From the NCBI RefSeq assembly GCF_000317515.1, contig NC_019738.1:4552001-4616000 (forward strand): a DNA stretch of 64,000 bases, given 5' to 3'. The first letter of the stretch is position 1. Every line of letters begins with the position of its first letter. Shown in pieces: positions 1 through 64,000 of this stretch. Source of the stretch: Allocoleopsis franciscana PCC 7113 (GTDB lineage Bacteria; Cyanobacteriota; Cyanobacteriia; Cyanobacteriales; Coleofasciculaceae). The notes under the pieces are model-generated. The model did not search any database. It worked only from the letters and a program-made list of their open reading frames with translations, and was not told the origin of the DNA. The translations under genes were made by a program, and so were the position numbers.

Positions 1-26
1 TAATCTAAATCTTAGTCCAAGAGCTT

Positions 27-584
27 ATGAATACCGAAAGCTCAAGTTCTAATCAAGATAACCCTTGTAATCTCCCTCCAATGAAAGAGTTGAGCAAGAG
101 AAAAAGATGGGATATGGAGGAAGACATGGAACTCTTGCAAGAACAAGTAAAAAGCTTGAAGCAAGAGTTGGCTCATGGATATGAGTATACAAAGAAATGC
201 CTTCAGGAATTGGAGTATGCAAAGCAAGAACTGGAATGGATGAATCAGGAAATCTCTAATCTGATTAACTCAAAGAAGCTCCCAATGGATGAGGCTAACC
301 CTTTGGCAAGTCGTATGCTCAAACCCAAGGAAGTTGTCGGAAGCACAATTGATGAGTGTAAGGCTAAGTCTCATAAGCTTAGGGTTCAGTCTGCTCAGAT
401 GATCGCTTATTCTATTCAGCTTACGACTGAGTCTAAGCAGATTACAGTTCACTCTTATAAAATTCAAGCTCGATCTCGTGAGATTAAGGAGCATTCTTGT
501 GGAGTTAGGGAGCGGTTGGGTAAAAAGAAAGCGAGTTTCCCGGAAACGGTTAAAATGCCAAATCGGTTCGCGATTGCCCTTTAG
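27..584 (+). CDS. Coiled-coil hypothetical protein
   Basis: This 185-residue protein has no family I recognise. From about residue 25 to 80 it is dense in Glu, Lys, Gln and Leu with heptad-like spacing, which suggests a coiled coil. The second half (about 110-165) is Ser/His/Gln-rich and repeats short units of the type S-x-Q-I/R-x-x-x-S (SAQMIAYS, SKQITVHS, SREIKEHS), which suggests a second amphipathic helix. There is no signal peptide or membrane segment, so a cytoplasmic structural or adaptor role is possible but unproven. The stop codon sits in the loop of a perfect 14-bp hairpin. The next gene is convergent. Confidence 0.55.
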   Translation: MNTESSSSNQDNPCNLPPMKELSKRKRWDMEEDMELLQEQVKSLKQELAHGYEYTKKCLQELEYAKQELEWMNQEISNLINSKKLPMDEANPLASRMLKPKEVVGSTIDECKAKSHKLRVQSAQMIAYSIQLTTESKQITVHSYKIQARSREIKEHSCGVRERLGKKKASFPETVKMPNRFAIAL

Positions 585-597
585 GGCAATCGCGAAC
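566..597. repeat. Perfect 14-bp inverted repeat spanning a stop codon
   Basis: The arms GTTCGCGATTGCCC (566-579) and GGGCAATCGCGAAC (584-597) are perfectly complementary around a 4-nt loop. The stop codon of the upstream gene (582-584) sits at the loop edge. No T-run follows on either strand, so it is not a classical intrinsic terminator. It may still act as a bidirectional transcript-end hairpin between convergent genes, or be a dispersed palindromic repeat. Confidence 0.6.
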
Positions 598-774
598 AAA
601 AGATGTAGTAGTTAGCTCCATTGGCTAATCGATACTGGGGATAATTTCCATCCCTTCGCAATTAGCAACAAACTAGTGCAAGAAGGCAGAAGGCAGAAGG
701 TTGAAAGGCTTATACTTTCTACTTTTGGCTCTTTCATTAACGGGTCACTTATTTCCGCCATGCTGCACTAGAAG

Positions 775-2796
775 CTAGATTTTCAAGATACCTTCCGGAT
801 TCACTGAAAACAGCGATCGCCTCTTTAACCCCTCTCGCTGCAAAATCTGATTCGCCGCCAGTAACCCACTACTAATCGCCCGTTCCATCAAGCCACAAGG
901 AAAAGGCATCTTCACCCAATCTCCGGCAAAAATCAGATTGGAAATATCAGTGGAAGTTTCCGGGCGTTGGGCATAACTTCCGGGTGGATAGCCCGAAAAA
1001 TTCTTCTGATTCACCAGTTCCCGATGGAGCATTGTCGCCTGTTTCAGAGAGGGGACAATTTCATAAAGTTCCTGTTCAAATGTTGTGAGTAAAGCTTGTT
1101 GATTGGGGAATTGTTTCTCTTTGTAGCAGTAAGCATGTAACTCCACTACACTGCCGCCTGTTTTCTCATGCCAAGCGATAAATTGCTCTTGAATTCGGTG
1201 ATACAGGGTGATGCTATCGGTGAGTTGATAACCCGATAACGAAGTAAAATTACTGTGTTCCCAATCAAAGTCGCGGTCAAACCAGAAACGAGCAACGGCA
1301 AAGGGGTCTGCTACGCTTAATTTCTCCACCTGAGTTTGTACCTGTGGATTCACCTCACCCTCACACCGCTTAAATAACTGCTGCACTCCAGGTACATCGG
1401 TGGCAAACACATAATAATCGGCCTGAATTGTCTCTCCCGATGGCTGTAAAGGTGCAATCCCTGGCACCCCTACCAACTGAACTTGCTGATCTTGACGTTG
1501 AGTAATTTGGAAGCGAGGTAAATTTCGTTGAGCCGGCCCTGCCAAGACTCGCCCTTCAGCATCATAGAGTGCGCCGTGGCAAGGACAAAGGAACTTCCCA
1601 TCCGCTTGGTGCTGCACGGTACAGCCTTGGTGAGTGCAGGTGAGAGAAATGGCTTCATCGCTTCCCGGTACGGCGGCAAAAACGGCATCCCCCGCCCCGT
1701 AATAGTCCAGCATTCCTTGAGTTGCGGCTACCTCAGACTCGGAGTTGCCCACGCTACGCTGAACCCAAAAGGGAACATCATTTTGCACACTTCCCTGCTG
1801 ATAGCTGAGAGATGCAATCTGATCATGCTGGCAGTGAATGCGGCTGACGGTTGCTTCTGTGACAATCTTGCCGCCCCGTTGCCCAATGGCTTGACGGATG
1901 GGTTGCACTAAACTGGTACCCATATCTTGCCGGGTGCCATTAAACGCCAATCCCTCTGGATTGCCAAAAAAGTAGAAGTGGAAAAACTGCATTAGTTCTC
2001 CCACACTCAACACATCTGGGGCGTTCAGGCTGGATTTGGCAAAGGGTAAAAAGTATAAATCATAAAGTCCTTGGGGGAAATCGGGCTGAATCCATTGAGC
2101 CACGGAGAGGGAATCCAGGCGATCAAAACTCTCTGGAATCTGAAATCCTCCAATTTCCCGAAACACTTTCCAGTGTTGCAGTTTGGTGAGATTAATCCCC
2201 CAGCGTAGCCAATTGGGAGAGGCGATCGCTAAATCGACCACATTCCAGGGAAACGCCGAATGGTTGGGTTTAAACACCTCTGGCTGGTATTTGCCATCCC
2301 GAAAAACCACCGCATAAGACTTTAACGAGACAAAATTATCACGAATTTTGAGTTCTTTAACCAGGCTGTTGAGGTTGTAATATTGCGGGAAAAAACCGTG
2401 AAACCCATGCTCCATCATGAAGGTTTCCTCGCCTACCTGGATCGGCCAACTGGCAATTTTCCCTCCCAATTGAGGCGACTTCTCTAACAGGGTGACACTA
2501 AATCCACGTTGACTCAGTTCATAGGCACAAGCTAGCCCCGCAAGTCCTGCCCCCACCACAACCACCGTTTTGGGTTGGCTCAAATGGCGGGGCAAATCCA
2601 GGGTATCTTGCTGAAAAACCGTGGGCTGAGGCTTCGAGAAACGAGAGTATCCTATGACACTCCCTACAGCACCGACACCCAGTACTTTGAGTGCAGTCCG
2701 GCGAGAGATTGAAGGAACGTTCTGTCTGCTTTCTTCCTCCGGGTTCGGGGGGAGTGAGGGGGGTGGTGATAGAGGAGAATTGGATGATTGACTCAT
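775..2796 (-). CDS. FAD-dependent amine-oxidase/desaturase-type enzyme with internal Rieske domain (CruE/CrtU-like)
   Basis: With the start at the ATG of 2796 the protein has 673 residues; an in-frame extension to 2964 lacks support. A twin-arginine-like segment (SRRTALKVLG) and a short hydrophobic stretch lie near residue 30-50, suggesting Tat targeting or a membrane anchor. The dinucleotide-binding motif VVVVGAGLAGLACAYELS lies near residue 80, followed by the EHGFHGFFPQYYNL region typical of carotenoid desaturase/isorenieratene-synthase-type enzymes. A Rieske [2Fe-2S] motif pair, CTHQGC and CPCHG, is inserted near residues 380-410, and the C-terminal FAD segment (FAGDWVKMPFPCGLMERA) closes the fold. 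Family knowledge suggests a role in aromatic carotenoid (synechoxanthin-type) formation. Substrate and exact orthology are inference. Confidence 0.75.
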   Translation of the reverse strand: MSQSSNSPLSPPPSLPPNPEEESRQNVPSISRRTALKVLGVGAVGSVIGYSRFSKPQPTVFQQDTLDLPRHLSQPKTVVVVGAGLAGLACAYELSQRGFSVTLLEKSPQLGGKIASWPIQVGEETFMMEHGFHGFFPQYYNLNSLVKELKIRDNFVSLKSYAVVFRDGKYQPEVFKPNHSAFPWNVVDLAIASPNWLRWGINLTKLQHWKVFREIGGFQIPESFDRLDSLSVAQWIQPDFPQGLYDLYFLPFAKSSLNAPDVLSVGELMQFFHFYFFGNPEGLAFNGTRQDMGTSLVQPIRQAIGQRGGKIVTEATVSRIHCQHDQIASLSYQQGSVQNDVPFWVQRSVGNSESEVAATQGMLDYYGAGDAVFAAVPGSDEAISLTCTHQGCTVQHQADGKFLCPCHGALYDAEGRVLAGPAQRNLPRFQITQRQDQQVQLVGVPGIAPLQPSGETIQADYYVFATDVPGVQQLFKRCEGEVNPQVQTQVEKLSVADPFAVARFWFDRDFDWEHSNFTSLSGYQLTDSITLYHRIQEQFIAWHEKTGGSVVELHAYCYKEKQFPNQQALLTTFEQELYEIVPSLKQATMLHRELVNQKNFSGYPPGSYAQRPETSTDISNLIFAGDWVKMPFPCGLMERAISSGLLAANQILQREGLKRRSLFSVNPEGILKI

Positions 2797-2821
2797 GCGA
2801 TCGTAAGCGAATCCTGACAAG

Positions 2822-3595
2822 ATGAAATATTGGCGCGAAACACTGGCGGTAGCCCAGCGAATCTTGATTGAATTGGGGCGACGACGCCGCAGCCTGATTT
2901 TTTGGAGTATTTTCCCAATTTCTGTCCTCTTGCTTAACGGGTTCATTTTGGCAGAACGAGCCAAGCTGTCAAGCGCTAAAGCCTTTGAAAGTGCTGCTCC
3001 TTCTACCTTAGTGGGTGCGGCTTTGTTTTTCAGTTGCCTAGGCGGCAGTGTGGCAACAGTGGTTGCCGAACGAGAACAGCAAACGCTGAAGCGCTTATTT
3101 ATTTCCCCCTTGAGTGGAACGTCCTATTTTCTCGGTATTTTTTTCGCCCACAGTTGTATTGGTATCGGTCAAGCCCTTTTGGTGTATACCTTGTCGGCTT
3201 TTTGGGGCGCTAAGTTTCAAGGTTCGGTGCTGCTGGGGGTCTTGATTATTTTACTCAGTATTATTTCCTATGTGGGTGTAGGATTTATTCTCGGTACACA
3301 GTTTGCACGGCGGACGGAGGATGTCAATGCTTTAGTGGCGGCTTTCGGGGTACCGTTGTTGATTTTAGGGGGAGCTTTTCTTCCCGCTTCTTTATTTCCC
3401 AAGAAACTCTTAGAAATCGCCAAATTTAACCCAATTTATCACATGAATGAAGCTTTGCTAAATGTCTGGGCTAATGGCAAGAATTTGCAAGATATTCAAG
3501 AGCATTTTAGTTTTTTGTGTGTGTTTTCCCTAATCATGATGGCAGGGGGATGGCTTTCTTATCAACGGATGCTGCGAGTTGAGCGAAGATTTTGA
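2822..3595 (+). CDS. ABC-2 type transporter permease
   Basis: A 257-residue integral membrane protein with about six hydrophobic segments. A basic N-terminus (GRRRRSL) precedes the first helix (IFWSIFPISVLLLNGFIL). The cytoplasmic segment EREQQTLKRLFISPLS is characteristic of ABC-2 permeases, as is the final pair of helices around PASLFPKKLLEIAKFNPIYH. The matching ATPase is probably the protein at 6267-7160, which lies past a histidine kinase gene on the same strand. Its start codon is only 25 bp from the divergent oxidoreductase start, so its promoter must overlap that gene. The exported substrate is unknown. Confidence 0.85.
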   Translation: MKYWRETLAVAQRILIELGRRRRSLIFWSIFPISVLLLNGFILAERAKLSSAKAFESAAPSTLVGAALFFSCLGGSVATVVAEREQQTLKRLFISPLSGTSYFLGIFFAHSCIGIGQALLVYTLSAFWGAKFQGSVLLGVLIILLSIISYVGVGFILGTQFARRTEDVNALVAAFGVPLLILGGAFLPASLFPKKLLEIAKFNPIYHMNEALLNVWANGKNLQDIQEHFSFLCVFSLIMMAGGWLSYQRMLRVERRF

Positions 3596-3759
3596 ATGCT
3601 ACGGCTCTTAAAACCAACCCAGTATTGAGAGATACTTCTCAAGAGCGAGTAAAACTTTGTATAAATGGTTATAGTTCACTATGAAGAGCAATAGTTTTCA
3701 GATACTAAAGGCAGAGTTGATAGCAACTTCAACTATAACTATAAAAAACTTAACTTAAG

Positions 3760-6117
3760 ATGAATCTCGATGAATTGACTCCAAAGATAGAACAATGGTT
3801 CTCTCGTGTGACGGAACTACTGCAACAAAAGGAGGTAGTAACCGATACCCCGTCTCCATCACCAGAGGAACAGCGACAATTACTGAGAGAGGCTTGCGAG
3901 GAACTTCACATTGCTTTAGAAGAACTGTCGATTGCCCAAGCCGAGCTACTCCAGCAAAATCAAGAATTGATATTCACTCGCGAGGCTGTGGAAGTTCAAC
4001 GCCAGCGCTATGTTGAACTATTTGACTTGGCTCCTGATGCTTATTTAGTCACGGATGTGAATGGGAAAATTCAGGAAGCCAACCGTGCCGCCGCCTCGAT
4101 GCTCAACATTGAGTCACGATTTCTGGTGGGCAAACCGCTGAGTATCTATATTACTCAGTCAGAACGACAGCGTTTTTATGCGCTTCTAATTCAGCTGGCT
4201 CAGGTAGACCGAGTACAGGAGTGGGAAGTGAGTCTCCAGCCCCGCTACGATAAAGTGTTGAATGCCGCATTAACGGTCACCCCTGTGCGTGAACCGGGTG
4301 GCAAGGTGATGGCGCTACGCTGGTTACTCCGGAATATCACTGAGCGCAAGCAAATGGAGCGGCAACAACGGTTACTCATTCGTGAGCAGGCGGCTCGTGA
4401 AGCGGCGGAGGCTCAAGCTGAACAATCCGCGTTCCTGGCTGAGGCGAGTCATCTGTTAGCTTCCTGCCTCGACTACCCCACCACCCTGAACCAGGTGGCT
4501 CAATTAGCCGTGCCGACGCGTGCAGATTGGTGCTTTATTGATTTGGTCGAAAACAACCCAACCCTGTTCAATCAGCCGGTTGTGGCTGCAACCGACGCCG
4601 AGCAGAAATCTCGAATCCTGGAACGCCGGGAAAACGAGCTGCTGCCGTTCGAGGGGGATTATGGAGTCGCGAGGGTATTAGAAACGGGGGAGCCAGAACT
4701 GATTACAGACATTCCCGATGCATTCCTAGTGTCCATTGCACGGGATGCTACACATCTGGAGCTGCTGCGTCAGTTTAATGCTAAATCTTACATGATCGTA
4801 CCCCTAATCGCCCGTGAGCAAACGCTGGGCACGATGGTTTTTGTTTCGTCAAAACCACAACGTCGCTACAGTCGGATTGATCTGATGATGGCGGTGGAAC
4901 TGGCGCAACGGTGTGCGATAGCGATGGACAATGCGCGGCTTTATCAGGAGGCTCTGCAAGCGAATCGCATTAAGGATGAGTTTTTGGCGATCGTCTCCCA
5001 CGAACTCCGCACACCCTTGAACGCTATCCTGGGTTGGGTGACGATCCTGCGGAATCGAACCGTGAACGCAGTGACGACGCATCGGGCATTAGAGACGATT
5101 GAGCGCAATGCCAAGTCTCAGAAAAAATTAATTGGGGATATTCTCGATATCTCGCGCATCATCCGAGGTAAGATTCGCATCAATACTTATCCAGTTCACC
5201 TGGACTATATCATCGGTGCCGTCGTTGAGAACGTGCGTCCTACGGCGGAACTCAAAGAGATTCAGATTGAGTCGATGCTTGACCCTTCAGTGGGTTCAGT
5301 GATGGGCGATTTAGAACGCTTGCAGCAAATTGTCTGGAATTTGCTGTCCAATGCAGTTAAGTTTACGCCTCAGGGGGGGCGTATCGAAGTTCGACTCGAA
5401 CAGGGTACAGGCGATCCTTGGGGTTGCCCCTACGCTCAGATCTCCGTGAGGGACACCGGTAAGGGAATTCGTCCTGAGTTTCTGCCTTACGTGTTTGAGT
5501 ACTTTCGCCAAGCTGATGGTACAACCACCAGGCCCTATGGCGGACTCGGATTGGGTTTAGCGATCGTGCGTCAGTTGGTAGAAATGCACAACGGCGTGGT
5601 TTATGCCAAAAGTGAGGGGGAAGGCAAGGGAGCAACCTTTATCGTGCAGCTACCGATGATTGATTCCCAGCAAAAGCAGCCACCCCAGAAGTACAGAGTC
5701 CTTCTGGATAACTTTCCAGCCCTCGATGGCTTGCGGGTGGTGGTGGTGGATGACTGTACCGATACCCTAGAATTGATCGCTTTTATTCTCGAACAGTGCA
5801 GGGCGCAAGTCCAAACAGCGACATCGGTTGAGGAAGCGATTCAAGCGATCGCACAATTAAAACCCGATATTCTCATTAGCGACATCAGTATGCCAGATGA
5901 GGATGGCTATTCGCTAATTCGCCAAGTCAGAACCCTGGAAGTCGATCAGGGAAAGCCAATTCTCGCCGTTGCTTTAACGGCATTCGTGAGAGAAGAGGAT
6001 CGGACTCGGACTCTTGATGCCGGGTTCCAGATGCACCTACCTAAGCCCATTGAACCCATTGAGTTAGTTGCCGTCGTTGCCAACCTGACGGGACGCAGCC
6101 AATCGAGCGATGCTTAA
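3760..6117 (+). CDS. Hybrid sensor histidine kinase (PAS-GAF-HisKA-HATPase-REC)
   Basis: A 785-residue soluble kinase. An N-terminal coiled coil (about 45-80) leads into a PAS domain (about 83-195, ending RNITERKQME) and a GAF domain (about 226-400). The H-box VSHELRTPLN places the phospho-acceptor His near residue 414. The N-box NLLSNAVKFTP is near 523, DTGKGI near 565 and GGLGLGLAIV near 595. A C-terminal receiver (about 657-780) has the DD pair in VVVDDCTD and the acceptor Asp of SDISMPDEDG near 708. No membrane segment is seen, so it should sense a cytosolic or membrane-permeant signal. It lies between the two halves of an ABC-2 exporter, which suggests control of that exporter, but the ligand is unknown. 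Confidence 0.92.
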   Translation: MNLDELTPKIEQWFSRVTELLQQKEVVTDTPSPSPEEQRQLLREACEELHIALEELSIAQAELLQQNQELIFTREAVEVQRQRYVELFDLAPDAYLVTDVNGKIQEANRAAASMLNIESRFLVGKPLSIYITQSERQRFYALLIQLAQVDRVQEWEVSLQPRYDKVLNAALTVTPVREPGGKVMALRWLLRNITERKQMERQQRLLIREQAAREAAEAQAEQSAFLAEASHLLASCLDYPTTLNQVAQLAVPTRADWCFIDLVENNPTLFNQPVVAATDAEQKSRILERRENELLPFEGDYGVARVLETGEPELITDIPDAFLVSIARDATHLELLRQFNAKSYMIVPLIAREQTLGTMVFVSSKPQRRYSRIDLMMAVELAQRCAIAMDNARLYQEALQANRIKDEFLAIVSHELRTPLNAILGWVTILRNRTVNAVTTHRALETIERNAKSQKKLIGDILDISRIIRGKIRINTYPVHLDYIIGAVVENVRPTAELKEIQIESMLDPSVGSVMGDLERLQQIVWNLLSNAVKFTPQGGRIEVRLEQGTGDPWGCPYAQISVRDTGKGIRPEFLPYVFEYFRQADGTTTRPYGGLGLGLAIVRQLVEMHNGVVYAKSEGEGKGATFIVQLPMIDSQQKQPPQKYRVLLDNFPALDGLRVVVVDDCTDTLELIAFILEQCRAQVQTATSVEEAIQAIAQLKPDILISDISMPDEDGYSLIRQVRTLEVDQGKPILAVALTAFVREEDRTRTLDAGFQMHLPKPIEPIELVAVVANLTGRSQSSDA

Positions 6118-6266
6118 GTGGAGTTACAGAGGGGCGGGGGAGCTGAGGAGCGGAATTGAGCGATTATTATTCTGTTCTCAACAGATAGGATTTTAAGGCG
6201 CGTTAGCTTATAACTCACTTAAAGGGAAATGATATAACAGTTGTGCCCTAGTGTGGACTTGACATC

Positions 6267-7160
6267 GTGCTGAACATCGAGAAATTAAGCAAATCTTATG
6301 GAGAGCGACAAGTTCTTCAAGATTTAACGCTGCATATCCAACCTGGAGAAATTTATGGATTGTTAGGGCCAAATGGCGCAGGAAAAACGACCACAATTAA
6401 TATTATTTGTAATTTGTTGAGTGCCGATAGTGGAGTCATTCAGATTAATGGCAAACCCGTATCCAAAACCACAAAACTGTTGGTTGGCGTCGCCCCTCAA
6501 GAAAATTTACTCTATAAAACCCTGAGTTGTGAAGAAAACCTAAATTTTTATGCCCAAATCTACGGTTTAAAAACACAACAACGGCGGCAACAAGTTGAGA
6601 CAAGTCTGGCAGCGGTTAACCTGTTAGATCGGGCAAAAAGTCCGATAGAAACTTTGAGTGGTGGGATGCAGCGACGGATGAATATTGCCGTGGCTTTAGT
6701 GCATCAGCCCAAGTTATTAATTTTAGATGAACCGACGACCGGGTTAGATATTGAGGCACGTTATGAGATTTGGGACTTGATTCGGCGTTTGAAAAGTCAA
6801 GGAATGACGATTTTGCTCACCACTCACTTATTAGATGAAGCGGAACGTCTTTGTCAGAGAATTGGCATTCTCAAGGGAGGGGGAATTGTTGCCGAGGGGA
6901 GTTTGGAAGAGTTGCGGCAACGGATTACAGCGCAAGAAATGCTAGTGGTACAAACCCCTCAGGAGGAACAAGCGATCGCTCGTGCTCAATCATTAGGCTT
7001 CACTTACCGTCGTTATGGCAATGACCTCACATTTTGGTTACCTGAACAATTGGAACTGAAAGAAATTATCGCCCGCTTCGATGGGATTCCCCTCGACTCT
7101 ATTTCCCGTCAGCCGGTGCGTTTGGAGCATATTTATGTAGAAGTGACTCAACAAAATTAG
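6267..7160 (+). CDS. ABC transporter ATP-binding protein
   Basis: A 297-residue ATPase with Walker A GPNGAGKTTT near residue 34, Q-loop APQENLL near 75, signature LSGGMQRR near 130, Walker B LLILDEPTTGLD near 150 and switch His in LLTTHLLDEAERL near 190. The roughly 80-residue C-terminal tail is typical of drug/polysaccharide-type ABC-2 exporters. It is the likely partner of the permease at 2822-3595; the kinase gene between them is on the same strand with gaps of about 150 bp, so the three may be co-transcribed. The substrate cannot be read from the sequence. Confidence 0.9.
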   Translation: MLNIEKLSKSYGERQVLQDLTLHIQPGEIYGLLGPNGAGKTTTINIICNLLSADSGVIQINGKPVSKTTKLLVGVAPQENLLYKTLSCEENLNFYAQIYGLKTQQRRQQVETSLAAVNLLDRAKSPIETLSGGMQRRMNIAVALVHQPKLLILDEPTTGLDIEARYEIWDLIRRLKSQGMTILLTTHLLDEAERLCQRIGILKGGGIVAEGSLEELRQRITAQEMLVVQTPQEEQAIARAQSLGFTYRRYGNDLTFWLPEQLELKEIIARFDGIPLDSISRQPVRLEHIYVEVTQQN

Positions 7161-7180
7161 GATTGGGGAAATTGAGTGAG

Positions 7181-7399
7181 CTAAGATGCATCTTCAATTC
7201 CCATAACGGAGTTTTCTAAGGCTCGTTCAACTTCACCTAATTCTTTTTGAGTCGCTGGGTCAACTTCCGTTGGTTGGTCTAAATTAGCGCTGATTTCGTA
7301 TTCATCAACAACTTCATTAACAGCATCTTGATTGAGCGTTGATTCGCTGGAAGGATTGACAATCTCTGGGGCTTGGGGTTTTGATTTATCCTGTTTCAT
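7181..7399 (-). CDS. Small acidic hypothetical protein
   Basis: A 72-residue protein rich in Glu, Asp, Asn and Pro with no hydrophobic segment, probably disordered in its first half. The start is well supported: a strong Shine-Dalgarno sequence (AAAGGAGTT) lies just upstream of the ATG on the minus strand. The C-terminal part (about 45-70) could form one amphipathic helix. The gene is convergent with the ABC ATPase gene. I do not recognise a family. Confidence 0.6.
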   Translation of the reverse strand: MKQDKSKPQAPEIVNPSSESTLNQDAVNEVVDEYEISANLDQPTEVDPATQKELGEVERALENSVMGIEDAS

Positions 7400-7831
7400 G
7401 TTTAACTCCTTTGGTATAAATATTAGCCCCGATCATCAGAATGAATATCTATCTAGAGTTCACTGTTAGTTGAGAGATATATCCTAATGAAAGTGAGGGT
7501 GGACTGACGAAAGCTTGATTTGTCAGTGATATGTATCACCCTTAAACGTACCGAGGAATCGCTACGCTCAGGTCAATGGATATTTTGCATAAGAGGTAGA
7601 GACGCGAGAGATAGATAAAATAGCTAGTCCCATTGGCAGTTACCAGAATTTGACTTGCTACACTCAGTCGGGAGAACAACCATGCCGCTCAAAAACTTAG
7701 CGAATTCCTCTCCAAATTCTTCGCTGAATCACCCGACGGATACCTGTTTAACCAATCTAACCCTCGATTTCCCCCGGACTCCAGTCGATAGTCGCCATAG
7801 GTTGCCGAATCAAGGAAAAGAGGTGCCGTTA
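7400..7831. other. Intergenic stretch upstream of the pilin-like gene
   Basis: About 430 bp with no convincing gene. The reading frame of the downstream pilin-like protein stays open back to 7655, but that extension (Asn/Ser/Pro-rich, no similarity seen) is probably leader sequence. The minus-strand gene at 7399 must have its promoter here. Confidence 0.4.
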
Positions 7832-8383
7832 ATGCCTAAACTTGTAACCGATACACCCCAAAACAAGCGACGCTCTTTGGCAAAAGTGGGTGGATTCAGT
7901 ATCCTGTTGCTCTTAGGCATGGGTACAGTTCTGAATTTTCCAAATATTGTCAGTGGTGGCTCTAACGCTGCTCAAGCAAGACAGACAGAAGCTAGGAATA
8001 ACCTGAGTGCAATCAACCGATCGCAACAGTCATATTACTCAGAATTTAAAACCTTTACCAACTCCCTGACCGATTTAGGTGTAGGCTTCAAGTCTCACTC
8101 CGCTAACTACGATTATTCCATCCGTACCACAAAAATGGCAGCCTTTCATTATGCGATCGCTCGGCAGGGAGAGTCAGAACCACCCCTGAAAAGCTATGTA
8201 GGAGCGGTTTTTTGGGTATCATCGACCAATTTCAACCCCAAAGCCGAGAAAGATCAACTCCTAACAGTCGCCATTACCTGTGAAACGCTGCATCCGGACA
8301 ATACCAAACCCAACGCCCCAACCCTGGTTAAGGGTATTCCGACTTGCAGTTCTGGCACCCAGAATTTAAGATTCCTGAAATGA
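7832..8383 (+). CDS. Type IV pilin-like protein with atypical N-terminus
   Basis: With the ATG at 7832 (preceded by AGAGG) the protein has 183 residues; an in-frame extension reaches 7655. After a basic stretch (KRRSLAKVGG) comes one hydrophobic helix (FSILLLLGMGTVLNF), then the region QARQTEARNNLSAINRSQQSYYSEF followed by FTNSLTDLGVGF, which closely resembles the start of the mature globular part of cyanobacterial major pilins. Two late cysteines (ITCETL, IPTCSS) could form the C-terminal disulfide. The usual prepilin peptidase motif (G followed by FTLIE) is absent, so it may be a membrane-anchored pilin-fold protein and not a processed pilin. The assignment rests on motif resemblance. Confidence 0.65.
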   Translation: MPKLVTDTPQNKRRSLAKVGGFSILLLLGMGTVLNFPNIVSGGSNAAQARQTEARNNLSAINRSQQSYYSEFKTFTNSLTDLGVGFKSHSANYDYSIRTTKMAAFHYAIARQGESEPPLKSYVGAVFWVSSTNFNPKAEKDQLLTVAITCETLHPDNTKPNAPTLVKGIPTCSSGTQNLRFLK

Positions 8384-8495
8384 ACCATGACACGGCTGGT
8401 GAAAGGAGCGGGGGAGCGGGGGAGCAGGGGAGTGAGTGAGAAGGTAAACTGTTGAAACCAGCCTGTAACGTCCAGCCTTCTCTAGATTGATTGAT

Positions 8496-10685
8496 ATGCC
8501 TACGTTTTTATTAGAAGTTGGTACAGAAGAATTACCCGCAGATTTTGTCGATAGTGCGATCGCACAGTGGAAAGAACGTATTCCTCAGTCTCTCAAGGAG
8601 CAATGCCTCACCCACGATGAGATTGAATACTACGGAACGCCTCGACGCTTAGGCGTACTCATTCCAGGGCTACTCGAACAGCAACCTGATCGCGAAGAAG
8701 AAGTAAAAGGCCCCCCCGCCAAAGCCGCGTTTAAAGATGGCAAGCCCACCCCAGCCGCCGTTGGCTTTGCCCGCAAGCAGGGGGTAGAACTGGACACCCT
8801 TGAGGTTAGAGATACGGATAAAGGGGAATTTGTCTTTGTTTTGAAGAAAATACCCGGTCGCGCTGCGACAGAGATTCTCACCGAACTCATTCCCCAGTGG
8901 ATTTTCGGCTTAGAAGGTAGGCGGTTTATGCGCTGGGGTGATGGGGATTTGAGGTTTCCCCGCCCGATTCGCTGGTTAGTCACGTTGTTAGATGGGGAGG
9001 TATTGTCCTTAGAACTGGAGAATGGATCGGAGACGATAAACAGCGATCGCATCTCCTACGGGCATCGAATTTTACACCCCCAATCCATCACCCTTTCCCA
9101 AGCAACGGATTATGTTGAGTCTCTCCGTTCTGCATCTGTCATGGTGGAACCTGAAAAACGACAGAACCTGATTAAAGAACAAGTGGAGTCAGCCGCACAA
9201 AAACTAAGCGGTTATGCCCCAATCGATCAAGATTTGTGGGAAGAAGTCACCAACTTAGTGGAATGGCCTACAGCCGTCGTCGGAAAAATTGAGCAAGAAT
9301 TCTTAAGTTTGCCCTCGGAAGTAGTCACAACAGTCATGGTGACTCATCAACGCTATTTCCCTGTTTTTACCAACGAAACAGAAGGGAAATTACTGCCTAA
9401 TTTTATTACGATTTCTAACGGCGATGCCAATAAATCGGACATCATTGCCGCCGGCAATGAACGGGTAATTAAAGCCCGCTTAGCTGATGGTCAGTATTTC
9501 TACAAAACGGATTTATCTTTGCCTCTTGAAAACTACTTACCCAAGTTGGAGAAAGTAACATTTCAAGATGAGTTAGGTTCAGTACGCGGTAAAGTGGAGC
9601 GAATTGAGAAAATTGCCGCTCAAATTGCCGACCAACTCGCTGTATCAGCATCCGAACGTACTGATATCCTCCGGGCAGCACTGTTGTGTAAAGCTGACCT
9701 CGTGACTCAGATGGTCTACGAATTTCCGGAATTACAAGGAATAATGGGGCAAAAATATGCAGCAGCGAGTGGAGAATCGGAAGCCGTAGCAACAGCAATT
9801 TTTGAGCATTATCTACCCAAAGGGGCAAGCGATAAGTTACCAGATACTCTTACGGGTCAAGTGGTAGGTTTGGCTGACCGTCTGGATAGCTTAGTGAGTA
9901 TCTTTGGATTGGGAATGATACCCACGGGTTCAGGTGACCCGTTTGCTCTGCGCCGTGCAGCAAATGCGGTAATTAATATTACTTGGGGAAGCAATTTATC
10001 GATTAATTTGCATCAGTTATTGCAGGATATATCAGCAGATTTTGTAGCCGCTTATCCCGATAAAAGTTCTCCGGTAGAATCGTTACAGGAGTTTTTTATC
10101 CAACGTATCCGCACACTCCTACAAGAAGGAAGTGTCGTGTACAACTTGCCCAATGTTGACTACGATTTGGTGAATGCGGTTTTAGGAGAAAATGACCCGG
10201 AATATACAGAGCGAGCCTTAAAAGATTTGTTGGATGTACGCGATCGCGCCTTATTCCTCCAAGAAATCCGCAATAACGGGAAGTTAGATGAAATCTACGA
10301 AACGGTTAACCGTTCTTCTCGCCTCGCGACCCAAAAAGGGGATTTGGATACGCAACAACTCGACCCGACGGCTTTAATCGATACAACGTTATTCCAAAAG
10401 ACTTCCGAGCAAGCTTTCTATGACGCCATTGTTAATTTAGTGCCGCAAACGAAAGCCGCGCAAGAACAGCGAAATTACCAACAACTGGTTAATGCTTTGG
10501 CAGAAAATGCACCCACGGTGAGCCGATTCTTTGATGGCGACGATAGTGTTTTGGTGATGGTGGCGGCGAAAGAAAATCCGACAGAAGAGGAGTTAGCCAT
10601 CCAACGGAATCGCTTGAATTTGCTGGGGTTACTGCGGAATCATGCGCGTGTGCTCGCTGATTTTGGCGCGATCGTCAAAAGTTAG
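8496..10685 (+). CDS. glyS: Glycine--tRNA ligase beta subunit
   Basis: The N-terminal signature [22 protein letters not shown] is that of bacterial GlyS, and the full length (729 residues from this ATG) fits the family. An in-frame TTG at 8487 is less likely to be the start. The segments [24 protein letters not shown] and [13 protein letters not shown] are family hallmarks. The beta subunit works with GlyQ in an alpha2beta2 enzyme that charges tRNA-Gly; glyQ is not in the window. A GGGGGAGC-type low-complexity stretch separates it from the pilin-like gene. Confidence 0.97.
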
Positions 10686-10901
10686 GACGATGTTATTCTT
10701 TTTGGGGAGCATCGCAAATGTATAAATTGTAAGAACGGTGAGGAGAGTTTAGAAGCTTATCTCTAAATTCTCCCCGCACCCGCGCACCCCAGCTCCCGCG
10801 CACCCCAGCACCCCCGCTTATTTCTCCCTGGTAATTGGCAAGTTCCCAGTCTCCTGAGTACTATGGGGAATGCTAAACCAGGGATATCTGCCATTTAATT
10901 T

Positions 10902-12314
10902 ATGCCCAACGCTCAGATAATTGGTCTGGGACGCTCCGGAATCGCTGCCGCACGTCTCCTTCAGCAGCAAGGCTGGCAAGTCACACTCAGCGATTCTGCT
11001 AGCGCGGAAAGCATCGCTGCACGGAACGGTTCCGAATCTCTGCAACAACAACAACAAAGCCTCGCGGCTGAGGGAATTACCGTTAAACTGGGTTGTTCCT
11101 TAACCCTCGACGATGCGGACTTACCCCAACTCATTGTCGTTAGCCCTGGTGTGCCTTGGGATATCCCGGTATTAGTGGCAGCGAGAAGCAAAGGAATTGA
11201 CACGATTGGAGAACTCGAACTCGCTTGGCGTCATCTCCAATCCTGTCCTTGGGTGGGTATCACCGGTACCAATGGTAAAACCACCACTACGGCTCTGATT
11301 GCTGCCATTTTTCAATCCGCCGGTTTCCATGCCCCCGCCTGCGGCAACATCGGCAATGCTGCGTGTGAACTGGCATTGGAGTCAGGAGCCAGGAGTGAGG
11401 AATCATCAAGCCAAAATCCCCCAGATTGGGTGATTGCAGAAATTAGTAGTTACCAAATTGAATCTTCACACGACCTGGCTCCCAGAATTGGTGTCTGGAC
11501 GACTTTTACCCCCGACCACCTCAGTCGTCATAAAACATTAGAAAATTACTACAACATCAAAGCGCAACTCCTGCGGCGATCGCAACTCCAAATCTTCAAT
11601 GGCGATGACCCCTACCTGCATAAAATGGGTGTAAAACACTGGCCTGATGCCTATTGGACAAGTGTAAAAGGCAGAGACTCTCTATTAGGCGACCCTAATC
11701 GGGGATTTTACATCCAAGAGGGTTGGGTCGTTTCACAAAATGAACCAATTGTCAAGGTAGAATCCTTGCGGATGGTGGGGGAACACAATCAGCAGAATTT
11801 ATTGATGGCTGTGGCGGCGGCACGGTTGGCAGGAATTGAAAAGGAAGCGATTCAAGAGGCGATCGCCAATTTCCCTGGTGTGCCTCATCGCCTGGAACAC
11901 ATCATCACTTGGCAGGGAATTGACTTTATTAATGATAGTAAAGCCACTAACTATGACGCGGCTCAAGTTGGATTATCTTCCGTGGCAAGTCCTGCGATTT
12001 TGATTGCTGGGGGTGAAGCCAAAGCCGGGGATGATACAGGTTGGATTGAGACGATTCATGCCAAAGCGGCGGCTGTTTTACTCATTGGTGATGCGGCATC
12101 TGCTTTTGCGGAACGGTTGAAGCAATCGGGGTATGAGCGTTACGAAATTGTGGAAACCATGGCGAAGGCTGTACCGAGGGCGGCGCAATTGGCTCAAGAC
12201 CATAATGCCCATGTTGTCCTGCTTTCACCCGCTTGTGCTAGTTTCGACCAATACCAAAGCTTTGAGCATCGAGGCGATGATTTCCGTCAACTTTGTCAAC
12301 GGTTGTTGGATTAG
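10902..12314 (+). CDS. murD: UDP-N-acetylmuramoylalanine--D-glutamate ligase
   Basis: This 470-residue Mur ligase adds D-glutamate to UDP-MurNAc-L-Ala in cytoplasmic peptidoglycan precursor synthesis. The N-terminal Rossmann-like motif [15 protein letters not shown] is typical of MurD. The ATP-binding loop [11 protein letters not shown] lies near residues 121-131. The central [19 protein letters not shown] and the C-terminal [12 protein letters not shown] and [19 protein letters not shown] segments are family signatures. It stands alone, with no neighbouring cell-wall genes. A short insertion (about residue 165-175, [11 protein letters not shown]) is Ser-rich. Confidence 0.97.
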
Positions 12315-12468
12315 ATGGGTTTTGGTTTAAATAATCTTGCCAGATTGGGAAGCGATCGCGTGAATTGGTTACACCATTTAGATCCCCCCCAACCCTCCTC
12401 ACTAAAGCTCCGGTTAAAAAGGGGGGAGAACAATTAGATATGCTGCCAATTCGGGGAGAACGGTATTA

Positions 12469-15400
12469 TTACTCATTTCCCTTCGTTGCTGGTGAACACA
12501 ACGGCTCGGAAATCCCAGGCTGATGAGGGGTTGCGGTAGGAGTTTGGGCGGTGAGAACGACTTCACCTTTGGCATTGATGAACATTCCCTGTGCTTCCAC
12601 GAGGGGAGGAGTCGCAGGGGTGGCAGGAGGTGCTACCGGAGCGGCTGAACGGCTGATGTTGCCCCCATCACGAGTCACCCAACTGGGTGGGATTGCTCCA
12701 CTCCGTTGCATGTCATCTGGGCTGGGAGGGAGTCCGCCTCGTCCGGTTACCACAAATTCACCTTGACCATTGGCAGACTTACTGTTGCCTGGTCCACAGC
12801 GATTGGCAATTTGTTGGCTGGAGTCGATTACCTCTACAGGTAATTGTGTCAAGCCTTGACTGGGGTCGATGCTCAGGGATTGGATGTTAATGTTTCCCTG
12901 GTTACCGGATTGGGAGCTAGCGCTGATGTCGCTAGTGCGATTTTGCCGTAAGGTATCGAAACTCTGTCTGTTCTGCGGTTTTAGACCGAATACCCGGTAG
13001 TTGTCAATGATATTGATCTGTCCACCGTCGCCACTGAAGGCATTGGCAATAATATCGTTATTTTCCGACGGGACGGCAACGACGAAGGGAGCTTTAATTG
13101 TGATGTTGCCGCCATTTGCATCGCCTGTAGCATTAGCCGAAATTAGGCTTTGGTGACGCAGGAGTAATAAATCGGTTACTTGCAGATTGATGTTTGCCCC
13201 CCCTTTATCGCTCCTTTGTCCGGTTTCGGCAGTAATTTGTCCTCTGTCTAACGAGAGGTTATTGGCGGTGATTGAGAGATTGCCGGCTTGTCCTTGGGGG
13301 CTGCTAACGGTGGCTTGTGAACCCTCTCGAAGTCTCAGTTGATTCGCTGTAATTTGTAGGTTCCCAGCTTGACCTCCATTAGTCGCTTCAGCTTTAAGGC
13401 TACTCTTGTCAGTGAGGGCGACAGTGCCTCCTTGCGCGTTGACAGACACATTGCCTCCCTTCCCACTTTGCGTAGAAGCGGATATCTCACTGTTATTGCT
13501 CAGTTGTAGAGACGATAAATTCTGTAGTTGAATATCACCGCCACTACCGGCTTGTGTGGTTGCTGCTAACTTAGCTGAGTATTCCAATATCACTTCTGGG
13601 GCACTAACCGCTAGCTTACCAGCCGTTCCTCCACCCGTACTGCTGACGGTAGCGCTAGAACCATCTCGAAGTGTCAGTTGATTCGCTGTAATGTCTAGGT
13701 TTCCAGCTTGACCTCCCTTAGCTTCTGATTGAATGTGGCTACCGCCAGTGAGGGCGACGGTGCCTCCTTGCGCGTTGACGCTGACACTGCCCCCCTTACC
13801 AGTTTGCGTTGAAGCGGATATCTCACTGCTATTTCTCAGTTGTAGAGATGATAAATTCTGTAGTTGAATATCACCGCCACTACCTGCCTGTGTGGTTGCT
13901 GCTAACTTAGCTGAGTATTCTAATATCACTTCTGGGGCACTAACCGCTAGCTTACCAGCCGTTCCTCCACCCGTACTGCTGACGGTAGCGCTAGAACCAT
14001 CTCGAAGTGTCAGTTGATTCGCTGTAATGTCTAGGTTTCCAGCTTGACCTCCCTTAGCTTCTGATTGAATGTGGCTATTGCCAGTGAGGGCGACGTTGCC
14101 TCCTTGCGCGTTGACGCTGACACTGCCTCCCTTACCAGTTTGCGTTGAAGCGGATATCTCACTGCGATCGCGTAATTGTAGAGTGTTTAAACCTTGTAAG
14201 GTGATGTCCTGACTAGTCCCTGAGATATTGCTAGCCGAGATTTTGGCACCATTTTCTAAACTCAGTTGAGAGGTGTTGAGAGTGACACCGCCAGCGTTAC
14301 CTCTTTCCCCATCTGCCTGAGCTGATATGCGGCTGTTGTTGAGGGTAACTAAGGCAGCAGGATTTGCTCCTTGGTTGAGGTTGATGCTACCAGCTTGACC
14401 GGTTTGAGTCGAGGCAGAGATGCTGCTGTTATTACTGAGGTTGAGAGTATTTAAGTTTCGCAGCGTGATGTTGGCTGGTTTGGCACTGCCTCCGGCATCA
14501 GTTTCGGCGGTAACTTTACCATCATTGAGGGTAACTGTACTTGCGGTGATGTTGACATCACCGGCTGTACCGGAACCATTTTTACTACTAGCGGCAACTT
14601 GCGCTCCTTGCTCGATAGATAACTGTTGAGTATTAATCGTGACACCGCCTGCGTTACCACCATTGGTGGCTTCTGCTGACAACTGCCCATCACCCCTCAA
14701 GGTAACTGAGTTAGGAGCAGTAACATTTAAGCTTCCTCCCTGTCCACTCCCAAATGTGGAAGCAGAGACTTTAGCACCCTCAGCAAAATTCACTTGCAAA
14801 TCATTCCCGCTATAGGGATTAAGGGTCAGATTTCCAGCATTAGCAACTCCTTGTGTTTCAGCTAATAGGCTACTGTCAGCACCAGAAAGGTTGAGGGTGT
14901 TAGTGCTGACAGTAATATCTCCACCCGTGCCTGTGGCAGGTTGTGTGGTGGTTGTGGAAACTTTTGCTCCAGTATTGATATTTAAGGTTGGGGTGGTGAT
15001 GTTGACACTGCCTGCTTGACCTGAACCCGTAGTTTCTGCTGACAACCGCCCATCACCACTTAAGGTAACGGAGTTGGGAGCGGTGATATTCAAGTCTCCT
15101 CCTTTACCCCTACCTGAGGTCGAGGTGGATATCTGTGTGCCATCAATTGCCAAGGTCGGGGTAGTAATTGTCACACTTCCTGCTTGACCATTGCTAGAAG
15201 TTGTGGCGGATATACTGCCCTTGCCGCTGAGGGTGACCGACTCAGGAGCTGTGATTGTGATGTTGCCACCCTTCCCGATGTCAGTGGTAGAGGCTGATAT
15301 CTTAGCTCCCTCTTGTAAAAGTACAGATAGCGTTTGTCCACTATCATAGGGTCGCAGGGTGAGGTCTCCAGCGCGTCCGCTACTGCTCGTTTCGGCAGAC

Positions 15401-17961
15401 AAACGGCTAGAAGAATCAAGCCGTAGTTCTGGTGCCTTGACAGTGATACTTCCTGCCTGCCCAGTGTTGGTGGTATTACTGATAACTTGACTGTTATTGA
15501 ATGTGATTAGACCAGGACTAGTGATGTTGACATTCCCGGCTGGGCTGCTGCCTTTGGTGTCACTTAAAATCCGACTATTGTTGAATGTGAGGTTTCCTAA
15601 GCTGGTAATAGCGACATCTCCTGAGCGACCCGTCTTACCAACATCTAAGGTAATTGTCTCTGATGGGTTTCCTGGAATTGTCAGCGTCAACGGCTTGCTG
15701 GTAATAATGTTGGTATCGGTGAGCGATAAATTTCCAAAACCTTTTACATCAACTGCCCCAGCTTCTGAGGAAGAAGATAGAGTTAAGATTTCTAGATTGC
15801 TGACATTGTTTTTAGCTTCTAGAGTAACTTTGCCACCATTTCCGGCGGTTCCTTGCTCGGAGACAGAAAAGGAGTTAAGCAATGGAAAGCGTTGTCTACT
15901 ATCGTCGGCAGTAAACCTCTCTCCTACAATATTCCCATTTCTGACACTGAGGGAAATTTCTCCCCCTGTTCCACTACTGCCAAATTTTGAGTAGGAGAAC
16001 GAGTTCAAATCGCCTTTTAGAGAAATGTTGCCGTTGGTAGTGGAGATATCAATTGCTCCCCCAGCTCCACTATTGCCATATTGTGAGTAAGAGAACGAGT
16101 TGACTTTGCCTAGAGAAATGTTGCCGCTGGTAGTGGAGATAGTAATAGCTCCCCCAGTTCCAATATCCTTGCTCAGCAAGCGGGAGGAGACGGAGGATAG
16201 ATTCCCTGTAATGATTTCCCCACCAGCAGTAAGAGTGATCGCCCCCCCACCTATGTCCCCAGAGTTTGGAGACTCTGTGAAGATGTCCCCATTAATTTTG
16301 ATGTATCCACCAGCATCTAGAGTAATCGCCCCTCCATTTCCGCCCAAAGAGTAAGCGTCTAGCTCCCCTGTGGAGATGTACCCACCAGCTTTGAGAGAGA
16401 GCGCTCCCCCATTTCCCCCGGAATAGTCGGGAATCGAAAGATAATTAGAAGCTGAGGATAGCTTCTGTGTGGAGATGTTCCCACCAGCGATTAGAGCGAT
16501 CGCTCCCCCATTTCCCTCCTCAGAGGTGCTGGAGTAGAGAGAAGCTGTGGAGATATTCCCACGAGCATCAATTGTTATGGAACCACCATTCTTCTCAGAA
16601 CTGAACACACCTGTAAAAGCATTAATGTCGCCGTTAACGTTAATGTTTCCTCCTGCCAACGCGAGATTAGGCTGATACTGGTTGGTTAAAAAGACCATGC
16701 CCCCGTTATTTGTGATAGTACCAAGTGTGATGTTGGCACTCGTTGCAGTTGAAGTGCCTATAGTGCCAGGAGTACCAAATGCAGTAGTTCCTGCTCGAAT
16801 ATCAAGAGTCGGTTGAGTTCTGCCGTTAATTTTTACTGGTGTTCCATCAGAGAGGGTAACGTCCTCAACAAGTCCGTTGATTGGGTCTGCACGTCTAATC
16901 TCGACACTACGTGTAATCGTCACACTACCACCTGCCAAGATATGCAACGAGGCTCCTGTGTAACCACCAAAGTTGACATCGCCACTGGCTCGAATCACAG
17001 GGTCATTGGGACTAAATAAGTTTCCTAAATTACCATCCAACGTTTCAATCCGGAAATTGCCCCCACTCCAGTAGTGAGCATCACCCCCGACAGTGTTCCC
17101 ACTCCGCAACACCATATCCCCACCGGAAAACAAGCCACTATCGGGGTGATTCAAGGCAAAAATATCCACCCCTTGGTTCCCCTGCACCTCCAACTTCCCA
17201 CCCGCAGAAGCAATAAACGGATTTGTGACACTATCGCGCACCTTCACCGTATCCTGTGCCTGTAGCGTCAAATCCCGTCCCGCCTGCAACTGCCCCTGCA
17301 CATCCAGATTCCCCGCTGCCAACGTCAAGTCTTGTCCTGCCCTCAAATTCCCACGATTCGTAATCGTTGCTCCAGGCTGAGAAGCCCCCCACTGTACCCC
17401 TGGAGTTACATTAATCGACAACAAGGGCGCTGCTTGTGGCTGGGTAGCACTAAACTCACTGCCATCAGAAAACTTGAAACTACTCCCAGTTGTTGCCAAA
17501 AACGAACCCCCAATATCTAGCTGAGCATTCGGCCCAAACAAGATACCATTCGGATTGAGCACAAATAGATTCGCCCCACCATCAACCCCCAACGTACCTA
17601 AAATATTAGAAACATTCGAGCCAGTAACACGGCTGAAGATGTCTGCAATCCCAGCAGGATTACTGAAATATACCCTTTGTCCGTTGTTGACATTAAACTC
17701 AGAAAAACTGTGGAATAAAGCACTGCCGCGAACAGCACCCCCATCAATCCGTTCTGCTGGCAGCCCTCGAATATTCACATTCGGCGTTACCAGAGAACTT
17801 TCATTCCCCAAAGTATTATCAGGAACAATCTGAGCGAAAACCGGAACACTGAAAACAGCAAGTCCTATCGGAAGTAGCCCTAATGCTCCGGTTGTCCACT
17901 GTAAACCCTTCCTGCAAAGCCCACCTTTCCAGATTCTGTTCACACTCATCTTCTTTGCCAA
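12469..17961 (-). CDS. Two-partner-secretion filamentous haemagglutinin-type adhesin (TpsA)
   Basis: A 1830-residue secreted protein. A signal peptide (basic start, hydrophobic core GALGLLPIGLAVFSV, cleavage after VFA near 43) precedes a haemagglutination-activity/TPS domain (about 45-190, with NVRGS-type RGLPAERIDGGAVRGSALF and GANLFVLNPNGILFGPNA). The bulk is an array of short beta-helix repeats with recurrent N-I-T/S and G-G-x-I/V-x-I units, ending in a Pro/Thr-rich tail with two late Cys. The TpsB pore is not in the window. The most similar repeats are a 336-bp tandem duplication. An alternative start at 17949 (MSVNRI) gives nearly the same signal peptide. It probably acts at the cell surface in adhesion or sheath structure; no specific ligand can be inferred. 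Confidence 0.92.
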   Translation of the reverse strand: MAKKMSVNRIWKGGLCRKGLQWTTGALGLLPIGLAVFSVPVFAQIVPDNTLGNESSLVTPNVNIRGLPAERIDGGAVRGSALFHSFSEFNVNNGQRVYFSNPAGIADIFSRVTGSNVSNILGTLGVDGGANLFVLNPNGILFGPNAQLDIGGSFLATTGSSFKFSDGSEFSATQPQAAPLLSINVTPGVQWGASQPGATITNRGNLRAGQDLTLAAGNLDVQGQLQAGRDLTLQAQDTVKVRDSVTNPFIASAGGKLEVQGNQGVDIFALNHPDSGLFSGGDMVLRSGNTVGGDAHYWSGGNFRIETLDGNLGNLFSPNDPVIRASGDVNFGGYTGASLHILAGGSVTITRSVEIRRADPINGLVEDVTLSDGTPVKINGRTQPTLDIRAGTTAFGTPGTIGTSTATSANITLGTITNNGGMVFLTNQYQPNLALAGGNINVNGDINAFTGVFSSEKNGGSITIDARGNISTASLYSSTSEEGNGGAIALIAGGNISTQKLSSASNYLSIPDYSGGNGGALSLKAGGYISTGELDAYSLGGNGGAITLDAGGYIKINGDIFTESPNSGDIGGGAITLTAGGEIITGNLSSVSSRLLSKDIGTGGAITISTTSGNISLGKVNSFSYSQYGNSGAGGAIDISTTNGNISLKGDLNSFSYSKFGSSGTGGEISLSVRNGNIVGERFTADDSRQRFPLLNSFSVSEQGTAGNGGKVTLEAKNNVSNLEILTLSSSSEAGAVDVKGFGNLSLTDTNIITSKPLTLTIPGNPSETITLDVGKTGRSGDVAITSLGNLTFNNSRILSDTKGSSPAGNVNITSPGLITFNNSQVISNTTNTGQAGSITVKAPELRLDSSSRLSAETSSSGRAGDLTLRPYDSGQTLSVLLQEGAKISASTTDIGKGGNITITAPESVTLSGKGSISATTSSNGQAGSVTITTPTLAIDGTQISTSTSGRGKGGDLNITAPNSVTLSGDGRLSAETTGSGQAGSVNITTPTLNINTGAKVSTTTTQPATGTGGDITVSTNTLNLSGADSSLLAETQGVANAGNLTLNPYSGNDLQVNFAEGAKVSASTFGSGQGGSLNVTAPNSVTLRGDGQLSAEATNGGNAGGVTINTQQLSIEQGAQVAASSKNGSGTAGDVNITASTVTLNDGKVTAETDAGGSAKPANITLRNLNTLNLSNNSSISASTQTGQAGSINLNQGANPAALVTLNNSRISAQADGERGNAGGVTLNTSQLSLENGAKISASNISGTSQDITLQGLNTLQLRDRSEISASTQTGKGGSVSVNAQGGNVALTGNSHIQSEAKGGQAGNLDITANQLTLRDGSSATVSSTGGGTAGKLAVSAPEVILEYSAKLAATTQAGSGGDIQLQNLSSLQLRNSSEISASTQTGKGGSVSVNAQGGTVALTGGSHIQSEAKGGQAGNLDITANQLTLRDGSSATVSSTGGGTAGKLAVSAPEVILEYSAKLAATTQAGSGGDIQLQNLSSLQLSNNSEISASTQSGKGGNVSVNAQGGTVALTDKSSLKAEATNGGQAGNLQITANQLRLREGSQATVSSPQGQAGNLSITANNLSLDRGQITAETGQRSDKGGANINLQVTDLLLLRHQSLISANATGDANGGNITIKAPFVVAVPSENNDIIANAFSGDGGQINIIDNYRVFGLKPQNRQSFDTLRQNRTSDISASSQSGNQGNINIQSLSIDPSQGLTQLPVEVIDSSQQIANRCGPGNSKSANGQGEFVVTGRGGLPPSPDDMQRSGAIPPSWVTRDGGNISRSAAPVAPPATPATPPLVEAQGMFINAKGEVVLTAQTPTATPHQPGISEPLCSPATKGNE
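13507..14165. repeat. 336-bp tandem duplication inside the tpsA-like gene
   Basis: Two consecutive 336-bp (112-codon) units are nearly identical, the first beginning at about 13507 and the second at 13843. They encode almost the same run (EISASTQTGKGGSVSVNAQG ... APEVILEYSAKLAATT) with only a few substitutions. The period keeps the frame. The identity is much higher than between other repeats of the protein, so this is a recent unequal-crossover or slippage event. Confidence 0.85.
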
Positions 17962-18353
17962 AGCACAATAAACGATTGAGTGTGCCTACCTCATGGCAAT
18001 CCTGTACGTTTGGCTTGAAACTCTCTCCAGCTCTAATATGGAAGTTTATAAATCAGCCTAAAGGCAGATGGCAGTTTTCAGCTCGGTACAATACCTTCGG
18101 TTGTAAGGTGGCAAAATATTGCAAATTTTTCAACAATATCCCACCTAGTAGCGCGGCAAGTGGCGAATGCTTACCCTACCGTTTTTTGTTCTTAGAGAGA
18201 GTCAAAGCCCTTAACGTACACATTTGCTCGATTCAGTACGCACACCCCAGTTCCCGCAGTATAGCTAAGTTTTGCTGGGCGGGTCAGCGGACAAATTCGC
18301 TACAGCCCTGACGGTGAATGGGATTGAGCGTGTTCATGAAAGAAAGCGCGAAC
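17962..18353. other. Intergenic stretch upstream of the adhesin gene
   Basis: About 390 bp between the adhesin start (minus strand) and the end of the downstream-reading dioxygenase gene. It must hold the adhesin promoter. ORFs across it on the plus strand look like non-coding shadows. I see no RNA gene or clear terminator. Confidence 0.35.
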
Positions 18354-19265
18354 CTAACACGATCGCCCTCGTTTTCCCGCAGCGGAATGACCCACCGGAT
18401 TTTTCCCTACCCAGCGTTCATCCACGGGTTCCGATGCTAGCTGATAACGGCTATCGGAAGACAGTCGAATCGCACAGGAACGGTTATCCAAACTGGCATG
18501 AATCGTAAATATACTAAAAATTAAAACATCTCCCGCTTGGAACTCCGCAGAAAGCCAGCGTCCTCCGTATTTTTTACGCAAAGAAACTGGATTTTTAGTC
18601 AGTGCGCCATCCCACCATTTTTCACCGGATGCATACATTGATGCATTCTTTCTGTTCGTACAGTAACTATCTACATCCTTGCGTCCATAGCCGTTTTTAA
18701 TGGTTTCAAGACGATGGGACTTTTCCAAAATCATTAATCCCCCTAACTCCCAAGAAATATCACCTAAAGGAGTCCAAGCCGTGTAAAGAAAGTCCGTTCC
18801 CCGTCCCATGTACACACTATCACCATGAGGGTAAGTTCCTCGTCCTGGGGCGACGGCCCTCAACCAAGTGTAATCGTAATGTCGGACTTCTCCCCCTAAA
18901 AGAAGGTGAAAAAAATCCATCATCGCTCCCGAATACAGTACTTCTTGAAGTGTTGGGCTTCGAGTTGCTAAGTCGGGACGGAAACTCATTGTTAAGCCTG
19001 GTTTGGCGATGCAATCCTCAATCGGTGAATCAGCCCTAAGTGACCCTTCAGCCGCTAAGCAATCTGCTATTTCTCGTCTAGCTTGCCAGATTTTTTGGGA
19101 ATTGAGAAGAGATTTAATATACAAATAACCCTCTTCTTGCATTCTCAAACGCAGTGCATCCGGTCGTGAGAGTAAGTCTGATGAATCTTTTAAATCACCA
19201 AAAGTATCAGAGCGACAATCAAGTTCGTGACCGAGAGAACTTAGAATAGTTTTAGCTTGGCTCAT
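18354..19265 (-). CDS. Phytanoyl-CoA dioxygenase (PhyH)-family protein, copy 1
   Basis: A 303-residue protein from the ATG at 19265, which is preceded by AGGGA at good spacing; an upstream in-frame extension to 19304 is less likely. The PhyH-type double-stranded beta-helix is suggested by QEEGYLYIKSLLNSQKIWQARREI near the N-terminus, by HGDSVYMGRGTDFLYTAWTPLGDIS (HxD iron-ligand pattern), and by the distal FSIFTIHASLDNRS, whose His would complete the Fe(II) facial triad. The following R in RLSSDSRYQ matches the 2-oxoglutarate-binding Arg. It probably hydroxylates a small molecule or lipid; substrate unknown. A second, dissimilar PhyH gene follows on the same strand. Confidence 0.8.
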   Translation of the reverse strand: MSQAKTILSSLGHELDCRSDTFGDLKDSSDLLSRPDALRLRMQEEGYLYIKSLLNSQKIWQARREIADCLAAEGSLRADSPIEDCIAKPGLTMSFRPDLATRSPTLQEVLYSGAMMDFFHLLLGGEVRHYDYTWLRAVAPGRGTYPHGDSVYMGRGTDFLYTAWTPLGDISWELGGLMILEKSHRLETIKNGYGRKDVDSYCTNRKNASMYASGEKWWDGALTKNPVSLRKKYGGRWLSAEFQAGDVLIFSIFTIHASLDNRSCAIRLSSDSRYQLASEPVDERWVGKNPVGHSAAGKRGRSC

Positions 19266-19419
19266 AAGCATCCCTACTTTTTTTGAGAGCAGGTTTAATA
19301 CCAATTAGGTTTGAGTTTGACACATATTCTCTAATTGCTCCCCCTTTAATAAGGGGGGTAGGGGGGGTCAGGGATGACACGGAAAAAGCCAATTAGTAAA
19401 AGATTGCTTTTCAGCTCAA

Positions 19420-20148
19420 TTAGGGATAAACACCAGGCGTCTTTAAGATGTCCCGTTGAGCCTCAGTTAGATTGGGATAATCATCATGATTGTAGTAATT
19501 CCGCAACCAAGCTGAGGGGTAAGGAGAATATTTGTAGAAAAGAGTGCGGCGATCGCATTTTCCTTTCCAAACCAGAGTACCGTGGGTTAAGGCTTCGGTG
19601 AAGATAATTGCTGTTCCCGCTTTACCCACTATCTCCTGTACGCAAACATGAGGATACGCTAAATCTTGCAACTCGGCTGGGAGGGGGAAGTTGCTCTTAT
19701 GACTGCCGGGAATGCAACCAAATCCACCGTCTCCTGGATTCACATCGGTTAGATTGTAGGCAACGGCGGTTAAGCCGTTATACATCCGTCCATTTTTATA
19801 CAGGTAATACTGGCAAGGGTCATAAGGAGTTCCACCCCCATGTAGATCACTACCAATCGGCCCAGTGCCTTGACGAATAATGTGAATATAATCGTGATCG
19901 AGGCGAAATTTGGGGCCAAGCAGGTCAAGCAGATAGGGGCTAATCCGGGGGTTATCGATCAAGTTTTGAAAGGGGGTGCCCCAACTAAGTAAGCGGTTGA
20001 AACGCAACCACAGCTTCCCTGGTTCATCAACTAAGGCAATTTGTTGGTCGATAATCTCATTCAGGGCGGCGAGTTCTGCACCGGTTAAGGCGTCCTCCAC
20101 GATTAGGAACCCTTGCAGATCGAATAGGTACTGTTCAATCTCGGTCAC
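19420..20148 (-). CDS. Phytanoyl-CoA dioxygenase (PhyH)-family protein, copy 2
   Basis: A 242-residue protein if the GTG at 20148 is used (preceded by GGAA at suitable spacing); the frame stays open to 20193. The start region VTEIEQYLFDLQGFLIVEDALT is typical of cyanobacterial PhyH-family proteins. Likely iron ligands are the His of SDLHGGGTPYDPCQYY and the distal His of FTEALTHGTLVWKG, with the following RRTLFYKYSP carrying the 2-oxoglutarate-binding Arg. It lies 115 bp from copy 1 on the same strand, but the two share little sequence, so they are not a recent duplication. Substrate unknown. Confidence 0.8.
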   Translation of the reverse strand: MTEIEQYLFDLQGFLIVEDALTGAELAALNEIIDQQIALVDEPGKLWLRFNRLLSWGTPFQNLIDNPRISPYLLDLLGPKFRLDHDYIHIIRQGTGPIGSDLHGGGTPYDPCQYYLYKNGRMYNGLTAVAYNLTDVNPGDGGFGCIPGSHKSNFPLPAELQDLAYPHVCVQEIVGKAGTAIIFTEALTHGTLVWKGKCDRRTLFYKYSPYPSAWLRNYYNHDDYPNLTEAQRDILKTPGVYP

Positions 20149-20326
20149 AATTATGATTCCTCTATTCCAGGATACTCGTGGCAGGCAACACAAATTGTCG
20201 GAGGGGGTTGTCTTGCTTCACAAGCTAATTACACAATGTAGTTAAGATGTATTGTTACATGCTTTCTCAAGGGGTGCAGATCTACCTCAATTACACAGCT
20301 AAAAAGCTCCAATCTCTCCCCTGCTT

Positions 20327-20746
20327 ATGTCAAACCTCTCTATAGAAGCCCAAGCGCTGCGTCAGCGCATTTCACGCTATTTTCAGCCGACTCGCGAGGA
20401 ACTCGATCAAATTCTTAAACTGGAGTTTCAGTTTGTTCAGTTGTTGGATGTCGTCTTGCGATTATACCCCCTGGATGCTCAAACCCAGGAAGCGATCGCG
20501 TACCTGGAAGAATCCAGAACCTGGGCGGGACTATCGGTGAAACGTGGTCAACAGATAGGGTATCAACCCTCAGACTACCCACCTCACAGTGACATTTTGG
20601 CAACAGACAGCGAATCGGTCGAGTCTGCCTTTGATGTGGTACACAACACCATCTTGAGTCGTTGTATGCCAAACCGAGAGATGGATTTAGCCCTTGCCCG
20701 ATTGGATGATGCGAAGGCAGCGCTGAATCTGGGTGCGTCTCGCTGA
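20327..20746 (+). CDS. Small conserved-looking hypothetical protein
   Basis: A 139-residue soluble protein that begins with helical sequence (LRQRISRYFQPTREELDQIL) and a second helix (FVQLLDVVLRLYPLDAQTQEAIAYLE). There is no signal peptide or membrane segment and I recognise no family. The gene has its own upstream space and is followed by an intrinsic terminator on the plus strand (20878-20912), which supports it as a real transcription unit. The next gene is convergent. Confidence 0.6.
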   Translation: MSNLSIEAQALRQRISRYFQPTREELDQILKLEFQFVQLLDVVLRLYPLDAQTQEAIAYLEESRTWAGLSVKRGQQIGYQPSDYPPHSDILATDSESVESAFDVVHNTILSRCMPNREMDLALARLDDAKAALNLGASR

Positions 20747-20877
20747 ATTGGAATTAGGTAATTTAAGAGTATCAAGACAAGATTGTCATCTCTTTGTCAT
20801 TGAGTTGTCATATTCAATAACTACATTGGCTGATAGGCAAACATGAGTGTCATGCGTTGCACCTCAAACCCTGTAAG

Positions 20878-20912
20878 TGTTCTCTCAGTTTCTACAGAGA
20901 GAACATTTTTTT
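20878..20912 (+). terminator. Intrinsic terminator
   Basis: Perfect 9-bp arms TGTTCTCTC (20878-20886) and GAGAGAACA (20897-20905) with a 10-nt loop are followed by seven T. It lies downstream of the 139-residue gene on the plus strand, between two convergent genes. Confidence 0.85.
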
Positions 20913-21417
20913 ATAAAAAACTCCATTCACCAAACAGATTCTTACTCGCATTCTGGAGTTCTGAAAGCTTATCATCCGGCTGGGTACTGTACAGTTCTGA
21001 AACTTTGCGAGTCATGGCTGATGCCCGTTGTGCGATCGCGGCTGCCATGTTCAACATTACAATGGAAGAGGCTGCATCGCCTGTGTGCAAACGTTGGCGC
21101 AAAACGTCAAACGGTATCGTCAGCGCCCGTACTTGTGTTAGCGCCATAACATTGGCAGAATTCGGTTCACCACTAAAAAAGCTGATTTCTCCGAGAACGG
21201 TTGGTGCTGTGATTGTAGAGAGATCCTTCTCGCCAGTCGGAGTATCGAGAAACACCCGAACATTTCCTTCTAGAACAAAGAAAATCTGGTTCCCTTGGGA
21301 GTTTTGTTGCACAATCCGTTGACCAGCAGGAATAATTATTTTTTGACAGGCACTGACAAAGTTTTGTAATTGAGTCTGATTGAGATATTGAAATGCTCGG
21401 AACTGATTGTAACTCAT
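20911..21417 (-). CDS. Cyclic-nucleotide-binding-fold protein
   Basis: A 168-residue protein with a single cNMP-binding (CAP-type) beta-roll: IIPAGQRIVQQNSQGNQIFFVLEGNVRVFL, then the phosphate-binding-cassette region VLGEISFFSGEPNSANVMA. The conserved Glu (GE) is present, but the position normally held by Arg before S/T-A reads Asn (NSANV), so cAMP/cGMP binding is doubtful. A C-terminal helix region (about 110-160) follows and there is no helix-turn-helix. It could be a regulatory subunit or a ligand-independent remnant of a CRP-like sensor. Confidence 0.8.
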   Translation of the reverse strand: MSYNQFRAFQYLNQTQLQNFVSACQKIIIPAGQRIVQQNSQGNQIFFVLEGNVRVFLDTPTGEKDLSTITAPTVLGEISFFSGEPNSANVMALTQVRALTIPFDVLRQRLHTGDAASSIVMLNMAAAIAQRASAMTRKVSELYSTQPDDKLSELQNASKNLFGEWSFL

Positions 21418-21998
21418 ACAACTATCCCCACCCTAGTTGAGACGGCGCTTAAACCTATATTGTATTGTCGTCAAAAGTAGCGATCGCGCTGTATGTTGTG
21501 GCTCAAGCAATGGTATAGCTGCGACACACATATTCTCAATCCGTGCGATCGTCTTATTTTTCTGAACGACCAGGAGTATCTCTAGTATGAGGCTATAAAG
21601 TGATATTTTTTCAAACTTTGTTGCTCAAAAAGTTTTATTTTGGAGAAATTAGCCAATTAAGAATTAAAGATATCTTAATGGAAGCTTCCATTAAAAGGAA
21701 GCTCTGTTATGTTGTAAATTTGTATAGCTAAATAGCGGTTTAATGTTAACTTATGCGGTATAGCTAAGTACTGAAGTAACTCGGCGACATTGGATGGGAA
21801 TGAAGTGCAGAAGGCGTTAGCGTAAGCTCGCTAATTGTACCTATCGCTTACGTTTGCGCTATGTTGTACGATTAGGCGTTACTAAGAGTCTGCTTCGCCG
21901 AATCAATGAGGGATAAGATGAATGGCTTAAATCGCGCAAAATTTTGGCAGTTTTCGACTTTTCTGAACTGAGTTTATCTAGTATTCCCACCCCCTGAA
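21418..21998. other. Intergenic stretch with hairpins
   Basis: About 580 bp with no convincing ORF. It holds a hairpin with arms AGCTTCC/GGAAGCT near 21682-21703 and a GCGTAAGC/GCTTACG(T) inverted pair near 21820-21855 inside sequence resembling cyanobacterial dispersed repeats (GGCGTTAGCG). The promoters of the divergent cNMP-fold and histidine kinase genes must lie here. No tRNA was found. Confidence 0.4.
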
Positions 21999-24900
21999 AT
22001 GACTAACGCTAGAGGCCATAATGTCGAACCCTCAACAAGTTGGCAGACGGATGGTGTCGCCGTTCATACTTACCCGAATCTTCTGCAAGGGGTGGCACAA
22101 GCCACAAACCAACTGTTAACAACTGATGACTTGGCAACCGCCATCAACCAAACCTTAGCAATTTTAGGGCAAGTCACCCATGTAGATCGAGTCTATATTT
22201 TTGAGATTCATCCCCACACAGAAACGGCTGAGCCAGCAATGAGCCAATGGTGTGAATGGGCAAGGGAAACGGTGACGGCGGAAATTGACAATCCTCAGTT
22301 GCAGAACCTCCCCTTTGCCTCTGTTGGTATGAGCCGTTGGTATGGGGCATTATCTGATGGACACTCTTGTCATGGGTTAGTGCGAGACTTATCCTTACCT
22401 GAACGGCAATTATTGGAACCGCAGGGGATTTTGTCGATTTTGGTGGTTCCCATACCCGTTAACGGTAACCTTTGGGGCTTCATTGGCTTTGATGACTGCC
22501 ACTCAGAGCACCAATGGTCACCCGATGAGTCTGCCGTTTTAATGACTATGGCAGCGATGATCGGTTCCTGTATCACTCACCGACAAACCGCAGATGCCCT
22601 GAAGCAGAGCCAGTTACGCTTGGAACAAATCACCGCTAACGTACCAGGAATGATTTTTCAGTTCTTGCAACGTCTCGATGGTTCTCGTTCTGTTCTTTAT
22701 GCCAGTTCGGGTTGTCAAGAAATTTATGAGTTAGAACCAGAGGCGATTCAAGCCGACTTTCAGATGCTTTCCAATTTAATCCATCCCGATGACCGCGAAG
22801 CTTATGAACGTTCGGTGGCGAATTCTGCGGCTAAGGGTGAGCCTTGGAACTGGGAAGGTCGGATTATAACACCGTCGGGCAAACTCAAGTGGGTTCAAGG
22901 GACTTCCCGCTTGGAGCAGCAGAGGAACGGGGATTTGTTTTGGGATGGTGTGTTGGTGGACATTACAGACCGTAAGCAGGCAGAGGGGGGTTTAAGGGCA
23001 AGCGAAGCACGTTTGCAGAGTTTCTTTGATGCCACATTTGAAGCGGTAATGATTCACGATCGCGGCCTGATTCTCGATGTTAACTCTGCCACCGAAGCCC
23101 TATTGGGCTACTCTAAAGCCGAACTCGTCAATCAATCTGTACTAAAAATCACCGCTCCCTGTTCGCAGCCGATCATTCAAATTCGAGCACAATTCCCCTG
23201 TGATGACCCGTTGGAAGTTGTAGGTCTCAAAAAAGATGGTACAACGTTTATCGCCGAGATTTCCGCTAAAAGCATTAGTTATCAGGGACGCACAGCCCGT
23301 GTGGTAGGCATTCGCGACATTACAGTTCGCAAGCAAGCCGAAGATGCTCTACGCCAAAGTGAAGCGAGAAATCGTGCTCTGCTCCATGCCATTCCCGATT
23401 TAATTTTTCGCTTAAGTCGAGAGGGGATTTATTTAGATTGCCATGCGGAAAATGCCAATGATTTAGTAGTACCTGCTAGGGAATTGATTGGAAAAAAGGT
23501 CGAGGAGGTTTTACCCGCACCCCTAGCCCAAGAAATTAGGCAGCTCATGGCACAAGCCCTGTCGTGTCGAACCATCCAAACATTAGAATACCAGTTGCCA
23601 ATTGATGGAACGTTGCGTTACTGGGAAGCGAGAATTGTCGTATGTGGGGAAGACGAAGTTTTGGTGATTGTGCGTGACATCACAGAACGCAACCGTGCCC
23701 AAGAAGATCGCCTACTGACGGCTCAACGCGCTCGCGAAGCCGCCGTTAGGCATCGCTTATTGGGAGAGATTGCTTTACGGATTCGGCAATCCCTCGATTT
23801 AGAGCGCATTCTTCAGACCACGGTTGCAGAAGTTCGACAATTTTTAGAGTGCGATCGCGTATTTATTACTCACTTTGATAAACGATTGCAGGGTAATATT
23901 GCGGCTGAATCGATGGCACCCAAATGGGGTTCAGTTTTAGAAGTATTGCGGGGAAACTCAGTTTATATCAGAGAACTTCAAGCTTTGTTTGAATCTGATG
24001 ATCTTCAGGTCATTGATGATACAACTCAGGCTGATATTTCCCCCCTACGAACGCATTACTTTGGGCAATATCAAGTCAAAGCTTGCTTAGCAGTGCCCAT
24101 TATGATCAGTGACAAGAAGCTGTTTGGGGTTCTGGTGGCTCACCAATGCGATCGCACCCGTCACTGGCAGCCTTTTGAAGTGGATTTGCTCAAAGCCCTC
24201 TCAACTCAAGTGGCGATCGCTGTTCAGCAGTCTCAACTTTACGAACAAGTACAGACACTCAATACTAACTTAGAACGTCAAGTCGAAGAACGAACCCAAG
24301 AGCTGAAGCAGAAATATACTGAACTTCAAGAACTACACCGACTCAAAGATATCTTTTTACACGCCGTTTCTCACGACTTGCGGACGCCAGTTTTGGGTTG
24401 GTTAATGGTACTCAATAATTTACTCCATCGTCAGGAATCAGACGGGTTAAGTGTTGGTAAATCTCAAGAATTGAAAGTGAGCCAGTTAAACATTGAAGGG
24501 TCGGATGAAAGCCTTCAACCCTGTCAACCCGAAAGTATCCCAGTTTCTCGTTCCGTTTTAGAGCGGATGATGCAAAGCAGCGATCGCCAACTGCGTCTGA
24601 TTAACTCGCTGTTAGAAGTTCATGCCAGCGAAGTGGCAGGCGTTGCTTTGCAGTGCGACCCCATACAATTGGGTGAACTGGTACGAATTTTAGTTGAAGA
24701 TTTCGAGCCATTGTTGGCAAAAAATCAAGCTACTTTAATGAATCTCGTTCCTGCAAATTTACCGCTGATTAGTGCCGATGCAGGGCAACTCAGGCGAGTC
24801 TTTGAAAATTTGCTCAATAACGCCTTAAACCATAACCCACCTGGAATCACAATCAGGCTAGAGGCTCAGGTTAAGGAAGAAATGATTTGCTGTACCGTGG

Positions 24901-25130
24901 CAGATAATGGTGTTGGCATGAGTCAAGAAATGTGCGATCGCTTGTTCCAACTTTACTTCCGAGGTAAGGATGCGAAAAATTTCTCTCAGGGGCATCGTCC
25001 CTACACGGGTTTAGGTTTAGGGTTGTATCTTTGTCGCCAAATTATTACAGCTCACGGTGGCGAAATAGGGGTTAAAAGTCGCCCCGAACAGGGGACAACA
25101 TTTTGGTTTACTTTATCCGTATTACTGTAG
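21999..25130 (+). CDS. Multi-sensor histidine kinase (GAF-PAS-PAS-PAS-GAF-HisKA-HATPase)
   Basis: A 1043-residue soluble kinase. The order is an N-terminal GAF (about 25-200), three PAS/PAC units (about 205-325, 337-445 and 457-565, each ending in DIT-x-R-K/N-type sequence), and a second GAF (about 588-750) that resembles cyanobacteriochrome GAFs at YQVKACLAVPI. A coiled coil (about 750-785) leads to the H-box HAVSHDLRTPVLGW with the acceptor His near 792, then N-box ENLLNNALNHN, ADNGVGM and TGLGLGLYLCRQ. The second GAF has Leu where the bilin-linking Cys of cyanobacteriochromes would fall, so covalent chromophore binding is unlikely. No receiver domain and no adjacent response regulator are seen. 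Confidence 0.92.
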   Translation: MTNARGHNVEPSTSWQTDGVAVHTYPNLLQGVAQATNQLLTTDDLATAINQTLAILGQVTHVDRVYIFEIHPHTETAEPAMSQWCEWARETVTAEIDNPQLQNLPFASVGMSRWYGALSDGHSCHGLVRDLSLPERQLLEPQGILSILVVPIPVNGNLWGFIGFDDCHSEHQWSPDESAVLMTMAAMIGSCITHRQTADALKQSQLRLEQITANVPGMIFQFLQRLDGSRSVLYASSGCQEIYELEPEAIQADFQMLSNLIHPDDREAYERSVANSAAKGEPWNWEGRIITPSGKLKWVQGTSRLEQQRNGDLFWDGVLVDITDRKQAEGGLRASEARLQSFFDATFEAVMIHDRGLILDVNSATEALLGYSKAELVNQSVLKITAPCSQPIIQIRAQFPCDDPLEVVGLKKDGTTFIAEISAKSISYQGRTARVVGIRDITVRKQAEDALRQSEARNRALLHAIPDLIFRLSREGIYLDCHAENANDLVVPARELIGKKVEEVLPAPLAQEIRQLMAQALSCRTIQTLEYQLPIDGTLRYWEARIVVCGEDEVLVIVRDITERNRAQEDRLLTAQRAREAAVRHRLLGEIALRIRQSLDLERILQTTVAEVRQFLECDRVFITHFDKRLQGNIAAESMAPKWGSVLEVLRGNSVYIRELQALFESDDLQVIDDTTQADISPLRTHYFGQYQVKACLAVPIMISDKKLFGVLVAHQCDRTRHWQPFEVDLLKALSTQVAIAVQQSQLYEQVQTLNTNLERQVEERTQELKQKYTELQELHRLKDIFLHAVSHDLRTPVLGWLMVLNNLLHRQESDGLSVGKSQELKVSQLNIEGSDESLQPCQPESIPVSRSVLERMMQSSDRQLRLINSLLEVHASEVAGVALQCDPIQLGELVRILVEDFEPLLAKNQATLMNLVPANLPLISADAGQLRRVFENLLNNALNHNPPGITIRLEAQVKEEMICCTVADNGVGMSQEMCDRLFQLYFRGKDAKNFSQGHRPYTGLGLGLYLCRQIITAHGGEIGVKSRPEQGTTFWFTLSVLL

Positions 25131-25265
25131 TTACAGCCCTTTTCGATTGGGTGAGGTACACTCTGATTTTCGGTATATTTTTCCTGGTAGAGGTGCTAGG
25201 CTTTTATCGGATTTTACCTGGTGATGAAGATTGAATTAATAGACAAAAATAGGACGCGCAAGGAT

Positions 25266-26418
25266 TAGACATCTCCGAAATATAATTAAAAACCGAAAAT
25301 AAAGTGGTAATATTATAATTTACTTTTTAATTTTTACAGTAAAATGAGTAATATACCAGAGTACCTTGAAAAAAATCAACAAGAAAGTAAACGATTAATT
25401 GGACTAGAGTACGAACAGTTACAGCAATTAATAGCTGCCGCTGAATTATTACATCAACAGAAAGATATCGAGATTGAGCAAAGAAAAGTAAGGATAAACA
25501 AGGCAGGAGGAGGTAGAAGACCAAAACTATCAGTCAAAGACCAAATAATATTAACTTTGGTATATCTACACCCGGAGCCAACATTCCAGATGCTAGGAGT
25601 CCAGTTCGGAGTTAGTGAATCAACAGCGAATGACATATTTCACTACTGGTCAGAGCTATTGAGGGAATTGCTGCCTGCTAGTCTGCTGGAACAAGTAAAA
25701 AAAAATCCCGGTGAGTATAAATGGGTGCAAGAAATTCTCGCCGAGTTGGAGTTAATAGTGGATAGCTGTGAACAGCCAATACCGAGACCCAAGGACTATC
25801 AAGAACAAAAAAAGTTTTATTCAGGCAAAAAGAAAAACCATACTTTGAAAAATCAATTAATTGTCACACCAAATGGACAAGAGATTGTAGATGTTATAGT
25901 GGGAAAGCCAGGGCCGACTAGCGACATAAATATTTGGAGAGAAGGTCAATCCAAGTTAGCTCCAACACAAAAATTCAAAGGAGATAAAGGCTATATAGGA
26001 GAAGTCCAAATAGAAACTCCTCAAAAAAAGCCGAGAGCCAGGGAATTAAGCCAAGAAGAAAAACAAAAAAATCGAGAGAAAGCGAGTGAGAGAATATTTG
26101 TTGAACACGTAATTAGATTACTAAAGATTTTCCGTGTAGCCCAAGAAAGGTTTCGCCTAAGAGCCAAGAGTTATCAGAGAATAATTCTTCTAGTGTGTGG
26201 ATTAGTCAGATTAAGGATTGGGACGTTATTTATAAATAGCTCAGTCTGCGACTAAATCGATAAACATTTTAGATAAAAAATAGATATATTTGGGATAATT
26301 ATTGATTTGAATTAGCTGTAGCCCTAATAAAAACGTTGAAATGGTTCAAATTACCCGGCTGCGTTAAATACTTCAAAAGCAGTCAGAGACTGCTTTTGGC
26401 TATTTTCGGAGATGTCTA
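25266..26418 (+). mobile_element. Insertion sequence copy 1 (IS5-like, 1153 bp)
   Basis: The element has terminal inverted repeats that read inward as TAGACATCTCCGAAA at both ends (25266 onward and up to 26418). It carries one transposase gene. A perfect 11-bp hairpin, CAAAAGCAGTC (26374-26384) and GACTGCTTTTG (26388-26398), sits just inside the right end. A 2-bp TA target duplication is possible, but all four IS ends in the window are flanked by AT, so the exact boundary is uncertain by two bases. The right end lies in the 3' end of the uma2-type gene. An apparently identical copy lies in inverse orientation at 29488-30640. Confidence 0.9.
25344..26255 (+). CDS. IS transposase, copy 1 (DDE, IS5-like)
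   Basis: A 303-residue DDE transposase. An N-terminal helix-turn-helix region (SVKDQIILTLVYLHPEPTFQMLGVQFGVSESTANDIF) is followed by a DDE_Tnp_4-type catalytic core. Candidate acidic residues are the Asp of LIVDSCEQPI, the Asp of FKGDKGYIGE and the Glu of RIFVEHVIRLLK. The segment YSGKKKNHTLKNQLIV is a hallmark of this group. The protein is identical to that of the second copy, so the element has moved or been duplicated recently. Family placement as IS5-like is by motif only. Confidence 0.88.
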   Translation: MSNIPEYLEKNQQESKRLIGLEYEQLQQLIAAAELLHQQKDIEIEQRKVRINKAGGGRRPKLSVKDQIILTLVYLHPEPTFQMLGVQFGVSESTANDIFHYWSELLRELLPASLLEQVKKNPGEYKWVQEILAELELIVDSCEQPIPRPKDYQEQKKFYSGKKKNHTLKNQLIVTPNGQEIVDVIVGKPGPTSDINIWREGQSKLAPTQKFKGDKGYIGEVQIETPQKKPRARELSQEEKQKNREKASERIFVEHVIRLLKIFRVAQERFRLRAKSYQRIILLVCGLVRLRIGTLFINSSVCD

Positions 26419-26906
26419 ATGGTAATTGTCGGCTGTTTAGGTTTGCCAATATACTCTCTTCCGCCAACACCCAGATAGTCTACAATCCAATATTCAGGAA
26501 TGCCTAACGTTGCATAGTCCTCAGCTTTTCGAGCATAGTCATTTTGCCAATTTGTACTGACCACTTCAACCACAAGCTTGATGGAGGCTCCTAATGTAAT
26601 GACAGGTTCTTGTTGCCATAAAGGTTCATTCACCAGTCGCGCTTGGTCTAATACCATCACATCAGGACGAAAAGCGGTCTGTGTTCCTAATAGCTTAATT
26701 AGACATCGATGAGGAATAAAATAAGCCGTGTCTTGACGGTCAATCTCTACATTGAGTTTTCGCCCAATAAAAGCAGCTACTTGCTCGTGGGGGCCAGTGG
26801 GTTCCATATCGATTAATTCCCCATCGATTAGTTCGTAGCGATTGTCGTCACCGTAGCGGTTGATGAATTCATCAACAGTAATTAGTTGTGGTATTGATTG
26901 AACCAT
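26400..26906 (-). CDS. Uma2-family endonuclease, 3' end replaced by IS sequence
   Basis: A 168-residue protein with the Uma2 (DUF820) layout: ITVDEFINRYGDDNRYELIDGELIDMEPTGPHEQV at the N-terminus, the FRPDVMVLD Asp and the LVVEVVSTNW Glu of the PD-(D/E)XK-like site, and DYARKAEDYATLGIPEYWIVD. Family members are usually around 190 residues. Here the last five residues (RHLRK) and the stop are encoded by the terminal inverted repeat of the IS, so the native C-terminal strand is lost. The catalytic residues remain. The true 3' part was not found on the other side of the IS. Confidence 0.82.
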   Translation of the reverse strand: MVQSIPQLITVDEFINRYGDDNRYELIDGELIDMEPTGPHEQVAAFIGRKLNVEIDRQDTAYFIPHRCLIKLLGTQTAFRPDVMVLDQARLVNEPLWQQEPVITLGASIKLVVEVVSTNWQNDYARKAEDYATLGIPEYWIVDYLGVGGREYIGKPKQPTITIRHLRK

Positions 26907-26981
26907 CGTAAGCTTTTCTCAGATTTTTTCGGGTAGCTGATAACCAGGACTTACGCATTTTTTGCCTGGATGCCCCTACAT

Positions 26982-28106
26982 CTAACGTATAACATCTCTA
27001 TTCCTCAACCAAACCTTTAAATCTTCTACATTTTCAAAATCTAACAGCGCCTCACTCAACTCTTCCAAGGACGCTAACTCTAATCCCCTCACTTGTGCTT
27101 CAACCTCTGGGTTAAGTTGTCCAAACTTACGCTTAAGTTGACGCCAGATAATCGAGATTAATCCACGCTTATCTTGACTATCTAGCCAATAGATTAAATC
27201 CTCTACAGTCGAAAAATCTAACAGCGCCTCACTCAACACGTCTAATTGACTGACCCCTAAGTCTCCAATTCGTGCCTCTAATTTCGCATCCAACTCACCA
27301 AGACGGCGATGCAACAAACGCATTACCAGAGAAACTTTTCCGAGGCGAATTCCTTCCTCAATTCCCTCACGTCTCCCCTGCTCAATCCCTGTTCGCATCC
27401 AACTCGTAACAATCTCCATAACCCGCTCCTTCTCCTCTAGCTCAATCCTACCAAGTTCGTCTTGAAACGCTTGTTCCTCCGACTCCGTAAGGTCTAAATA
27501 GGTATCCACAAATCCCGAAATTAACTGCATCCTCGCTGGGTCTAAGCGTAACGTCACCAACAATCGCAGACATTGGGCTTTTACCTTAGCACGGTCTGCG
27601 GGTGCAATCTGCATCTTTGCCATCAGCGCACTGGCTACTGGATTCGCCTGTCCCAAATAGTCGCGCCAATTGAGACGATTCAGTTGAATTACGCGGTAGT
27701 TAAATTCCAGCACTCGAAAATCGGGAAACTCAACGTGAAACTGACTCGCGGCGGCAAGTTTGGGTTGGTCATAAGAAAACACCACAACTGGATAAATTGG
27801 CAAGTCATATTTCTCGGACAACCGAGCAAAATAGCGAAACATCCGCTTGCCAAAATTCGCTTGTGCTTTGGCTTGATTCTCCACATGAATCAGGAAACAA
27901 GACAACTCTCCCCGAAACTGCGCTTGCACAAGTAAATCAGCTTCATAACGCTCACCTGCTGTAACATCAGTAAATACTTCTTTATCCAGAAATGCTACCG
28001 AATCCGGTTCTAGATAAGCGATGACATCCGGTAGAAATAGCTCGATGAACTCTACAAAAAAGGTAGACAGGAGTTCTTTGAATAAGCGGTCGTGGTCAAT
28101 CATCAC
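26982..28106 (-). CDS. Rpn-family nuclease/putative transposase with two DUF4351 units
   Basis: A 374-residue protein. The N-terminal part (MIDHDRLFKELLSTFFVEFIELFLPD, YEADLLVQAQFRGELSCFLIHVENQAKA) is an Rpn/PD-(D/E)XK-type nuclease domain; the Asp of EADLL and the Glu of HVENQ are the likely metal ligands. A helical linker (GIEQGRREGIEEGIRLG) leads to two tandem DUF4351 units (about 255-310 and 315-372), both ending SEALLDF-x-x-VEDL. Rpn proteins promote RecA-independent recombination and many are phage-defence or mobile-DNA associated. It lies inside the IS-bounded island. It appears intact. Confidence 0.85.
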   Translation of the reverse strand: MMIDHDRLFKELLSTFFVEFIELFLPDVIAYLEPDSVAFLDKEVFTDVTAGERYEADLLVQAQFRGELSCFLIHVENQAKAQANFGKRMFRYFARLSEKYDLPIYPVVVFSYDQPKLAAASQFHVEFPDFRVLEFNYRVIQLNRLNWRDYLGQANPVASALMAKMQIAPADRAKVKAQCLRLLVTLRLDPARMQLISGFVDTYLDLTESEEQAFQDELGRIELEEKERVMEIVTSWMRTGIEQGRREGIEEGIRLGKVSLVMRLLHRRLGELDAKLEARIGDLGVSQLDVLSEALLDFSTVEDLIYWLDSQDKRGLISIIWRQLKRKFGQLNPEVEAQVRGLELASLEELSEALLDFENVEDLKVWLRNRDVIR

Positions 28107-28230
28107 TCAGACCTCAGCACCTCTAAACATTCCAGTTTTTGCTTCACCTTGAGGATGATACTGGATTAGGGAGATTGTTAAGGCGATCGCAATTCGTTTT
28201 AAGAGCTACTCTTGACTTAAAAATAATAAA

Positions 28231-28259
28231 AATCCCCCGGCAGTACCGGGGGATTTTTT
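28231..28259. terminator. Bidirectional intrinsic terminator next to the CRISPR array
   Basis: Arms AATCCCCCGG (28231-28240) and CCGGGGGATT (28246-28255) are perfectly paired around a 5-nt loop, with T-rich sequence on the plus-strand exit and A-rich sequence on the other side, so it can work both ways. Read on the minus strand it lies immediately past the array trailer and would end a CRISPR precursor transcript. Confidence 0.85.
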
Positions 28260-28265
28260 CGCCGT

Positions 28266-28523
28266 ATTTCTATTCAATTAGGTTTCCCAGCGAGTGGGAA
28301 GCCAAAGCGCGATTGGTGACCCATACCACAATAATGAGTTTCCATTCAACTTGTTTTCCCAGCGAGTGGGAAGCAAAGAACAAGCTGACCAAATCCGTGC
28401 AGATCAAGCTGCGTTTCCATTCAATTAGTTTTCCCAGCGAGTGGGAAGGAGCAACTCAATAAACGCGATTTGTTGGTAATTGATGCAGTTTCCATTCAAT
28501 TAGTTTTCCCAGCGAGTGGGAAG
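28266..28523 (-). CRISPR. Short orphan CRISPR array, 4 repeats and 3 spacers
   Basis: 36-bp repeats start at 28266, 28338, 28413 and 28488, with spacers of 36, 39 and 39 bp (28302-28337, 28374-28412, 28449-28487). On the plus strand the repeat begins GTTTCCATTCAATTAG and ends TTTTCCCAGCGAGTGGGAAG, with a TTCCCA/TGGGAA stem. Copies 3 and 4 are identical; copy 1 has three changes and copy 2 has two. The minus-strand repeat ends in TGGAAAC, like many cyanobacterial repeats ending GAAAC, and the most degenerate copy is at the low-coordinate end, so transcription should run on the minus strand with the leader above 28523. No cas gene is in the window. An ORF crossing the array is an artefact. Confidence 0.92.
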
Positions 28524-28827
28524 AAAAGAGATAGATTTGGGCATTAACCCACATTCCGCCCTTTGACTGTCACAAGCGGATAATTGTGTGGAACTGAAGG
28601 CTAACACAGGCCAGTTCAATCGAGTGAAACGTTCTAGAGATGAGAGATGCTAACTTTTTTCGGGTGCTTGTTCTCAAAAAGCAGCAAGTAGCAATAAAAA
28701 GTCAAGTAACTGGCAACATAAAGTGAACTGTTTCCTATCAGGAAAAGCCTGATGCGTTAACTAAAAAGCTCGTCTACGCATCACTTTGCTGAAATAATTG
28801 TTGAAGTATTTCAATGACTTGAAGAAC
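28524..28827. other. Stretch between CRISPR array and transposase remnant
   Basis: About 300 bp with no gene. By the inferred array orientation it would contain the leader, but it probably also includes the terminal non-coding part of the IS1634-type element whose transposase ends at 28828. I could not place the boundary between the two. Confidence 0.35.
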
Positions 28828-29487
28828 TCAGCACAATAGATAGTAGTCCCGGCAAGCTTGAGAGAAAAAGCGCAAAATCTTTAAGCGTTCATCGGTAAGA
28901 TTGGCAATTTGCTCAACCCCATCAATCACTAACAAATGCACCGCTTGGAAACACTGAAATATCCAGCGGAGGGTGGGACGCTGAGTCGGCTTTTTTAATT
29001 GATTAGGGAGGCTTTCATCAGCTTGAACTAAGGCTTGACGTAAAGCTGCCTGTCCCAAGTTGTAGACCAACAGACACAATCCCATAACCATCCCTACAGC
29101 AGCAATGCGACCTGGGTCTTTCAGGAAAACACTATCAGCAAAAAACAGAGGGTCTTTGAGAAAGCTAAAGCCCCGTTCCGTACTCTGCTGCTCTTTGTAC
29201 TCACTCAGGACTGCATCATTATTCAATTGTTCCTTGTCTAGGACATTGGTGGCGAGAATGAATCGTCCCGCTTGCTGTCTTTGTTGTTCTAGGACAGTTT
29301 CATTGACTACCAATGTGGCTTGAATGTGATAGGTTTTGTGAGTGGGTCGAGTTTGCTTTGCTGGTCTTCCCGGTTGGGAGTAATGGTCTTGCTCAATGAT
29401 TTCTACTGCTTCTAGGGTGTGATATTTCAACTGCTTCATCCGCTTGAGGTTGTCGGCAGTGTACAAAGCACTATCTGCTATGTGTAT
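28828..29487 (-). pseudogene. IS1634-type transposase, 5' part lost
   Basis: The frame encodes the last roughly 220 residues of an IS1634-like transposase: an ADSALYTADNL segment, VLSEYKEQQSTERGFSFLKDPLFFADSVFLK (with the catalytic-type E-R-x-F region), and the terminal LTDERLKILRFFSQACRDYYLL. The N-terminal half, expected to be some 300 residues, is missing because the sequence runs directly into IS copy 2 at 29488. It was not found beyond that IS, so a deletion or rearrangement accompanied or followed insertion. Confidence 0.85.
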
Positions 29488-30640
29488 TAGACATCTCCGA
29501 AAATAGCCAAAAGCAGTCTCTGACTGCTTTTGAAGTATTTAACGCAGCCGGGTAATTTGAACCATTTCAACGTTTTTATTAGGGCTACAGCTAATTCAAA
29601 TCAATAATTATCCCAAATATATCTATTTTTTATCTAAAATGTTTATCGATTTAGTCGCAGACTGAGCTATTTATAAATAACGTCCCAATCCTTAATCTGA
29701 CTAATCCACACACTAGAAGAATTATTCTCTGATAACTCTTGGCTCTTAGGCGAAACCTTTCTTGGGCTACACGGAAAATCTTTAGTAATCTAATTACGTG
29801 TTCAACAAATATTCTCTCACTCGCTTTCTCTCGATTTTTTTGTTTTTCTTCTTGGCTTAATTCCCTGGCTCTCGGCTTTTTTTGAGGAGTTTCTATTTGG
29901 ACTTCTCCTATATAGCCTTTATCTCCTTTGAATTTTTGTGTTGGAGCTAACTTGGATTGACCTTCTCTCCAAATATTTATGTCGCTAGTCGGCCCTGGCT
30001 TTCCCACTATAACATCTACAATCTCTTGTCCATTTGGTGTGACAATTAATTGATTTTTCAAAGTATGGTTTTTCTTTTTGCCTGAATAAAACTTTTTTTG
30101 TTCTTGATAGTCCTTGGGTCTCGGTATTGGCTGTTCACAGCTATCCACTATTAACTCCAACTCGGCGAGAATTTCTTGCACCCATTTATACTCACCGGGA
30201 TTTTTTTTTACTTGTTCCAGCAGACTAGCAGGCAGCAATTCCCTCAATAGCTCTGACCAGTAGTGAAATATGTCATTCGCTGTTGATTCACTAACTCCGA
30301 ACTGGACTCCTAGCATCTGGAATGTTGGCTCCGGGTGTAGATATACCAAAGTTAATATTATTTGGTCTTTGACTGATAGTTTTGGTCTTCTACCTCCTCC
30401 TGCCTTGTTTATCCTTACTTTTCTTTGCTCAATCTCGATATCTTTCTGTTGATGTAATAATTCAGCGGCAGCTATTAATTGCTGTAACTGTTCGTACTCT
30501 AGTCCAATTAATCGTTTACTTTCTTGTTGATTTTTTTCAAGGTACTCTGGTATATTACTCATTTTACTGTAAAAATTAAAAAGTAAATTATAATATTACC
30601 ACTTTATTTTCGGTTTTTAATTATATTTCGGAGATGTCTA
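29488..30640 (-). mobile_element. Insertion sequence copy 2 (IS5-like, 1153 bp), inverted
   Basis: Same length and terminal inverted repeats as copy 1 (TAGACATCTCCGAAA reading inward) and apparently identical internally, but in the opposite orientation. It separates a transposase remnant (left) from a TPR-GUN4 gene (right), both of which have lost their 5' ends. Together with copy 1 it bounds a 5.4-kb segment with the layout of a composite transposon. Confidence 0.9.
29651..30562 (-). CDS. IS transposase, copy 2 (DDE, IS5-like)
   Basis: 303 residues, identical to the transposase of copy 1 (HTH region SVKDQIILTLVYL, core with LIVDSCEQPI, FKGDKGYIGE and RIFVEHVIRLLK). Being intact and on a complete element, it could mobilise either IS copy or the whole island. 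The AT-rich 5' leader is the same in both copies. Confidence 0.88.
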   Translation of the reverse strand: MSNIPEYLEKNQQESKRLIGLEYEQLQQLIAAAELLHQQKDIEIEQRKVRINKAGGGRRPKLSVKDQIILTLVYLHPEPTFQMLGVQFGVSESTANDIFHYWSELLRELLPASLLEQVKKNPGEYKWVQEILAELELIVDSCEQPIPRPKDYQEQKKFYSGKKKNHTLKNQLIVTPNGQEIVDVIVGKPGPTSDINIWREGQSKLAPTQKFKGDKGYIGEVQIETPQKKPRARELSQEEKQKNREKASERIFVEHVIRLLKIFRVAQERFRLRAKSYQRIILLVCGLVRLRIGTLFINSSVCD

Positions 30641-31689
30641 ATAGTGTAAAAAATATCTCGCGGCTATCTCAAGTTGCTGGAAAACTCCAAGAAAGGGGTC
30701 TATCACCTGATGCTAATGAGGGATGGAATCAAGCAAGTCGAGCAATGGACATTTCAAACGACGAGCTGAGACAAGCTATGCTGTTCGCTTCTATCTCAAA
30801 AGCCCATCAGCAACTCGGACGGCAGTATGAGGAGAGCAAAGAGAAGGAAGATGCAAAGACACAGTGGGAGCAGGCGGCAGAAACACTTAAAGAGAGTGTG
30901 AAGCGGTTACCGCCAAAAGAAAATATGGATGTTCCCGAACAGTGGGCTACTCTCGTCCACGTCAAGAGAGTTCAAGGGAGTTTCTTCAAGGAACAGAAGA
31001 ACATCCAAGATGCATTAACCGCTTACAAGGAAGCATTTGATACCCTAAAGAAAGCTTCGAGTACGCTACAAAAATTTGATACAAATATCGAAATTATTAT
31101 CTATGATGAGTTTCTTCCTGAAAAACAAAAAATTCTCTCAGCAAACGCTATAGAAAATTTACATAGAGAATTTATCGCTCTCTTATCCGAAAGTTCAAAC
31201 CCAAACAAGCAACAGAAAATTCGCGAAGTTAGGGAATCTCTTCAAGCTCACCTGTTTGCTGAACTCAACTACTTAATGAAAGTCCGTAACTGGAAAGGTG
31301 CTGACCAGAAAAATGCTGTTCTCATGCTGAATATAGCGGGTATAGAAAAACGAGGTTATTTGGATACCTCAGACATCGAGAAATTCCCCTGCCCAGCCCT
31401 TCGTGCTATCGACAAGCTTTGGGTCAAACACTCAGAGGGAAAGTTTGGTTTTAGTGTGCAAAAGGATATCTTGGATAGTGTCTCGAAACAGCCAGGGCAC
31501 TATGATAATATTAATGAGGAAACTTGGGGAAATTGGGTGTCTCGCGTAGGCTGGCAAGGCTCGGATACTAACTATAACTTAAACCAGGCAGAACCAGGGC
31601 ACCTTCCTAGAAAGGAGGGGGTAGATATGGGTGGTTTTGGCAGGCTTTGGAGGGGGTTCTTCTCTCTCAGTGCGACTTGTAGACTTTAA
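30634..31689 (+). CDS. TPR-GUN4 domain protein, N-terminally truncated by IS copy 2
   Basis: A 351-codon open frame whose ATG lies in the terminal repeat of the IS (GGAGATGTCTAAT). The first part is helical with TPR-like repeats (LFASISKAHQQLGRQYEE, NIQDALTAYKEAFDTLKKA). The C-terminal about 150 residues are a GUN4 domain: LNYLMKVRNWKGADQKNAVLML, FPCPALRAIDKLWVKHSEGKFGFSVQ, WVSRVGWQG and PGHLPRKEG. GUN4 domains bind porphyrins and stimulate Mg-chelatase in the chlorophyll pathway; multi-domain TPR or STAND GUN4 proteins are thought to be signalling proteins. The native N-terminus is lost, so whether it is still made is unknown. Confidence 0.8.
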   Translation: MSNSVKNISRLSQVAGKLQERGLSPDANEGWNQASRAMDISNDELRQAMLFASISKAHQQLGRQYEESKEKEDAKTQWEQAAETLKESVKRLPPKENMDVPEQWATLVHVKRVQGSFFKEQKNIQDALTAYKEAFDTLKKASSTLQKFDTNIEIIIYDEFLPEKQKILSANAIENLHREFIALLSESSNPNKQQKIREVRESLQAHLFAELNYLMKVRNWKGADQKNAVLMLNIAGIEKRGYLDTSDIEKFPCPALRAIDKLWVKHSEGKFGFSVQKDILDSVSKQPGHYDNINEETWGNWVSRVGWQGSDTNYNLNQAEPGHLPRKEGVDMGGFGRLWRGFFSLSATCRL

Positions 31690-31990
31690 GCTCTCCCTGA
31701 CTGGCAGTTCCCACCTCTGGACATTCAGCGACGTAAACATCCTCTTCCCAGTAAAGGATTGCTGTAAAAATATGAGTTTTTTTATTGTTAGCCTGTGTCA
31801 ATGAACTCATAGAACGATATGCAGATATTGTTTCACATGGTATCAAAATTTATCAAGAGAACGGGGTCCGCTCTCTCCTGCTCCAAATTGGCGATCGCAA
31901 AAGCATTGAAATGCGCTCAGTGTCACTCATGGGCTGCAAATTTATAAAATTTTTCCCATCTATTTCTATCAATAAATACCCCTTATTCCC
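31690..31990. other. Intergenic stretch between GUN4 gene and cdsA
   Basis: About 300 bp between convergent genes. An 83-codon ORF (31785-32036) overlaps cdsA antisense and has no protein-like features. No terminator hairpin with a T-run was seen. Confidence 0.35.
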
Positions 31991-32896
31991 CTACAAAAAC
32001 TTGTCGAATAAAGGCATCAAAAGAGTCACAAAATAATAAACCAAAGGACCTGTAAAAACATAACTATCGGTTCGGTCTAACATACCCCCATGACCGGGAA
32101 TTAATTGTCCCGAATCCTTGACTCCAGCATCCCGTTTCATCATGGATTCGGTTAAGTCCCCTAAAAGACTCGCAATCCCCACTAACGTCCCTAAAATAAT
32201 ACCGCTCAGTTGCCAAGTGGGCCAATGCAGATACCATGCCCCAGCCGTTGCCACAGCGATACTCCCCAAAAGACCAAAAATAGCCCCTTCCACGGTCTTT
32301 TTGGGACTGATATGAGACAGGCGAGTACGACCAAAAAACTTACCGAAAAAGTAAGCCCCAATATCAGCCGCCCAAATGCAGCAAAAAGCGAGTAGAGTGG
32401 CGGTTAACGCTTCCGGTAAAGCACCCAAATCAGTCCAAGAAGTAGGCCAGTATCCTTTTAAAGGCAGGTTCGTGGCACTCGCTACGGCATCCGCAGGCAA
32501 GGCTGACACTTCAACCCAACCGACTCGCAGCCGCACCCAATAACTCGGCAAATAGCCGCCATAGAGTAAGCCCAAAATCGAGGAAGCAATATCCGCAATC
32601 GACGCCATCTTGGGCTGAAATAGCAGATAGAAACAGATAAATGTTCCTGCTAGGGGAAACAAGGCATCGGTGAGGGTGGGTGAAACAGCCGAGGTAAACA
32701 GCAGCAGGAGACTGACAACAATGGTGATTTTGGCAGCCGGCGCAATCCCCTTGACCTGAACCAGTTGAAAATATTCCAATAGACCCAGATAGACGATGAC
32801 GCAGAAGCCGAAGGTAAAGTACCATCCGCCAAGAACGATCATCCCCAAGGCTAGGGCGATCGCAATAATTCCACTAAAAATTCGAGACCAGGGCAT
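31991..32896 (-). CDS. cdsA: Phosphatidate cytidylyltransferase
   Basis: A 301-residue multi-pass membrane enzyme that makes CDP-diacylglycerol from phosphatidate and CTP. The family signature (KRDAGVKDSGQLIPGHGGMLDRTDSYVF) lies near the C-terminus and about eight hydrophobic helices precede it. The ATG at 32896 (MPWSRIFSG) is preferred over an in-frame TTG at 32929, because the first helix follows it directly. A perfect 20-bp dyad lies at 32915-32934, just upstream. cbiT and a decarboxylase-family gene lie upstream on the same strand. Confidence 0.93.
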   Translation of the reverse strand: MPWSRIFSGIIAIALALGMIVLGGWYFTFGFCVIVYLGLLEYFQLVQVKGIAPAAKITIVVSLLLLFTSAVSPTLTDALFPLAGTFICFYLLFQPKMASIADIASSILGLLYGGYLPSYWVRLRVGWVEVSALPADAVASATNLPLKGYWPTSWTDLGALPEALTATLLAFCCIWAADIGAYFFGKFFGRTRLSHISPKKTVEGAIFGLLGSIAVATAGAWYLHWPTWQLSGIILGTLVGIASLLGDLTESMMKRDAGVKDSGQLIPGHGGMLDRTDSYVFTGPLVYYFVTLLMPLFDKFL

Positions 32897-32914
32897 AGAA
32901 CGCTTCGGATAAAA

Positions 32915-32934
32915 GACAGTTGCCTGCAACTGTC
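32915..32934. promoter_or_regulatory. Perfect dyad upstream of cdsA
   Basis: GACAGTTGC and GCAACTGTC are perfectly complementary with a 2-bp centre. The dyad lies 19-38 bp upstream of the cdsA ATG, where an operator or leader hairpin could act. The binding factor is unknown and the functional role is inference. Confidence 0.35.
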
Positions 32935-33071
32935 GTTATGGAGAGGGGTAGGATAGAGCAGAGAAAATAACCATCTCTCACACCAAGAAATCACTCTGCT
33001 TTTGCTTAATGTAACGAATTGGCGCTAAACCGCCATCCGTCTGCATTAGGAAGTAAGGCGCTTCAACTGAA

Positions 33072-33121
33072 TTGGGGTGGGCTGAAAAAGGTCACAAAAC
33101 GTTTGCGTTTTCAGACCCCAA
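33072..33121. repeat. Long bulged hairpin between cbiT and cdsA
   Basis: TTGGGGT (33072-33078) pairs with ACCCCAA (33115-33121), and CTGAAAA (33082-33088) pairs with TTTTCAG (33108-33114), with a 3-nt GGG bulge. There is no T-run, so it may stabilise the cbiT transcript end or be a dispersed repeat. Confidence 0.5.
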
Positions 33122-33153
33122 CTGTCTGATGTAGCGTAGCTTACTAATGCCCT

Positions 33154-33774
33154 CTAATCAAGTTTCTCACCACTGAGAATAAAAATCGGATTAACTGGCG
33201 CAAACGTTTGATGGGTGCCCCGTGTCTCCAATCGATTAACGGCAGATTGAACAACCTCAATGTTACGGGCGTGTAACTCAGCAAAGGCTTCGGAGATGCC
33301 ATAAAGACTTTCTAGATTACTGGCTGTGGCGACGACTCGCCCTTCAGGGGGTAAGTATTGCCAGACTTCTTTGAGGATGTTCTTGATTTGACGCACCCCC
33401 CCAATACAAACCCGTTGAGGTGGCTGGGGAAGGTTTTTCAGGCATTCTGGAGCACTGCCTTCAATCACTTGGACATTTTGTACCTCAAAACGCTCACAGT
33501 TGCGTCGAATCAGGTTCGCCACCTCCCCATCCCGTTCTACCGCCACAATCTTACCCTGGGGACACAGTAATCCCATTTCGACCGAAATGGTGCCCGTCCC
33601 CGCACCGATATCCCACAACAAAGAGTTCGGTTGCATCCGTAGCGCCGAAATTAAGAGCAATCTCACCTCTCTCTGACTTAGAGGAATACCGGGTAACTGT
33701 TCAAATAAATCATCAGGAATGCCAGGGGTGACGTAAGGCCAAAGTGAAGAAGACATTTTTTTATCATTCGTCAT
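33154..33774 (-). CDS. cbiT: Precorrin-6Y C5,15-methyltransferase subunit CbiT
   Basis: A 206-residue SAM-dependent enzyme of cobalamin synthesis (C15 methylation and decarboxylation). The N-terminal TPGIPDDLFEQLPGIPLSQREVRLLLISALRM is typical of CbiT/CobL C-terminal domains. The SAM-binding motif is LLWDIGAGTGTISVEMGLL, followed by GKIVAVERD and RVCIGGV. A later start at 33756 (MSSSLWPYV) is possible. It stands next to cdsA and a PLP-dependent decarboxylase-family gene; the rest of the cobalamin pathway is not in the window. Confidence 0.9.
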   Translation of the reverse strand: MTNDKKMSSSLWPYVTPGIPDDLFEQLPGIPLSQREVRLLLISALRMQPNSLLWDIGAGTGTISVEMGLLCPQGKIVAVERDGEVANLIRRNCERFEVQNVQVIEGSAPECLKNLPQPPQRVCIGGVRQIKNILKEVWQYLPPEGRVVATASNLESLYGISEAFAELHARNIEVVQSAVNRLETRGTHQTFAPVNPIFILSGEKLD

Positions 33775-33834
33775 GCGTCATTCGCCATTGTCCTTTCCCA
33801 ATTGACCCATCCGCGAGGTTAAAAACACATTTAT

Positions 33835-35331
33835 TCAATTTTGATGACTTACTACTTTCAACGTCTTGAGGCTGGGATCGCTACAACCCGTGAGGGTACC
33901 CCCTAAAATCAAAACTTGTTGCAGGTATTCAATCGCAGCCGGATTAATCATTTCTCCCGGCATTAAGGCTGGGATACCCGGTGGATAGGGACAAACCCAC
34001 TCTGCACTCATCCGATCTAAGGTTTGATCGACGGGCAGTGTTTCCGTTGGGGCAAAGAAAGCCTCACGGGGGGAGAGTGCCGGACAAATGATAAAGGATG
34101 AAGGATGAACAAACAGCAATTCAGCTTTCCATTTTTGCAGTAAATCTTGCAAAGGGGCGACACACTTGGGGCAATAATTGTCTTGGCTGATGGTGGTAAA
34201 GGCTTGGATTAATTGCTGAATATCGTCTTCTGTATTACCCAAACTGATGATAAAGGTGAGATGTTCCAATGTGGGCAACTCTGCCGTAACGCCGAGTTGT
34301 TGATGGAAAATTTCATCGGCTTCAAACCCACTCAATCCTAACTCCGAGACTTTTACAACCAGTCGTGTTCGATCAAGGGCAAAAAAGCCTGGACTGTGGA
34401 GGGGTTCTAAAACAGATAATCGGGGAAGTTGACTAATTTTACTTCTCGCCTCTTGGGCAAGATACAAGGTTCGGGTCATGAGTTGTTCTCCTTGCAATGC
34501 CATTTGTTGCCGTGCGGCATCTAATGAGGCGAGGAGGAGATAGCTGGGGCTAGTAGACTGTAGCAGTTGTAAGGATTTACTCAAACGCTCTCGATCAATT
34601 CGGTGCCCCTGAACATGCAGCATGGATGCCTGAGTCATCGCCCCCAGAACTTTATGGGTGGATTGCACGGTTAAGTCAGCACCCACTGATAAAGCGGAGG
34701 GCGGTAAGTCGGGATGGAAGGCAAAGTGAGGGCCGTGGGCTTCATCGACCAGTAAGGGGATGTTATGTTGATGAGTTAACTGAGCGATCGCTTGTATATC
34801 CCCACAAACTCCCTGATACGTGGGATAGAGCATCATCACTGCTTTCGTGTCAGGATATCGCTTGAGGGCAGTAGCCAGAGCTGTTGGGGTGATACTGTAA
34901 GCCAAACCCGTAATCGGATCGTAGTCTGGGTTGATGAAGATGGGGATCGCGCCCGAAAGGACCAAACCTGCGATCGCGCATTGGTGGATATTGCGAGGGA
35001 GGATAATTTTATCCCCGCTATTACAGGTGGCTAAGATTGCCGCCATCACTCCCACCGTGGAACCATTAACGAGAAACCACGTTTGGTCTGCCCCAAAAGC
35101 TTCTGCTGCCAGTGCCTGTGCCTCTTTGATCACCCCTTCAGGTGCAAATAAGTTATCCAAGTCCGGTAATTCTGGCAAATCCGCCGGAAACACAGACGCC
35201 CCCAACAAATCGGCGAGGGGTTGCGGGATGCCCTGCCCTCGCTTGTGTCCGGGTGCATAAAACGGAGCATGAGGCTTGTGAGCGAGCTCTTTTAGGGCTT
35301 GTAGTAAAGGGGCTTTTATTTGGTCTAGCAT
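33835..35331 (-). CDS. Orn/Lys/Arg decarboxylase-family PLP-dependent enzyme
   Basis: A 498-residue fold-type I PLP enzyme. The N-terminal APFYAPGHKRGQGIPQPLADLLG and the VNGSTVGVMAAILATCNSGDKIILPRNIHQ segments are hallmarks of the Orn/Lys/Arg decarboxylase group. LLVDEAHGPHFAF carries the PLP-contact Asp, and the Schiff-base Lys is in VQSTHKVLGAMTQ. The C-terminal PYPPGIPALMPGE is also conserved. Family members make polyamines from arginine, lysine or ornithine; the substrate here cannot be fixed from sequence. A start at 35331 or 35334 makes no practical difference. Confidence 0.88.
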   Translation of the reverse strand: MLDQIKAPLLQALKELAHKPHAPFYAPGHKRGQGIPQPLADLLGASVFPADLPELPDLDNLFAPEGVIKEAQALAAEAFGADQTWFLVNGSTVGVMAAILATCNSGDKIILPRNIHQCAIAGLVLSGAIPIFINPDYDPITGLAYSITPTALATALKRYPDTKAVMMLYPTYQGVCGDIQAIAQLTHQHNIPLLVDEAHGPHFAFHPDLPPSALSVGADLTVQSTHKVLGAMTQASMLHVQGHRIDRERLSKSLQLLQSTSPSYLLLASLDAARQQMALQGEQLMTRTLYLAQEARSKISQLPRLSVLEPLHSPGFFALDRTRLVVKVSELGLSGFEADEIFHQQLGVTAELPTLEHLTFIISLGNTEDDIQQLIQAFTTISQDNYCPKCVAPLQDLLQKWKAELLFVHPSSFIICPALSPREAFFAPTETLPVDQTLDRMSAEWVCPYPPGIPALMPGEMINPAAIEYLQQVLILGGTLTGCSDPSLKTLKVVSHQN

Positions 35332-35334
35332 CAT

Positions 35335-35723
35335 ATCACAAATTGGCAGTCTTGAGGGAAGCTGAGTTGCTTACTTTCCCATTTCAACGATTAAAGCAAC
35401 AGCACCCCCATCAGACGCAACGTACAGAGCCAATCACTAGGCAAGTTTCTTCATGCTGAAGTACAAGGGATTTTGGAAGAGCAGGTTTTCTGTGATCCGG
35501 CAATCCTTCATCCCCTCCCCCTAACCTAGACAGCAAATCAGCAAAGCTATCGCCACGCGTTGTTTAAATATACAATTATCAGCCAAAAGCTCGGAAGTAG
35601 TAGCTCTTGTCTGATTGAGTGTATTAATCGTAGATTGTAGCGAGGCGTAGCTATTTGGGGTGATGTCAGGTTGAGGATTTCCCTCTACCTTGGTGAAGTC
35701 GAGATCTGGCATTACTAACAATT
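35335..35723. other. Intergenic stretch, possible small minus-strand ORF
   Basis: About 390 bp. A 66-codon minus-strand ORF (35521-35721, beginning MLVMPDLDFTKVEGNPQP from a TTG) has a plausible helical C-terminus but no clear ribosome-binding site. It would start only 2 bp from the divergent proline-rich ORF. I regard it as doubtful. Confidence 0.3.
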
Positions 35724-35993
35724 ATGATTTACCCCGCTCCAGAGCCACAAATTCCCAGTCCAGAACCTGCCCCCTTACCCTCTCCAAATCCTGCTCCATC
35801 GCCCGATCCCTCTCCCATCCCTGAACCCGTACCCAGTCCCATTCCTCAACCTGTTCCCGCACCCGTACCAGAACCTGTCCCCGCACCCATTCCCCAACCG
35901 GCGGTACCCCAACCTGTACCCGAAATTGTGCCGTCTCCCATTCCTCAAACCGTACCTGGGACGATTCCTCAAACCGTTCCTGGTGTCCAATAA
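35724..35993 (+). CDS. Proline-rich repeat peptide
   Basis: An 89-residue protein made almost entirely of PEP, PSP, PxPxP and QPVP units (EPVPAPIPQPAVPQP and similar), with no signal peptide. Such sequence forms an extended polyproline II rod and may serve as an SH3-like-binding or spacer peptide. There is no strong Shine-Dalgarno sequence, and low-complexity DNA can create chance ORFs. Against that, the frame begins with MIYPAPEP, is uninterrupted, and ends shortly before ychF on the same strand. Confidence 0.5.
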   Translation: MIYPAPEPQIPSPEPAPLPSPNPAPSPDPSPIPEPVPSPIPQPVPAPVPEPVPAPIPQPAVPQPVPEIVPSPIPQTVPGTIPQTVPGVQ

Positions 35994-36051
35994 AATTTAA
36001 GATGGTTTAGTCTTCATCTAAATCCCTGATCTAACTCCTAATCAAACTGTC

Positions 36052-37143
36052 ATGCTAAGAGCCGGAATTGTTGGACTGCCTAACGTGGGCAAATCCACTT
36101 TGTTTAATGCCTTGGTTGCCAATGCCAAGGCGGATGCTGCTAACTTCCCTTTTTGCACGATTGAGCCGAATGTCGGCGTCGTGGCAGTGCCGGATGAGCG
36201 GCTGCAAGTTCTGGCCAAAATTTCTAACTCCGAGCAAATCGTGCCGACTCGTGTGGAGTTTGTTGATATTGCGGGTTTAGTCAAGGGTGCCAGTCAAGGC
36301 GAAGGGTTGGGGAACCAATTCTTAGCCAATATCCGGGAAGTGGATGCGATTGTCCATGTGGTGCGCTGCTTCGATGACGATGACATTATCCACGTTTCGG
36401 GTTCTGTTGACCCAGTGCGAGATATTGAAGTGATTAATTTGGAGTTGGCCCTATCTGATTTAGCGCAAGTTGATCGCCGAATTGATCGTACTCGCAAACA
36501 GGCTCGTACCAACAAAGAGGCTCAGATTGAGCTGGGTGCTTTAGAACAGTTGAGTGCGGCGTTGAATGAAGGCCAACCAGCAAGGCAGGTGACTTTAACG
36601 GAAGAAGAAGTGGAGTCGGTGAAAGTGTTGGGACTTCTGACAGCCAAGCCGGTGATTTATGCCGCTAATGTCTCTGAAGATGACTTGGCGAGTGGGAATG
36701 ACTGGGTGGAGCAAGTACGGCAAGTGGCTGTGACTGATAACGCTCAAGTTGTGGTGGTTTCGGCTCAGGTGGAGTCGGAACTGGTGGAGTTACCGGAAGA
36801 GGAACGAGGAGATTTTCTTGCATCTTTAGGGGTTGAAGAAGGTGGGTTGAAATCATTAATTCGCGCTACTTATGAGCTTTTGGGGTTGCGTACCTTTTTA
36901 ACAACTGGCCCGAAAGAAACTCGCGCTTGGACGATTCAGGCGGGAATGAAAGCACCTCAAGCCGCCGGAGCGATTCACACGGATTTTGAGCGGGGTTTTA
37001 TTCGCGCTGAAACTGTTGCTTACAATGACCTTGTTGCTACGGGTTCAATGAATGGGGCGAAGGAAAAAGGTTTAGTTCGCAGTGAGGGGAAAGAGTATGT
37101 GGTGCAAGAAGGGGATGTGATGTTGTTCCGGTTTAATGTTTAG
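36052..37143 (+). CDS. ychF: Redox-regulated ATPase YchF (Obg-family)
   Basis: A 363-residue P-loop protein with the G1 motif [17 protein letters not shown], the YchF-specific [15 protein letters not shown] and [29 protein letters not shown] segments, and the C-terminal TGS-type domain ([37 protein letters not shown]). Family members bind ATP in preference to GTP and associate with ribosomes and oxidative-stress regulation. The start codon 8 residues before the P-loop glycines fits the family exactly. Confidence 0.97.
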
Positions 37144-37213
37144 GAAAATTCAGCGTTTAATTGTATTTTGCTAACGCAATCGTGAGCGATTGTTCACACA
37201 TGCAGCAGGGCTT

Positions 37214-37234
37214 GGGCACGATATTATCGTGCCC
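37214..37234. repeat. GGGCACGATA palindrome
   Basis: GGGCACGATA, one T, then TATCGTGCCC: a perfect 10-bp inverted repeat. It resembles the GGGCACG...CGTGCCC palindromes dispersed through many cyanobacterial genomes. It lies about 70 bp past the ychF stop. Confidence 0.65.
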
Positions 37235-37254
37235 TACAAATAGTTTGGTTGTAA

Positions 37255-37503
37255 TCTATATCTATCAAAGCTGTTCAACAACAAAATACTTTAGTTGCAA
37301 TTCTCACTTATCTTCTAGCGCTGGCATGTTTAATTATTAATATTTGGATTTATCTAGTATGGCATTATCTTAGCCGTTTAAAAAAAAGCAGACGACAGGT
37401 TTTTTCTCATCTATTTACCCTTAAACAAATGCTTGAGTTTTTACGTCAAGCAGTAGACCGCAACTACGGAGTCACCTGTGAAGTTTTCTTGCCATCTGGC
37501 TGA
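37255..37503 (+). pseudogene. Possible small membrane-protein ORF lacking a normal start
   Basis: An 82-codon frame, open from just after a TAA (37252-37254) to a TGA at 37501, has protein-like character. A hydrophobic helix (LVAILTYLLALACLIINIWIYLVW) is followed by a basic segment (SRLKKSRRQVF) and an amphipathic tail ending CEVFLPSG. The first ATG in frame is at 37429, after the helix, and no GTG or TTG precedes the helix, so it either uses a rare start or is a 5'-truncated remnant. I do not recognise the family. Confidence 0.35.
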
Positions 37504-37631
37504 TTTTAGTTGATTTTTGGGGCGGATTTATAAACTAATCTTATCATTACAATTGACCGCTTGTATCCCGACCGAAAGGATAAAGTGAGGTAAAGAACAG
37601 AATTAATTTAGTAATTCCATCACGTTGTCCT

Positions 37632-40073
37632 ATGAGGGATTACATTCGGCAGAAGGTTTGGCAGAGGTTGAGTCGCTCACATCGGCGGTTTTGGAAAGTA
37701 ACCCTAGTTGTAGTACTACTGGGGCTTGTGGTGCGATCGCTTCCTTATCTTGCTCCCATTCGTGCTCACGATCTGGTTCAAGATCAACAAGCCGTTGAAT
37801 TTAGCGATCGCAACGGACTTCCTCTCGGAACCCTGCTCACCCGCGACCAAGACCATACGGCTGTACTCCCCATCGAACAGGTATCTCCCCCTTTCATCCA
37901 GGCGATTCTGGCGGCAGAAGACGGGCGATTTTATCAACATGGTGCCTTAGAGATGAAGGCGATCGCGCGATCGATCCTCAGTTCAATTCATGCAGGCAGA
38001 ATTACCAGCGGCGCATCCACCATTACCATGCAACTCGCCCGGATGCTTGAACCCGCGCCCCGCACCCTATCCGCCAAACTCGGTGAAATTTGGCTATCCT
38101 GGCGCTTAGCCGCAGGCATGAGTAAGCAGGAAATTCTCGACGCTTACATCAACCGATTGCCCATGGGTGGGAACATCTATGGCGTAGAAGCCGCCTCCCG
38201 CATCTATTTCGGCATGTCTGCAAGTGAACTCAACATTGCCCAAGCCAGCATCCTTGCCGCTATCCCCAACAATCCCAACTATCTCAATCCTTACGACTAT
38301 TGGGAACCCTTAAAACGGCGGCAGGTATACGTCCTCAATCGTATGGTTAAAGATGGCTATATCACCCGCCAACAGGCGGATCGAGCCTACGAAGAAAAAA
38401 TTTCCCTGCAATCCCGTCAACAAGGCATTCTTGCCGCCCCTCATTTCTTATTTTGGGTAGCCAGTCAACTCCCCCAATCCTCAATTCCCCATCGGATGTC
38501 CCAAATCCGAACAACTTTAGACCGTCCTCTGCAACAATTTGTAGAAGCCCAAGTACAGCAAATTATTCGCACCCTCGCCCCGAATAATGTCCATCATGCC
38601 GCCGCCTTGGTGATAGACAACCATACAGGTGAAGTTTTAGCATATATTGGCTCTCCCGATTACTTTTTAGAAGCCCAATTAGGTCGAAATGATGGAGTCC
38701 AAGCCTTACGCCAACCCGGTTCCACCCTGAAACCGTTTGTATACGAATTGGCTTTGGAAAACCGCATTATTCGCCCCAATACCGTCTTAGCCGATGTGCC
38801 AACTCGTTACGCCATTCCTGGGGCAAAACTCTACAGTCCTGCGGATTATAGCGAAACCTTTCAAGGGCCGGTACGAGTTCGGGTGGCTTTAGCGAATTCT
38901 CTGAATATTCCAGCCGTGCGGGTATTAGAGAAAGTTGGAGTGCCAACGTTTTTGCAACGATTGCATCAACTCGGCTTTGCACACTTAACTCATCCCCCAG
39001 ACTATTACGGATTAGGGTTAACGCTAGGTAGCGGTGAAGTAAGTTTGTGGGAGTTAGCCCACGCTTATCTGATTTTGGCGAACCAAGGACAAGTAAAACC
39101 GCTTGTAACTCAGATCAACTCCCCCCTGATTAAACAAGAGAATAATCCTAAAAGCTTAATTGGCAGCGCTACAACTTGGGCACTGATTACCGATATGTTA
39201 AGTGACCCTCATGCCCGTGCCAAAGCTTTTGGTGTTGATTCGGTACTCAATTTACCATTTCCAGTCGCCGTTAAAACGGGTACCTCCTCCAATTATCGGG
39301 ATACTTGGACGGTAGGATTTACCACCGACTATACAGTTGCAACTTGGGTGGGCAATTTTGATGGCGAACCGATGCGGCAGGTTTCTGGAGTAACGGGTGC
39401 CGCCCCACTGTGGAATCGGATTATGCTACACCTACACGAACATCAAGAACCGACAGCCTTTTCGCCTCCGTCTGGTTTAGTACAACGATCAGTGTGTGCT
39501 CTTTCTGGAATGCGTCCAACTCCAGCTTGTCCTTCCGTGGTGCAGGAATACTTCTATCCAGAAGACTTGGGCGAATACGAACGTCATCCAGATACCTTTT
39601 ATCAAGGAGTATCTTCAGGAAGCGATGGGCAACCCTCACAATATCGGCTGAATTTACCGGAGGAATATAATGAGTGGTTAGCCATGCAGCCGCGTGAAGC
39701 GACGTTATCCTCCGTTTCGCACACATTGCCAGAGGGGGGCAAATTATCCTTATCGGGTAATCATTTGAAGATTGTGTCTCCTCGACAGGGGGATTCCTTC
39801 CTGTTGTACCCAACCGAATCAGGTGCTGTGCAACGGTTAGAGTTTAAACTCGCAGCAACGCCAACCCAACCTGTGGAGTGGTGGTTAAATGGTGAAAAGC
39901 TAGCGATGGATTCATCTAATTCTTTATTCTGGCAGCTTCGTCCTGGCAACTGGACATTGGAAGTGAGAAGCGGTGACATGAGCAATCGCGTGAGTTTTCA
40001 GGTACAGTTAGCCGAGAATCGAGCTACTCGTCGGGGATTTTTGATCGCCCCACAGGGGAACCACCAACGGTGA
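37632..40073 (+). CDS. pbpC: Penicillin-binding protein 1C
   Basis: An 813-residue bifunctional peptidoglycan synthase with one N-terminal anchor (VTLVVVLLGLVVRSLPYL). The glycosyltransferase domain contains AAEDGRFYQHGALEMKAIARS, with the catalytic Glu near 96, plus GASTITMQLARML. The transpeptidase domain contains QPGSTLKPFVYELAL (nucleophile Ser near 364), LANSLNIPAV and VKTGTSSNYRDTWTVGF. A C-terminal BiPBP_C-like beta domain (about 690-790) completes the class. PbpC acts at the outer face of the inner membrane. No alpha-2-macroglobulin gene, its common partner, is adjacent. Confidence 0.95.
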   Translation: MRDYIRQKVWQRLSRSHRRFWKVTLVVVLLGLVVRSLPYLAPIRAHDLVQDQQAVEFSDRNGLPLGTLLTRDQDHTAVLPIEQVSPPFIQAILAAEDGRFYQHGALEMKAIARSILSSIHAGRITSGASTITMQLARMLEPAPRTLSAKLGEIWLSWRLAAGMSKQEILDAYINRLPMGGNIYGVEAASRIYFGMSASELNIAQASILAAIPNNPNYLNPYDYWEPLKRRQVYVLNRMVKDGYITRQQADRAYEEKISLQSRQQGILAAPHFLFWVASQLPQSSIPHRMSQIRTTLDRPLQQFVEAQVQQIIRTLAPNNVHHAAALVIDNHTGEVLAYIGSPDYFLEAQLGRNDGVQALRQPGSTLKPFVYELALENRIIRPNTVLADVPTRYAIPGAKLYSPADYSETFQGPVRVRVALANSLNIPAVRVLEKVGVPTFLQRLHQLGFAHLTHPPDYYGLGLTLGSGEVSLWELAHAYLILANQGQVKPLVTQINSPLIKQENNPKSLIGSATTWALITDMLSDPHARAKAFGVDSVLNLPFPVAVKTGTSSNYRDTWTVGFTTDYTVATWVGNFDGEPMRQVSGVTGAAPLWNRIMLHLHEHQEPTAFSPPSGLVQRSVCALSGMRPTPACPSVVQEYFYPEDLGEYERHPDTFYQGVSSGSDGQPSQYRLNLPEEYNEWLAMQPREATLSSVSHTLPEGGKLSLSGNHLKIVSPRQGDSFLLYPTESGAVQRLEFKLAATPTQPVEWWLNGEKLAMDSSNSLFWQLRPGNWTLEVRSGDMSNRVSFQVQLAENRATRRGFLIAPQGNHQR

Positions 40074-40289
40074 TTGCCCAAGCATCATAGGGCAATTGCA
40101 GGTTCTGGGGAAACCAGTAGAGTTTGCCACTATTTCCAACTCGACATCTACAAAATATCACCTTAAAGCCGAAGACTCATCAACGCAAAATGTAGACTGG
40201 GAGTTTCCAATCTACATTAAGAGGGTTGTTAGCTTAATCAACGACAAACTAGGAGACTTAGCTAATTGCATCCAGTCCAACCATGCTAA

Positions 40290-42116
40290 TTACACATAGC
40301 TGATGTTGAGAGTGGTTGCATCTTGAACGATACCAACCAGATCGTAGCCAGCAGAGTAGCTATAGGAGTAGATGTAGGTATCTGTCGCACTGGTACCGCC
40401 GTAGTTGGCATAGCCAAGAACATAGTTGCTAGAGTTACCAGACAGTTGGATTTTGTCGCCTTCGGAGTAGGAGTAGTCCATCACGACAGCGTAGCTAGAA
40501 TAACCATACAAGGAAGCATCTTGATAGTAAGCACCGTAGGAATCACCGAGAACGTAGGTATCAGCATCAGTGTACCCGTAGTTGTAACCGCCGGTTTTAC
40601 CATAGAGGTAGTCCATTTCCGTAGCACCACCGCCATAGGCATTCACTGTGTCATTACCATAACCACCAACTACAGTGTCATTGCCGTAGCCACCCAGTAG
40701 ATAGTCGTTGCCGTACTCACCGTAAACCAGATCGTTGCCAGCACCGGCAGAGAGATAGTCGTCGCCGTAGTAACCGTAGACAGTATCGTTACCACTGCCA
40801 CCGTAAACTGTATCGTTACCGTAGTCAGCATCGATGTAGTTGCTGTAGCTATTGCCGTAGATGACGTTGTCGAGGCTGTTCCCGTAGCCAGAGTAGGCTG
40901 TTCCCGTCAGGTAGAGATTTTCTACATTGCTACCTAGGGTGTAGCTAACGGAAGAAGAGACCCAATCATTCGTGCCTTCTGATGCATACTCGTAGACGGT
41001 GTCATAGATACTATCTACCACATAGGTGTCGTTGCCACTGCCACCATACATTGCGTCATAGCCAGTGCCACCATCGATGTAGTCATCGCCGTAGCCACCG
41101 TAGACGGTATCATTGCCGTACTCACCATAAAGGCTATCGTTGCCAGATTCACCATAAAGGCTATCGTTGCCATAGTAACCGTAAACAGTATCGTTACCAC
41201 TGCCACCATAGACAGTATCGTTACCGTAGCCACCATCGAGGTAGTTGTCGTAGGTATTGCCGTAAATGTAGTTGTCAAGGCTGTTGCCCACACCATAGTA
41301 GGCTGTTCCATACACGTAGAGATTCTCGACATTGCTACCTAGGCTGTAACTGACAGAAGAATAGACCCAATCACTAGTACCTTCACCGGCGTACTCGTTG
41401 ACCGTGTCATAAGAGCTGTCTACCATATAGAGGTCGTTGCCTATGCCACCATACATCGCATCATAGCCAGTGCCACCATCAATGTAATCATCGCCGTAGC
41501 CACCGTAGACGGTATCATCGCCATACTCACCATAAAGGCTATCGTTACCCGATTCGCCATAAAGGCTATCGTTGCCGTAGTAACCGTAGACAGTATCGTT
41601 GCCACTGCCACCGTAAACCGTATCGTTGCCGTAGCCACCATCGAGGTAGTTGTCGTAGGTATTGCCGTAGATGTAGTTGTCAAGGCTGTTGCCTACACCA
41701 TAGTAGGCTGTTCCATACACGTAGAGATTCTCGACATTACTACCTAGGCTGTAACTGACAGAAGAATAGACCCAATCATTAGTGCCTTCACCGGCGTACT
41801 CGTAGACCATGTCATAAGCGCTGTCTACCATATAGAGGTCATTGCCTGTGCCACCATACATCGTGTCATAGCCCGTGCCACCATCGATGTAGTCATCACC
41901 AGCACCACCATCAATATAGTCGTTACCACCTTTACCATAAAGATCATCATCGCCGCCCATGCCATATAAGATGTCATAGTACGCACCACCCGATAGGGTG
42001 TCGCTGCTACCATAACCCAGTGCGTAGAGATTGGTATAGTACGACGGGTAATAGTAATTATCCGTTAAGTCGATAGAATTGCTTGCTTCCGTGCCGTAAT
42101 AATAGTACCAAGCCAT
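40290..42116 (-). CDS. Tyrosine-rich RTX (haemolysin-type calcium-binding repeat) protein
   Basis: A 608-residue protein dominated by nonapeptides related to GGxGxDxUx, many in the variant form YGxYGNDxL/V (YGGSGNDTVYGYYGNDSLYGESGNDSLYGEYG...). These alternate with blocks of the form VENLYVYGTAYYGVGNSLDNYIYGN. RTX repeats fold as Ca-binding beta-rolls once outside the cell. There is no Sec signal peptide, as expected for type I secretion; no T1SS genes are in the window. Tyr is extraordinarily frequent, including YYYYG at the start. The central part is a 405-bp tandem repeat. It ends in a non-repeat domain of about 90 residues that may hold the secretion signal. Confidence 0.9.
   Translation of the reverse strand: MAWYYYYGTEASNSIDLTDNYYYPSYYTNLYALGYGSSDTLSGGAYYDILYGMGGDDDLYGKGGNDYIDGGAGDDYIDGGTGYDTMYGGTGNDLYMVDSAYDMVYEYAGEGTNDWVYSSVSYSLGSNVENLYVYGTAYYGVGNSLDNYIYGNTYDNYLDGGYGNDTVYGGSGNDTVYGYYGNDSLYGESGNDSLYGEYGDDTVYGGYGDDYIDGGTGYDAMYGGIGNDLYMVDSSYDTVNEYAGEGTSDWVYSSVSYSLGSNVENLYVYGTAYYGVGNSLDNYIYGNTYDNYLDGGYGNDTVYGGSGNDTVYGYYGNDSLYGESGNDSLYGEYGNDTVYGGYGDDYIDGGTGYDAMYGGSGNDTYVVDSIYDTVYEYASEGTNDWVSSSVSYTLGSNVENLYLTGTAYSGYGNSLDNVIYGNSYSNYIDADYGNDTVYGGSGNDTVYGYYGDDYLSAGAGNDLVYGEYGNDYLLGGYGNDTVVGGYGNDTVNAYGGGATEMDYLYGKTGGYNYGYTDADTYVLGDSYGAYYQDASLYGYSSYAVVMDYSYSEGDKIQLSGNSSNYVLGYANYGGTSATDTYIYSYSYSAGYDLVGIVQDATTLNISYV
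40896..42000. repeat. 405-bp tandem repeat in the RTX gene
   Basis: Landmark sequence GTAGGCTGTTCC recurs at about 40892, 41297 and 41702, a period of 405 bp (135 codons). The two copies at 41000-41800 are nearly identical; the third, at lower coordinates, is more diverged. Each unit encodes one VENL block plus about eight RTX nonapeptides. Confidence 0.85.
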
Positions 42117-42660
42117 GGTCAGTTGCTCCTAATTTGCCACAAGGTTTCGAGTAAAAAGTAGAGCTTACTAACTTGCTTATTCGGTAAGCACCCACCCTTT
42201 GCACAAGTCCAGTTTGGTTAACTGTCTGTTGTACTTATCTCTGTTGCCGAGGTACCTTATGCAAGATTCGTCAGATTAGTTTTAGGCGATACAGGCATTG
42301 AGTAACCTCTACTGACTTGTCTGACCCGGCGACAGCAGTTATGCAAGTCTTTACAAAACTTCACAATCAAGGTCGTAGCCCTTCAGTTCAAACTCTGATA
42401 ACCGATGACGGTCTCATCGGCTTGCCCTCTCTACTCATCCAAGAGGGTGTGGTACCCGAAACGGGTACTTTTTTCTGGAGTTCGTTGCAGGATATGCGAA
42501 AAATGAAGTAGGGACAGCCCTGATCTGACACCTCCCTCAGGGAAGACTCCTGGATACTCTAGTAGGACGTAGCAGGGTGATTGGGATTCAGACGACAACA
42601 GCAAAATCGAGGAGAATATTGAAGCTACGTTTACAGGCAAGCATTTACGATTAAGGAAGT
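42117..42660. other. Intergenic region between divergent RTX and sigma-operon genes
   Basis: About 540 bp that must contain both promoters. On the plus strand it holds a 7-bp hairpin (42402-42420) and an intrinsic terminator (42452-42474), listed separately. A 64-codon ORF (42317-42511, starting at TTG) runs straight through that terminator and is probably not coding. Confidence 0.5.
42402..42474 (+). terminator. Hairpin plus intrinsic terminator without an upstream gene
   Basis: CCGATGA (42402-42408) and TCATCGG (42414-42420) form a perfect hairpin. Thirty bases on, GTACCCG (42452-42458) and CGGGTAC (42462-42468) form a second perfect hairpin with a 3-nt loop, followed by six T. The nearest plus-strand gene upstream ends more than 2 kb away, beyond the oppositely oriented RTX gene. 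The structure therefore ends either a small RNA starting in 42120-42400 or acts as a leader attenuator of the sigma-factor operon. Confidence 0.8.
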
Positions 42661-42819
42661 ATGAACGACTTTAATAAAAGTGTTGGTGAAGGTAAATCAA
42701 TATCAACCTTTCCCTGGATGCAGGAACAATCAAGAAGACTAAATCGTTTACTGGAATTGGCACTCTTCTCAACACAATCGGCAGTAGCAAAACTTAAGGA
42801 GCGATCGCTCAATGAATAA
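42661..42819 (+). CDS. 52-residue ORF overlapping the sigma-factor start
   Basis: An ATG at 42661, preceded by AAGGAAG at short spacing, opens a 52-codon frame (MNDFNKSVGEGKSISTFPWM, then a helical QSRRLNRLLELALFSTQSAVAKLKERS) that stops at 42817-42819. The stop overlaps the ATG of the sigma-factor gene (42812) in the arrangement ATGAATAA, typical of translational coupling. No family is recognised. It may be a leader peptide or a small regulator of the sigma factor. Confidence 0.5.
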   Translation: MNDFNKSVGEGKSISTFPWMQEQSRRLNRLLELALFSTQSAVAKLKERSLNE

Positions 42820-43447
42820 ACTGGAGGAACGGATGGACTCATTGGTTGCAGAAGCCTGTAAACATCCACCAGGAAGTGCTGCGCGTCAGAGAAACCTAAC
42901 AAAGATTATTCGCGTCATTAGCTCCAAGCTTTGGCGAGAGAATACCCCTTACTATCAAGACGCCTTGCAACAGACCTGGGTCTATTTCTGCCAAAACATC
43001 TGCGAAGGCAATACAGGTAGAGCTTATGACCCGGAGCGGGGTAGTATCGTCACCTGGTTAAATTTTTATCTGAAGAAACGACTCCACGATTTTTACACAA
43101 AGCAGATCCAAGATGGAAACAACATTGTTTCCCCAAAATCTGACGACTCAGCCGATAACTCTGACCCCCTGGAGAATATTGCTTCTGAACCCGACGTTCC
43201 TCCCCTACTCGAACAGGTTAAACAATGGGTTGAAGACGATGCGGACGGAGAATTAAGGAGTATCTACATTGCCAACCGCAAAGATGTAACCGCCCAAGTC
43301 CTAATTTTGCGCCGCTTGCCCCCAGAAACCAGTTGGAAAGATCTCGCCACAGAATTTAATCTATCAGTCTCGACGTTGAGTAGTTTTTACCAGCGACAAT
43401 GTCTACCCCGGCTGCGTAAATTTGGTGAATCAGAGGGATATCTATAG
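42812..43447 (+). CDS. Sigma-70 family (ECF-like) RNA polymerase sigma factor
   Basis: A 211-residue protein. Region 2-like sequence (NTPYYQDALQQTWVYFCQNICEG, PERGSIVTWLNFYLKKRLHDFYTKQ) and a C-terminal region 4 helix-turn-helix (SWKDLATEFNLSVSTLSSFYQRQCLPRLRKF) are recognisable. The linker between them is acidic and Ser-rich (KSDDSADNSDPLENIA). It heads a group with DUF1822, CHAT-CHASE2 and DUF928 genes, an association I recall as typical of cyanobacteria. The 52-codon ORF overlaps its start. Likely targets and any anti-sigma factor are unknown. Confidence 0.8.
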   Translation: MNKLEERMDSLVAEACKHPPGSAARQRNLTKIIRVISSKLWRENTPYYQDALQQTWVYFCQNICEGNTGRAYDPERGSIVTWLNFYLKKRLHDFYTKQIQDGNNIVSPKSDDSADNSDPLENIASEPDVPPLLEQVKQWVEDDADGELRSIYIANRKDVTAQVLILRRLPPETSWKDLATEFNLSVSTLSSFYQRQCLPRLRKFGESEGYL

Positions 43448-43529
43448 TAGAGGGTGTAAATAAAAGCGCATCTACGTCTTGTGGCTGCTGTACGTAACCC
43501 CAAAATTTACTAATACTAAGGATAATCCC

Positions 43530-44555
43530 ATGACATACCCCACCCACGAGCTAGACGACTTGTCCTTATCACTACCTATCACTCAGACAGCACTGCGTAC
43601 TGCACAACAGTTTGCCAATGAACAACCCACACCCCAAAAAGCTGAACAGGTTCGGCTCAATACTCTAGCGGTGTGTGCGGTTAATGATTACTTACAGATG
43701 ATTGGCATACCCACCAACCTAGAAGCAAGCGATAGTTGGAATCCCGTGTTGCGCCTGTGTGCAGATGTCGCTGACTTAGAAGTCACAGGAATCGGTCGTT
43801 TGGAATGTCGCTCTCATCGAAGTGGTCAATCTAGCTGCTATGTTCCCCCAGAAGTTTGGTTAGATCGAGTGGGTTATATTGCGGTTGAAATCGATGAGCT
43901 CTCACTTGAGGCAACCGTGTTGGGTTTTACTGAAACTGTCACTGACGAAGAATTACCGATTAGGCAGCTAAAACCCATCGACGATTTAATCGATGTCCTA
44001 AATCCGCTAGAGGTAGAAAAGCCCAAGTCGATTCCTGCCCTTGCCAAGACACGAGTGAAGCTGAACCAATGGTTAACCCAGATGTTCGAGCAAGGTTGGG
44101 AAACCGTTGAATCATTATTGGCTCCCACGGAACCTGAACTTGCCTTTAATTTCCGTGGCTTTTCAGATTCCATCATGGACGGTAATTGGCGTAGCGCTCC
44201 AGACTCAGTGCTGGACGAACCCATCGTCTCTGATGCAATCATCAGTCGCGCTAAACTCATCGACTTAGGAATCCAGTTAGCGGGTTACCCGGTGGCGTTA
44301 GTGGTTAAACTCCAACCCGAATCCGAACACAAAACCTATATCCTGCTTCAGCTTCATCCCACAGGTGGGCAACAGTATCTACCCCCCCACCTACAACTCA
44401 CCGTACTCGATGAATTTGGGTCAATTTTTCTGGAAGCCCAAGCCAGAAGTGCGGATAATTATATACAGCTCCAGTTTAGTGGTCTACCTGGGGAACCATT
44501 TAGCGTTAAAGTGGCTCTCGGTGATGCAAGTGTTACAGAAGACTTTGTAATATGA
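43530..44555 (+). CDS. DUF1822 family protein
   Basis: 341 residues from the ATG at 43530, which has AAGGA seven bases upstream. The N-terminal LPITQTALRTAQQFANEQPTPQKAEQVRLNTLAVCAVNDYLQMIGIPTNLEASDSWNP is the hallmark of cyanobacterial DUF1822 proteins. The C-terminal part (about 250-341) is beta-rich (LVVKLQPESEHKTYILLQLHPT, YLPPHLQLTVLDEFGSIFLEAQARSADNYIQLQFSG) and resembles an Ig-like or carbohydrate-like sandwich. There is no membrane segment or signal peptide. It lies between the sigma-factor and CHAT-CHASE2 genes. Function unknown; an anti-sigma or protease-substrate role is speculation. Confidence 0.85.
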   Translation: MTYPTHELDDLSLSLPITQTALRTAQQFANEQPTPQKAEQVRLNTLAVCAVNDYLQMIGIPTNLEASDSWNPVLRLCADVADLEVTGIGRLECRSHRSGQSSCYVPPEVWLDRVGYIAVEIDELSLEATVLGFTETVTDEELPIRQLKPIDDLIDVLNPLEVEKPKSIPALAKTRVKLNQWLTQMFEQGWETVESLLAPTEPELAFNFRGFSDSIMDGNWRSAPDSVLDEPIVSDAIISRAKLIDLGIQLAGYPVALVVKLQPESEHKTYILLQLHPTGGQQYLPPHLQLTVLDEFGSIFLEAQARSADNYIQLQFSGLPGEPFSVKVALGDASVTEDFVI

Positions 44556-44925
44556 GTGTGATCATTCCCAACTGTCTGCCCTCCTTTCTCTGGAACAGGG
44601 AGTTACTCCCAAAAGCATCCCTAATCCACCGTTCACCCTTAAGGCTGTGCTTCTTGGGATCTGTGAAAGCTCCGATTTCTCTCTTCTCTCCTTGTTAACA
44701 TCTCCCCAATGAGCCAGTAATACCGTCTGAACAGAACCGGATAAAACTGGAATTCATGAATGTTTGTTAAGGGTTAGACAATCCGTAAACCTCCTTGAGT
44801 CAGTTCCAAGCTAGTGGGAAGTGCATAACCCAACAATGATTGGAGATAGAACTTCTAGGAGCAAACCACTAGAGTCACCTCGATTGCCGAAGTAATGCCC
44901 TTAACTTCGATCTGGAGAAGCCGTC
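44556..44925. other. Intergenic stretch inside the sigma/CHASE2 cluster
   Basis: About 370 bp between the DUF1822 and CHAT-CHASE2 genes with no ORF. It may hold a second promoter. At 44804-44821 the sequence matches the terminal hairpin part of the CRISPR repeat of this window at 16 of 18 positions. No terminator was found. Confidence 0.35.
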
Positions 44926-47280
44926 ATGGGTAAGTTAGTCGTCCTAAAGCTAGGGGATGGTAGCTTTGAACAGGGATTTCCTGTTACCTTGCAAATGGGA
45001 GAGGATGAACGTCCCCCCTGTTTGGAAATCATCGGTAAGCTGCCACCAATTCCGGAAATTCCTCAATCCTATAAAACTTGGTCTACGACTTATCGCGATT
45101 TGGGAGGGCCTTCCCGACTCGAAGCCCCTGCTGCCCAACGCACCCATTTTTCCAGCATTGAAAGTTGCTGTAGTGCTGCCCAAATTTTACGCGATCGCCT
45201 GAACAATTGGCTCTACTCGGAACCGTTTCGCCCTATCCGAGAAAAATTACTCGAACAATTGATGCCGTCTGATGAAATCCGGCTGATTATTCAAACGAAC
45301 GATATTTGGTTAAAGCGACTTCCCTGGCATCTGTGGGATTTTTGCGATCGCTACCCCAAAGCTGAAATTGCCTTAAGTCCACTGGGTTTTCCTCCTCACG
45401 AAACCAACCTAACCTCTCATACTCAAGTCAAAATCTTAGCTATTCTGGGTAATAGTAAAGAGATTAATATCCAAGCAGATCGGTTGTTACTCGAACAATT
45501 ACCTAATGCCGAAATCCGTTTTTTGGTAGAACCCCAACGCCATGAATTCAGTGAAGAACTGTGGAATCAAGAATGGGATATTCTCTTTTTCGCAGGGCAT
45601 AGTTCCAGTAATTGTAATGGAGAAACAGGTCGAATATATCTCAATCAAACTGATAGTTTGACCTTTACTGAGTTAAAATTTGCTGTTAAAAAAGCCGTAG
45701 AACGAGGCTTAAAAATTGCTATTTTCAATTCTTGTGATGGCTTGGGATTAGCTAAAGATTTAGTCGATTTGAATATTCCGCAAGTCGTTGTCATGCGGGA
45801 ACCGGTGCCTGACCGCGTCTCCCAAGAATTTTTAAAGTACTTTTTAAATGCATTTTCTAAAGGTGAATCATTCTATCTCGCCGTGCGAGAGGCAAGAGAA
45901 CGCTTACAGGGATGGGAAGATCGATTTCCTTGTGCGACTTGGTTACCGCTGATTTGTCAGAATCCTGCTGTTGTGCCACCGACTTGGCGAGATTTATATG
46001 TGGATGACGATGACAACGACCATGACAACGACCATGACAACGACCATGACAAGGATGATGACAAACGCCCTCCACCGCCTCCGCCCGTTTTGCGGTGTAG
46101 CCTGCGGACTGTGTTACTCATCAGTGTGAGCATCACCTCCCTATTTTTGGGAATTCGACACAAGGGACTCCTGCAACCCTTAGAATTATCAGCGTTTGAC
46201 TGGATGATGCAAATCAGACCCGCCGAACCCCCTGATTCGCGGCTTTTGGTCGTCACGGTCACGGAAGATGATATTAAAGCTCAGGGAAATGAGTTTAGGC
46301 GTGGGTCACTCTCCGATCGCACGTTAGCACGACTGTTAGCGAAACTCGAATCCTATCAACCCAGAGTGATTGGTTTAGATATCTATCGGGATTTCCCTGT
46401 AGAAGCCAAGTATCCAGAGTTAGCCAAATATCTCAGAGACAGTCAACGCTTCATTGCTGTGTGCGAAGCCAGTACAGACCCTAGCGACCCGGCGATTGAA
46501 CCGCCGCCAGAAGTCCCCAAGGGCAACTTGGGCTTAAGTGATGTGGCGATCGATTCCGGTGGCATTGTCCGTCGTCATCTTCTGGCGATGACCCCATCTC
46601 CTGCCTCTGCTTGCAAGCCCTACTACACCCTCAGCACTCAGTTAGCATTTCGCTACCTAGAAACACAGGGCATCTCGCGTCAATTGACCCCAGACGGGTT
46701 CTTAAAACTGGGCAAAGTGGTGTTTAATCCCCTAGAAGCCCATAGCAATGGCTACCAAGGTACCGATGCCTGGGGTCACCAAGTCCTGCTCAATTATCGC
46801 TTCTACCGTTCTCCTGAAGATTTTGCCGGACAAGTCAGCGTCACCCAGGTTCTGAACGATCAGCTCAATCCTGACGCTGTCAAAGGCCGGGTTGTTCTGA
46901 TTGGTGTTACAGCGCCCAGCGCCAAAGATTTTTTTCTCACACCTTACGGTCAAAGAATCCCAGGTGTTGTCGTTCATGCCCAGCAAGTGAGTCAGATTCT
47001 CAGTGCTGTTCTTGATGGGCGACCCCTTTTGTGGGTTTGGCCTGGGTGGGGAGATGCCCTGTGGATTTGGGGGTGGTCGTTGGTTGGTGGTCTAATTTCT
47101 TGGCGCTTTTTCAAAGGACTGCGCTGGGTGGTGGTGATGGGTGCGATTACCATTTTGTACGGGCTTAGCTACGTACTGTTCCTGCTGGGAGGGTGGATTC
47201 CTCTGGTTCCGGCAATTCTGGTTGTGGTATCGACCAGTGGCGGTGTTTTGGCTTACACCACCTGGCAAGCCCGAAAGTAA
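44926..47280 (+). CDS. CHAT protease-like domain fused to a CHASE2 sensor
   Basis: A 784-residue protein. Residues about 100-355 form a CHAT (caspase-like) domain with a His in FFAGHSSS (H225) and a Cys in FNSCDGLGLA (C270), the expected catalytic dyad. A linker of DNDH repeats (about 360-383) and a proline run lead to a membrane helix (about 392-412). A CHASE2 extracytoplasmic sensor follows (ALDWMMQIRP-like SAFDWMMQIRPAEPPD, then GLDIYRDFP, NLGLSDVAIDSGGIVRRH, GRVVLIGVTAPSAKDFFLTPY), and three terminal helices. Inferred topology: protease in the cytoplasm, sensor in the periplasm. The gene sits 24 bp before a DUF928 gene. No kinase or cyclase output is present, so CHAT appears to be the output. 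Confidence 0.88.
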   Translation: MGKLVVLKLGDGSFEQGFPVTLQMGEDERPPCLEIIGKLPPIPEIPQSYKTWSTTYRDLGGPSRLEAPAAQRTHFSSIESCCSAAQILRDRLNNWLYSEPFRPIREKLLEQLMPSDEIRLIIQTNDIWLKRLPWHLWDFCDRYPKAEIALSPLGFPPHETNLTSHTQVKILAILGNSKEINIQADRLLLEQLPNAEIRFLVEPQRHEFSEELWNQEWDILFFAGHSSSNCNGETGRIYLNQTDSLTFTELKFAVKKAVERGLKIAIFNSCDGLGLAKDLVDLNIPQVVVMREPVPDRVSQEFLKYFLNAFSKGESFYLAVREARERLQGWEDRFPCATWLPLICQNPAVVPPTWRDLYVDDDDNDHDNDHDNDHDKDDDKRPPPPPPVLRCSLRTVLLISVSITSLFLGIRHKGLLQPLELSAFDWMMQIRPAEPPDSRLLVVTVTEDDIKAQGNEFRRGSLSDRTLARLLAKLESYQPRVIGLDIYRDFPVEAKYPELAKYLRDSQRFIAVCEASTDPSDPAIEPPPEVPKGNLGLSDVAIDSGGIVRRHLLAMTPSPASACKPYYTLSTQLAFRYLETQGISRQLTPDGFLKLGKVVFNPLEAHSNGYQGTDAWGHQVLLNYRFYRSPEDFAGQVSVTQVLNDQLNPDAVKGRVVLIGVTAPSAKDFFLTPYGQRIPGVVVHAQQVSQILSAVLDGRPLLWVWPGWGDALWIWGWSLVGGLISWRFFKGLRWVVVMGAITILYGLSYVLFLLGGWIPLVPAILVVVSTSGGVLAYTTWQARK

Positions 47281-47304
47281 CCTTCTACACCTGATTCATT
47301 CATC

Positions 47305-48213
47305 ATGATTAACAAAAAGTTATCTCATCTCCCCAAAACCCTAGCGATGGGTTTGACTGTTGTTGGAGTGTATAGCCATCTGCCACTACCCACCCAGGCG
47401 ACAACTGCACCAACCCCATCGACTTTATCGGTTGTTTCAACAGCCTCGTCTGCGGCGAAAACCCAACCCTCCTTCCTCCGGTTCCAACTTGCTCAGACAC
47501 CCGGACAACTCGCCAGTCGCAGCGCAGGGGCACCATTTAAGACCACACCCTTGCTCAAAGACAGAGGCGCACCCGCACCCGGTAAACGAGTGGGTGGAGC
47601 CAGCCGGGGTAGTTGTCCAAGAGCCAGCAAGAATCTCACCGCTTTGGTGCCTGTGATTCCAACTCTTCCTACTGACTCTGTGTTGGGCTTAACCTTTGCT
47701 GAGCATCCCACCTTGTGGTTTTATGTTCCCTATTCCTTAACAGCCACACGCCCTGTTGAGTTCATCCTGTTAGATGACAAAGGTACGGAACTTTACAGAA
47801 CCTTGCTATCGGAGTCGGGCACCGCGCCTGGAGTCATGGGCTTCAAGATTCCAGAAACAGTGGCACCCCTGGCGGTTAACAAGCGCTATAAGTGGTACCT
47901 GACCGTTTTTTGCGATGCGAATGAGCGTAGTGATTTTAGGTCTGTGGATGGCTGGGTACAACGGGTTGCCCTCGACCCCAAACTCCAACAGACGTTAGAG
48001 CACGCAAACCCCCAACAGAAGGCTGTTCTTTATACCCAAGCCGGTGTCTGGCACGAGGCTGTAACCACTCTTGCCCAAATGCATCGCCAGAATCCCAACA
48101 ATGCTATCCTGCAACAGCAGTGGCAAGAATTAATGCAATTGATTGATTTAGGTGCAATTGCTCCGGAACCCATTACCTCAATGCTTACTCCTAAGAAATC
48201 AGCCCCAGATTAA
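47305..48213 (+). CDS. DUF928 family secreted protein, copy 1
   Basis: A 302-residue protein with a signal peptide (MINKKLSHLPKTLAMGLTVVGVYS, cleavage near PTQAT). The DUF928 core follows: DRGAPAPGKRVGGASRGSCP, LTALVPV, SVLGLTFAEHPTLWFYVPYSL, RPVEFILLDDKGTELYRTLL, GVMGFKIPETVAPLAVNKRYKWYLTVFC and GWVQRVALDPKLQQTL. The C-terminal helices (QQKAVLYTQAGVWHEAVTTLAQMHRQNP) are also typical. It is tightly linked to the CHAT-CHASE2 gene (24-bp gap), so co-expression and a partnership with the CHASE2 sensor in the periplasm are likely. Confidence 0.88.
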   Translation: MINKKLSHLPKTLAMGLTVVGVYSHLPLPTQATTAPTPSTLSVVSTASSAAKTQPSFLRFQLAQTPGQLASRSAGAPFKTTPLLKDRGAPAPGKRVGGASRGSCPRASKNLTALVPVIPTLPTDSVLGLTFAEHPTLWFYVPYSLTATRPVEFILLDDKGTELYRTLLSESGTAPGVMGFKIPETVAPLAVNKRYKWYLTVFCDANERSDFRSVDGWVQRVALDPKLQQTLEHANPQQKAVLYTQAGVWHEAVTTLAQMHRQNPNNAILQQQWQELMQLIDLGAIAPEPITSMLTPKKSAPD

Positions 48214-48272
48214 TCTCACTCTTGTTATCGAACGAAGCTGTTACAAGCTCATTATTTTGAGCTTTCACCCAG

Positions 48273-48370
48273 GGCGGTTGGGTGCCTCTTGTCCCGGCAG
48301 CCCTGGTTTTAGTGTCTACTAGTGAAAGTCTCTTAACTTAGAACTTAGACCACTGACCAGCCCGACGCCT
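48273..48370 (+). pseudogene. Remnant of a second CHASE2 gene 3' end
   Basis: The frame starting at 48273 reads GGWVPLVPAALVLVSTSES, which aligns with GGWIPLVPAILVVVSTSGG at the C-terminus of the CHAT-CHASE2 protein upstream. The non-coding sequence after it (GCCCGA...TACCTTCTACAC and ATGATTAACAAA) also matches what follows the intact CHASE2 gene. This is the decayed 3' tail of a duplicated CHASE2 gene left in front of the second DUF928 gene. Confidence 0.85.
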
Positions 48371-48395
48371 ACCTTCTACACTTTACTAGTTGATT

Positions 48396-49409
48396 ATGAT
48401 TAACAAAACATCATCCGAACGACAGAAAAGCTCAACGCTTAGCTGGGCTACCTCTTGGGCATTTGCTCTGATCGTTGCTGGGGCGTATGCGAGTATTCCT
48501 CGACAAAGCCTTGCCACTCCTGTACAAACCCAATCGACCCCGGTCGTCTCGACAGTAACGCCGACTCCGGTTGAGGCAACTCCACCCTCTTGTGTGAAAC
48601 TACAACTGGCTCAGCTTGAAAAACAACAGGTTCAGCGAAGTACACCCCAGGGTGATTCTCGCCCTGGTGGAGATGTTCTTGCTCAGAATCCACCTCAAAA
48701 CCCTCCAAAAGACCGAGGCGCACCTGCACCAGGGCAACGGACAGGTGGGGCGACGCGTGGAAGGTGTCCATCTGCCAGCAAGCCTCTTACGGCTTTGGTG
48801 CCGATTATTTCAGCCTCTTCGGATAAGAGTCAACACCCAGTTCTCGCCAGCACTCCCACCGGGTCAGTTTTGGGTTTAACCGTCGTCTCCCATCCAACGT
48901 TTTGGTTTTATGTTCCTTATTCCATCACGTCTGAACGTCCCGTTGAGTTTATCCTCAAGGATGATCGGGACAACATCATTTATCAAACGTTGTTATCCGA
49001 GTCGGCAACTGCGCCCGGTGTAGTCGGTTTCAAGCTTCCTAATACAGTGAAACCCCTGGAGGTCAACAAACGGTATAACTGGTTCCTCACTATCGCTTGT
49101 ACTCCACCATCATCGATCTCTAGCGATCAACAAGAGCCGGTCAAGATCTTTGTTTCAGGCTGGGTAGAACGGGTGACTCTTGATCCCTCACTCCAACGGG
49201 AGTTAGACAAAGCGACACCCCAACAGCAGGCTCTTCTTTATGCCAAAGGCGGCATTTGGTACGAGGCTGTAACCAATCTGGCTGAGCTACGTCGTCAAAA
49301 ACCAAACGATGTCACCCTAAAGGCAGAATGGGCTAAATTGTTGCGATCGATTAACTTAGAGGCGATCGCATCTGAACCGATTACCTCCATGCTGACTCCG
49401 AAAAAATAA
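48396..49409 (+). CDS. DUF928 family secreted protein, copy 2
   Basis: 337 residues from the ATG at 48396 (an in-frame TTG at 48390 is also possible). It has a signal peptide (SWATSWAFALIVAGAYASIPRQSLA) and the same DUF928 core as copy 1: DRGAPAPGQRTGGATRGRCP, LTALVPI, SVLGLTVVSHPTFWFYVPYS, RPVEFILKDDRDN and VVGFKLPNTVKPLEVNKRYNWFLTIAC. The two copies are clear paralogues with an extra Gln/Asn/Pro-rich stretch here (about 80-110). Preceding remnant CHASE2 sequence shows it arose with a duplicated CHASE2-DUF928 unit. Confidence 0.87.
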   Translation: MINKTSSERQKSSTLSWATSWAFALIVAGAYASIPRQSLATPVQTQSTPVVSTVTPTPVEATPPSCVKLQLAQLEKQQVQRSTPQGDSRPGGDVLAQNPPQNPPKDRGAPAPGQRTGGATRGRCPSASKPLTALVPIISASSDKSQHPVLASTPTGSVLGLTVVSHPTFWFYVPYSITSERPVEFILKDDRDNIIYQTLLSESATAPGVVGFKLPNTVKPLEVNKRYNWFLTIACTPPSSISSDQQEPVKIFVSGWVERVTLDPSLQRELDKATPQQQALLYAKGGIWYEAVTNLAELRRQKPNDVTLKAEWAKLLRSINLEAIASEPITSMLTPKK

Positions 49410-49484
49410 GCCCTGGGTGATGGGTCAAAATCAACCTTTAACAACGAAAATTACATTTTCGGTCAGCTATGAGCCATGCCTCTA

Positions 49485-50060
49485 TCAATCCAAAGAACAT
49501 GTGCGCTGCAATGCCTGCTGTAACAACGATTGATAGTTCTGTTCACTAATGGTTTGGGCACCGAAACGAGCGAGGTGGGGGTTGTTCATCTGAGCATCAA
49601 ATAGGATAAACCCTCGCGATCGCAACTGTTCCACTAACTTCACTAGCGCGACCTTGGAGCCTTCAGGAATCCGATAAAACATAGATTCACCAATGAAGGC
49701 TCCACCAATCACAATTCCTAAAATTCCTCCTGCCAACTCATCATCTTGCCAAGTTTCAAAGCTATAAGCCCAACCCGCTTTATAAAGTGACCAATAAATC
49801 TCCTTCAGCTGGGTAGAAATCCAGGTGGATTCTCGATTTGCACAACCCGCAATCACACCTTTAAAGTCACGGTTAATTGCTATGCTAAACCGCTCCTGAT
49901 TAAGGACGCGACGCAATGACGTTGGATAGCGAAATCGGTCATCCAGGGGAATGATCGCCCGGTGGCGACTGGTGTACCAGCCTAAATCGCCAGTTTCATC
50001 TGCCATCAAGAAGTAGCCTTGGGCATATCCCTGAATTAGGGAAGGAATATCAAATGCCAT
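49485..50060 (-). CDS. aat: Leucyl/phenylalanyl-tRNA--protein transferase
   Basis: A 191-residue enzyme of the N-degron pathway that adds Leu or Phe to proteins with N-terminal Arg or Lys. Conserved segments are [74 protein letters not shown] and [15 protein letters not shown]. The cyanobacterial form is shorter than that of Escherichia coli and starts directly with [12 protein letters not shown]. It is a single gene, with neighbours unrelated in function. Confidence 0.93.
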
Positions 50061-50259
50061 GAATAGAGTTCATTCGTCAGAAGCGATCATATATATTATT
50101 TAACTGGGTATTTGATATTATCAGGAAATTAAGAAAACGATCAGAATCTAGCCAGTATAAATGAATTGTAAAACTCTTTCCTATCTTTCTTTGTGTTCTC
50201 CGTATCTCTGTGGTTTATTCTTTTTCACGAATCATTTAGAACCTCTATATACGACCTAA

Positions 50260-51312
50260 TCAACCTTTTTTGAGTGCCTTTCTCACCAACTCAGGAATCT
50301 GAGAAGGACGCTCTGCCACAGGGATATTCGCTTGCTTAAAAGCTGCCACTTTGTGCTGGGCCGTGCTGGCATTGGTAATTGGCCCTGATAGCTGAGCCGC
50401 AATAATGGCACTAGCATCACTAATTTGTTTGTCCAAGGGTGTATAACTTCCAGCCACATAAGCAATCACAGGTTTATCAATAGCCTGGGCAATGTACTCA
50501 GCGGTTGCGTCATCGCTCAAACCACCGGTTTGATCCACTAAAACAATAACTTTCGTACTTTTATCCATGGCTAAAATCTGTAGCCATTGACAAAAAGAAG
50601 ACCCAACAATAGCCGCACTACCCAGATTAACCGCCATGGATTGTCCGAGTTTGGCATGGGTTAACCCTAGCGCCACTTCATAAGCCAGGGCACCAGCACG
50701 CGCAATCAAGCCAACGGGTCCGGGCGTATAAAATTCGCTCTCCTGAGCACCTAGCAAGACTTTTCCCGGCACAATAATACCCGAACTACTTGGCCCCACA
50801 ATCACAGTCCCTGTGGCCTCAGCTTTCCGCAGGAGGCGAACCATATCCAGGGGGGGAACACCCTCTGTCACCAAAATAATCAGCGGAATCTCTGCATCCA
50901 TCGCTTCGAGTGCAGCATCCAGAACTCGGTAGGATTCCACAAAAATAATGCTCGCCTCAATGGGTCCTGTCTGAGGCAGCACCTGTTCGACCAAGTCAAA
51001 GACAGGAATACCATGAAGTTCTTGCCCTCCCTGACCGGCACTCACCCCAGCCACGACATTGGTACCATAGGCTTTCATGCGAGCGGTGTAGTAGGAACCT
51101 AAAGGCTGGGTAATGCCTTGAACCAAGACTTTGCTGTTTGGCGTCAAGTTAATCGTCGCTTGATGTGCAAGTGGTGTAGATGCTGGATTGAGCGTCTCAA
51201 CAACCCCAGCGGCTACCTTGGTACCATTAGATTTCATGGGGAGGGCGTAGTCGGAACTCAGTGATGGTGTACTGTCCTGTTCCAGGGCTTGGCTTTCTGA
51301 GGTCAAGTTCAT
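50260..51312 (-). CDS. Succinyl-CoA ligase alpha-subunit-like protein (SucD-like) with duplicated N-terminus
   Basis: From the ATG at 51312 the protein has 350 residues. The canonical N-terminus (INLTPNSKVLVQGITQPLGSYYTARMKAYGTNVVAGV) begins 53 residues in, and the first 37 residues are a diverged copy of it. The CoA-binding/Rossmann core, AGALAYEVALGL and the GSSFCQWLQIL segment follow. Cys replaces part of the usual phospho-His region (GSAAIVGSS), so classical catalysis is uncertain. It lies downstream of a SucC-like gene on the same strand, and the pair may form a CoA ligase heteromer. An ATT at 51151-51153 stands where homologues start. Confidence 0.78.
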   Translation of the reverse strand: MNLTSESQALEQDSTPSLSSDYALPMKSNGTKVAAGVVETLNPASTPLAHQATINLTPNSKVLVQGITQPLGSYYTARMKAYGTNVVAGVSAGQGGQELHGIPVFDLVEQVLPQTGPIEASIIFVESYRVLDAALEAMDAEIPLIILVTEGVPPLDMVRLLRKAEATGTVIVGPSSSGIIVPGKVLLGAQESEFYTPGPVGLIARAGALAYEVALGLTHAKLGQSMAVNLGSAAIVGSSFCQWLQILAMDKSTKVIVLVDQTGGLSDDATAEYIAQAIDKPVIAYVAGSYTPLDKQISDASAIIAAQLSGPITNASTAQHKVAAFKQANIPVAERPSQIPELVRKALKKG

Positions 51313-51565
51313 AGGTACTTTCTGGTTCAAGAGGTGTAGCTGCTGGATTGAGCTTAACAAAAGCAGCCAACTCTTCCCAGAGGAGGGTAAGTTTAACAAA
51401 ACAGAGAAAGAGAATCAACCGACTCAAGACCATCAGGATACTAACCTTATACAGATTAATCTTAAGTCGGTGATCATTTGTGAGAAAAACGTAATCAGAG
51501 CTTAATGATAGGGATCTCCCCGTCTTCTTCCTCTCCCTAGGTTGTGAATCTTGATCTTGCTTGGG

Positions 51566-52831
51566 TTAAGACTGCCTCACCTTGGAGTTGGCCAGGGAAA
51601 TCGCTTGGGCTACTGCCTCATCCAAGTTATCCCTCCAATGTACCGGTATCGCTGCCAGACGTTCTTTAGCCGAGTCAATTTGCCCTCCCACAATCCGGAT
51701 GACAAAGTGAGGGAGCGGACTGAGAGATACAGGTTGCTTAGAGAGCGTATGAGTCCCATTATTTTGAGTACGATGAGTCCGAGCCGTCATTCCCCTCGGT
51801 CTATCTGCCTGCTCTACTGCCTTGAGCGCAGACACTTCCCCCACTTTAGGAAGCAAATAATTCGCAATGACCTGAGCCACTTGTTCACTGGCGTTCGCAC
51901 TGCTCAAAATGTTGACTAAGATAACTTTAATCCCTTTGGCTTCTGTAATTTGCTTGAGCGCACTTTGCAGTTGTTGTACGGGAGAGGACTCGGCTGGCAC
52001 GTCCCAACGGGTAGACCCGTCCAAAATCAGACAACTAGCGGGTTTCCCATGTTCTTGGTAGACCAAATCTAAGGTCGCAGCAGCCAGACAAGCATCGTTA
52101 CACAAAATCCCAATATTGCCTTCTGTGTCCGTCCAGTTGAGGTTAGGCACTCGCTGAGAGGAGCTATTCGGAATAATGGATGCCAAGCTGGCTAACTCGG
52201 TATGACGCCCCAAAGCATTGTCATTTGCCGCAATTTTGCCATCCAATGCCATCACCTCACCCGTGGAACTAATGCCTAGGGGATTAATTTCCACTAAGTC
52301 CAGGTCTTTTTGGAGAAATAGCTGGTACATTTTTTGGATAACCCCACTAACCGACTCAATGAGCTGTCCTTGGAGTCCCATTTTCAGGGCGAGACGCCGC
52401 GCATAAAAGGAGGAGAATTCTTGCTCCACCACTACCTTTTGCATGTGTTGAATCACGGCTTCTACGTTAATGCCTCCTTGGGAAGACCCTAAGAGGACAG
52501 GACGCCCAAGGGTATAGTCGAGGATGACGGCGAGAAACAATTCCCGCTCAGCATCATAGCGGGATTCGGCGAGCAGGACTTGGGGATAGCGACCGAGAAT
52601 CGGAAGGTTGAAAATAGCTCTTGCTGCCGCGATCGCATCAATGGTATTTTCCACAAAGCGGATACCACCGGCTCTACCCCTTCCTCCTGTAGGCACCTGA
52701 GACTTGAGGACGACCGGATAAGGAATTTCTAAGCGCTTGAGGTCGGTAGGATGGTCGATGCGTTGAGACGGCAAAACAGGGATGCCAATCTCGCGAAATA
52801 ATTCTTTCGCTTGGTACTCTAATAAGTCCAT
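51566..52831 (-). CDS. Succinyl-CoA ligase beta-subunit-like protein (SucC-like)
   Basis: A 421-residue ATP-grasp protein from the ATG at 52831; the frame extends to 52912 but the homologous start MDLLEYQAKELFREIGIPV fixes the shorter form. PVVLKSQVPTGGRGRAGGIRF is the ATP-grasp lysine region, DLDLVEINPLGIS holds the metal-binding Glu and Asn, and GNIGILCNDACLAAATLDL belongs to the ligase domain. Family members couple succinyl-CoA and ADP/GDP phosphorylation. The C-terminal about 80 residues (after EQADRPRGMT) are divergent. It precedes the SucD-like gene by about 250 bp. Confidence 0.85.
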   Translation of the reverse strand: MDLLEYQAKELFREIGIPVLPSQRIDHPTDLKRLEIPYPVVLKSQVPTGGRGRAGGIRFVENTIDAIAAARAIFNLPILGRYPQVLLAESRYDAERELFLAVILDYTLGRPVLLGSSQGGINVEAVIQHMQKVVVEQEFSSFYARRLALKMGLQGQLIESVSGVIQKMYQLFLQKDLDLVEINPLGISSTGEVMALDGKIAANDNALGRHTELASLASIIPNSSSQRVPNLNWTDTEGNIGILCNDACLAAATLDLVYQEHGKPASCLILDGSTRWDVPAESSPVQQLQSALKQITEAKGIKVILVNILSSANASEQVAQVIANYLLPKVGEVSALKAVEQADRPRGMTARTHRTQNNGTHTLSKQPVSLSPLPHFVIRIVGGQIDSAKERLAAIPVHWRDNLDEAVAQAISLANSKVRQS

Positions 52832-53055
52832 AAATGGGTATTGATTAAAGGTCAACTGAAAGCTGAAGTATGAAGTATGAAGAATTAAGTATAAAGTAGG
52901 AAAATTTCCCACCTCGGAGAGTTAGGCTCCAGTCAGGGCAAGGCATATACCGATAAATTTCCACTTCATCCTTCATCCTTTATTCTTCAGACTTCTTTAC
53001 TCAAACGCTCTTAACCTTTATTAAGTTATCAATTTCCCACCTTGCAGTTGGTTTT

Positions 53056-53973
53056 CTACCTTACCCTTTGAGCCAAACTTTTCCACTCTTTCTCCACTTG
53101 GTCGATTTTGTAGAAGCGTTTCCAGAACAGGTCTACCAGTGGAGTTGGTAGGAGTTTCCTCATCAAAAACAGCATCATCTTTCCTCCAGTCGCCGCCACG
53201 TAGCGGGGACGGGGGTGGCGCGAGGTGAGTGCCCGAATAATCACATCTGCCACCCGTTCTGAACTCCAAGCCAGAAGTGCCGTTTGCTGTTCAATGTCTT
53301 TGATGCCCTCAATCGCTGCTCGATAAAGCTTTCGTCCTGCCTCCGGTATATTCAGATCGACTTTACCACCAGCCACACTAAAAAAGTCTGTGGTTACGGG
53401 GCCGGGTTCAATCACACTGACTTTAATGTTAAATGCCCCTAATTCCATCCGCATCACATCACTCAAGGCTTCTAGGGCAAATTTAGAAGGGCTATACATC
53501 CCCCCCGCCGGAAATGCCACCCGACCGCCGAGGGATGAGACATTGATAATTCGTCCACCCCCCTGCTCTCGCAGGGTGGGGATTAACGCCTGACTCAAGA
53601 TTAACGGCGCATGAAAATTGACGGCAAATTGCCGTTGGGCATCTTCCGGTGAAATTAATTCCATCGGCCCCATCTGTCCGTAGCCGGCATTATTCACCAG
53701 GACATCTACTCGACCAAAGTGGTCAATCGCTTTTTGAGGAAGGGCTTTGACCTGTTCGAGTTGAGCGAGGTCAGTTGCCACAACCAGGACTTGTGCACCC
53801 ACTTTTTCACAATCAGTCGCGACAGCTTGTAATTTCTCCTGATTACGGGCGGCAAGGACTAAGCGAATACCCAAAAATTGCTGGGCTAACCGTCGGGCGA
53901 GAGCTGCACCAATCCCGGTGGAAGCACCAGTAATTAAAATAACTTGTTCGGCTAGGGGGGGAGACTGAGTCAT
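53056..53973 (-). CDS. Short-chain dehydrogenase/reductase
   Basis: A 305-residue SDR with the NAD(P)-binding motif LITGASTGIGAALARRLA near residue 15, VLVNNAGYGQMGPM near 90, catalytic Ser in IINVSSLGGR and YSPSKFALEALSDVMRMEL (Tyr and Lys of YxxxK) near 155. The C-terminal about 60 residues (LTSRHPRPRYVAATGGKMMLFLMRKLLPTPLVDLFWKRFY) are basic and hydrophobic, as in membrane-associated lipid-type SDRs. The substrate is unknown. It has no functional neighbours. Confidence 0.88.
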   Translation of the reverse strand: MTQSPPLAEQVILITGASTGIGAALARRLAQQFLGIRLVLAARNQEKLQAVATDCEKVGAQVLVVATDLAQLEQVKALPQKAIDHFGRVDVLVNNAGYGQMGPMELISPEDAQRQFAVNFHAPLILSQALIPTLREQGGGRIINVSSLGGRVAFPAGGMYSPSKFALEALSDVMRMELGAFNIKVSVIEPGPVTTDFFSVAGGKVDLNIPEAGRKLYRAAIEGIKDIEQQTALLAWSSERVADVIIRALTSRHPRPRYVAATGGKMMLFLMRKLLPTPLVDLFWKRFYKIDQVEKEWKSLAQRVR

Positions 53974-54400
53974 AATAGGTTTTTAGTTTTTACGGCATTG
54001 CGAATGGGTACCGATTCGCTATATGTAGGGAGGCATCACTATGGCTTAAAGCAGTAGCCCCTTTTTGTTTATGATTTCAGCGAAAACTCGTCTTTTGCCT
54101 CTATCTGTCAGAAGAACATAGCAAAATTAAACATTTAAACCTAAGTTCTATTGGGTTGTTCAAGGGACTGACTGAATGATCTGAATATCCAAAAGTCCTA
54201 CCAACCCATAACAAAACGGGTGGGTTTATTCGCCGCCGCCCCGTCGTCATACCAAGTTGCGTTCAATCATAGTAGTTTGGGAGAGGCGGGGAACTAGGGG
54301 GAGAGAAAGTTACCTTTTTGGATGCAACTCGCTATCAAGAGTCGCTGTGGGCTGGAAACTCACCCCAAAAAAGCAACTACCTTAAGAATGGTGTAGCCAC
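53974..54400. other. Intergenic stretch
   Basis: About 430 bp between divergent genes with no ORF or RNA gene recognised. It contains a G-rich low-complexity patch (GGGAGAGGCGGGGAACTAGGGGGAG, 54281-54305) of a kind seen at several other intergenic sites here. Promoters for both flanking genes should lie here. Confidence 0.35.
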
Positions 54401-56242
54401 ATGAAAACAGCGACGCGACCTAATAATTTAGAAACTCTGGAGCATCTTTTACACGAAGGTTTCCAGTCTGACCTTTCACCGTTTGTCCCGGTTCAGGTTC
54501 AGTGTCGGCTTAAGGATGAGATGCTAGTGGTTCTGGCTCAACATCCAGCAGCGACGGTACCCGATGCACAACAAGTATTTAGCTCGATAGAGCAAACCAT
54601 ACAGGAGTATCAGTGGTCAGATAGCCACTCGGTCAAAATTTACTTGCGAGTAGAAGGCATTAAGTCGCCTTACGCGTTTTATTCGTTCAAAATAGAGCGT
54701 CGTGTCTCTGCCACCCCAACCGCTACACCCGTGGAAGAGGCACTCGATGCGCCCGACTCATCCGAATCTCTCCCTGAAGAGCATGAAGAGGCAATTGATA
54801 GTAACGAGGTAGAGACGGAAACGAGCCAAAGCTCAGAGGCTGCAACATCCGAATCAACGTCTCCTCACCCCTGGGACCAACCGATTCAGGAAGAAAATTC
54901 CCTGCTAGAGGAACCGCTTGAGGAAATTGTTGAACCAGGGAAAAGCAAGTCTAAAAAAACCCTGCTGCCGATTGTCGTCGCTGGGACTGGCTTAAGTTTG
55001 TTCATTTTCTTAACCAGCTTGTTTCTGTTGACTCGTCCCTGCGTGGTAGGGCAGTGTCAAGCCATTGCAGACGCTCAGGAGTTGAACCAGACGAGCCTAA
55101 AAAGGTTGCAAAAGCCTCTATCGGGAAAAGAGGTTTTAGAGGCTCAAGAGCAATTAATGGAAGCGATTCGGATATTACAATCCATTCCATTTTGGTCGGG
55201 TTCTTACGGGAAAGCCCAAGAGCAGCTTAAGGTGTATCAAGTTCAGGCTGAACGTGTTGAGCAGATGGTAACAGCACTACAGACAGCAGCTAGGGCGGGT
55301 CACAAAAGTGAAAATCCGCCTCATCCAACGGCGCGGTGGGTCGAAATTCAGGGTTTGTGGCGAGAGGCGATCGCACGGCTGGAAGAGTTACCGACGAATA
55401 GTAATCTTCAACCCTTGGCTCAGCAAAAAATTAAGGAATATAAGCAGAATTTGGCGGCGGCGAATCAGCGATTAGTGAAAGAGCGAAACTCTCAGCAACG
55501 TCTTCAAGAGGCAAAAGATGCGGCGTTGATTGCCGAAGCGCGTCAAGGAGTAGCTCAGTCGTTGGAAAATTGGCAACTGGTTTATTCCACCTGGCAGATA
55601 GCCATGAAGCGCCTCAAGCAGATTCCTCAAGGAACAACGGCTTATGAACAGGCACAGCAATTGTCGTCTTTGTATTTGCCGAAAATGTCCAGTGTGCAGG
55701 ACAAGAAAACTCAAGAGCAATTTGCCGTTAACGCTTATAACCAAGGACTTCAATTAGCGCAACTCGCCAAAAATGCTCAGTTTGATAATCAGTGGTCAGT
55801 TGCAGTGGTGAACTGGCGCAATGCGATAACTAACATGAATCAAGTTCCCAAAGACTCGTTTTACTACAGCAAGGCACAATCCCGCGTACAGTCTTACTCC
55901 AACGCTCTCAAGCAAGCCAAAGTTAAGTTGCAGTTAGCCATGAAGATGCAACAAACTCGCAGTGATTTAAAACAGACGTGCATGGGGAAAGTTCAAGTCT
56001 GCAACTTCGGGATTATCAACAATATCATCAAAGTTAGGCTAACACCTGCCTACACCAAGTTAGTGAAGCAAACTGCAAACTCTGCCCAAGTTAGAGGTGA
56101 CTCTAATGCTCAATCCAGTATTGTCAATCACATCTTAACCTTAGGAGAAGCGTTGGAAGCGATTAGTGATAATGCTCGTATGCGTTTGGAAGTTTATGAT
56201 GGGGATGGAACCTTAATCCAAACTCACGTCCCCGGCAGTTGA
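54401..56242 (+). CDS. Large single-pass membrane coiled-coil protein
   Basis: 613 residues, family not recognised. The N-terminal 100 residues look like a small folded domain (FVPVQVQCRLKDEMLVVLAQHPA, SVKIYLRVEGIKSPYAFYSFKIE). An acidic disordered linker (about 105-185) precedes one membrane helix (about 187-210, LLPIVVAGTGLSLFIFLTSLF). The remainder is helical with many Gln/Ala/Leu heptads and repeated W-x-x-A-I/M-x-x-L/M-x-Q-I/V-P units (LQSIPFWSG, LKQIPQGT, MNQVPKDS) that resemble TPR-like pairs. It lies upstream of cyanoexosortase genes on the same strand; a functional link is only contextual. Confidence 0.65.
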   Translation: MKTATRPNNLETLEHLLHEGFQSDLSPFVPVQVQCRLKDEMLVVLAQHPAATVPDAQQVFSSIEQTIQEYQWSDSHSVKIYLRVEGIKSPYAFYSFKIERRVSATPTATPVEEALDAPDSSESLPEEHEEAIDSNEVETETSQSSEAATSESTSPHPWDQPIQEENSLLEEPLEEIVEPGKSKSKKTLLPIVVAGTGLSLFIFLTSLFLLTRPCVVGQCQAIADAQELNQTSLKRLQKPLSGKEVLEAQEQLMEAIRILQSIPFWSGSYGKAQEQLKVYQVQAERVEQMVTALQTAARAGHKSENPPHPTARWVEIQGLWREAIARLEELPTNSNLQPLAQQKIKEYKQNLAAANQRLVKERNSQQRLQEAKDAALIAEARQGVAQSLENWQLVYSTWQIAMKRLKQIPQGTTAYEQAQQLSSLYLPKMSSVQDKKTQEQFAVNAYNQGLQLAQLAKNAQFDNQWSVAVVNWRNAITNMNQVPKDSFYYSKAQSRVQSYSNALKQAKVKLQLAMKMQQTRSDLKQTCMGKVQVCNFGIINNIIKVRLTPAYTKLVKQTANSAQVRGDSNAQSSIVNHILTLGEALEAISDNARMRLEVYDGDGTLIQTHVPGS

Positions 56243-56378
56243 TCCACTTCTCTATAAAGACCAGAGAGATGCTGAGAAAAGTACAAGGGAACAAGCAAAG
56301 GGTATTTTTCATAGCACTCTTCACGTCTTTTTTTCAATTACCAATTACCCATTACCCATTACCAACATCTAACCGAAT

Positions 56379-57233
56379 ATGACTCAACTGAGCAAGGTAA
56401 AAGTCTTACCAGGATTCAACTTCTGGATAGTTGGAATAGCTGTCGGTTTAATTGCACTCCACTTGACTTTAACCCTAAAGGCAAACAATTTGGATTTACT
56501 CAGTACCAGTCTTGTCTTTTGGGCGGCTGTCTCATCTCTAGTCTGGGATAAAAAAAATCAACTCCGTACAGAAAGTGGCATTTTCTCTACCTTTTTAGGC
56601 GCATCACTGCTAACTTCAGTACTTCTCAAGAGTGCCTCAGTACCGGGAAATGATATTTTTCTTCGCTTCTCGCCCTTTATTTCCGCCTTAAGTTTGGCTT
56701 TATTGGTATCGGGTGCCAAAGGATTAAAACAGTATTGGCAAGAACTGCTGCTCCTTGGTTTTATTAGCATTCCACAAGGTTTGGTACATCGATTCTTAGA
56801 TCTCAGTCTGTTAACCGCTAAATTCTCTGCTTCTCTGCTTAGTGGTTTGGGATTTTCAGTTGCTCGCCAAGGTATTTTTATCACCCTGCCAACCGCAAAA
56901 GTAGAGGTAGCTTCGGGCTGTAGTGGAGTGAATGGTATGCTTCAGTTACTGGGACTTTCTTTGCTTTTCTTATTTATGTTTCCCCAAACCAATCGGAAAC
57001 AGAAAATTTTTCTGCCATTTCTGGCTGTGTTTATTGCTTTTATTGTTAATGGCATTCGGGTTGCCATCTTAACTCTACTTGTCGCAAACTCAAATTCAGA
57101 AGCCTTTGATTATTGGCACTTAGGAACTGGCTCTCAAATCTTTCCTCTGATTGGGGTATTCATTTTTGGCTTGTTTTGTTGGTTTTTCATCCTAAGAAAG
57201 CCAGCCAAAACTCAACTAAAGTCTGAAGGATAA
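56379..57233 (+). CDS. Cyanoexosortase A
   Basis: A 284-residue multi-pass membrane protease/transpeptidase with about eight helices. The exosortase active-site set is present: Cys181 in VEVASGCSGVNGML, Arg227 in IVNGIRVAIL and His247 in DYWHLGTGSQIFPL. Exosortases recognise PEP-CTERM-type tails and attach or process the cargo during export, often with exopolysaccharide. The partner protein follows 33 bp downstream. No protein with a PEP-CTERM tail was seen in the window, so its substrates are encoded elsewhere. Confidence 0.9.
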   Translation: MTQLSKVKVLPGFNFWIVGIAVGLIALHLTLTLKANNLDLLSTSLVFWAAVSSLVWDKKNQLRTESGIFSTFLGASLLTSVLLKSASVPGNDIFLRFSPFISALSLALLVSGAKGLKQYWQELLLLGFISIPQGLVHRFLDLSLLTAKFSASLLSGLGFSVARQGIFITLPTAKVEVASGCSGVNGMLQLLGLSLLFLFMFPQTNRKQKIFLPFLAVFIAFIVNGIRVAILTLLVANSNSEAFDYWHLGTGSQIFPLIGVFIFGLFCWFFILRKPAKTQLKSEG

Positions 57234-57266
57234 AACACGACATTGTTCTGAAAAATTATATCAGCC

Positions 57267-57941
57267 GTGTCAATTTTGATGAGTTCATGGAAAACGATTA
57301 GAATTTGGCTGCTGGGGGTTCTTTTTATTGGGGTTTTGTGCGTTCTGGTTAAGTCAATTGTTTTTCCGCCTAGCCAGCAATCAAGCGTAACTCCTTTTGT
57401 TTTTCCTAGTACAATTCCCTTACCTCAGTGGCAGTTGGTAGATAGTGTACCGTTGAAAATCACGGATGATTCGACTTTTTTAGCGAGTCGGCGTTATCGA
57501 TATCAACAAAATCCCCTCACCCTGACTATTGATATGCATTATATTATTCAATCATCAGGGGATGTTCAAGATTTTTTAAAAAAGCATATTTTCTCGGAAA
57601 AATCGGGCGCATCAATTCTCATTAAGGAAAAATCAGGTGTGGGTTTTCATGCTCTTTTCACTAAGGAAGGAACAGCTTACCTCACTTCTTGTATTAATCC
57701 GCGTGGTGGTAGTACTGTAACGTTTGATCAATTTAGAGAAAACCGGAATGTTTATGATGTCAAGCCGGGTCGTATAATGCTTTGGTTACTTGGTTTTCAA
57801 GAATTGCGAGACTTCCGCTGTATGTGGAATATGCTGTCTGTGCCTGTGGAGAGAAATCAACGGGAGGAAGCTTATTCTCTTTTGGAATCTGTATGGTTTT
57901 CTTGGTATGCATGGTGGCAGCCACGGTTCCCGAAACCTTAG
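57267..57941 (+). CDS. Cyanoexosortase A system-associated protein
   Basis: A 224-residue protein with one N-terminal membrane helix (TIRIWLLGVLFIGVLCVLVKSIVF) and an EpsI-like periplasmic domain (LPLQWQL-type IPLPQWQLVDSVPLK, ASRRYRYQQNPLTLTIDMHYI). The GTG at 57267 or the ATG at 57279 (MSSWKTIRIW) may be the start. It follows the cyanoexosortase gene by 33 bp and should act with it at the membrane. The second half contains two Cys (SCINPRGG, DFRCMWN) that could pair. Confidence 0.82.
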   Translation: MSILMSSWKTIRIWLLGVLFIGVLCVLVKSIVFPPSQQSSVTPFVFPSTIPLPQWQLVDSVPLKITDDSTFLASRRYRYQQNPLTLTIDMHYIIQSSGDVQDFLKKHIFSEKSGASILIKEKSGVGFHALFTKEGTAYLTSCINPRGGSTVTFDQFRENRNVYDVKPGRIMLWLLGFQELRDFRCMWNMLSVPVERNQREEAYSLLESVWFSWYAWWQPRFPKP

Positions 57942-57981
57942 AGGGGGATACTTGAAATTGTAGGAAGACTAGAAAAATAGC

Positions 57982-58194
57982 CTATTTGCGAACGCGGCGT
58001 TTAGTTTCTTCGTGCCAATAAGCTGTTAAAAGCTGGAATTCTGGCAGTTGATTCTGACAAACTACACAAAGACCTCTGAGAGTATCGGTAAACCGAAAGT
58101 AAGGAGTCTGCCTCAAAATTCGGTCAGTCAGTGTATAAATTACTGCTCCTTTGTTGTAGTGCTTGCACCCATACATCAGAGCAACTTGAATCAT
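57982..58194 (-). CDS. Small Cys-containing hypothetical protein
   Basis: A 70-residue ORF, MIQVALMYGCKHYNKGAVIY followed by a helical middle and LCVVCQNQLPEFQLLTAYWHEETKRRV. A Cys near residue 10 and the CVVC pair, with two His, could bind a metal. The composition is protein-like and its frame fits better than the overlapping plus-strand ORF. No ribosome-binding site is obvious and no family is recognised. Confidence 0.45.
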   Translation of the reverse strand: MIQVALMYGCKHYNKGAVIYTLTDRILRQTPYFRFTDTLRGLCVVCQNQLPEFQLLTAYWHEETKRRVRK

Positions 58195-58574
58195 GGCGTT
58201 ACTAATTGCTCATTGCTGCTGGCGGCGTTGGACGTGATTGCTGTCTTTGTGTTTAGGTGCAATTTTAAGATTGCCGATTTTGTCCTTGTTGGCGTAGTGT
58301 CGAACTGGCGCACTGGTTACACAAGCAAAGGGTCAACTTTGTGTTTCGCCAAAAGAAAGACACAACCTTTCGGCAAAATCGACAAAAATTTAAGCTGCTG
58401 TCTCAGAAAGAGATTATCATAATTTATCAATAAAATCTGTTTATCTATAGGTTGCGCCGCTTACAAATAATTGGTAATAAAATAAAAAATTTTTTACAAC
58501 AAAAAAAAATAGCCTGTTTAAAGATATAATCTGAACCTAATTATCAAGTCCTGCCAGTCCTAAAATTTTTTAAA
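58195..58574. other. Intergenic stretch upstream of the ParA-like gene
   Basis: About 380 bp without a convincing gene. The last 150 bp are very AT-rich (runs of A and T near 58480-58510) and should hold the promoter of the ParA-like gene. Imperfect inverted sequences around GCCGATTTTGTC and CGGCAAAATCGAC (58275-58385) could form a weak long hairpin. Confidence 0.35.
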
Positions 58575-59330
58575 ATGCCTAAGGTTGTCTCAATTCACTC
58601 ATACCGGGGTGGCACCGGCAAATCAAACTTCACAGCTAACCTGGCAACAACAATTGCCATGCAAGGGAATCGAGTAGGTATCGTTGACACCGATGTTCCT
58701 TCCCCTGGAATTCACAATCTTTTCAGCTTAGAGCCAGAAAATACAAACAAGACGCTCAATCATTATCTGTGGGGCGAAATTCCGATAGAAGAAGCTGCCT
58801 ATGATGTTAGTGCGAATGTCGAACTTAAAGGGGATGGCAAGATTTTTCTAGTTCCTTCTAGCTTCAAAGCCGATGATATTGCCCGAATTCTCAAGGAGGG
58901 ATACGATGTAAGCTTATTGCATGATGGGTTTCGCAAGTTGGTGAAGGGTCTGCAACTCGACTATCTGTTCATTGATACGCACCCAGGTTTATCGAAAGAA
59001 ACCTTTCTTTCTATTGCCATCTCTCATATCTTAATTTTGATTTTGCGTCCTGATAAACAGGATTATCAAGGGACAGCCGTGACGGTGGATGTGGCTAAGC
59101 AGCTCAAGGTTCGCAAAATGCTACTAGCGATCAACAAGGTATTAAGCAAACTCAATTTTGATGCCTTGCAGCAAAAGGTGGAAGAAACTTACAACCTCCC
59201 GGTAGCCGGGATTTTCCCCTTGTCAGAAGATGTGGTGCAGCTAGCAAGCGAAGGCGTTTTCTGCATTAAGAACCCCGACCATGTTGTGAGCAAAGAATTT
59301 AGAAAGGTAGCACAGCAGATTATGGCCTAA
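58575..59330 (+). CDS. ParA/MinD-like P-loop ATPase
   Basis: A 251-residue protein. It starts MPKVVSIHSYRGGTGKSNFT, a deviant Walker A with RGGTGKS where KGGxGKT/S is usual; the signature lysine is therefore Arg-substituted at its first position, while the P-loop Lys is kept. VGIVDTDVPSPGIHNLF is the A' motif and YLFIDTHPGLSKETFLS the Walker B. The C-terminus (FPLSEDVVQLASEGVFCIKNPDHVVSKEFRKVAQQI) resembles MinD-type proteins without a membrane amphipathic helix. It probably positions or regulates a large complex. The following genes on the same strand are glutaminase and a dCache receptor. Confidence 0.87.
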   Translation: MPKVVSIHSYRGGTGKSNFTANLATTIAMQGNRVGIVDTDVPSPGIHNLFSLEPENTNKTLNHYLWGEIPIEEAAYDVSANVELKGDGKIFLVPSSFKADDIARILKEGYDVSLLHDGFRKLVKGLQLDYLFIDTHPGLSKETFLSIAISHILILILRPDKQDYQGTAVTVDVAKQLKVRKMLLAINKVLSKLNFDALQQKVEETYNLPVAGIFPLSEDVVQLASEGVFCIKNPDHVVSKEFRKVAQQIMA

Positions 59331-59489
59331 TACTATTTGGGTTTAGACCGGGTACATTTAACATTTTGAACCCCTTCACTGGCAAGGCTGGAAAAATCCA
59401 GAATTCAAAATCCAAAAGGGTATAAACCCTAGCTACTGGCACCGAAAATTACCGTTCATTTCCACGTACTTACCTAGATGCTTTGTAAT

Positions 59490-60521
59490 ATGGCAGAAAA
59501 ACACGATTTTCAGTCCCTAGCTAGTTCCATTCAGGCGGTTGCTTCTCCATTTCGTTCCTATCTAAACGATCTTCATGAAAAATATCAATCCCTGAATGAA
59601 GGTACTGTTGCTGACTATATTCCTGAACTCGCTTTAGCTGACCCTAATTGGTTCGGGATTTGTGCTGTAACCGTAGAGGGTCAGGTGTTTGAGGTGGGTA
59701 ATTGCAAACAATTATTCACCATTCAGTCTATTTCCAAGGCGTTTGTTTATGGCTTGGCGCTGGAAGATCATGGTCGAGAGTATGTCAATAGCAAGGTCAG
59801 TGTCGAGCCAACGGGAGAAGCGTTCAACTCCATTGTTCTCGATGAGAAGACCAATCGTCCTTATAACCCCATGGTGAATGCAGGAGCGATCGCCACTGCT
59901 GATTTAATTAAAGGTAATGGTGGAACCGAACGGCTTAAACGCCTCCTAGATATGTTTCAGCGTTATACCGGACGAGAGCATGATATTAATGTGCCAGTCT
60001 TCTTGTCGGAGAAAGCCACGGGTCATCGAAATCGCGCGATCGCCTACTTAATGCGGAATTTTGGCATGATTAGTGAGCAAATTGATGAAACCCTTGACCT
60101 TTACTTTCAGCAATGTTCGATGATGGTTAATGGTCGTGATCTAGCGATGATGGCTGCAACCCTAGCCAATGGTGGCATGAACCCAATCACCCAAGAACGT
60201 GCGATTGATGAGCGCTATGTCCAGGATGTGATTAGTGTGATGCTCACCTGTGGGATGTACGACTACTCTGGAGAGTGGACTTATCGAGTGGGGATGCCTG
60301 CCAAAAGCGGAGTTGGCGGTGGTATTACAGCCGTTGTTCCGGGGAAACTAGGAATTGGCACATTCTCACCACCGTTAGATGTAAAGGGAAATAGCGTCAG
60401 AGGCATCAAAGTTTGCGAAAACCTCTCTAGAGATTTTGGCTTACACCTGTTTAATGCTGCCAAACCCGAACGAGATTTGGAGGCTTGGATTGAAGGTAGC
60501 GATTCGATTGATAGTTGGTAG
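59490..60521 (+). CDS. glsA: Glutaminase A
   Basis: A 343-residue serine-dependent beta-lactamase-like enzyme that converts glutamine to glutamate and ammonia. The catalytic Ser80 and Lys83 are in [16 protein letters not shown]. Also seen are [18 protein letters not shown]-type [21 protein letters not shown] and [26 protein letters not shown]. The ATG at 59490 (MAEKHDF) is preferred over an in-frame ATG at 59478, but the choice is not certain. The gene ends close to the next gene. Confidence 0.95.
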
Positions 60522-60589
60522 TCCCTACAGCATGGCTTAATTGCATTTTTATCTCAGTCATTGATTCAGAACCAAAAAGAAGTAGTATT

Positions 60590-62845
60590 GTGTCTAGCCA
60601 GCTTTTAAACCCCTCATCGCCTCTAACCTCTAGCCAAAAAAACTTAAACTGGTTAACGTCTAAACTTCCAAAGAAGTTTCGTCTCCGAGCCGTTCTGGTT
60701 GTTCCTTTTATCATTCCCATCTTTGTATCGACTGGATTAGTAGGGTGGCTCTCCTTCCGTAATGGACAAAGAGCGATCGATGACCTCGCGACTCAGTTGA
60801 ATAGCGAAATTAGTAATCGCATCCAGCAGCACGTTTTGAGCTATCTCAATAAATCTCATCAAGTTTTACAAATAACGAATGCTGGCATCCAAAGTGACAA
60901 CTTAAAACTGAATAATTTTGCCGCTTTACAGCGCTATTTTTGGCGAATTGTGCAAAACGGTGAGACGGAGACGTATCTGTCCTTTGGTAATGAGCAAGGG
61001 GAGTTTGTGGGGGTCGAGCATTTAGAAAATGGTAGATTTCAGCTCAAGATTCGGACTCAAGAGATTGCACCGAAACGTGACGTTTACTTTCTTGACGATC
61101 AAGGCAATCGCGCAATACTGGCGAACCGTGCTGAGTACGATCCTCGCCAGCGTCCTTGGTATCAGGCGGCTAAGCAAACTGGTAAACCGACATGGAGTCC
61201 AATTTATCCTTTTTTCTCTCGTAAGAATACCTCTTTGGGCATTTCGTCAGTGATGCCTATCTTTGAGTCAACAGACAAATTATTGGGAGTTTTATGTATT
61301 AATGTAACCTTAACGCGAATTACAGAATTTCTCGAAAACTTACGGATTAGTCCTCATGGACAGAGCTTTGTGCTCGAGCGATCGGGAGACTTAGTAGTTA
61401 GCTCGAAAATTCAACAACCCTTCCTCGTTAAAGGAGAGGGAGATAACCGTGAGATCGAGCGAATTAAAGCGATAAGTAGCAATAATTCAACGGTACGGGC
61501 AACCACCCAACATTTAGTAGAACGTTTTGGCAATCTCAGTGCCATTAATAGCAGCCAAAATTTTAAATTTAAAATGGAGGGGGCATGGCAATATGTCCAG
61601 GTACTTCCCTGCCAGGATGAGCGGGGTATTGATTGGCTGATTGTTGTTGTCGTTCCTGAATCTGATTTCATGGGACAAATCAATGCTAATACCCGTACAA
61701 CAATTTTATTATGTTTAGTTACACTCGTTGTAGCTACAACAATCGGTATTCTCACAGCTCGCTGGATTAGTCAACAGATTCTTAAGTTAAACAATGCTTC
61801 TCAAGAAATTGCCAGGGGTGACCTGAATCAAAACATTGAAGTCAACGGCATTATTGAGATAGAAAATCTTTCAGCTTCATTTAACAGTATGGCTCATCAA
61901 CTGCAAGAGTCATTTGATAGCCTAGAAGCAAAAAATGCCGACTTAGAGCAGGCGAAAGAAGCCTTAGCCCAGGCAAAAGAACAACTAGAGGCTGTTTTAA
62001 ATGCCGTACCCGGATCGATTTCTTGGGTGGATTCTAATGGACTCTACCTTGGCGTTAATCGGCATCTCGCTGAAAGCTTGAACCTAACCCCAGATAGCAT
62101 TGTTGGGAAAGAAATTGGCTTTTTCAAAAATAGCTCACAGTATGCTGAGTTTATGCATCAGTTTCTTGCCAGCGCTGAATCCTCTAGCTCTCAAGAAATT
62201 CTGGTAAACGTTAATGGCTCTGTCCGATATTATCTGATGGCCGTGCAGAAATATCAGCAGGGTACAGCTACGGTATCTGTAGGAATTGATGTTACCAAGC
62301 GTAGACAGGCACAGGAAGCTTTAAGGATTGCTGAAGAAAATTATCGCAGTATCTTTGAAAATGCCCTGGAAGGGATTTTTCAGTCCACATCTGATGGACA
62401 CTACATTAGTATCAATCCAGCGATGGCACGCCTTCATGGATACGATTCTCCGGATGACATGATGGTCAGTGTGACAGAGATTGGTCGTCAACTTTATGTT
62501 GACCCTAGCTGTCGCAGTGAGTTCAAGCGCTTGATGCAAGAAAAGGGAGAAGTCAACAGCTTTGTATATCAGGTTTATCGGAAAGATAGCAGTATTATTT
62601 GGGTGGAGGAGAATACAAGAGCTGTCCGTGATACCTATGGAAATGTGCTGTACTACGAAGGCATCATTCAAGACATCTCCAAACGCAAGCAGGAAGAAGA
62701 TGCACTCAAACGTCAACTCCAAGAATTACGCATTGAGATTGACCAGCAAAAGCGGAAACAGGATGTTGCGGAGATTACTCAATCTGACTACTTCCAGGAG
62801 TTGCAGGCTGCTGTAGAACGATTACGATTTGACGAGGATTGGTAA
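60590..62845 (+). CDS. Transmembrane receptor: dCache-HAMP-PAS-PAS, no kinase domain
   Basis: 751 residues from the GTG at 60590 (the frame is open to a TTG at 60515, overlapping glsA). It has a first membrane helix (AVLVVPFIIPIFVSTGLVGWLSF), a large dCache-like periplasmic domain (about 50-365, with DQRPWYQAAKQTGKPTWSPIY and FESTDKLLGVLCINVTLTRIT), a second helix (TTILLCLVTLVVATTIGILTA), HAMP (ISQQILKLNNASQEIARGDLNQNIEV), two PAS units (about 465-565 and 590-700) and a coiled-coil end. No HisKA, GGDEF or cyclase domain follows. It probably signals through a partner, possibly the AAA/cyclase-like protein convergent with it. Confidence 0.85.
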   Translation: MSSQLLNPSSPLTSSQKNLNWLTSKLPKKFRLRAVLVVPFIIPIFVSTGLVGWLSFRNGQRAIDDLATQLNSEISNRIQQHVLSYLNKSHQVLQITNAGIQSDNLKLNNFAALQRYFWRIVQNGETETYLSFGNEQGEFVGVEHLENGRFQLKIRTQEIAPKRDVYFLDDQGNRAILANRAEYDPRQRPWYQAAKQTGKPTWSPIYPFFSRKNTSLGISSVMPIFESTDKLLGVLCINVTLTRITEFLENLRISPHGQSFVLERSGDLVVSSKIQQPFLVKGEGDNREIERIKAISSNNSTVRATTQHLVERFGNLSAINSSQNFKFKMEGAWQYVQVLPCQDERGIDWLIVVVVPESDFMGQINANTRTTILLCLVTLVVATTIGILTARWISQQILKLNNASQEIARGDLNQNIEVNGIIEIENLSASFNSMAHQLQESFDSLEAKNADLEQAKEALAQAKEQLEAVLNAVPGSISWVDSNGLYLGVNRHLAESLNLTPDSIVGKEIGFFKNSSQYAEFMHQFLASAESSSSQEILVNVNGSVRYYLMAVQKYQQGTATVSVGIDVTKRRQAQEALRIAEENYRSIFENALEGIFQSTSDGHYISINPAMARLHGYDSPDDMMVSVTEIGRQLYVDPSCRSEFKRLMQEKGEVNSFVYQVYRKDSSIIWVEENTRAVRDTYGNVLYYEGIIQDISKRKQEEDALKRQLQELRIEIDQQKRKQDVAEITQSDYFQELQAAVERLRFDEDW

Positions 62846-62886
62846 TCCGTTTTCAGTTACATGTACCACACACTAAGAACACGATA

Positions 62887-64000
62887 TTAAACATCGAGTT
62901 GGTACAGTGATATCGGCTCTTCAATCCCCTCAAATTCTCGCTGTCCCAGATTAATCGGTTGCAGGGGTAAAAAATTTTTAACCGCTTCATAAACCGATTG
63001 AGAAATACAAATTCCTCCGGAGGGAGCTTCAGCTTGTAATAGCTCCGCAATCTTGATTCCTGTTCCAATAATATCGCTGCAACTGAAAATCACTTCACCC
63101 AAATGAATCCCAATGCGATGAGTGAGTAAAGGTTCTATAGGAGGTTCCGCCGTCTGCCGTAAAGCCAGTTGAATCTCTTGAGCACAATTTACCGCATTCA
63201 GCACATTCGGAAAGTAGATTAATAACCTAGCACCGAACGATTTGAGTAGCTGACCTTCAAACTGTTGAGCCAGTTGGCTAATCAATTGGAAGTCTTGGTA
63301 AAGCTGAGCCTGTGTTCGTTCTGGGTTCATGTTGAGATTCGCCTGAAAATTTACAGCATCCGTGAAAACAATCGTAGCGAGGCGACTGTCTTGGATTAAA
63401 TTTAGCTGCAATCGACTTAGGCGATCGCTAAAATACTGACGATACAAAGTGCAACTCGGCACTACCCGCTGATTATGCCCCCGCACCAGCCCCATACTTT
63501 GTAATTTAAACGCCTGTACTGGTTCTAATTCCACAGCGTTTTGGGACTTGACAACCTGCATCAACGCACTCACGAGTTCTGGATACTGCTTAAGATTCCA
63601 TAATTGCCGTCTCAAATAATCGCTGTACAGTCCATCTTCTGCGATGGCTGTTTCTAAGAGTTCCTCAAGCGTAATCTCTTCATTACTAATATGATGAAGT
63701 GCCAACTGGACTAAATAAGGATTCCCACCAATCAACGCCATTAATTGTTCGACTTGCTGATTCGTCCAATTCAATTCATATCGGATTGCTAAATCTTTAA
63801 CTTGCTCAGCCGTAAACTCTGGCAACTCCATCGACAACCCAACATTAAAAGGGGATTGATTGATGTTGAGCGGAATATAAACTTCTGTGGAATGAACCAC
63901 TAATAACCGCAATTTTTGCCAAACATCACTACTTTCATCTCCATACTTAGCTTTTTCATACCAAGCTCGCAGCAAGCCAAAAAAGTCGGTGGCAATTTCT
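62887..64000 (-). CDS. AAA-like/class III cyclase-homology protein (partial)
   Basis: The frame is open to the window edge, so the 5' part is missing. The visible 371 residues begin in a STAND/AAA-like P-loop region (EIATDFFGLLRAWYEKAKYG, LRLLVVHSTEVYIPLNINQSPFNVG, ELPEFTAEQVKDLA) with a winged-helix-like segment. A class III nucleotide cyclase domain follows (about 190-350 of the visible part: TIVFTDAVNFQANL, LLKSFGARLLIYF, HRIGIHLGEVIF). The first metal Asp (FTDAVNF) is present. The second, normally in a GD motif, is Ala (SFGARLL), so catalysis is unlikely and a regulatory role is more probable. Convergent with the dCache receptor gene. Confidence 0.82.
   Translation of the reverse strand, partial: EIATDFFGLLRAWYEKAKYGDESSDVWQKLRLLVVHSTEVYIPLNINQSPFNVGLSMELPEFTAEQVKDLAIRYELNWTNQQVEQLMALIGGNPYLVQLALHHISNEEITLEELLETAIAEDGLYSDYLRRQLWNLKQYPELVSALMQVVKSQNAVELEPVQAFKLQSMGLVRGHNQRVVPSCTLYRQYFSDRLSRLQLNLIQDSRLATIVFTDAVNFQANLNMNPERTQAQLYQDFQLISQLAQQFEGQLLKSFGARLLIYFPNVLNAVNCAQEIQLALRQTAEPPIEPLLTHRIGIHLGEVIFSCSDIIGTGIKIAELLQAEAPSGGICISQSVYEAVKNFLPLQPINLGQREFEGIEEPISLYQLDV

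What the first reader, a model, noticed from the sequence alone, without database searches (positions are those of the whole stretch)
42661..49409. Sigma factor - DUF1822 - CHAT/CHASE2 - DUF928 module: a candidate envelope-sensing protease system
Seen: one strand carries a small ORF overlapping the sigma-factor start, DUF1822, a protein with a CHAT dyad (H225, C270) plus a membrane-anchored CHASE2 domain, and two secreted DUF928 proteins. Known: CHASE2 is an extracytoplasmic sensor usually tied to kinases, cyclases or Ser/Thr kinases; CHAT domains are caspase-like peptidases. Inferred: ligand or DUF928 protein binding to CHASE2 activates cytoplasmic CHAT, which cleaves a partner (perhaps DUF1822 or the sigma-interacting small peptide) and so releases the sigma factor.
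Basis: partly seen in the sequence, partly recalled or inferred. Interest (0 to 1): 0.78.

Follow-up and report, generated by a model that had tools for sequence, protein, structure and literature searches.

The report
Protease-linked sigma switch in cyanobacteria
This is a cyanobacterial gene set whose conserved layout suggests that a membrane sensor with a caspase-like protease controls a transcription (sigma) factor by cutting its partner protein; the core set was already described in 2021, but here a likely cut site and a secreted partner of the sensor are added.

Summary
The five main genes are real and correctly placed; the sixth element, the small overlapping ORF, is not a gene. The order sigma / DUF1822 / EACC2-CHAT(-CHASE2) / DUF928 is strongly conserved: of 62 DUF1822 loci, 50 have a sigma-type gene just upstream and 39 an EACC2-CHAT gene just downstream. 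The dyad H225/C270 is invariant. The core (EACC2-caspase, ECF sigma, DUF1822, CHASE2 as one variable tail) was published in 2021 (eLife 10:e70394), so this is a member of a known kind. Three points were not found in the papers searched. (1) DUF928 genes cluster with CHASE2 genes whatever the output, so DUF928 is probably the receptor's secreted partner. (2) DUF1822 is two domains joined by a disordered linker with a conserved AFxF-Arg-Ser/Gly motif, the best candidate cleavage site. (3) In a distant small-genome family the DUF1822 N-domain heads a predicted one-TM protein encoded beside a sigma gene in 12 of 13 genomes compared: the layout of a membrane anti-sigma factor. Best mechanism: DUF1822 restrains sigma; a signal at CHASE2 activates CHAT, which cuts the DUF1822 linker. 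Binding, inhibition and cleavage are inferred, not shown.

The parts
42812..43447 (+). ECF-like sigma factor (short class, 211 aa)
   Evidence: relatives match sigma70-ECF/SigK models to E 1e-10 and Sigma70_r4_2; window member alone only E 0.003. Upstream of DUF1822 in most loci.
42796..42811 (+). Ribosome-binding region of the sigma gene: AAGGAG 42796-42801 overlapping the HIP1 octamer GCGATCGC 42801-42808
   Evidence: read directly; explains the 3' end of the supposed small ORF.
42661..42819 (+). Supposed small ORF: not a gene (5' leader of sigma)
   Evidence: frame broken in sister species, no coding signature; no significant homologue outside the genus.
43530..44555 (+). DUF1822 protein, 341 aa: proposed sigma-binding regulator
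   Evidence: PF08852; sigma upstream in 50 of 62 loci; model, pLDDT 86.8.
43551..44018 (+). DUF1822 N-terminal alpha/beta domain (res 8-163), proposed sigma-binding part
   Evidence: the same domain heads one-TM proteins next to sigma genes in family f24.
44061..44120 (+). Conserved W...W helix (res 178-197, LxQWLxxxFxxGWxxxExL)
   Evidence: W181 and W190 invariant.
44139..44159 (+). Linker motif LAFNFRG (res 204-210; R209 = 44154-44156): candidate CHAT cleavage site
   Evidence: pLDDT < 50, yet the Arg is kept in 91% of 45 relatives (Lys in a few others); motif 23-fold enriched over other proteins.
44232..44552 (+). DUF1822 C-terminal Ig-like beta-sandwich (res 235-341)
   Evidence: best Z 7.9, i.e. 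a common fold only.
44926..47280 (+). Membrane-anchored receptor protease EACC2-CHAT-CHASE2, 784 aa
44926..45390 (+). N-terminal EACC2-type domain (res 1-155)
   Evidence: conserved N-terminal to CHAT in 40 proteins; name by architecture from PMC8195603.
45427..45957 (+). CHAT protease domain (res 168-344); His225 = 45598-45600, Cys270 = 45733-45735
   Evidence: dyad invariant in 40/40 and 39/39.
46099..47253 (+). TM 392-410, CHASE2 405-723, TMs 735-753 and 758-776
   Evidence: PF05226; hydropathy.
47305..48213 (+). DUF928 protein 1, N-terminal hydrophobic segment (likely secreted, not tested with a signal-peptide program); proposed CHASE2 partner
   Evidence: linkage to CHASE2.
48390..49409 (+). 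DUF928 protein 2
   Evidence: second copy also in the sister species (L110).

Best explanation
It is a membrane-to-transcription signalling module. A secreted DUF928 protein and the extracytoplasmic CHASE2 domain form the sensor. The signal crosses the membrane to the cytoplasmic EACC2-CHAT part of the same protein, a caspase-like Cys/His protease. DUF1822 binds the ECF-like sigma factor through its N-terminal domain and holds it inactive. The active protease cuts DUF1822 after a conserved Arg (R209) in the disordered linker between its two domains, and sigma is released to change gene expression. Shown: gene order, intact dyad, two-domain DUF1822 with a conserved linker motif, sigma linkage of DUF1822 in two very different contexts, DUF928-CHASE2 linkage. 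Inferred: binding, inhibition, cleavage, ligand, direction of the switch.
For: Order conserved in 62 DUF1822 loci: sigma-type gene within 700 bp upstream, same strand, in 50; EACC2-CHAT downstream in 39; independently in named, annotated plasmids (Trichormus variabilis ATCC 29413 plasmid C: sigma / DUF1822 / CHAT; sigma / DUF1822 also in Pseudanabaena and Planktothrix). Dyad invariant. DUF1822 also occurs with sigma and no adjacent EACC2-CHAT (19 of 62), and in family f24 its N-domain alone begins a protein with one strong predicted TM and, in two of three examined, a TonB-like C-terminus, with a single strong sigma match downstream on the same strand in 12 of 13 genomes compared: DUF1822-N is a sigma partner. 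A read-through model of sigma + DUF1822 has pTM 0.70 (567 aa) against 0.55 for DUF1822 alone, as expected if the two dock; the Arg motif stays disordered in it (res 439-460 below 50). The linker Arg is 91% conserved, above the 90th percentile of the whole protein. Precedents: Craspase, where a CHAT protease cuts the two-domain sigma inhibitor Csx30 (PMC10028731); HetF-PatU3 in Anabaena (PMC12288457).
Against: No cleavage or binding was measured. The linker Arg-Ser/Gly also occurs in DUF1822 proteins without a neighbouring EACC2-CHAT, so it need not be the CHAT site, and several long-class or HEAT-inserted DUF1822s lack a clean motif. Csx30 is cut in a loop with no essential residues, so CHAT sites need not be conserved motifs. 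The read-through model has an artificial linker and no interface score was available. The 370-bp gap between DUF1822 and the protease gene leaves co-transcription open. 11 of 34 CHASE2-bearing EACC2-CHAT genes have no intact DUF928 beside them (in one of these it is split by a transposase).
Confidence: 0.5

Rival explanations
1. Auto-activation route (published proposal): the caspase/CHAT domain cuts its own protein on sensing, and sigma and DUF1822 act downstream as output or adaptor; DUF1822 is not the substrate.
For: Proposed by Kaur et al. 2021 (PMC8195603); variable C-terminal sensor parts of EACC2-CHAT proteins.
Against: The DUF1822 linker has the hallmarks of a substrate; the A[FYM]xFR motif is rare in EACC2-CHAT proteins (2 of 59) and absent from the window's, though self-cleavage could use another site.
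Confidence: 0.2
2. Docking, not cutting: the linker Arg motif is a binding motif and EACC2-CHAT acts as a receptor-controlled scaffold that takes DUF1822 away from sigma.
For: A similar Arg motif is kept in DUF1822s without a neighbouring EACC2-CHAT.
Against: The protease dyad is invariant, which a pure scaffold would not need; the motif stays disordered in the model with sigma.
Confidence: 0.15
3. DUF1822 is a positive co-factor of a diverged sigma (helps it fold or bind RNA polymerase), and cleavage switches the response off.
For: The sigma family is very diverged; all linkage data fit either sign.
Against: The one-TM DUF1822-N proteins beside sigma genes have the layout of membrane anti-sigma factors.
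Confidence: 0.15

Closest known systems
EACC2-caspase / ECF sigma / DUF1822 neighbourhoods (Kaur et al. 2021, eLife 10:e70394)
   Same: Constant N-terminal alpha+beta domain plus caspase-type domain, variable C-terminus including CHASE2, ECF sigma and DUF1822 genes beside it.
   Different: DUF928, the linker motif and the distant DUF1822-N/one-TM/sigma pairs were not seen in the passages read; the paper calls DUF1822 a TPR protein, while the window member is modelled as an alpha/beta domain plus a beta-sandwich with no TPR.
Craspase (type III-E CRISPR): Csx29 (TPR-CHAT), Csx30, CASP-sigma
   Same: CHAT protease, two-domain partner with flexible linker, ECF-type sigma, encoded together; proteolysis controls sigma.
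   Different: The trigger is RNA, not a membrane receptor; the DUF1822 profile has no sequence match to any PDB chain, so this is an analogy, not shared membership.
HetF-PatU3-HetZ of Anabaena
   Same: Cyanobacterial CHAT-type protein proposed to degrade an inhibitor of a transcription regulator; weak NCBIfam HetF hit in the CHAT region.
   Different: HetF hit 27 bits against a cut-off of 1200; no sigma, DUF1822 or CHASE2 in that pathway.
RseA/DegS and FecR-type membrane anti-sigma systems
   Same: Envelope signal, membrane protein, release of an ECF sigma; the f24 DUF1822-N proteins have this layout.
   Different: Here protease and sensor are one protein and the sigma partner (window) is soluble. 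Comparison rests on general knowledge and PMC10028731.

Membership tests
[quoted passage not shown]
   conserved N-terminal domain plus CHAT in 40 proteins with invariant His/Cys. The EACC2 name rests on architecture; no EACC2 profile was available.
EACC2-caspase / ECF sigma / DUF1822 system | ECF sigma and DUF1822 genes in the same neighbourhood | tested here: met
EACC2-caspase / ECF sigma / DUF1822 system | Variable C-terminal sensor such as CHASE2 | tested here: met
   other relatives lack CHASE2.
ECF sigma factor | Sigma-70 region 2 and region 4 | tested here: inconclusive
   Window member alone E 0.003; family members to E 1e-10; helices compatible with regions 2 and 4 in the model; sigma was not fold-searched alone.
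CHAT protease | Catalytic His and Cys | tested here: met
CHAT protease | Proteolytic activity | not testable with these tools
   Needs biochemistry.
Anti-sigma factor (DUF1822) | Encoded next to its sigma | tested here: met
Anti-sigma factor (DUF1822) | Binds and inhibits sigma | not testable with these tools
   The pTM rise in the read-through model is indirect.
Craspase (Csx29-Csx30-CASP-sigma) | DUF1822 homologous to Csx30; linkage to Cas7-11 | tested here: inconclusive
   No PDB sequence hit; Cas genes were not searched systematically.

The most novel reading that the evidence does not exclude
A widespread cyanobacterial one-protein receptor-protease (DUF928/CHASE2 sensor outside, EACC2-CHAT inside) that releases a sigma factor by a single cut after Arg in the linker of a DUF1822 anti-sigma: a caspase-type counterpart of RseA/DegS, built by adding a cytoplasmic protease to an older DUF1822-sigma pair that in a distant branch is itself a membrane anti-sigma.
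Probability: 0.4. Interest if true: 0.75.

Novelty: new member of a known kind. Interest (0 to 1): 0.5.

Why it matters
The 2021 paper predicted these neighbourhoods but left open what the caspase cuts and what DUF1822 does. The data here give a single residue to mutate (R209), a soluble two-domain substrate candidate, a sigma-binding domain candidate supported by a distant architecture, and a secreted partner for CHASE2, for which no ligand is known here. If right, many cyanobacteria carry several caspase-controlled sigma switches, some on plasmids.

Tried and rejected
Small ORF as a regulatory peptide: rejected. Rfam elements in the window: none at gathering thresholds. Promoter/terminator scans: at or below chance, so no operon evidence. 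PADLOC: only a marginal effector hit to the TM region; PHROGs: none. PDB by sequence for DUF1822: none; for the protease: nothing meaningful. HetF identity: score far below the cut-off. PNAS 2022 HetF/PatU3 paper not held. A duplication in the window's DUF1822 linker was suspected from the alignment, but no DNA repeat was found. SigJ as the long-class sigma was considered; no sequence link could be made.
Full report
WHAT IS THERE. The window lies in an 8-Mb genome of a cyanobacterium (DUF1822 carriers named are all cyanobacteria). On the + strand: a 211-aa sigma-like protein (42812-43447), DUF1822 (43530-44555), a 784-aa protein with CHAT and CHASE2 (44926-47280) and two DUF928 proteins (47305-48213, 48390-49409). 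Gaps are 82, 370, 24 and 176 bp. The sigma gene is very diverged: alone it matches only TIGR02937 at E 0.003, but relatives of the same family match ECF sigma models to E 1e-10. The small overlapping ORF is not a gene: in the sister species its frame is broken and changes ignore codon position.

CONSERVATION. DUF1822 was sought in 146 genomes of the phylum and the neighbourhoods of 62 DUF1822 genes, mostly the best-scoring ones, were read. 50 have a sigma-type gene within 700 bp upstream on the same strand. These belong to two classes, the short one of the window and a long one (about 390-550 aa; 13 of 16 examined match Sigma70_r4_2). 39 have EACC2-CHAT directly downstream. The long-class profile was built from genes chosen for being upstream of DUF1822, so its count is partly circular; the Pfam hits are the independent check. 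In the window's own family the same order holds (those loci were chosen by their sigma gene). Annotated plasmids give a named, independent check: sigma / DUF1822 / CHAT on Trichormus variabilis ATCC 29413 plasmid C and sigma / DUF1822 on Pseudanabaena and Planktothrix plasmids.

DUF928 GOES WITH CHASE2. Among 54 EACC2-CHAT genes, DUF928 lies beside 23 of 34 with CHASE2 and 0 of 20 without (Fisher p 3e-7; loci are related, so p is indicative). In the window's genome 11 of 15 DUF928 genes lie within 3 kb of a CHASE2 domain (chance about 0.014 each). Of six CHASE2 proteins outside this module that have such a neighbour and were scanned, five end in an adenylate/guanylate cyclase domain and one has no other recognised domain. 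So DUF928 is tied to the receptor, not to the sigma output. One CHASE2/DUF928 cluster was noted before in Nostoc (PMC5587647).

DUF1822. The model (pLDDT 86.8) shows an alpha/beta N-domain, a helix with two invariant Trp, a disordered linker (204-217 below 50) and an Ig-like sandwich. In the linker sits a conserved motif, typically A[FY]xFR followed by Ser or Gly: Arg 91% among 45 relatives, information content 3.81 against a 90th percentile of 3.61 for the protein. The aligner placed the window's Arg column at R221 because the window has a local insertion; by motif it is R209. Lys replaces Arg in a few relatives; long-class proteins carry AAGAR-S or similar. The short-class motif is 23 times commoner per residue in DUF1822 than in unrelated neighbours.

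A DISTANT CONTEXT. In family f24 (1.6-2.3 Mb genomes of the same phylum, organism not named) the best DUF1822 matches cover about the first 170 of 370 profile positions, i.e. the N-domain. In the three loci read, it lies at the start of a ~970-1080 aa protein with one strong TM in the C-terminal third; two have a TonB-like C-terminus, and a further gene begins 37-66 bp downstream that matches Sigma70_r4 in the two scanned. A search with that sigma found one strong hit in each of 20 genomes; in 12 of the 13 whose DUF1822 position was listed it lies downstream on the same strand, where the long frame should end (compared by eye). In L130 Pfam did not reach DUF1822 at 0.01; only the genome search did. 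This links the N-domain to sigma without CHAT or CHASE2.

MODELLING SIGMA WITH DUF1822. Complexes cannot be folded here, so the sister-species genes, which share a frame, were read through their stops (read as Gly) as one 567-aa chain with about 30 linker residues. This is a modelling device, not a claim about the organism. pTM was 0.70 against 0.55 for DUF1822 alone. If sigma and DUF1822 were mutually unoriented a lower value would be expected. No coordinates or interface scores were available, so this is indirect. The Arg motif (res 440-444 there) stays disordered.

MECHANISM. Most likely: DUF1822 binds sigma by its N-domain and restrains it; the DUF928/CHASE2 sensor activates CHAT; CHAT cuts the linker. 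Every biochemical step is inferred. Precedents are Craspase and HetF-PatU3.

NOVELTY. The core neighbourhood and the idea of caspase-linked signalling to an ECF sigma are in Kaur et al. 2021. The additions here are the DUF928-CHASE2 linkage, the linker motif, the f24 architecture and the removal of the small ORF. They were not found in the papers searched, a library that lacks most subscription journals.

Noticed in passing
L130 4890-8744, L131 5432-8957, L132 5108-8920: Family f24: DUF1822 N-domain fused to a long acidic region, one TM and (in two) a TonB-like C-terminus, with a sigma-type gene directly downstream; looks like a membrane anti-sigma/sigma pair, about one per genome.
   Followed up: partly
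window 40290-42116 (- strand): RTX calcium-binding repeat protein (608 aa, PF00353) next to the module; a hemolysin-type calcium-binding protein also lies near the sigma/DUF1822/CHAT set on Trichormus variabilis plasmid C (L136).
   Followed up: no
L122 12393 (G000:C1 575395-576033): The genome holds a second sigma paralogue (65% identical) with no DUF1822 or EACC2-CHAT in the stretch read.
   Followed up: no
L089, L091, L092, L094: Separate CHAT proteins (TPR-CHAT in L091, TPS-CHAT in L089) next to DUF928 and CHASE2 genes, so CHAT and CHASE2/DUF928 associate outside the sigma module too.
   Followed up: partly
L044 11519-12934: A DUF928 gene beside an EACC2-CHAT-CHASE2 gene is split by what looks like a transposase gene.
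   Followed up: no
window 44556-44925: 370-bp gap between DUF1822 and the protease gene, of nearly the same length in the sister species (L110); no promoter above chance.
   Followed up: no
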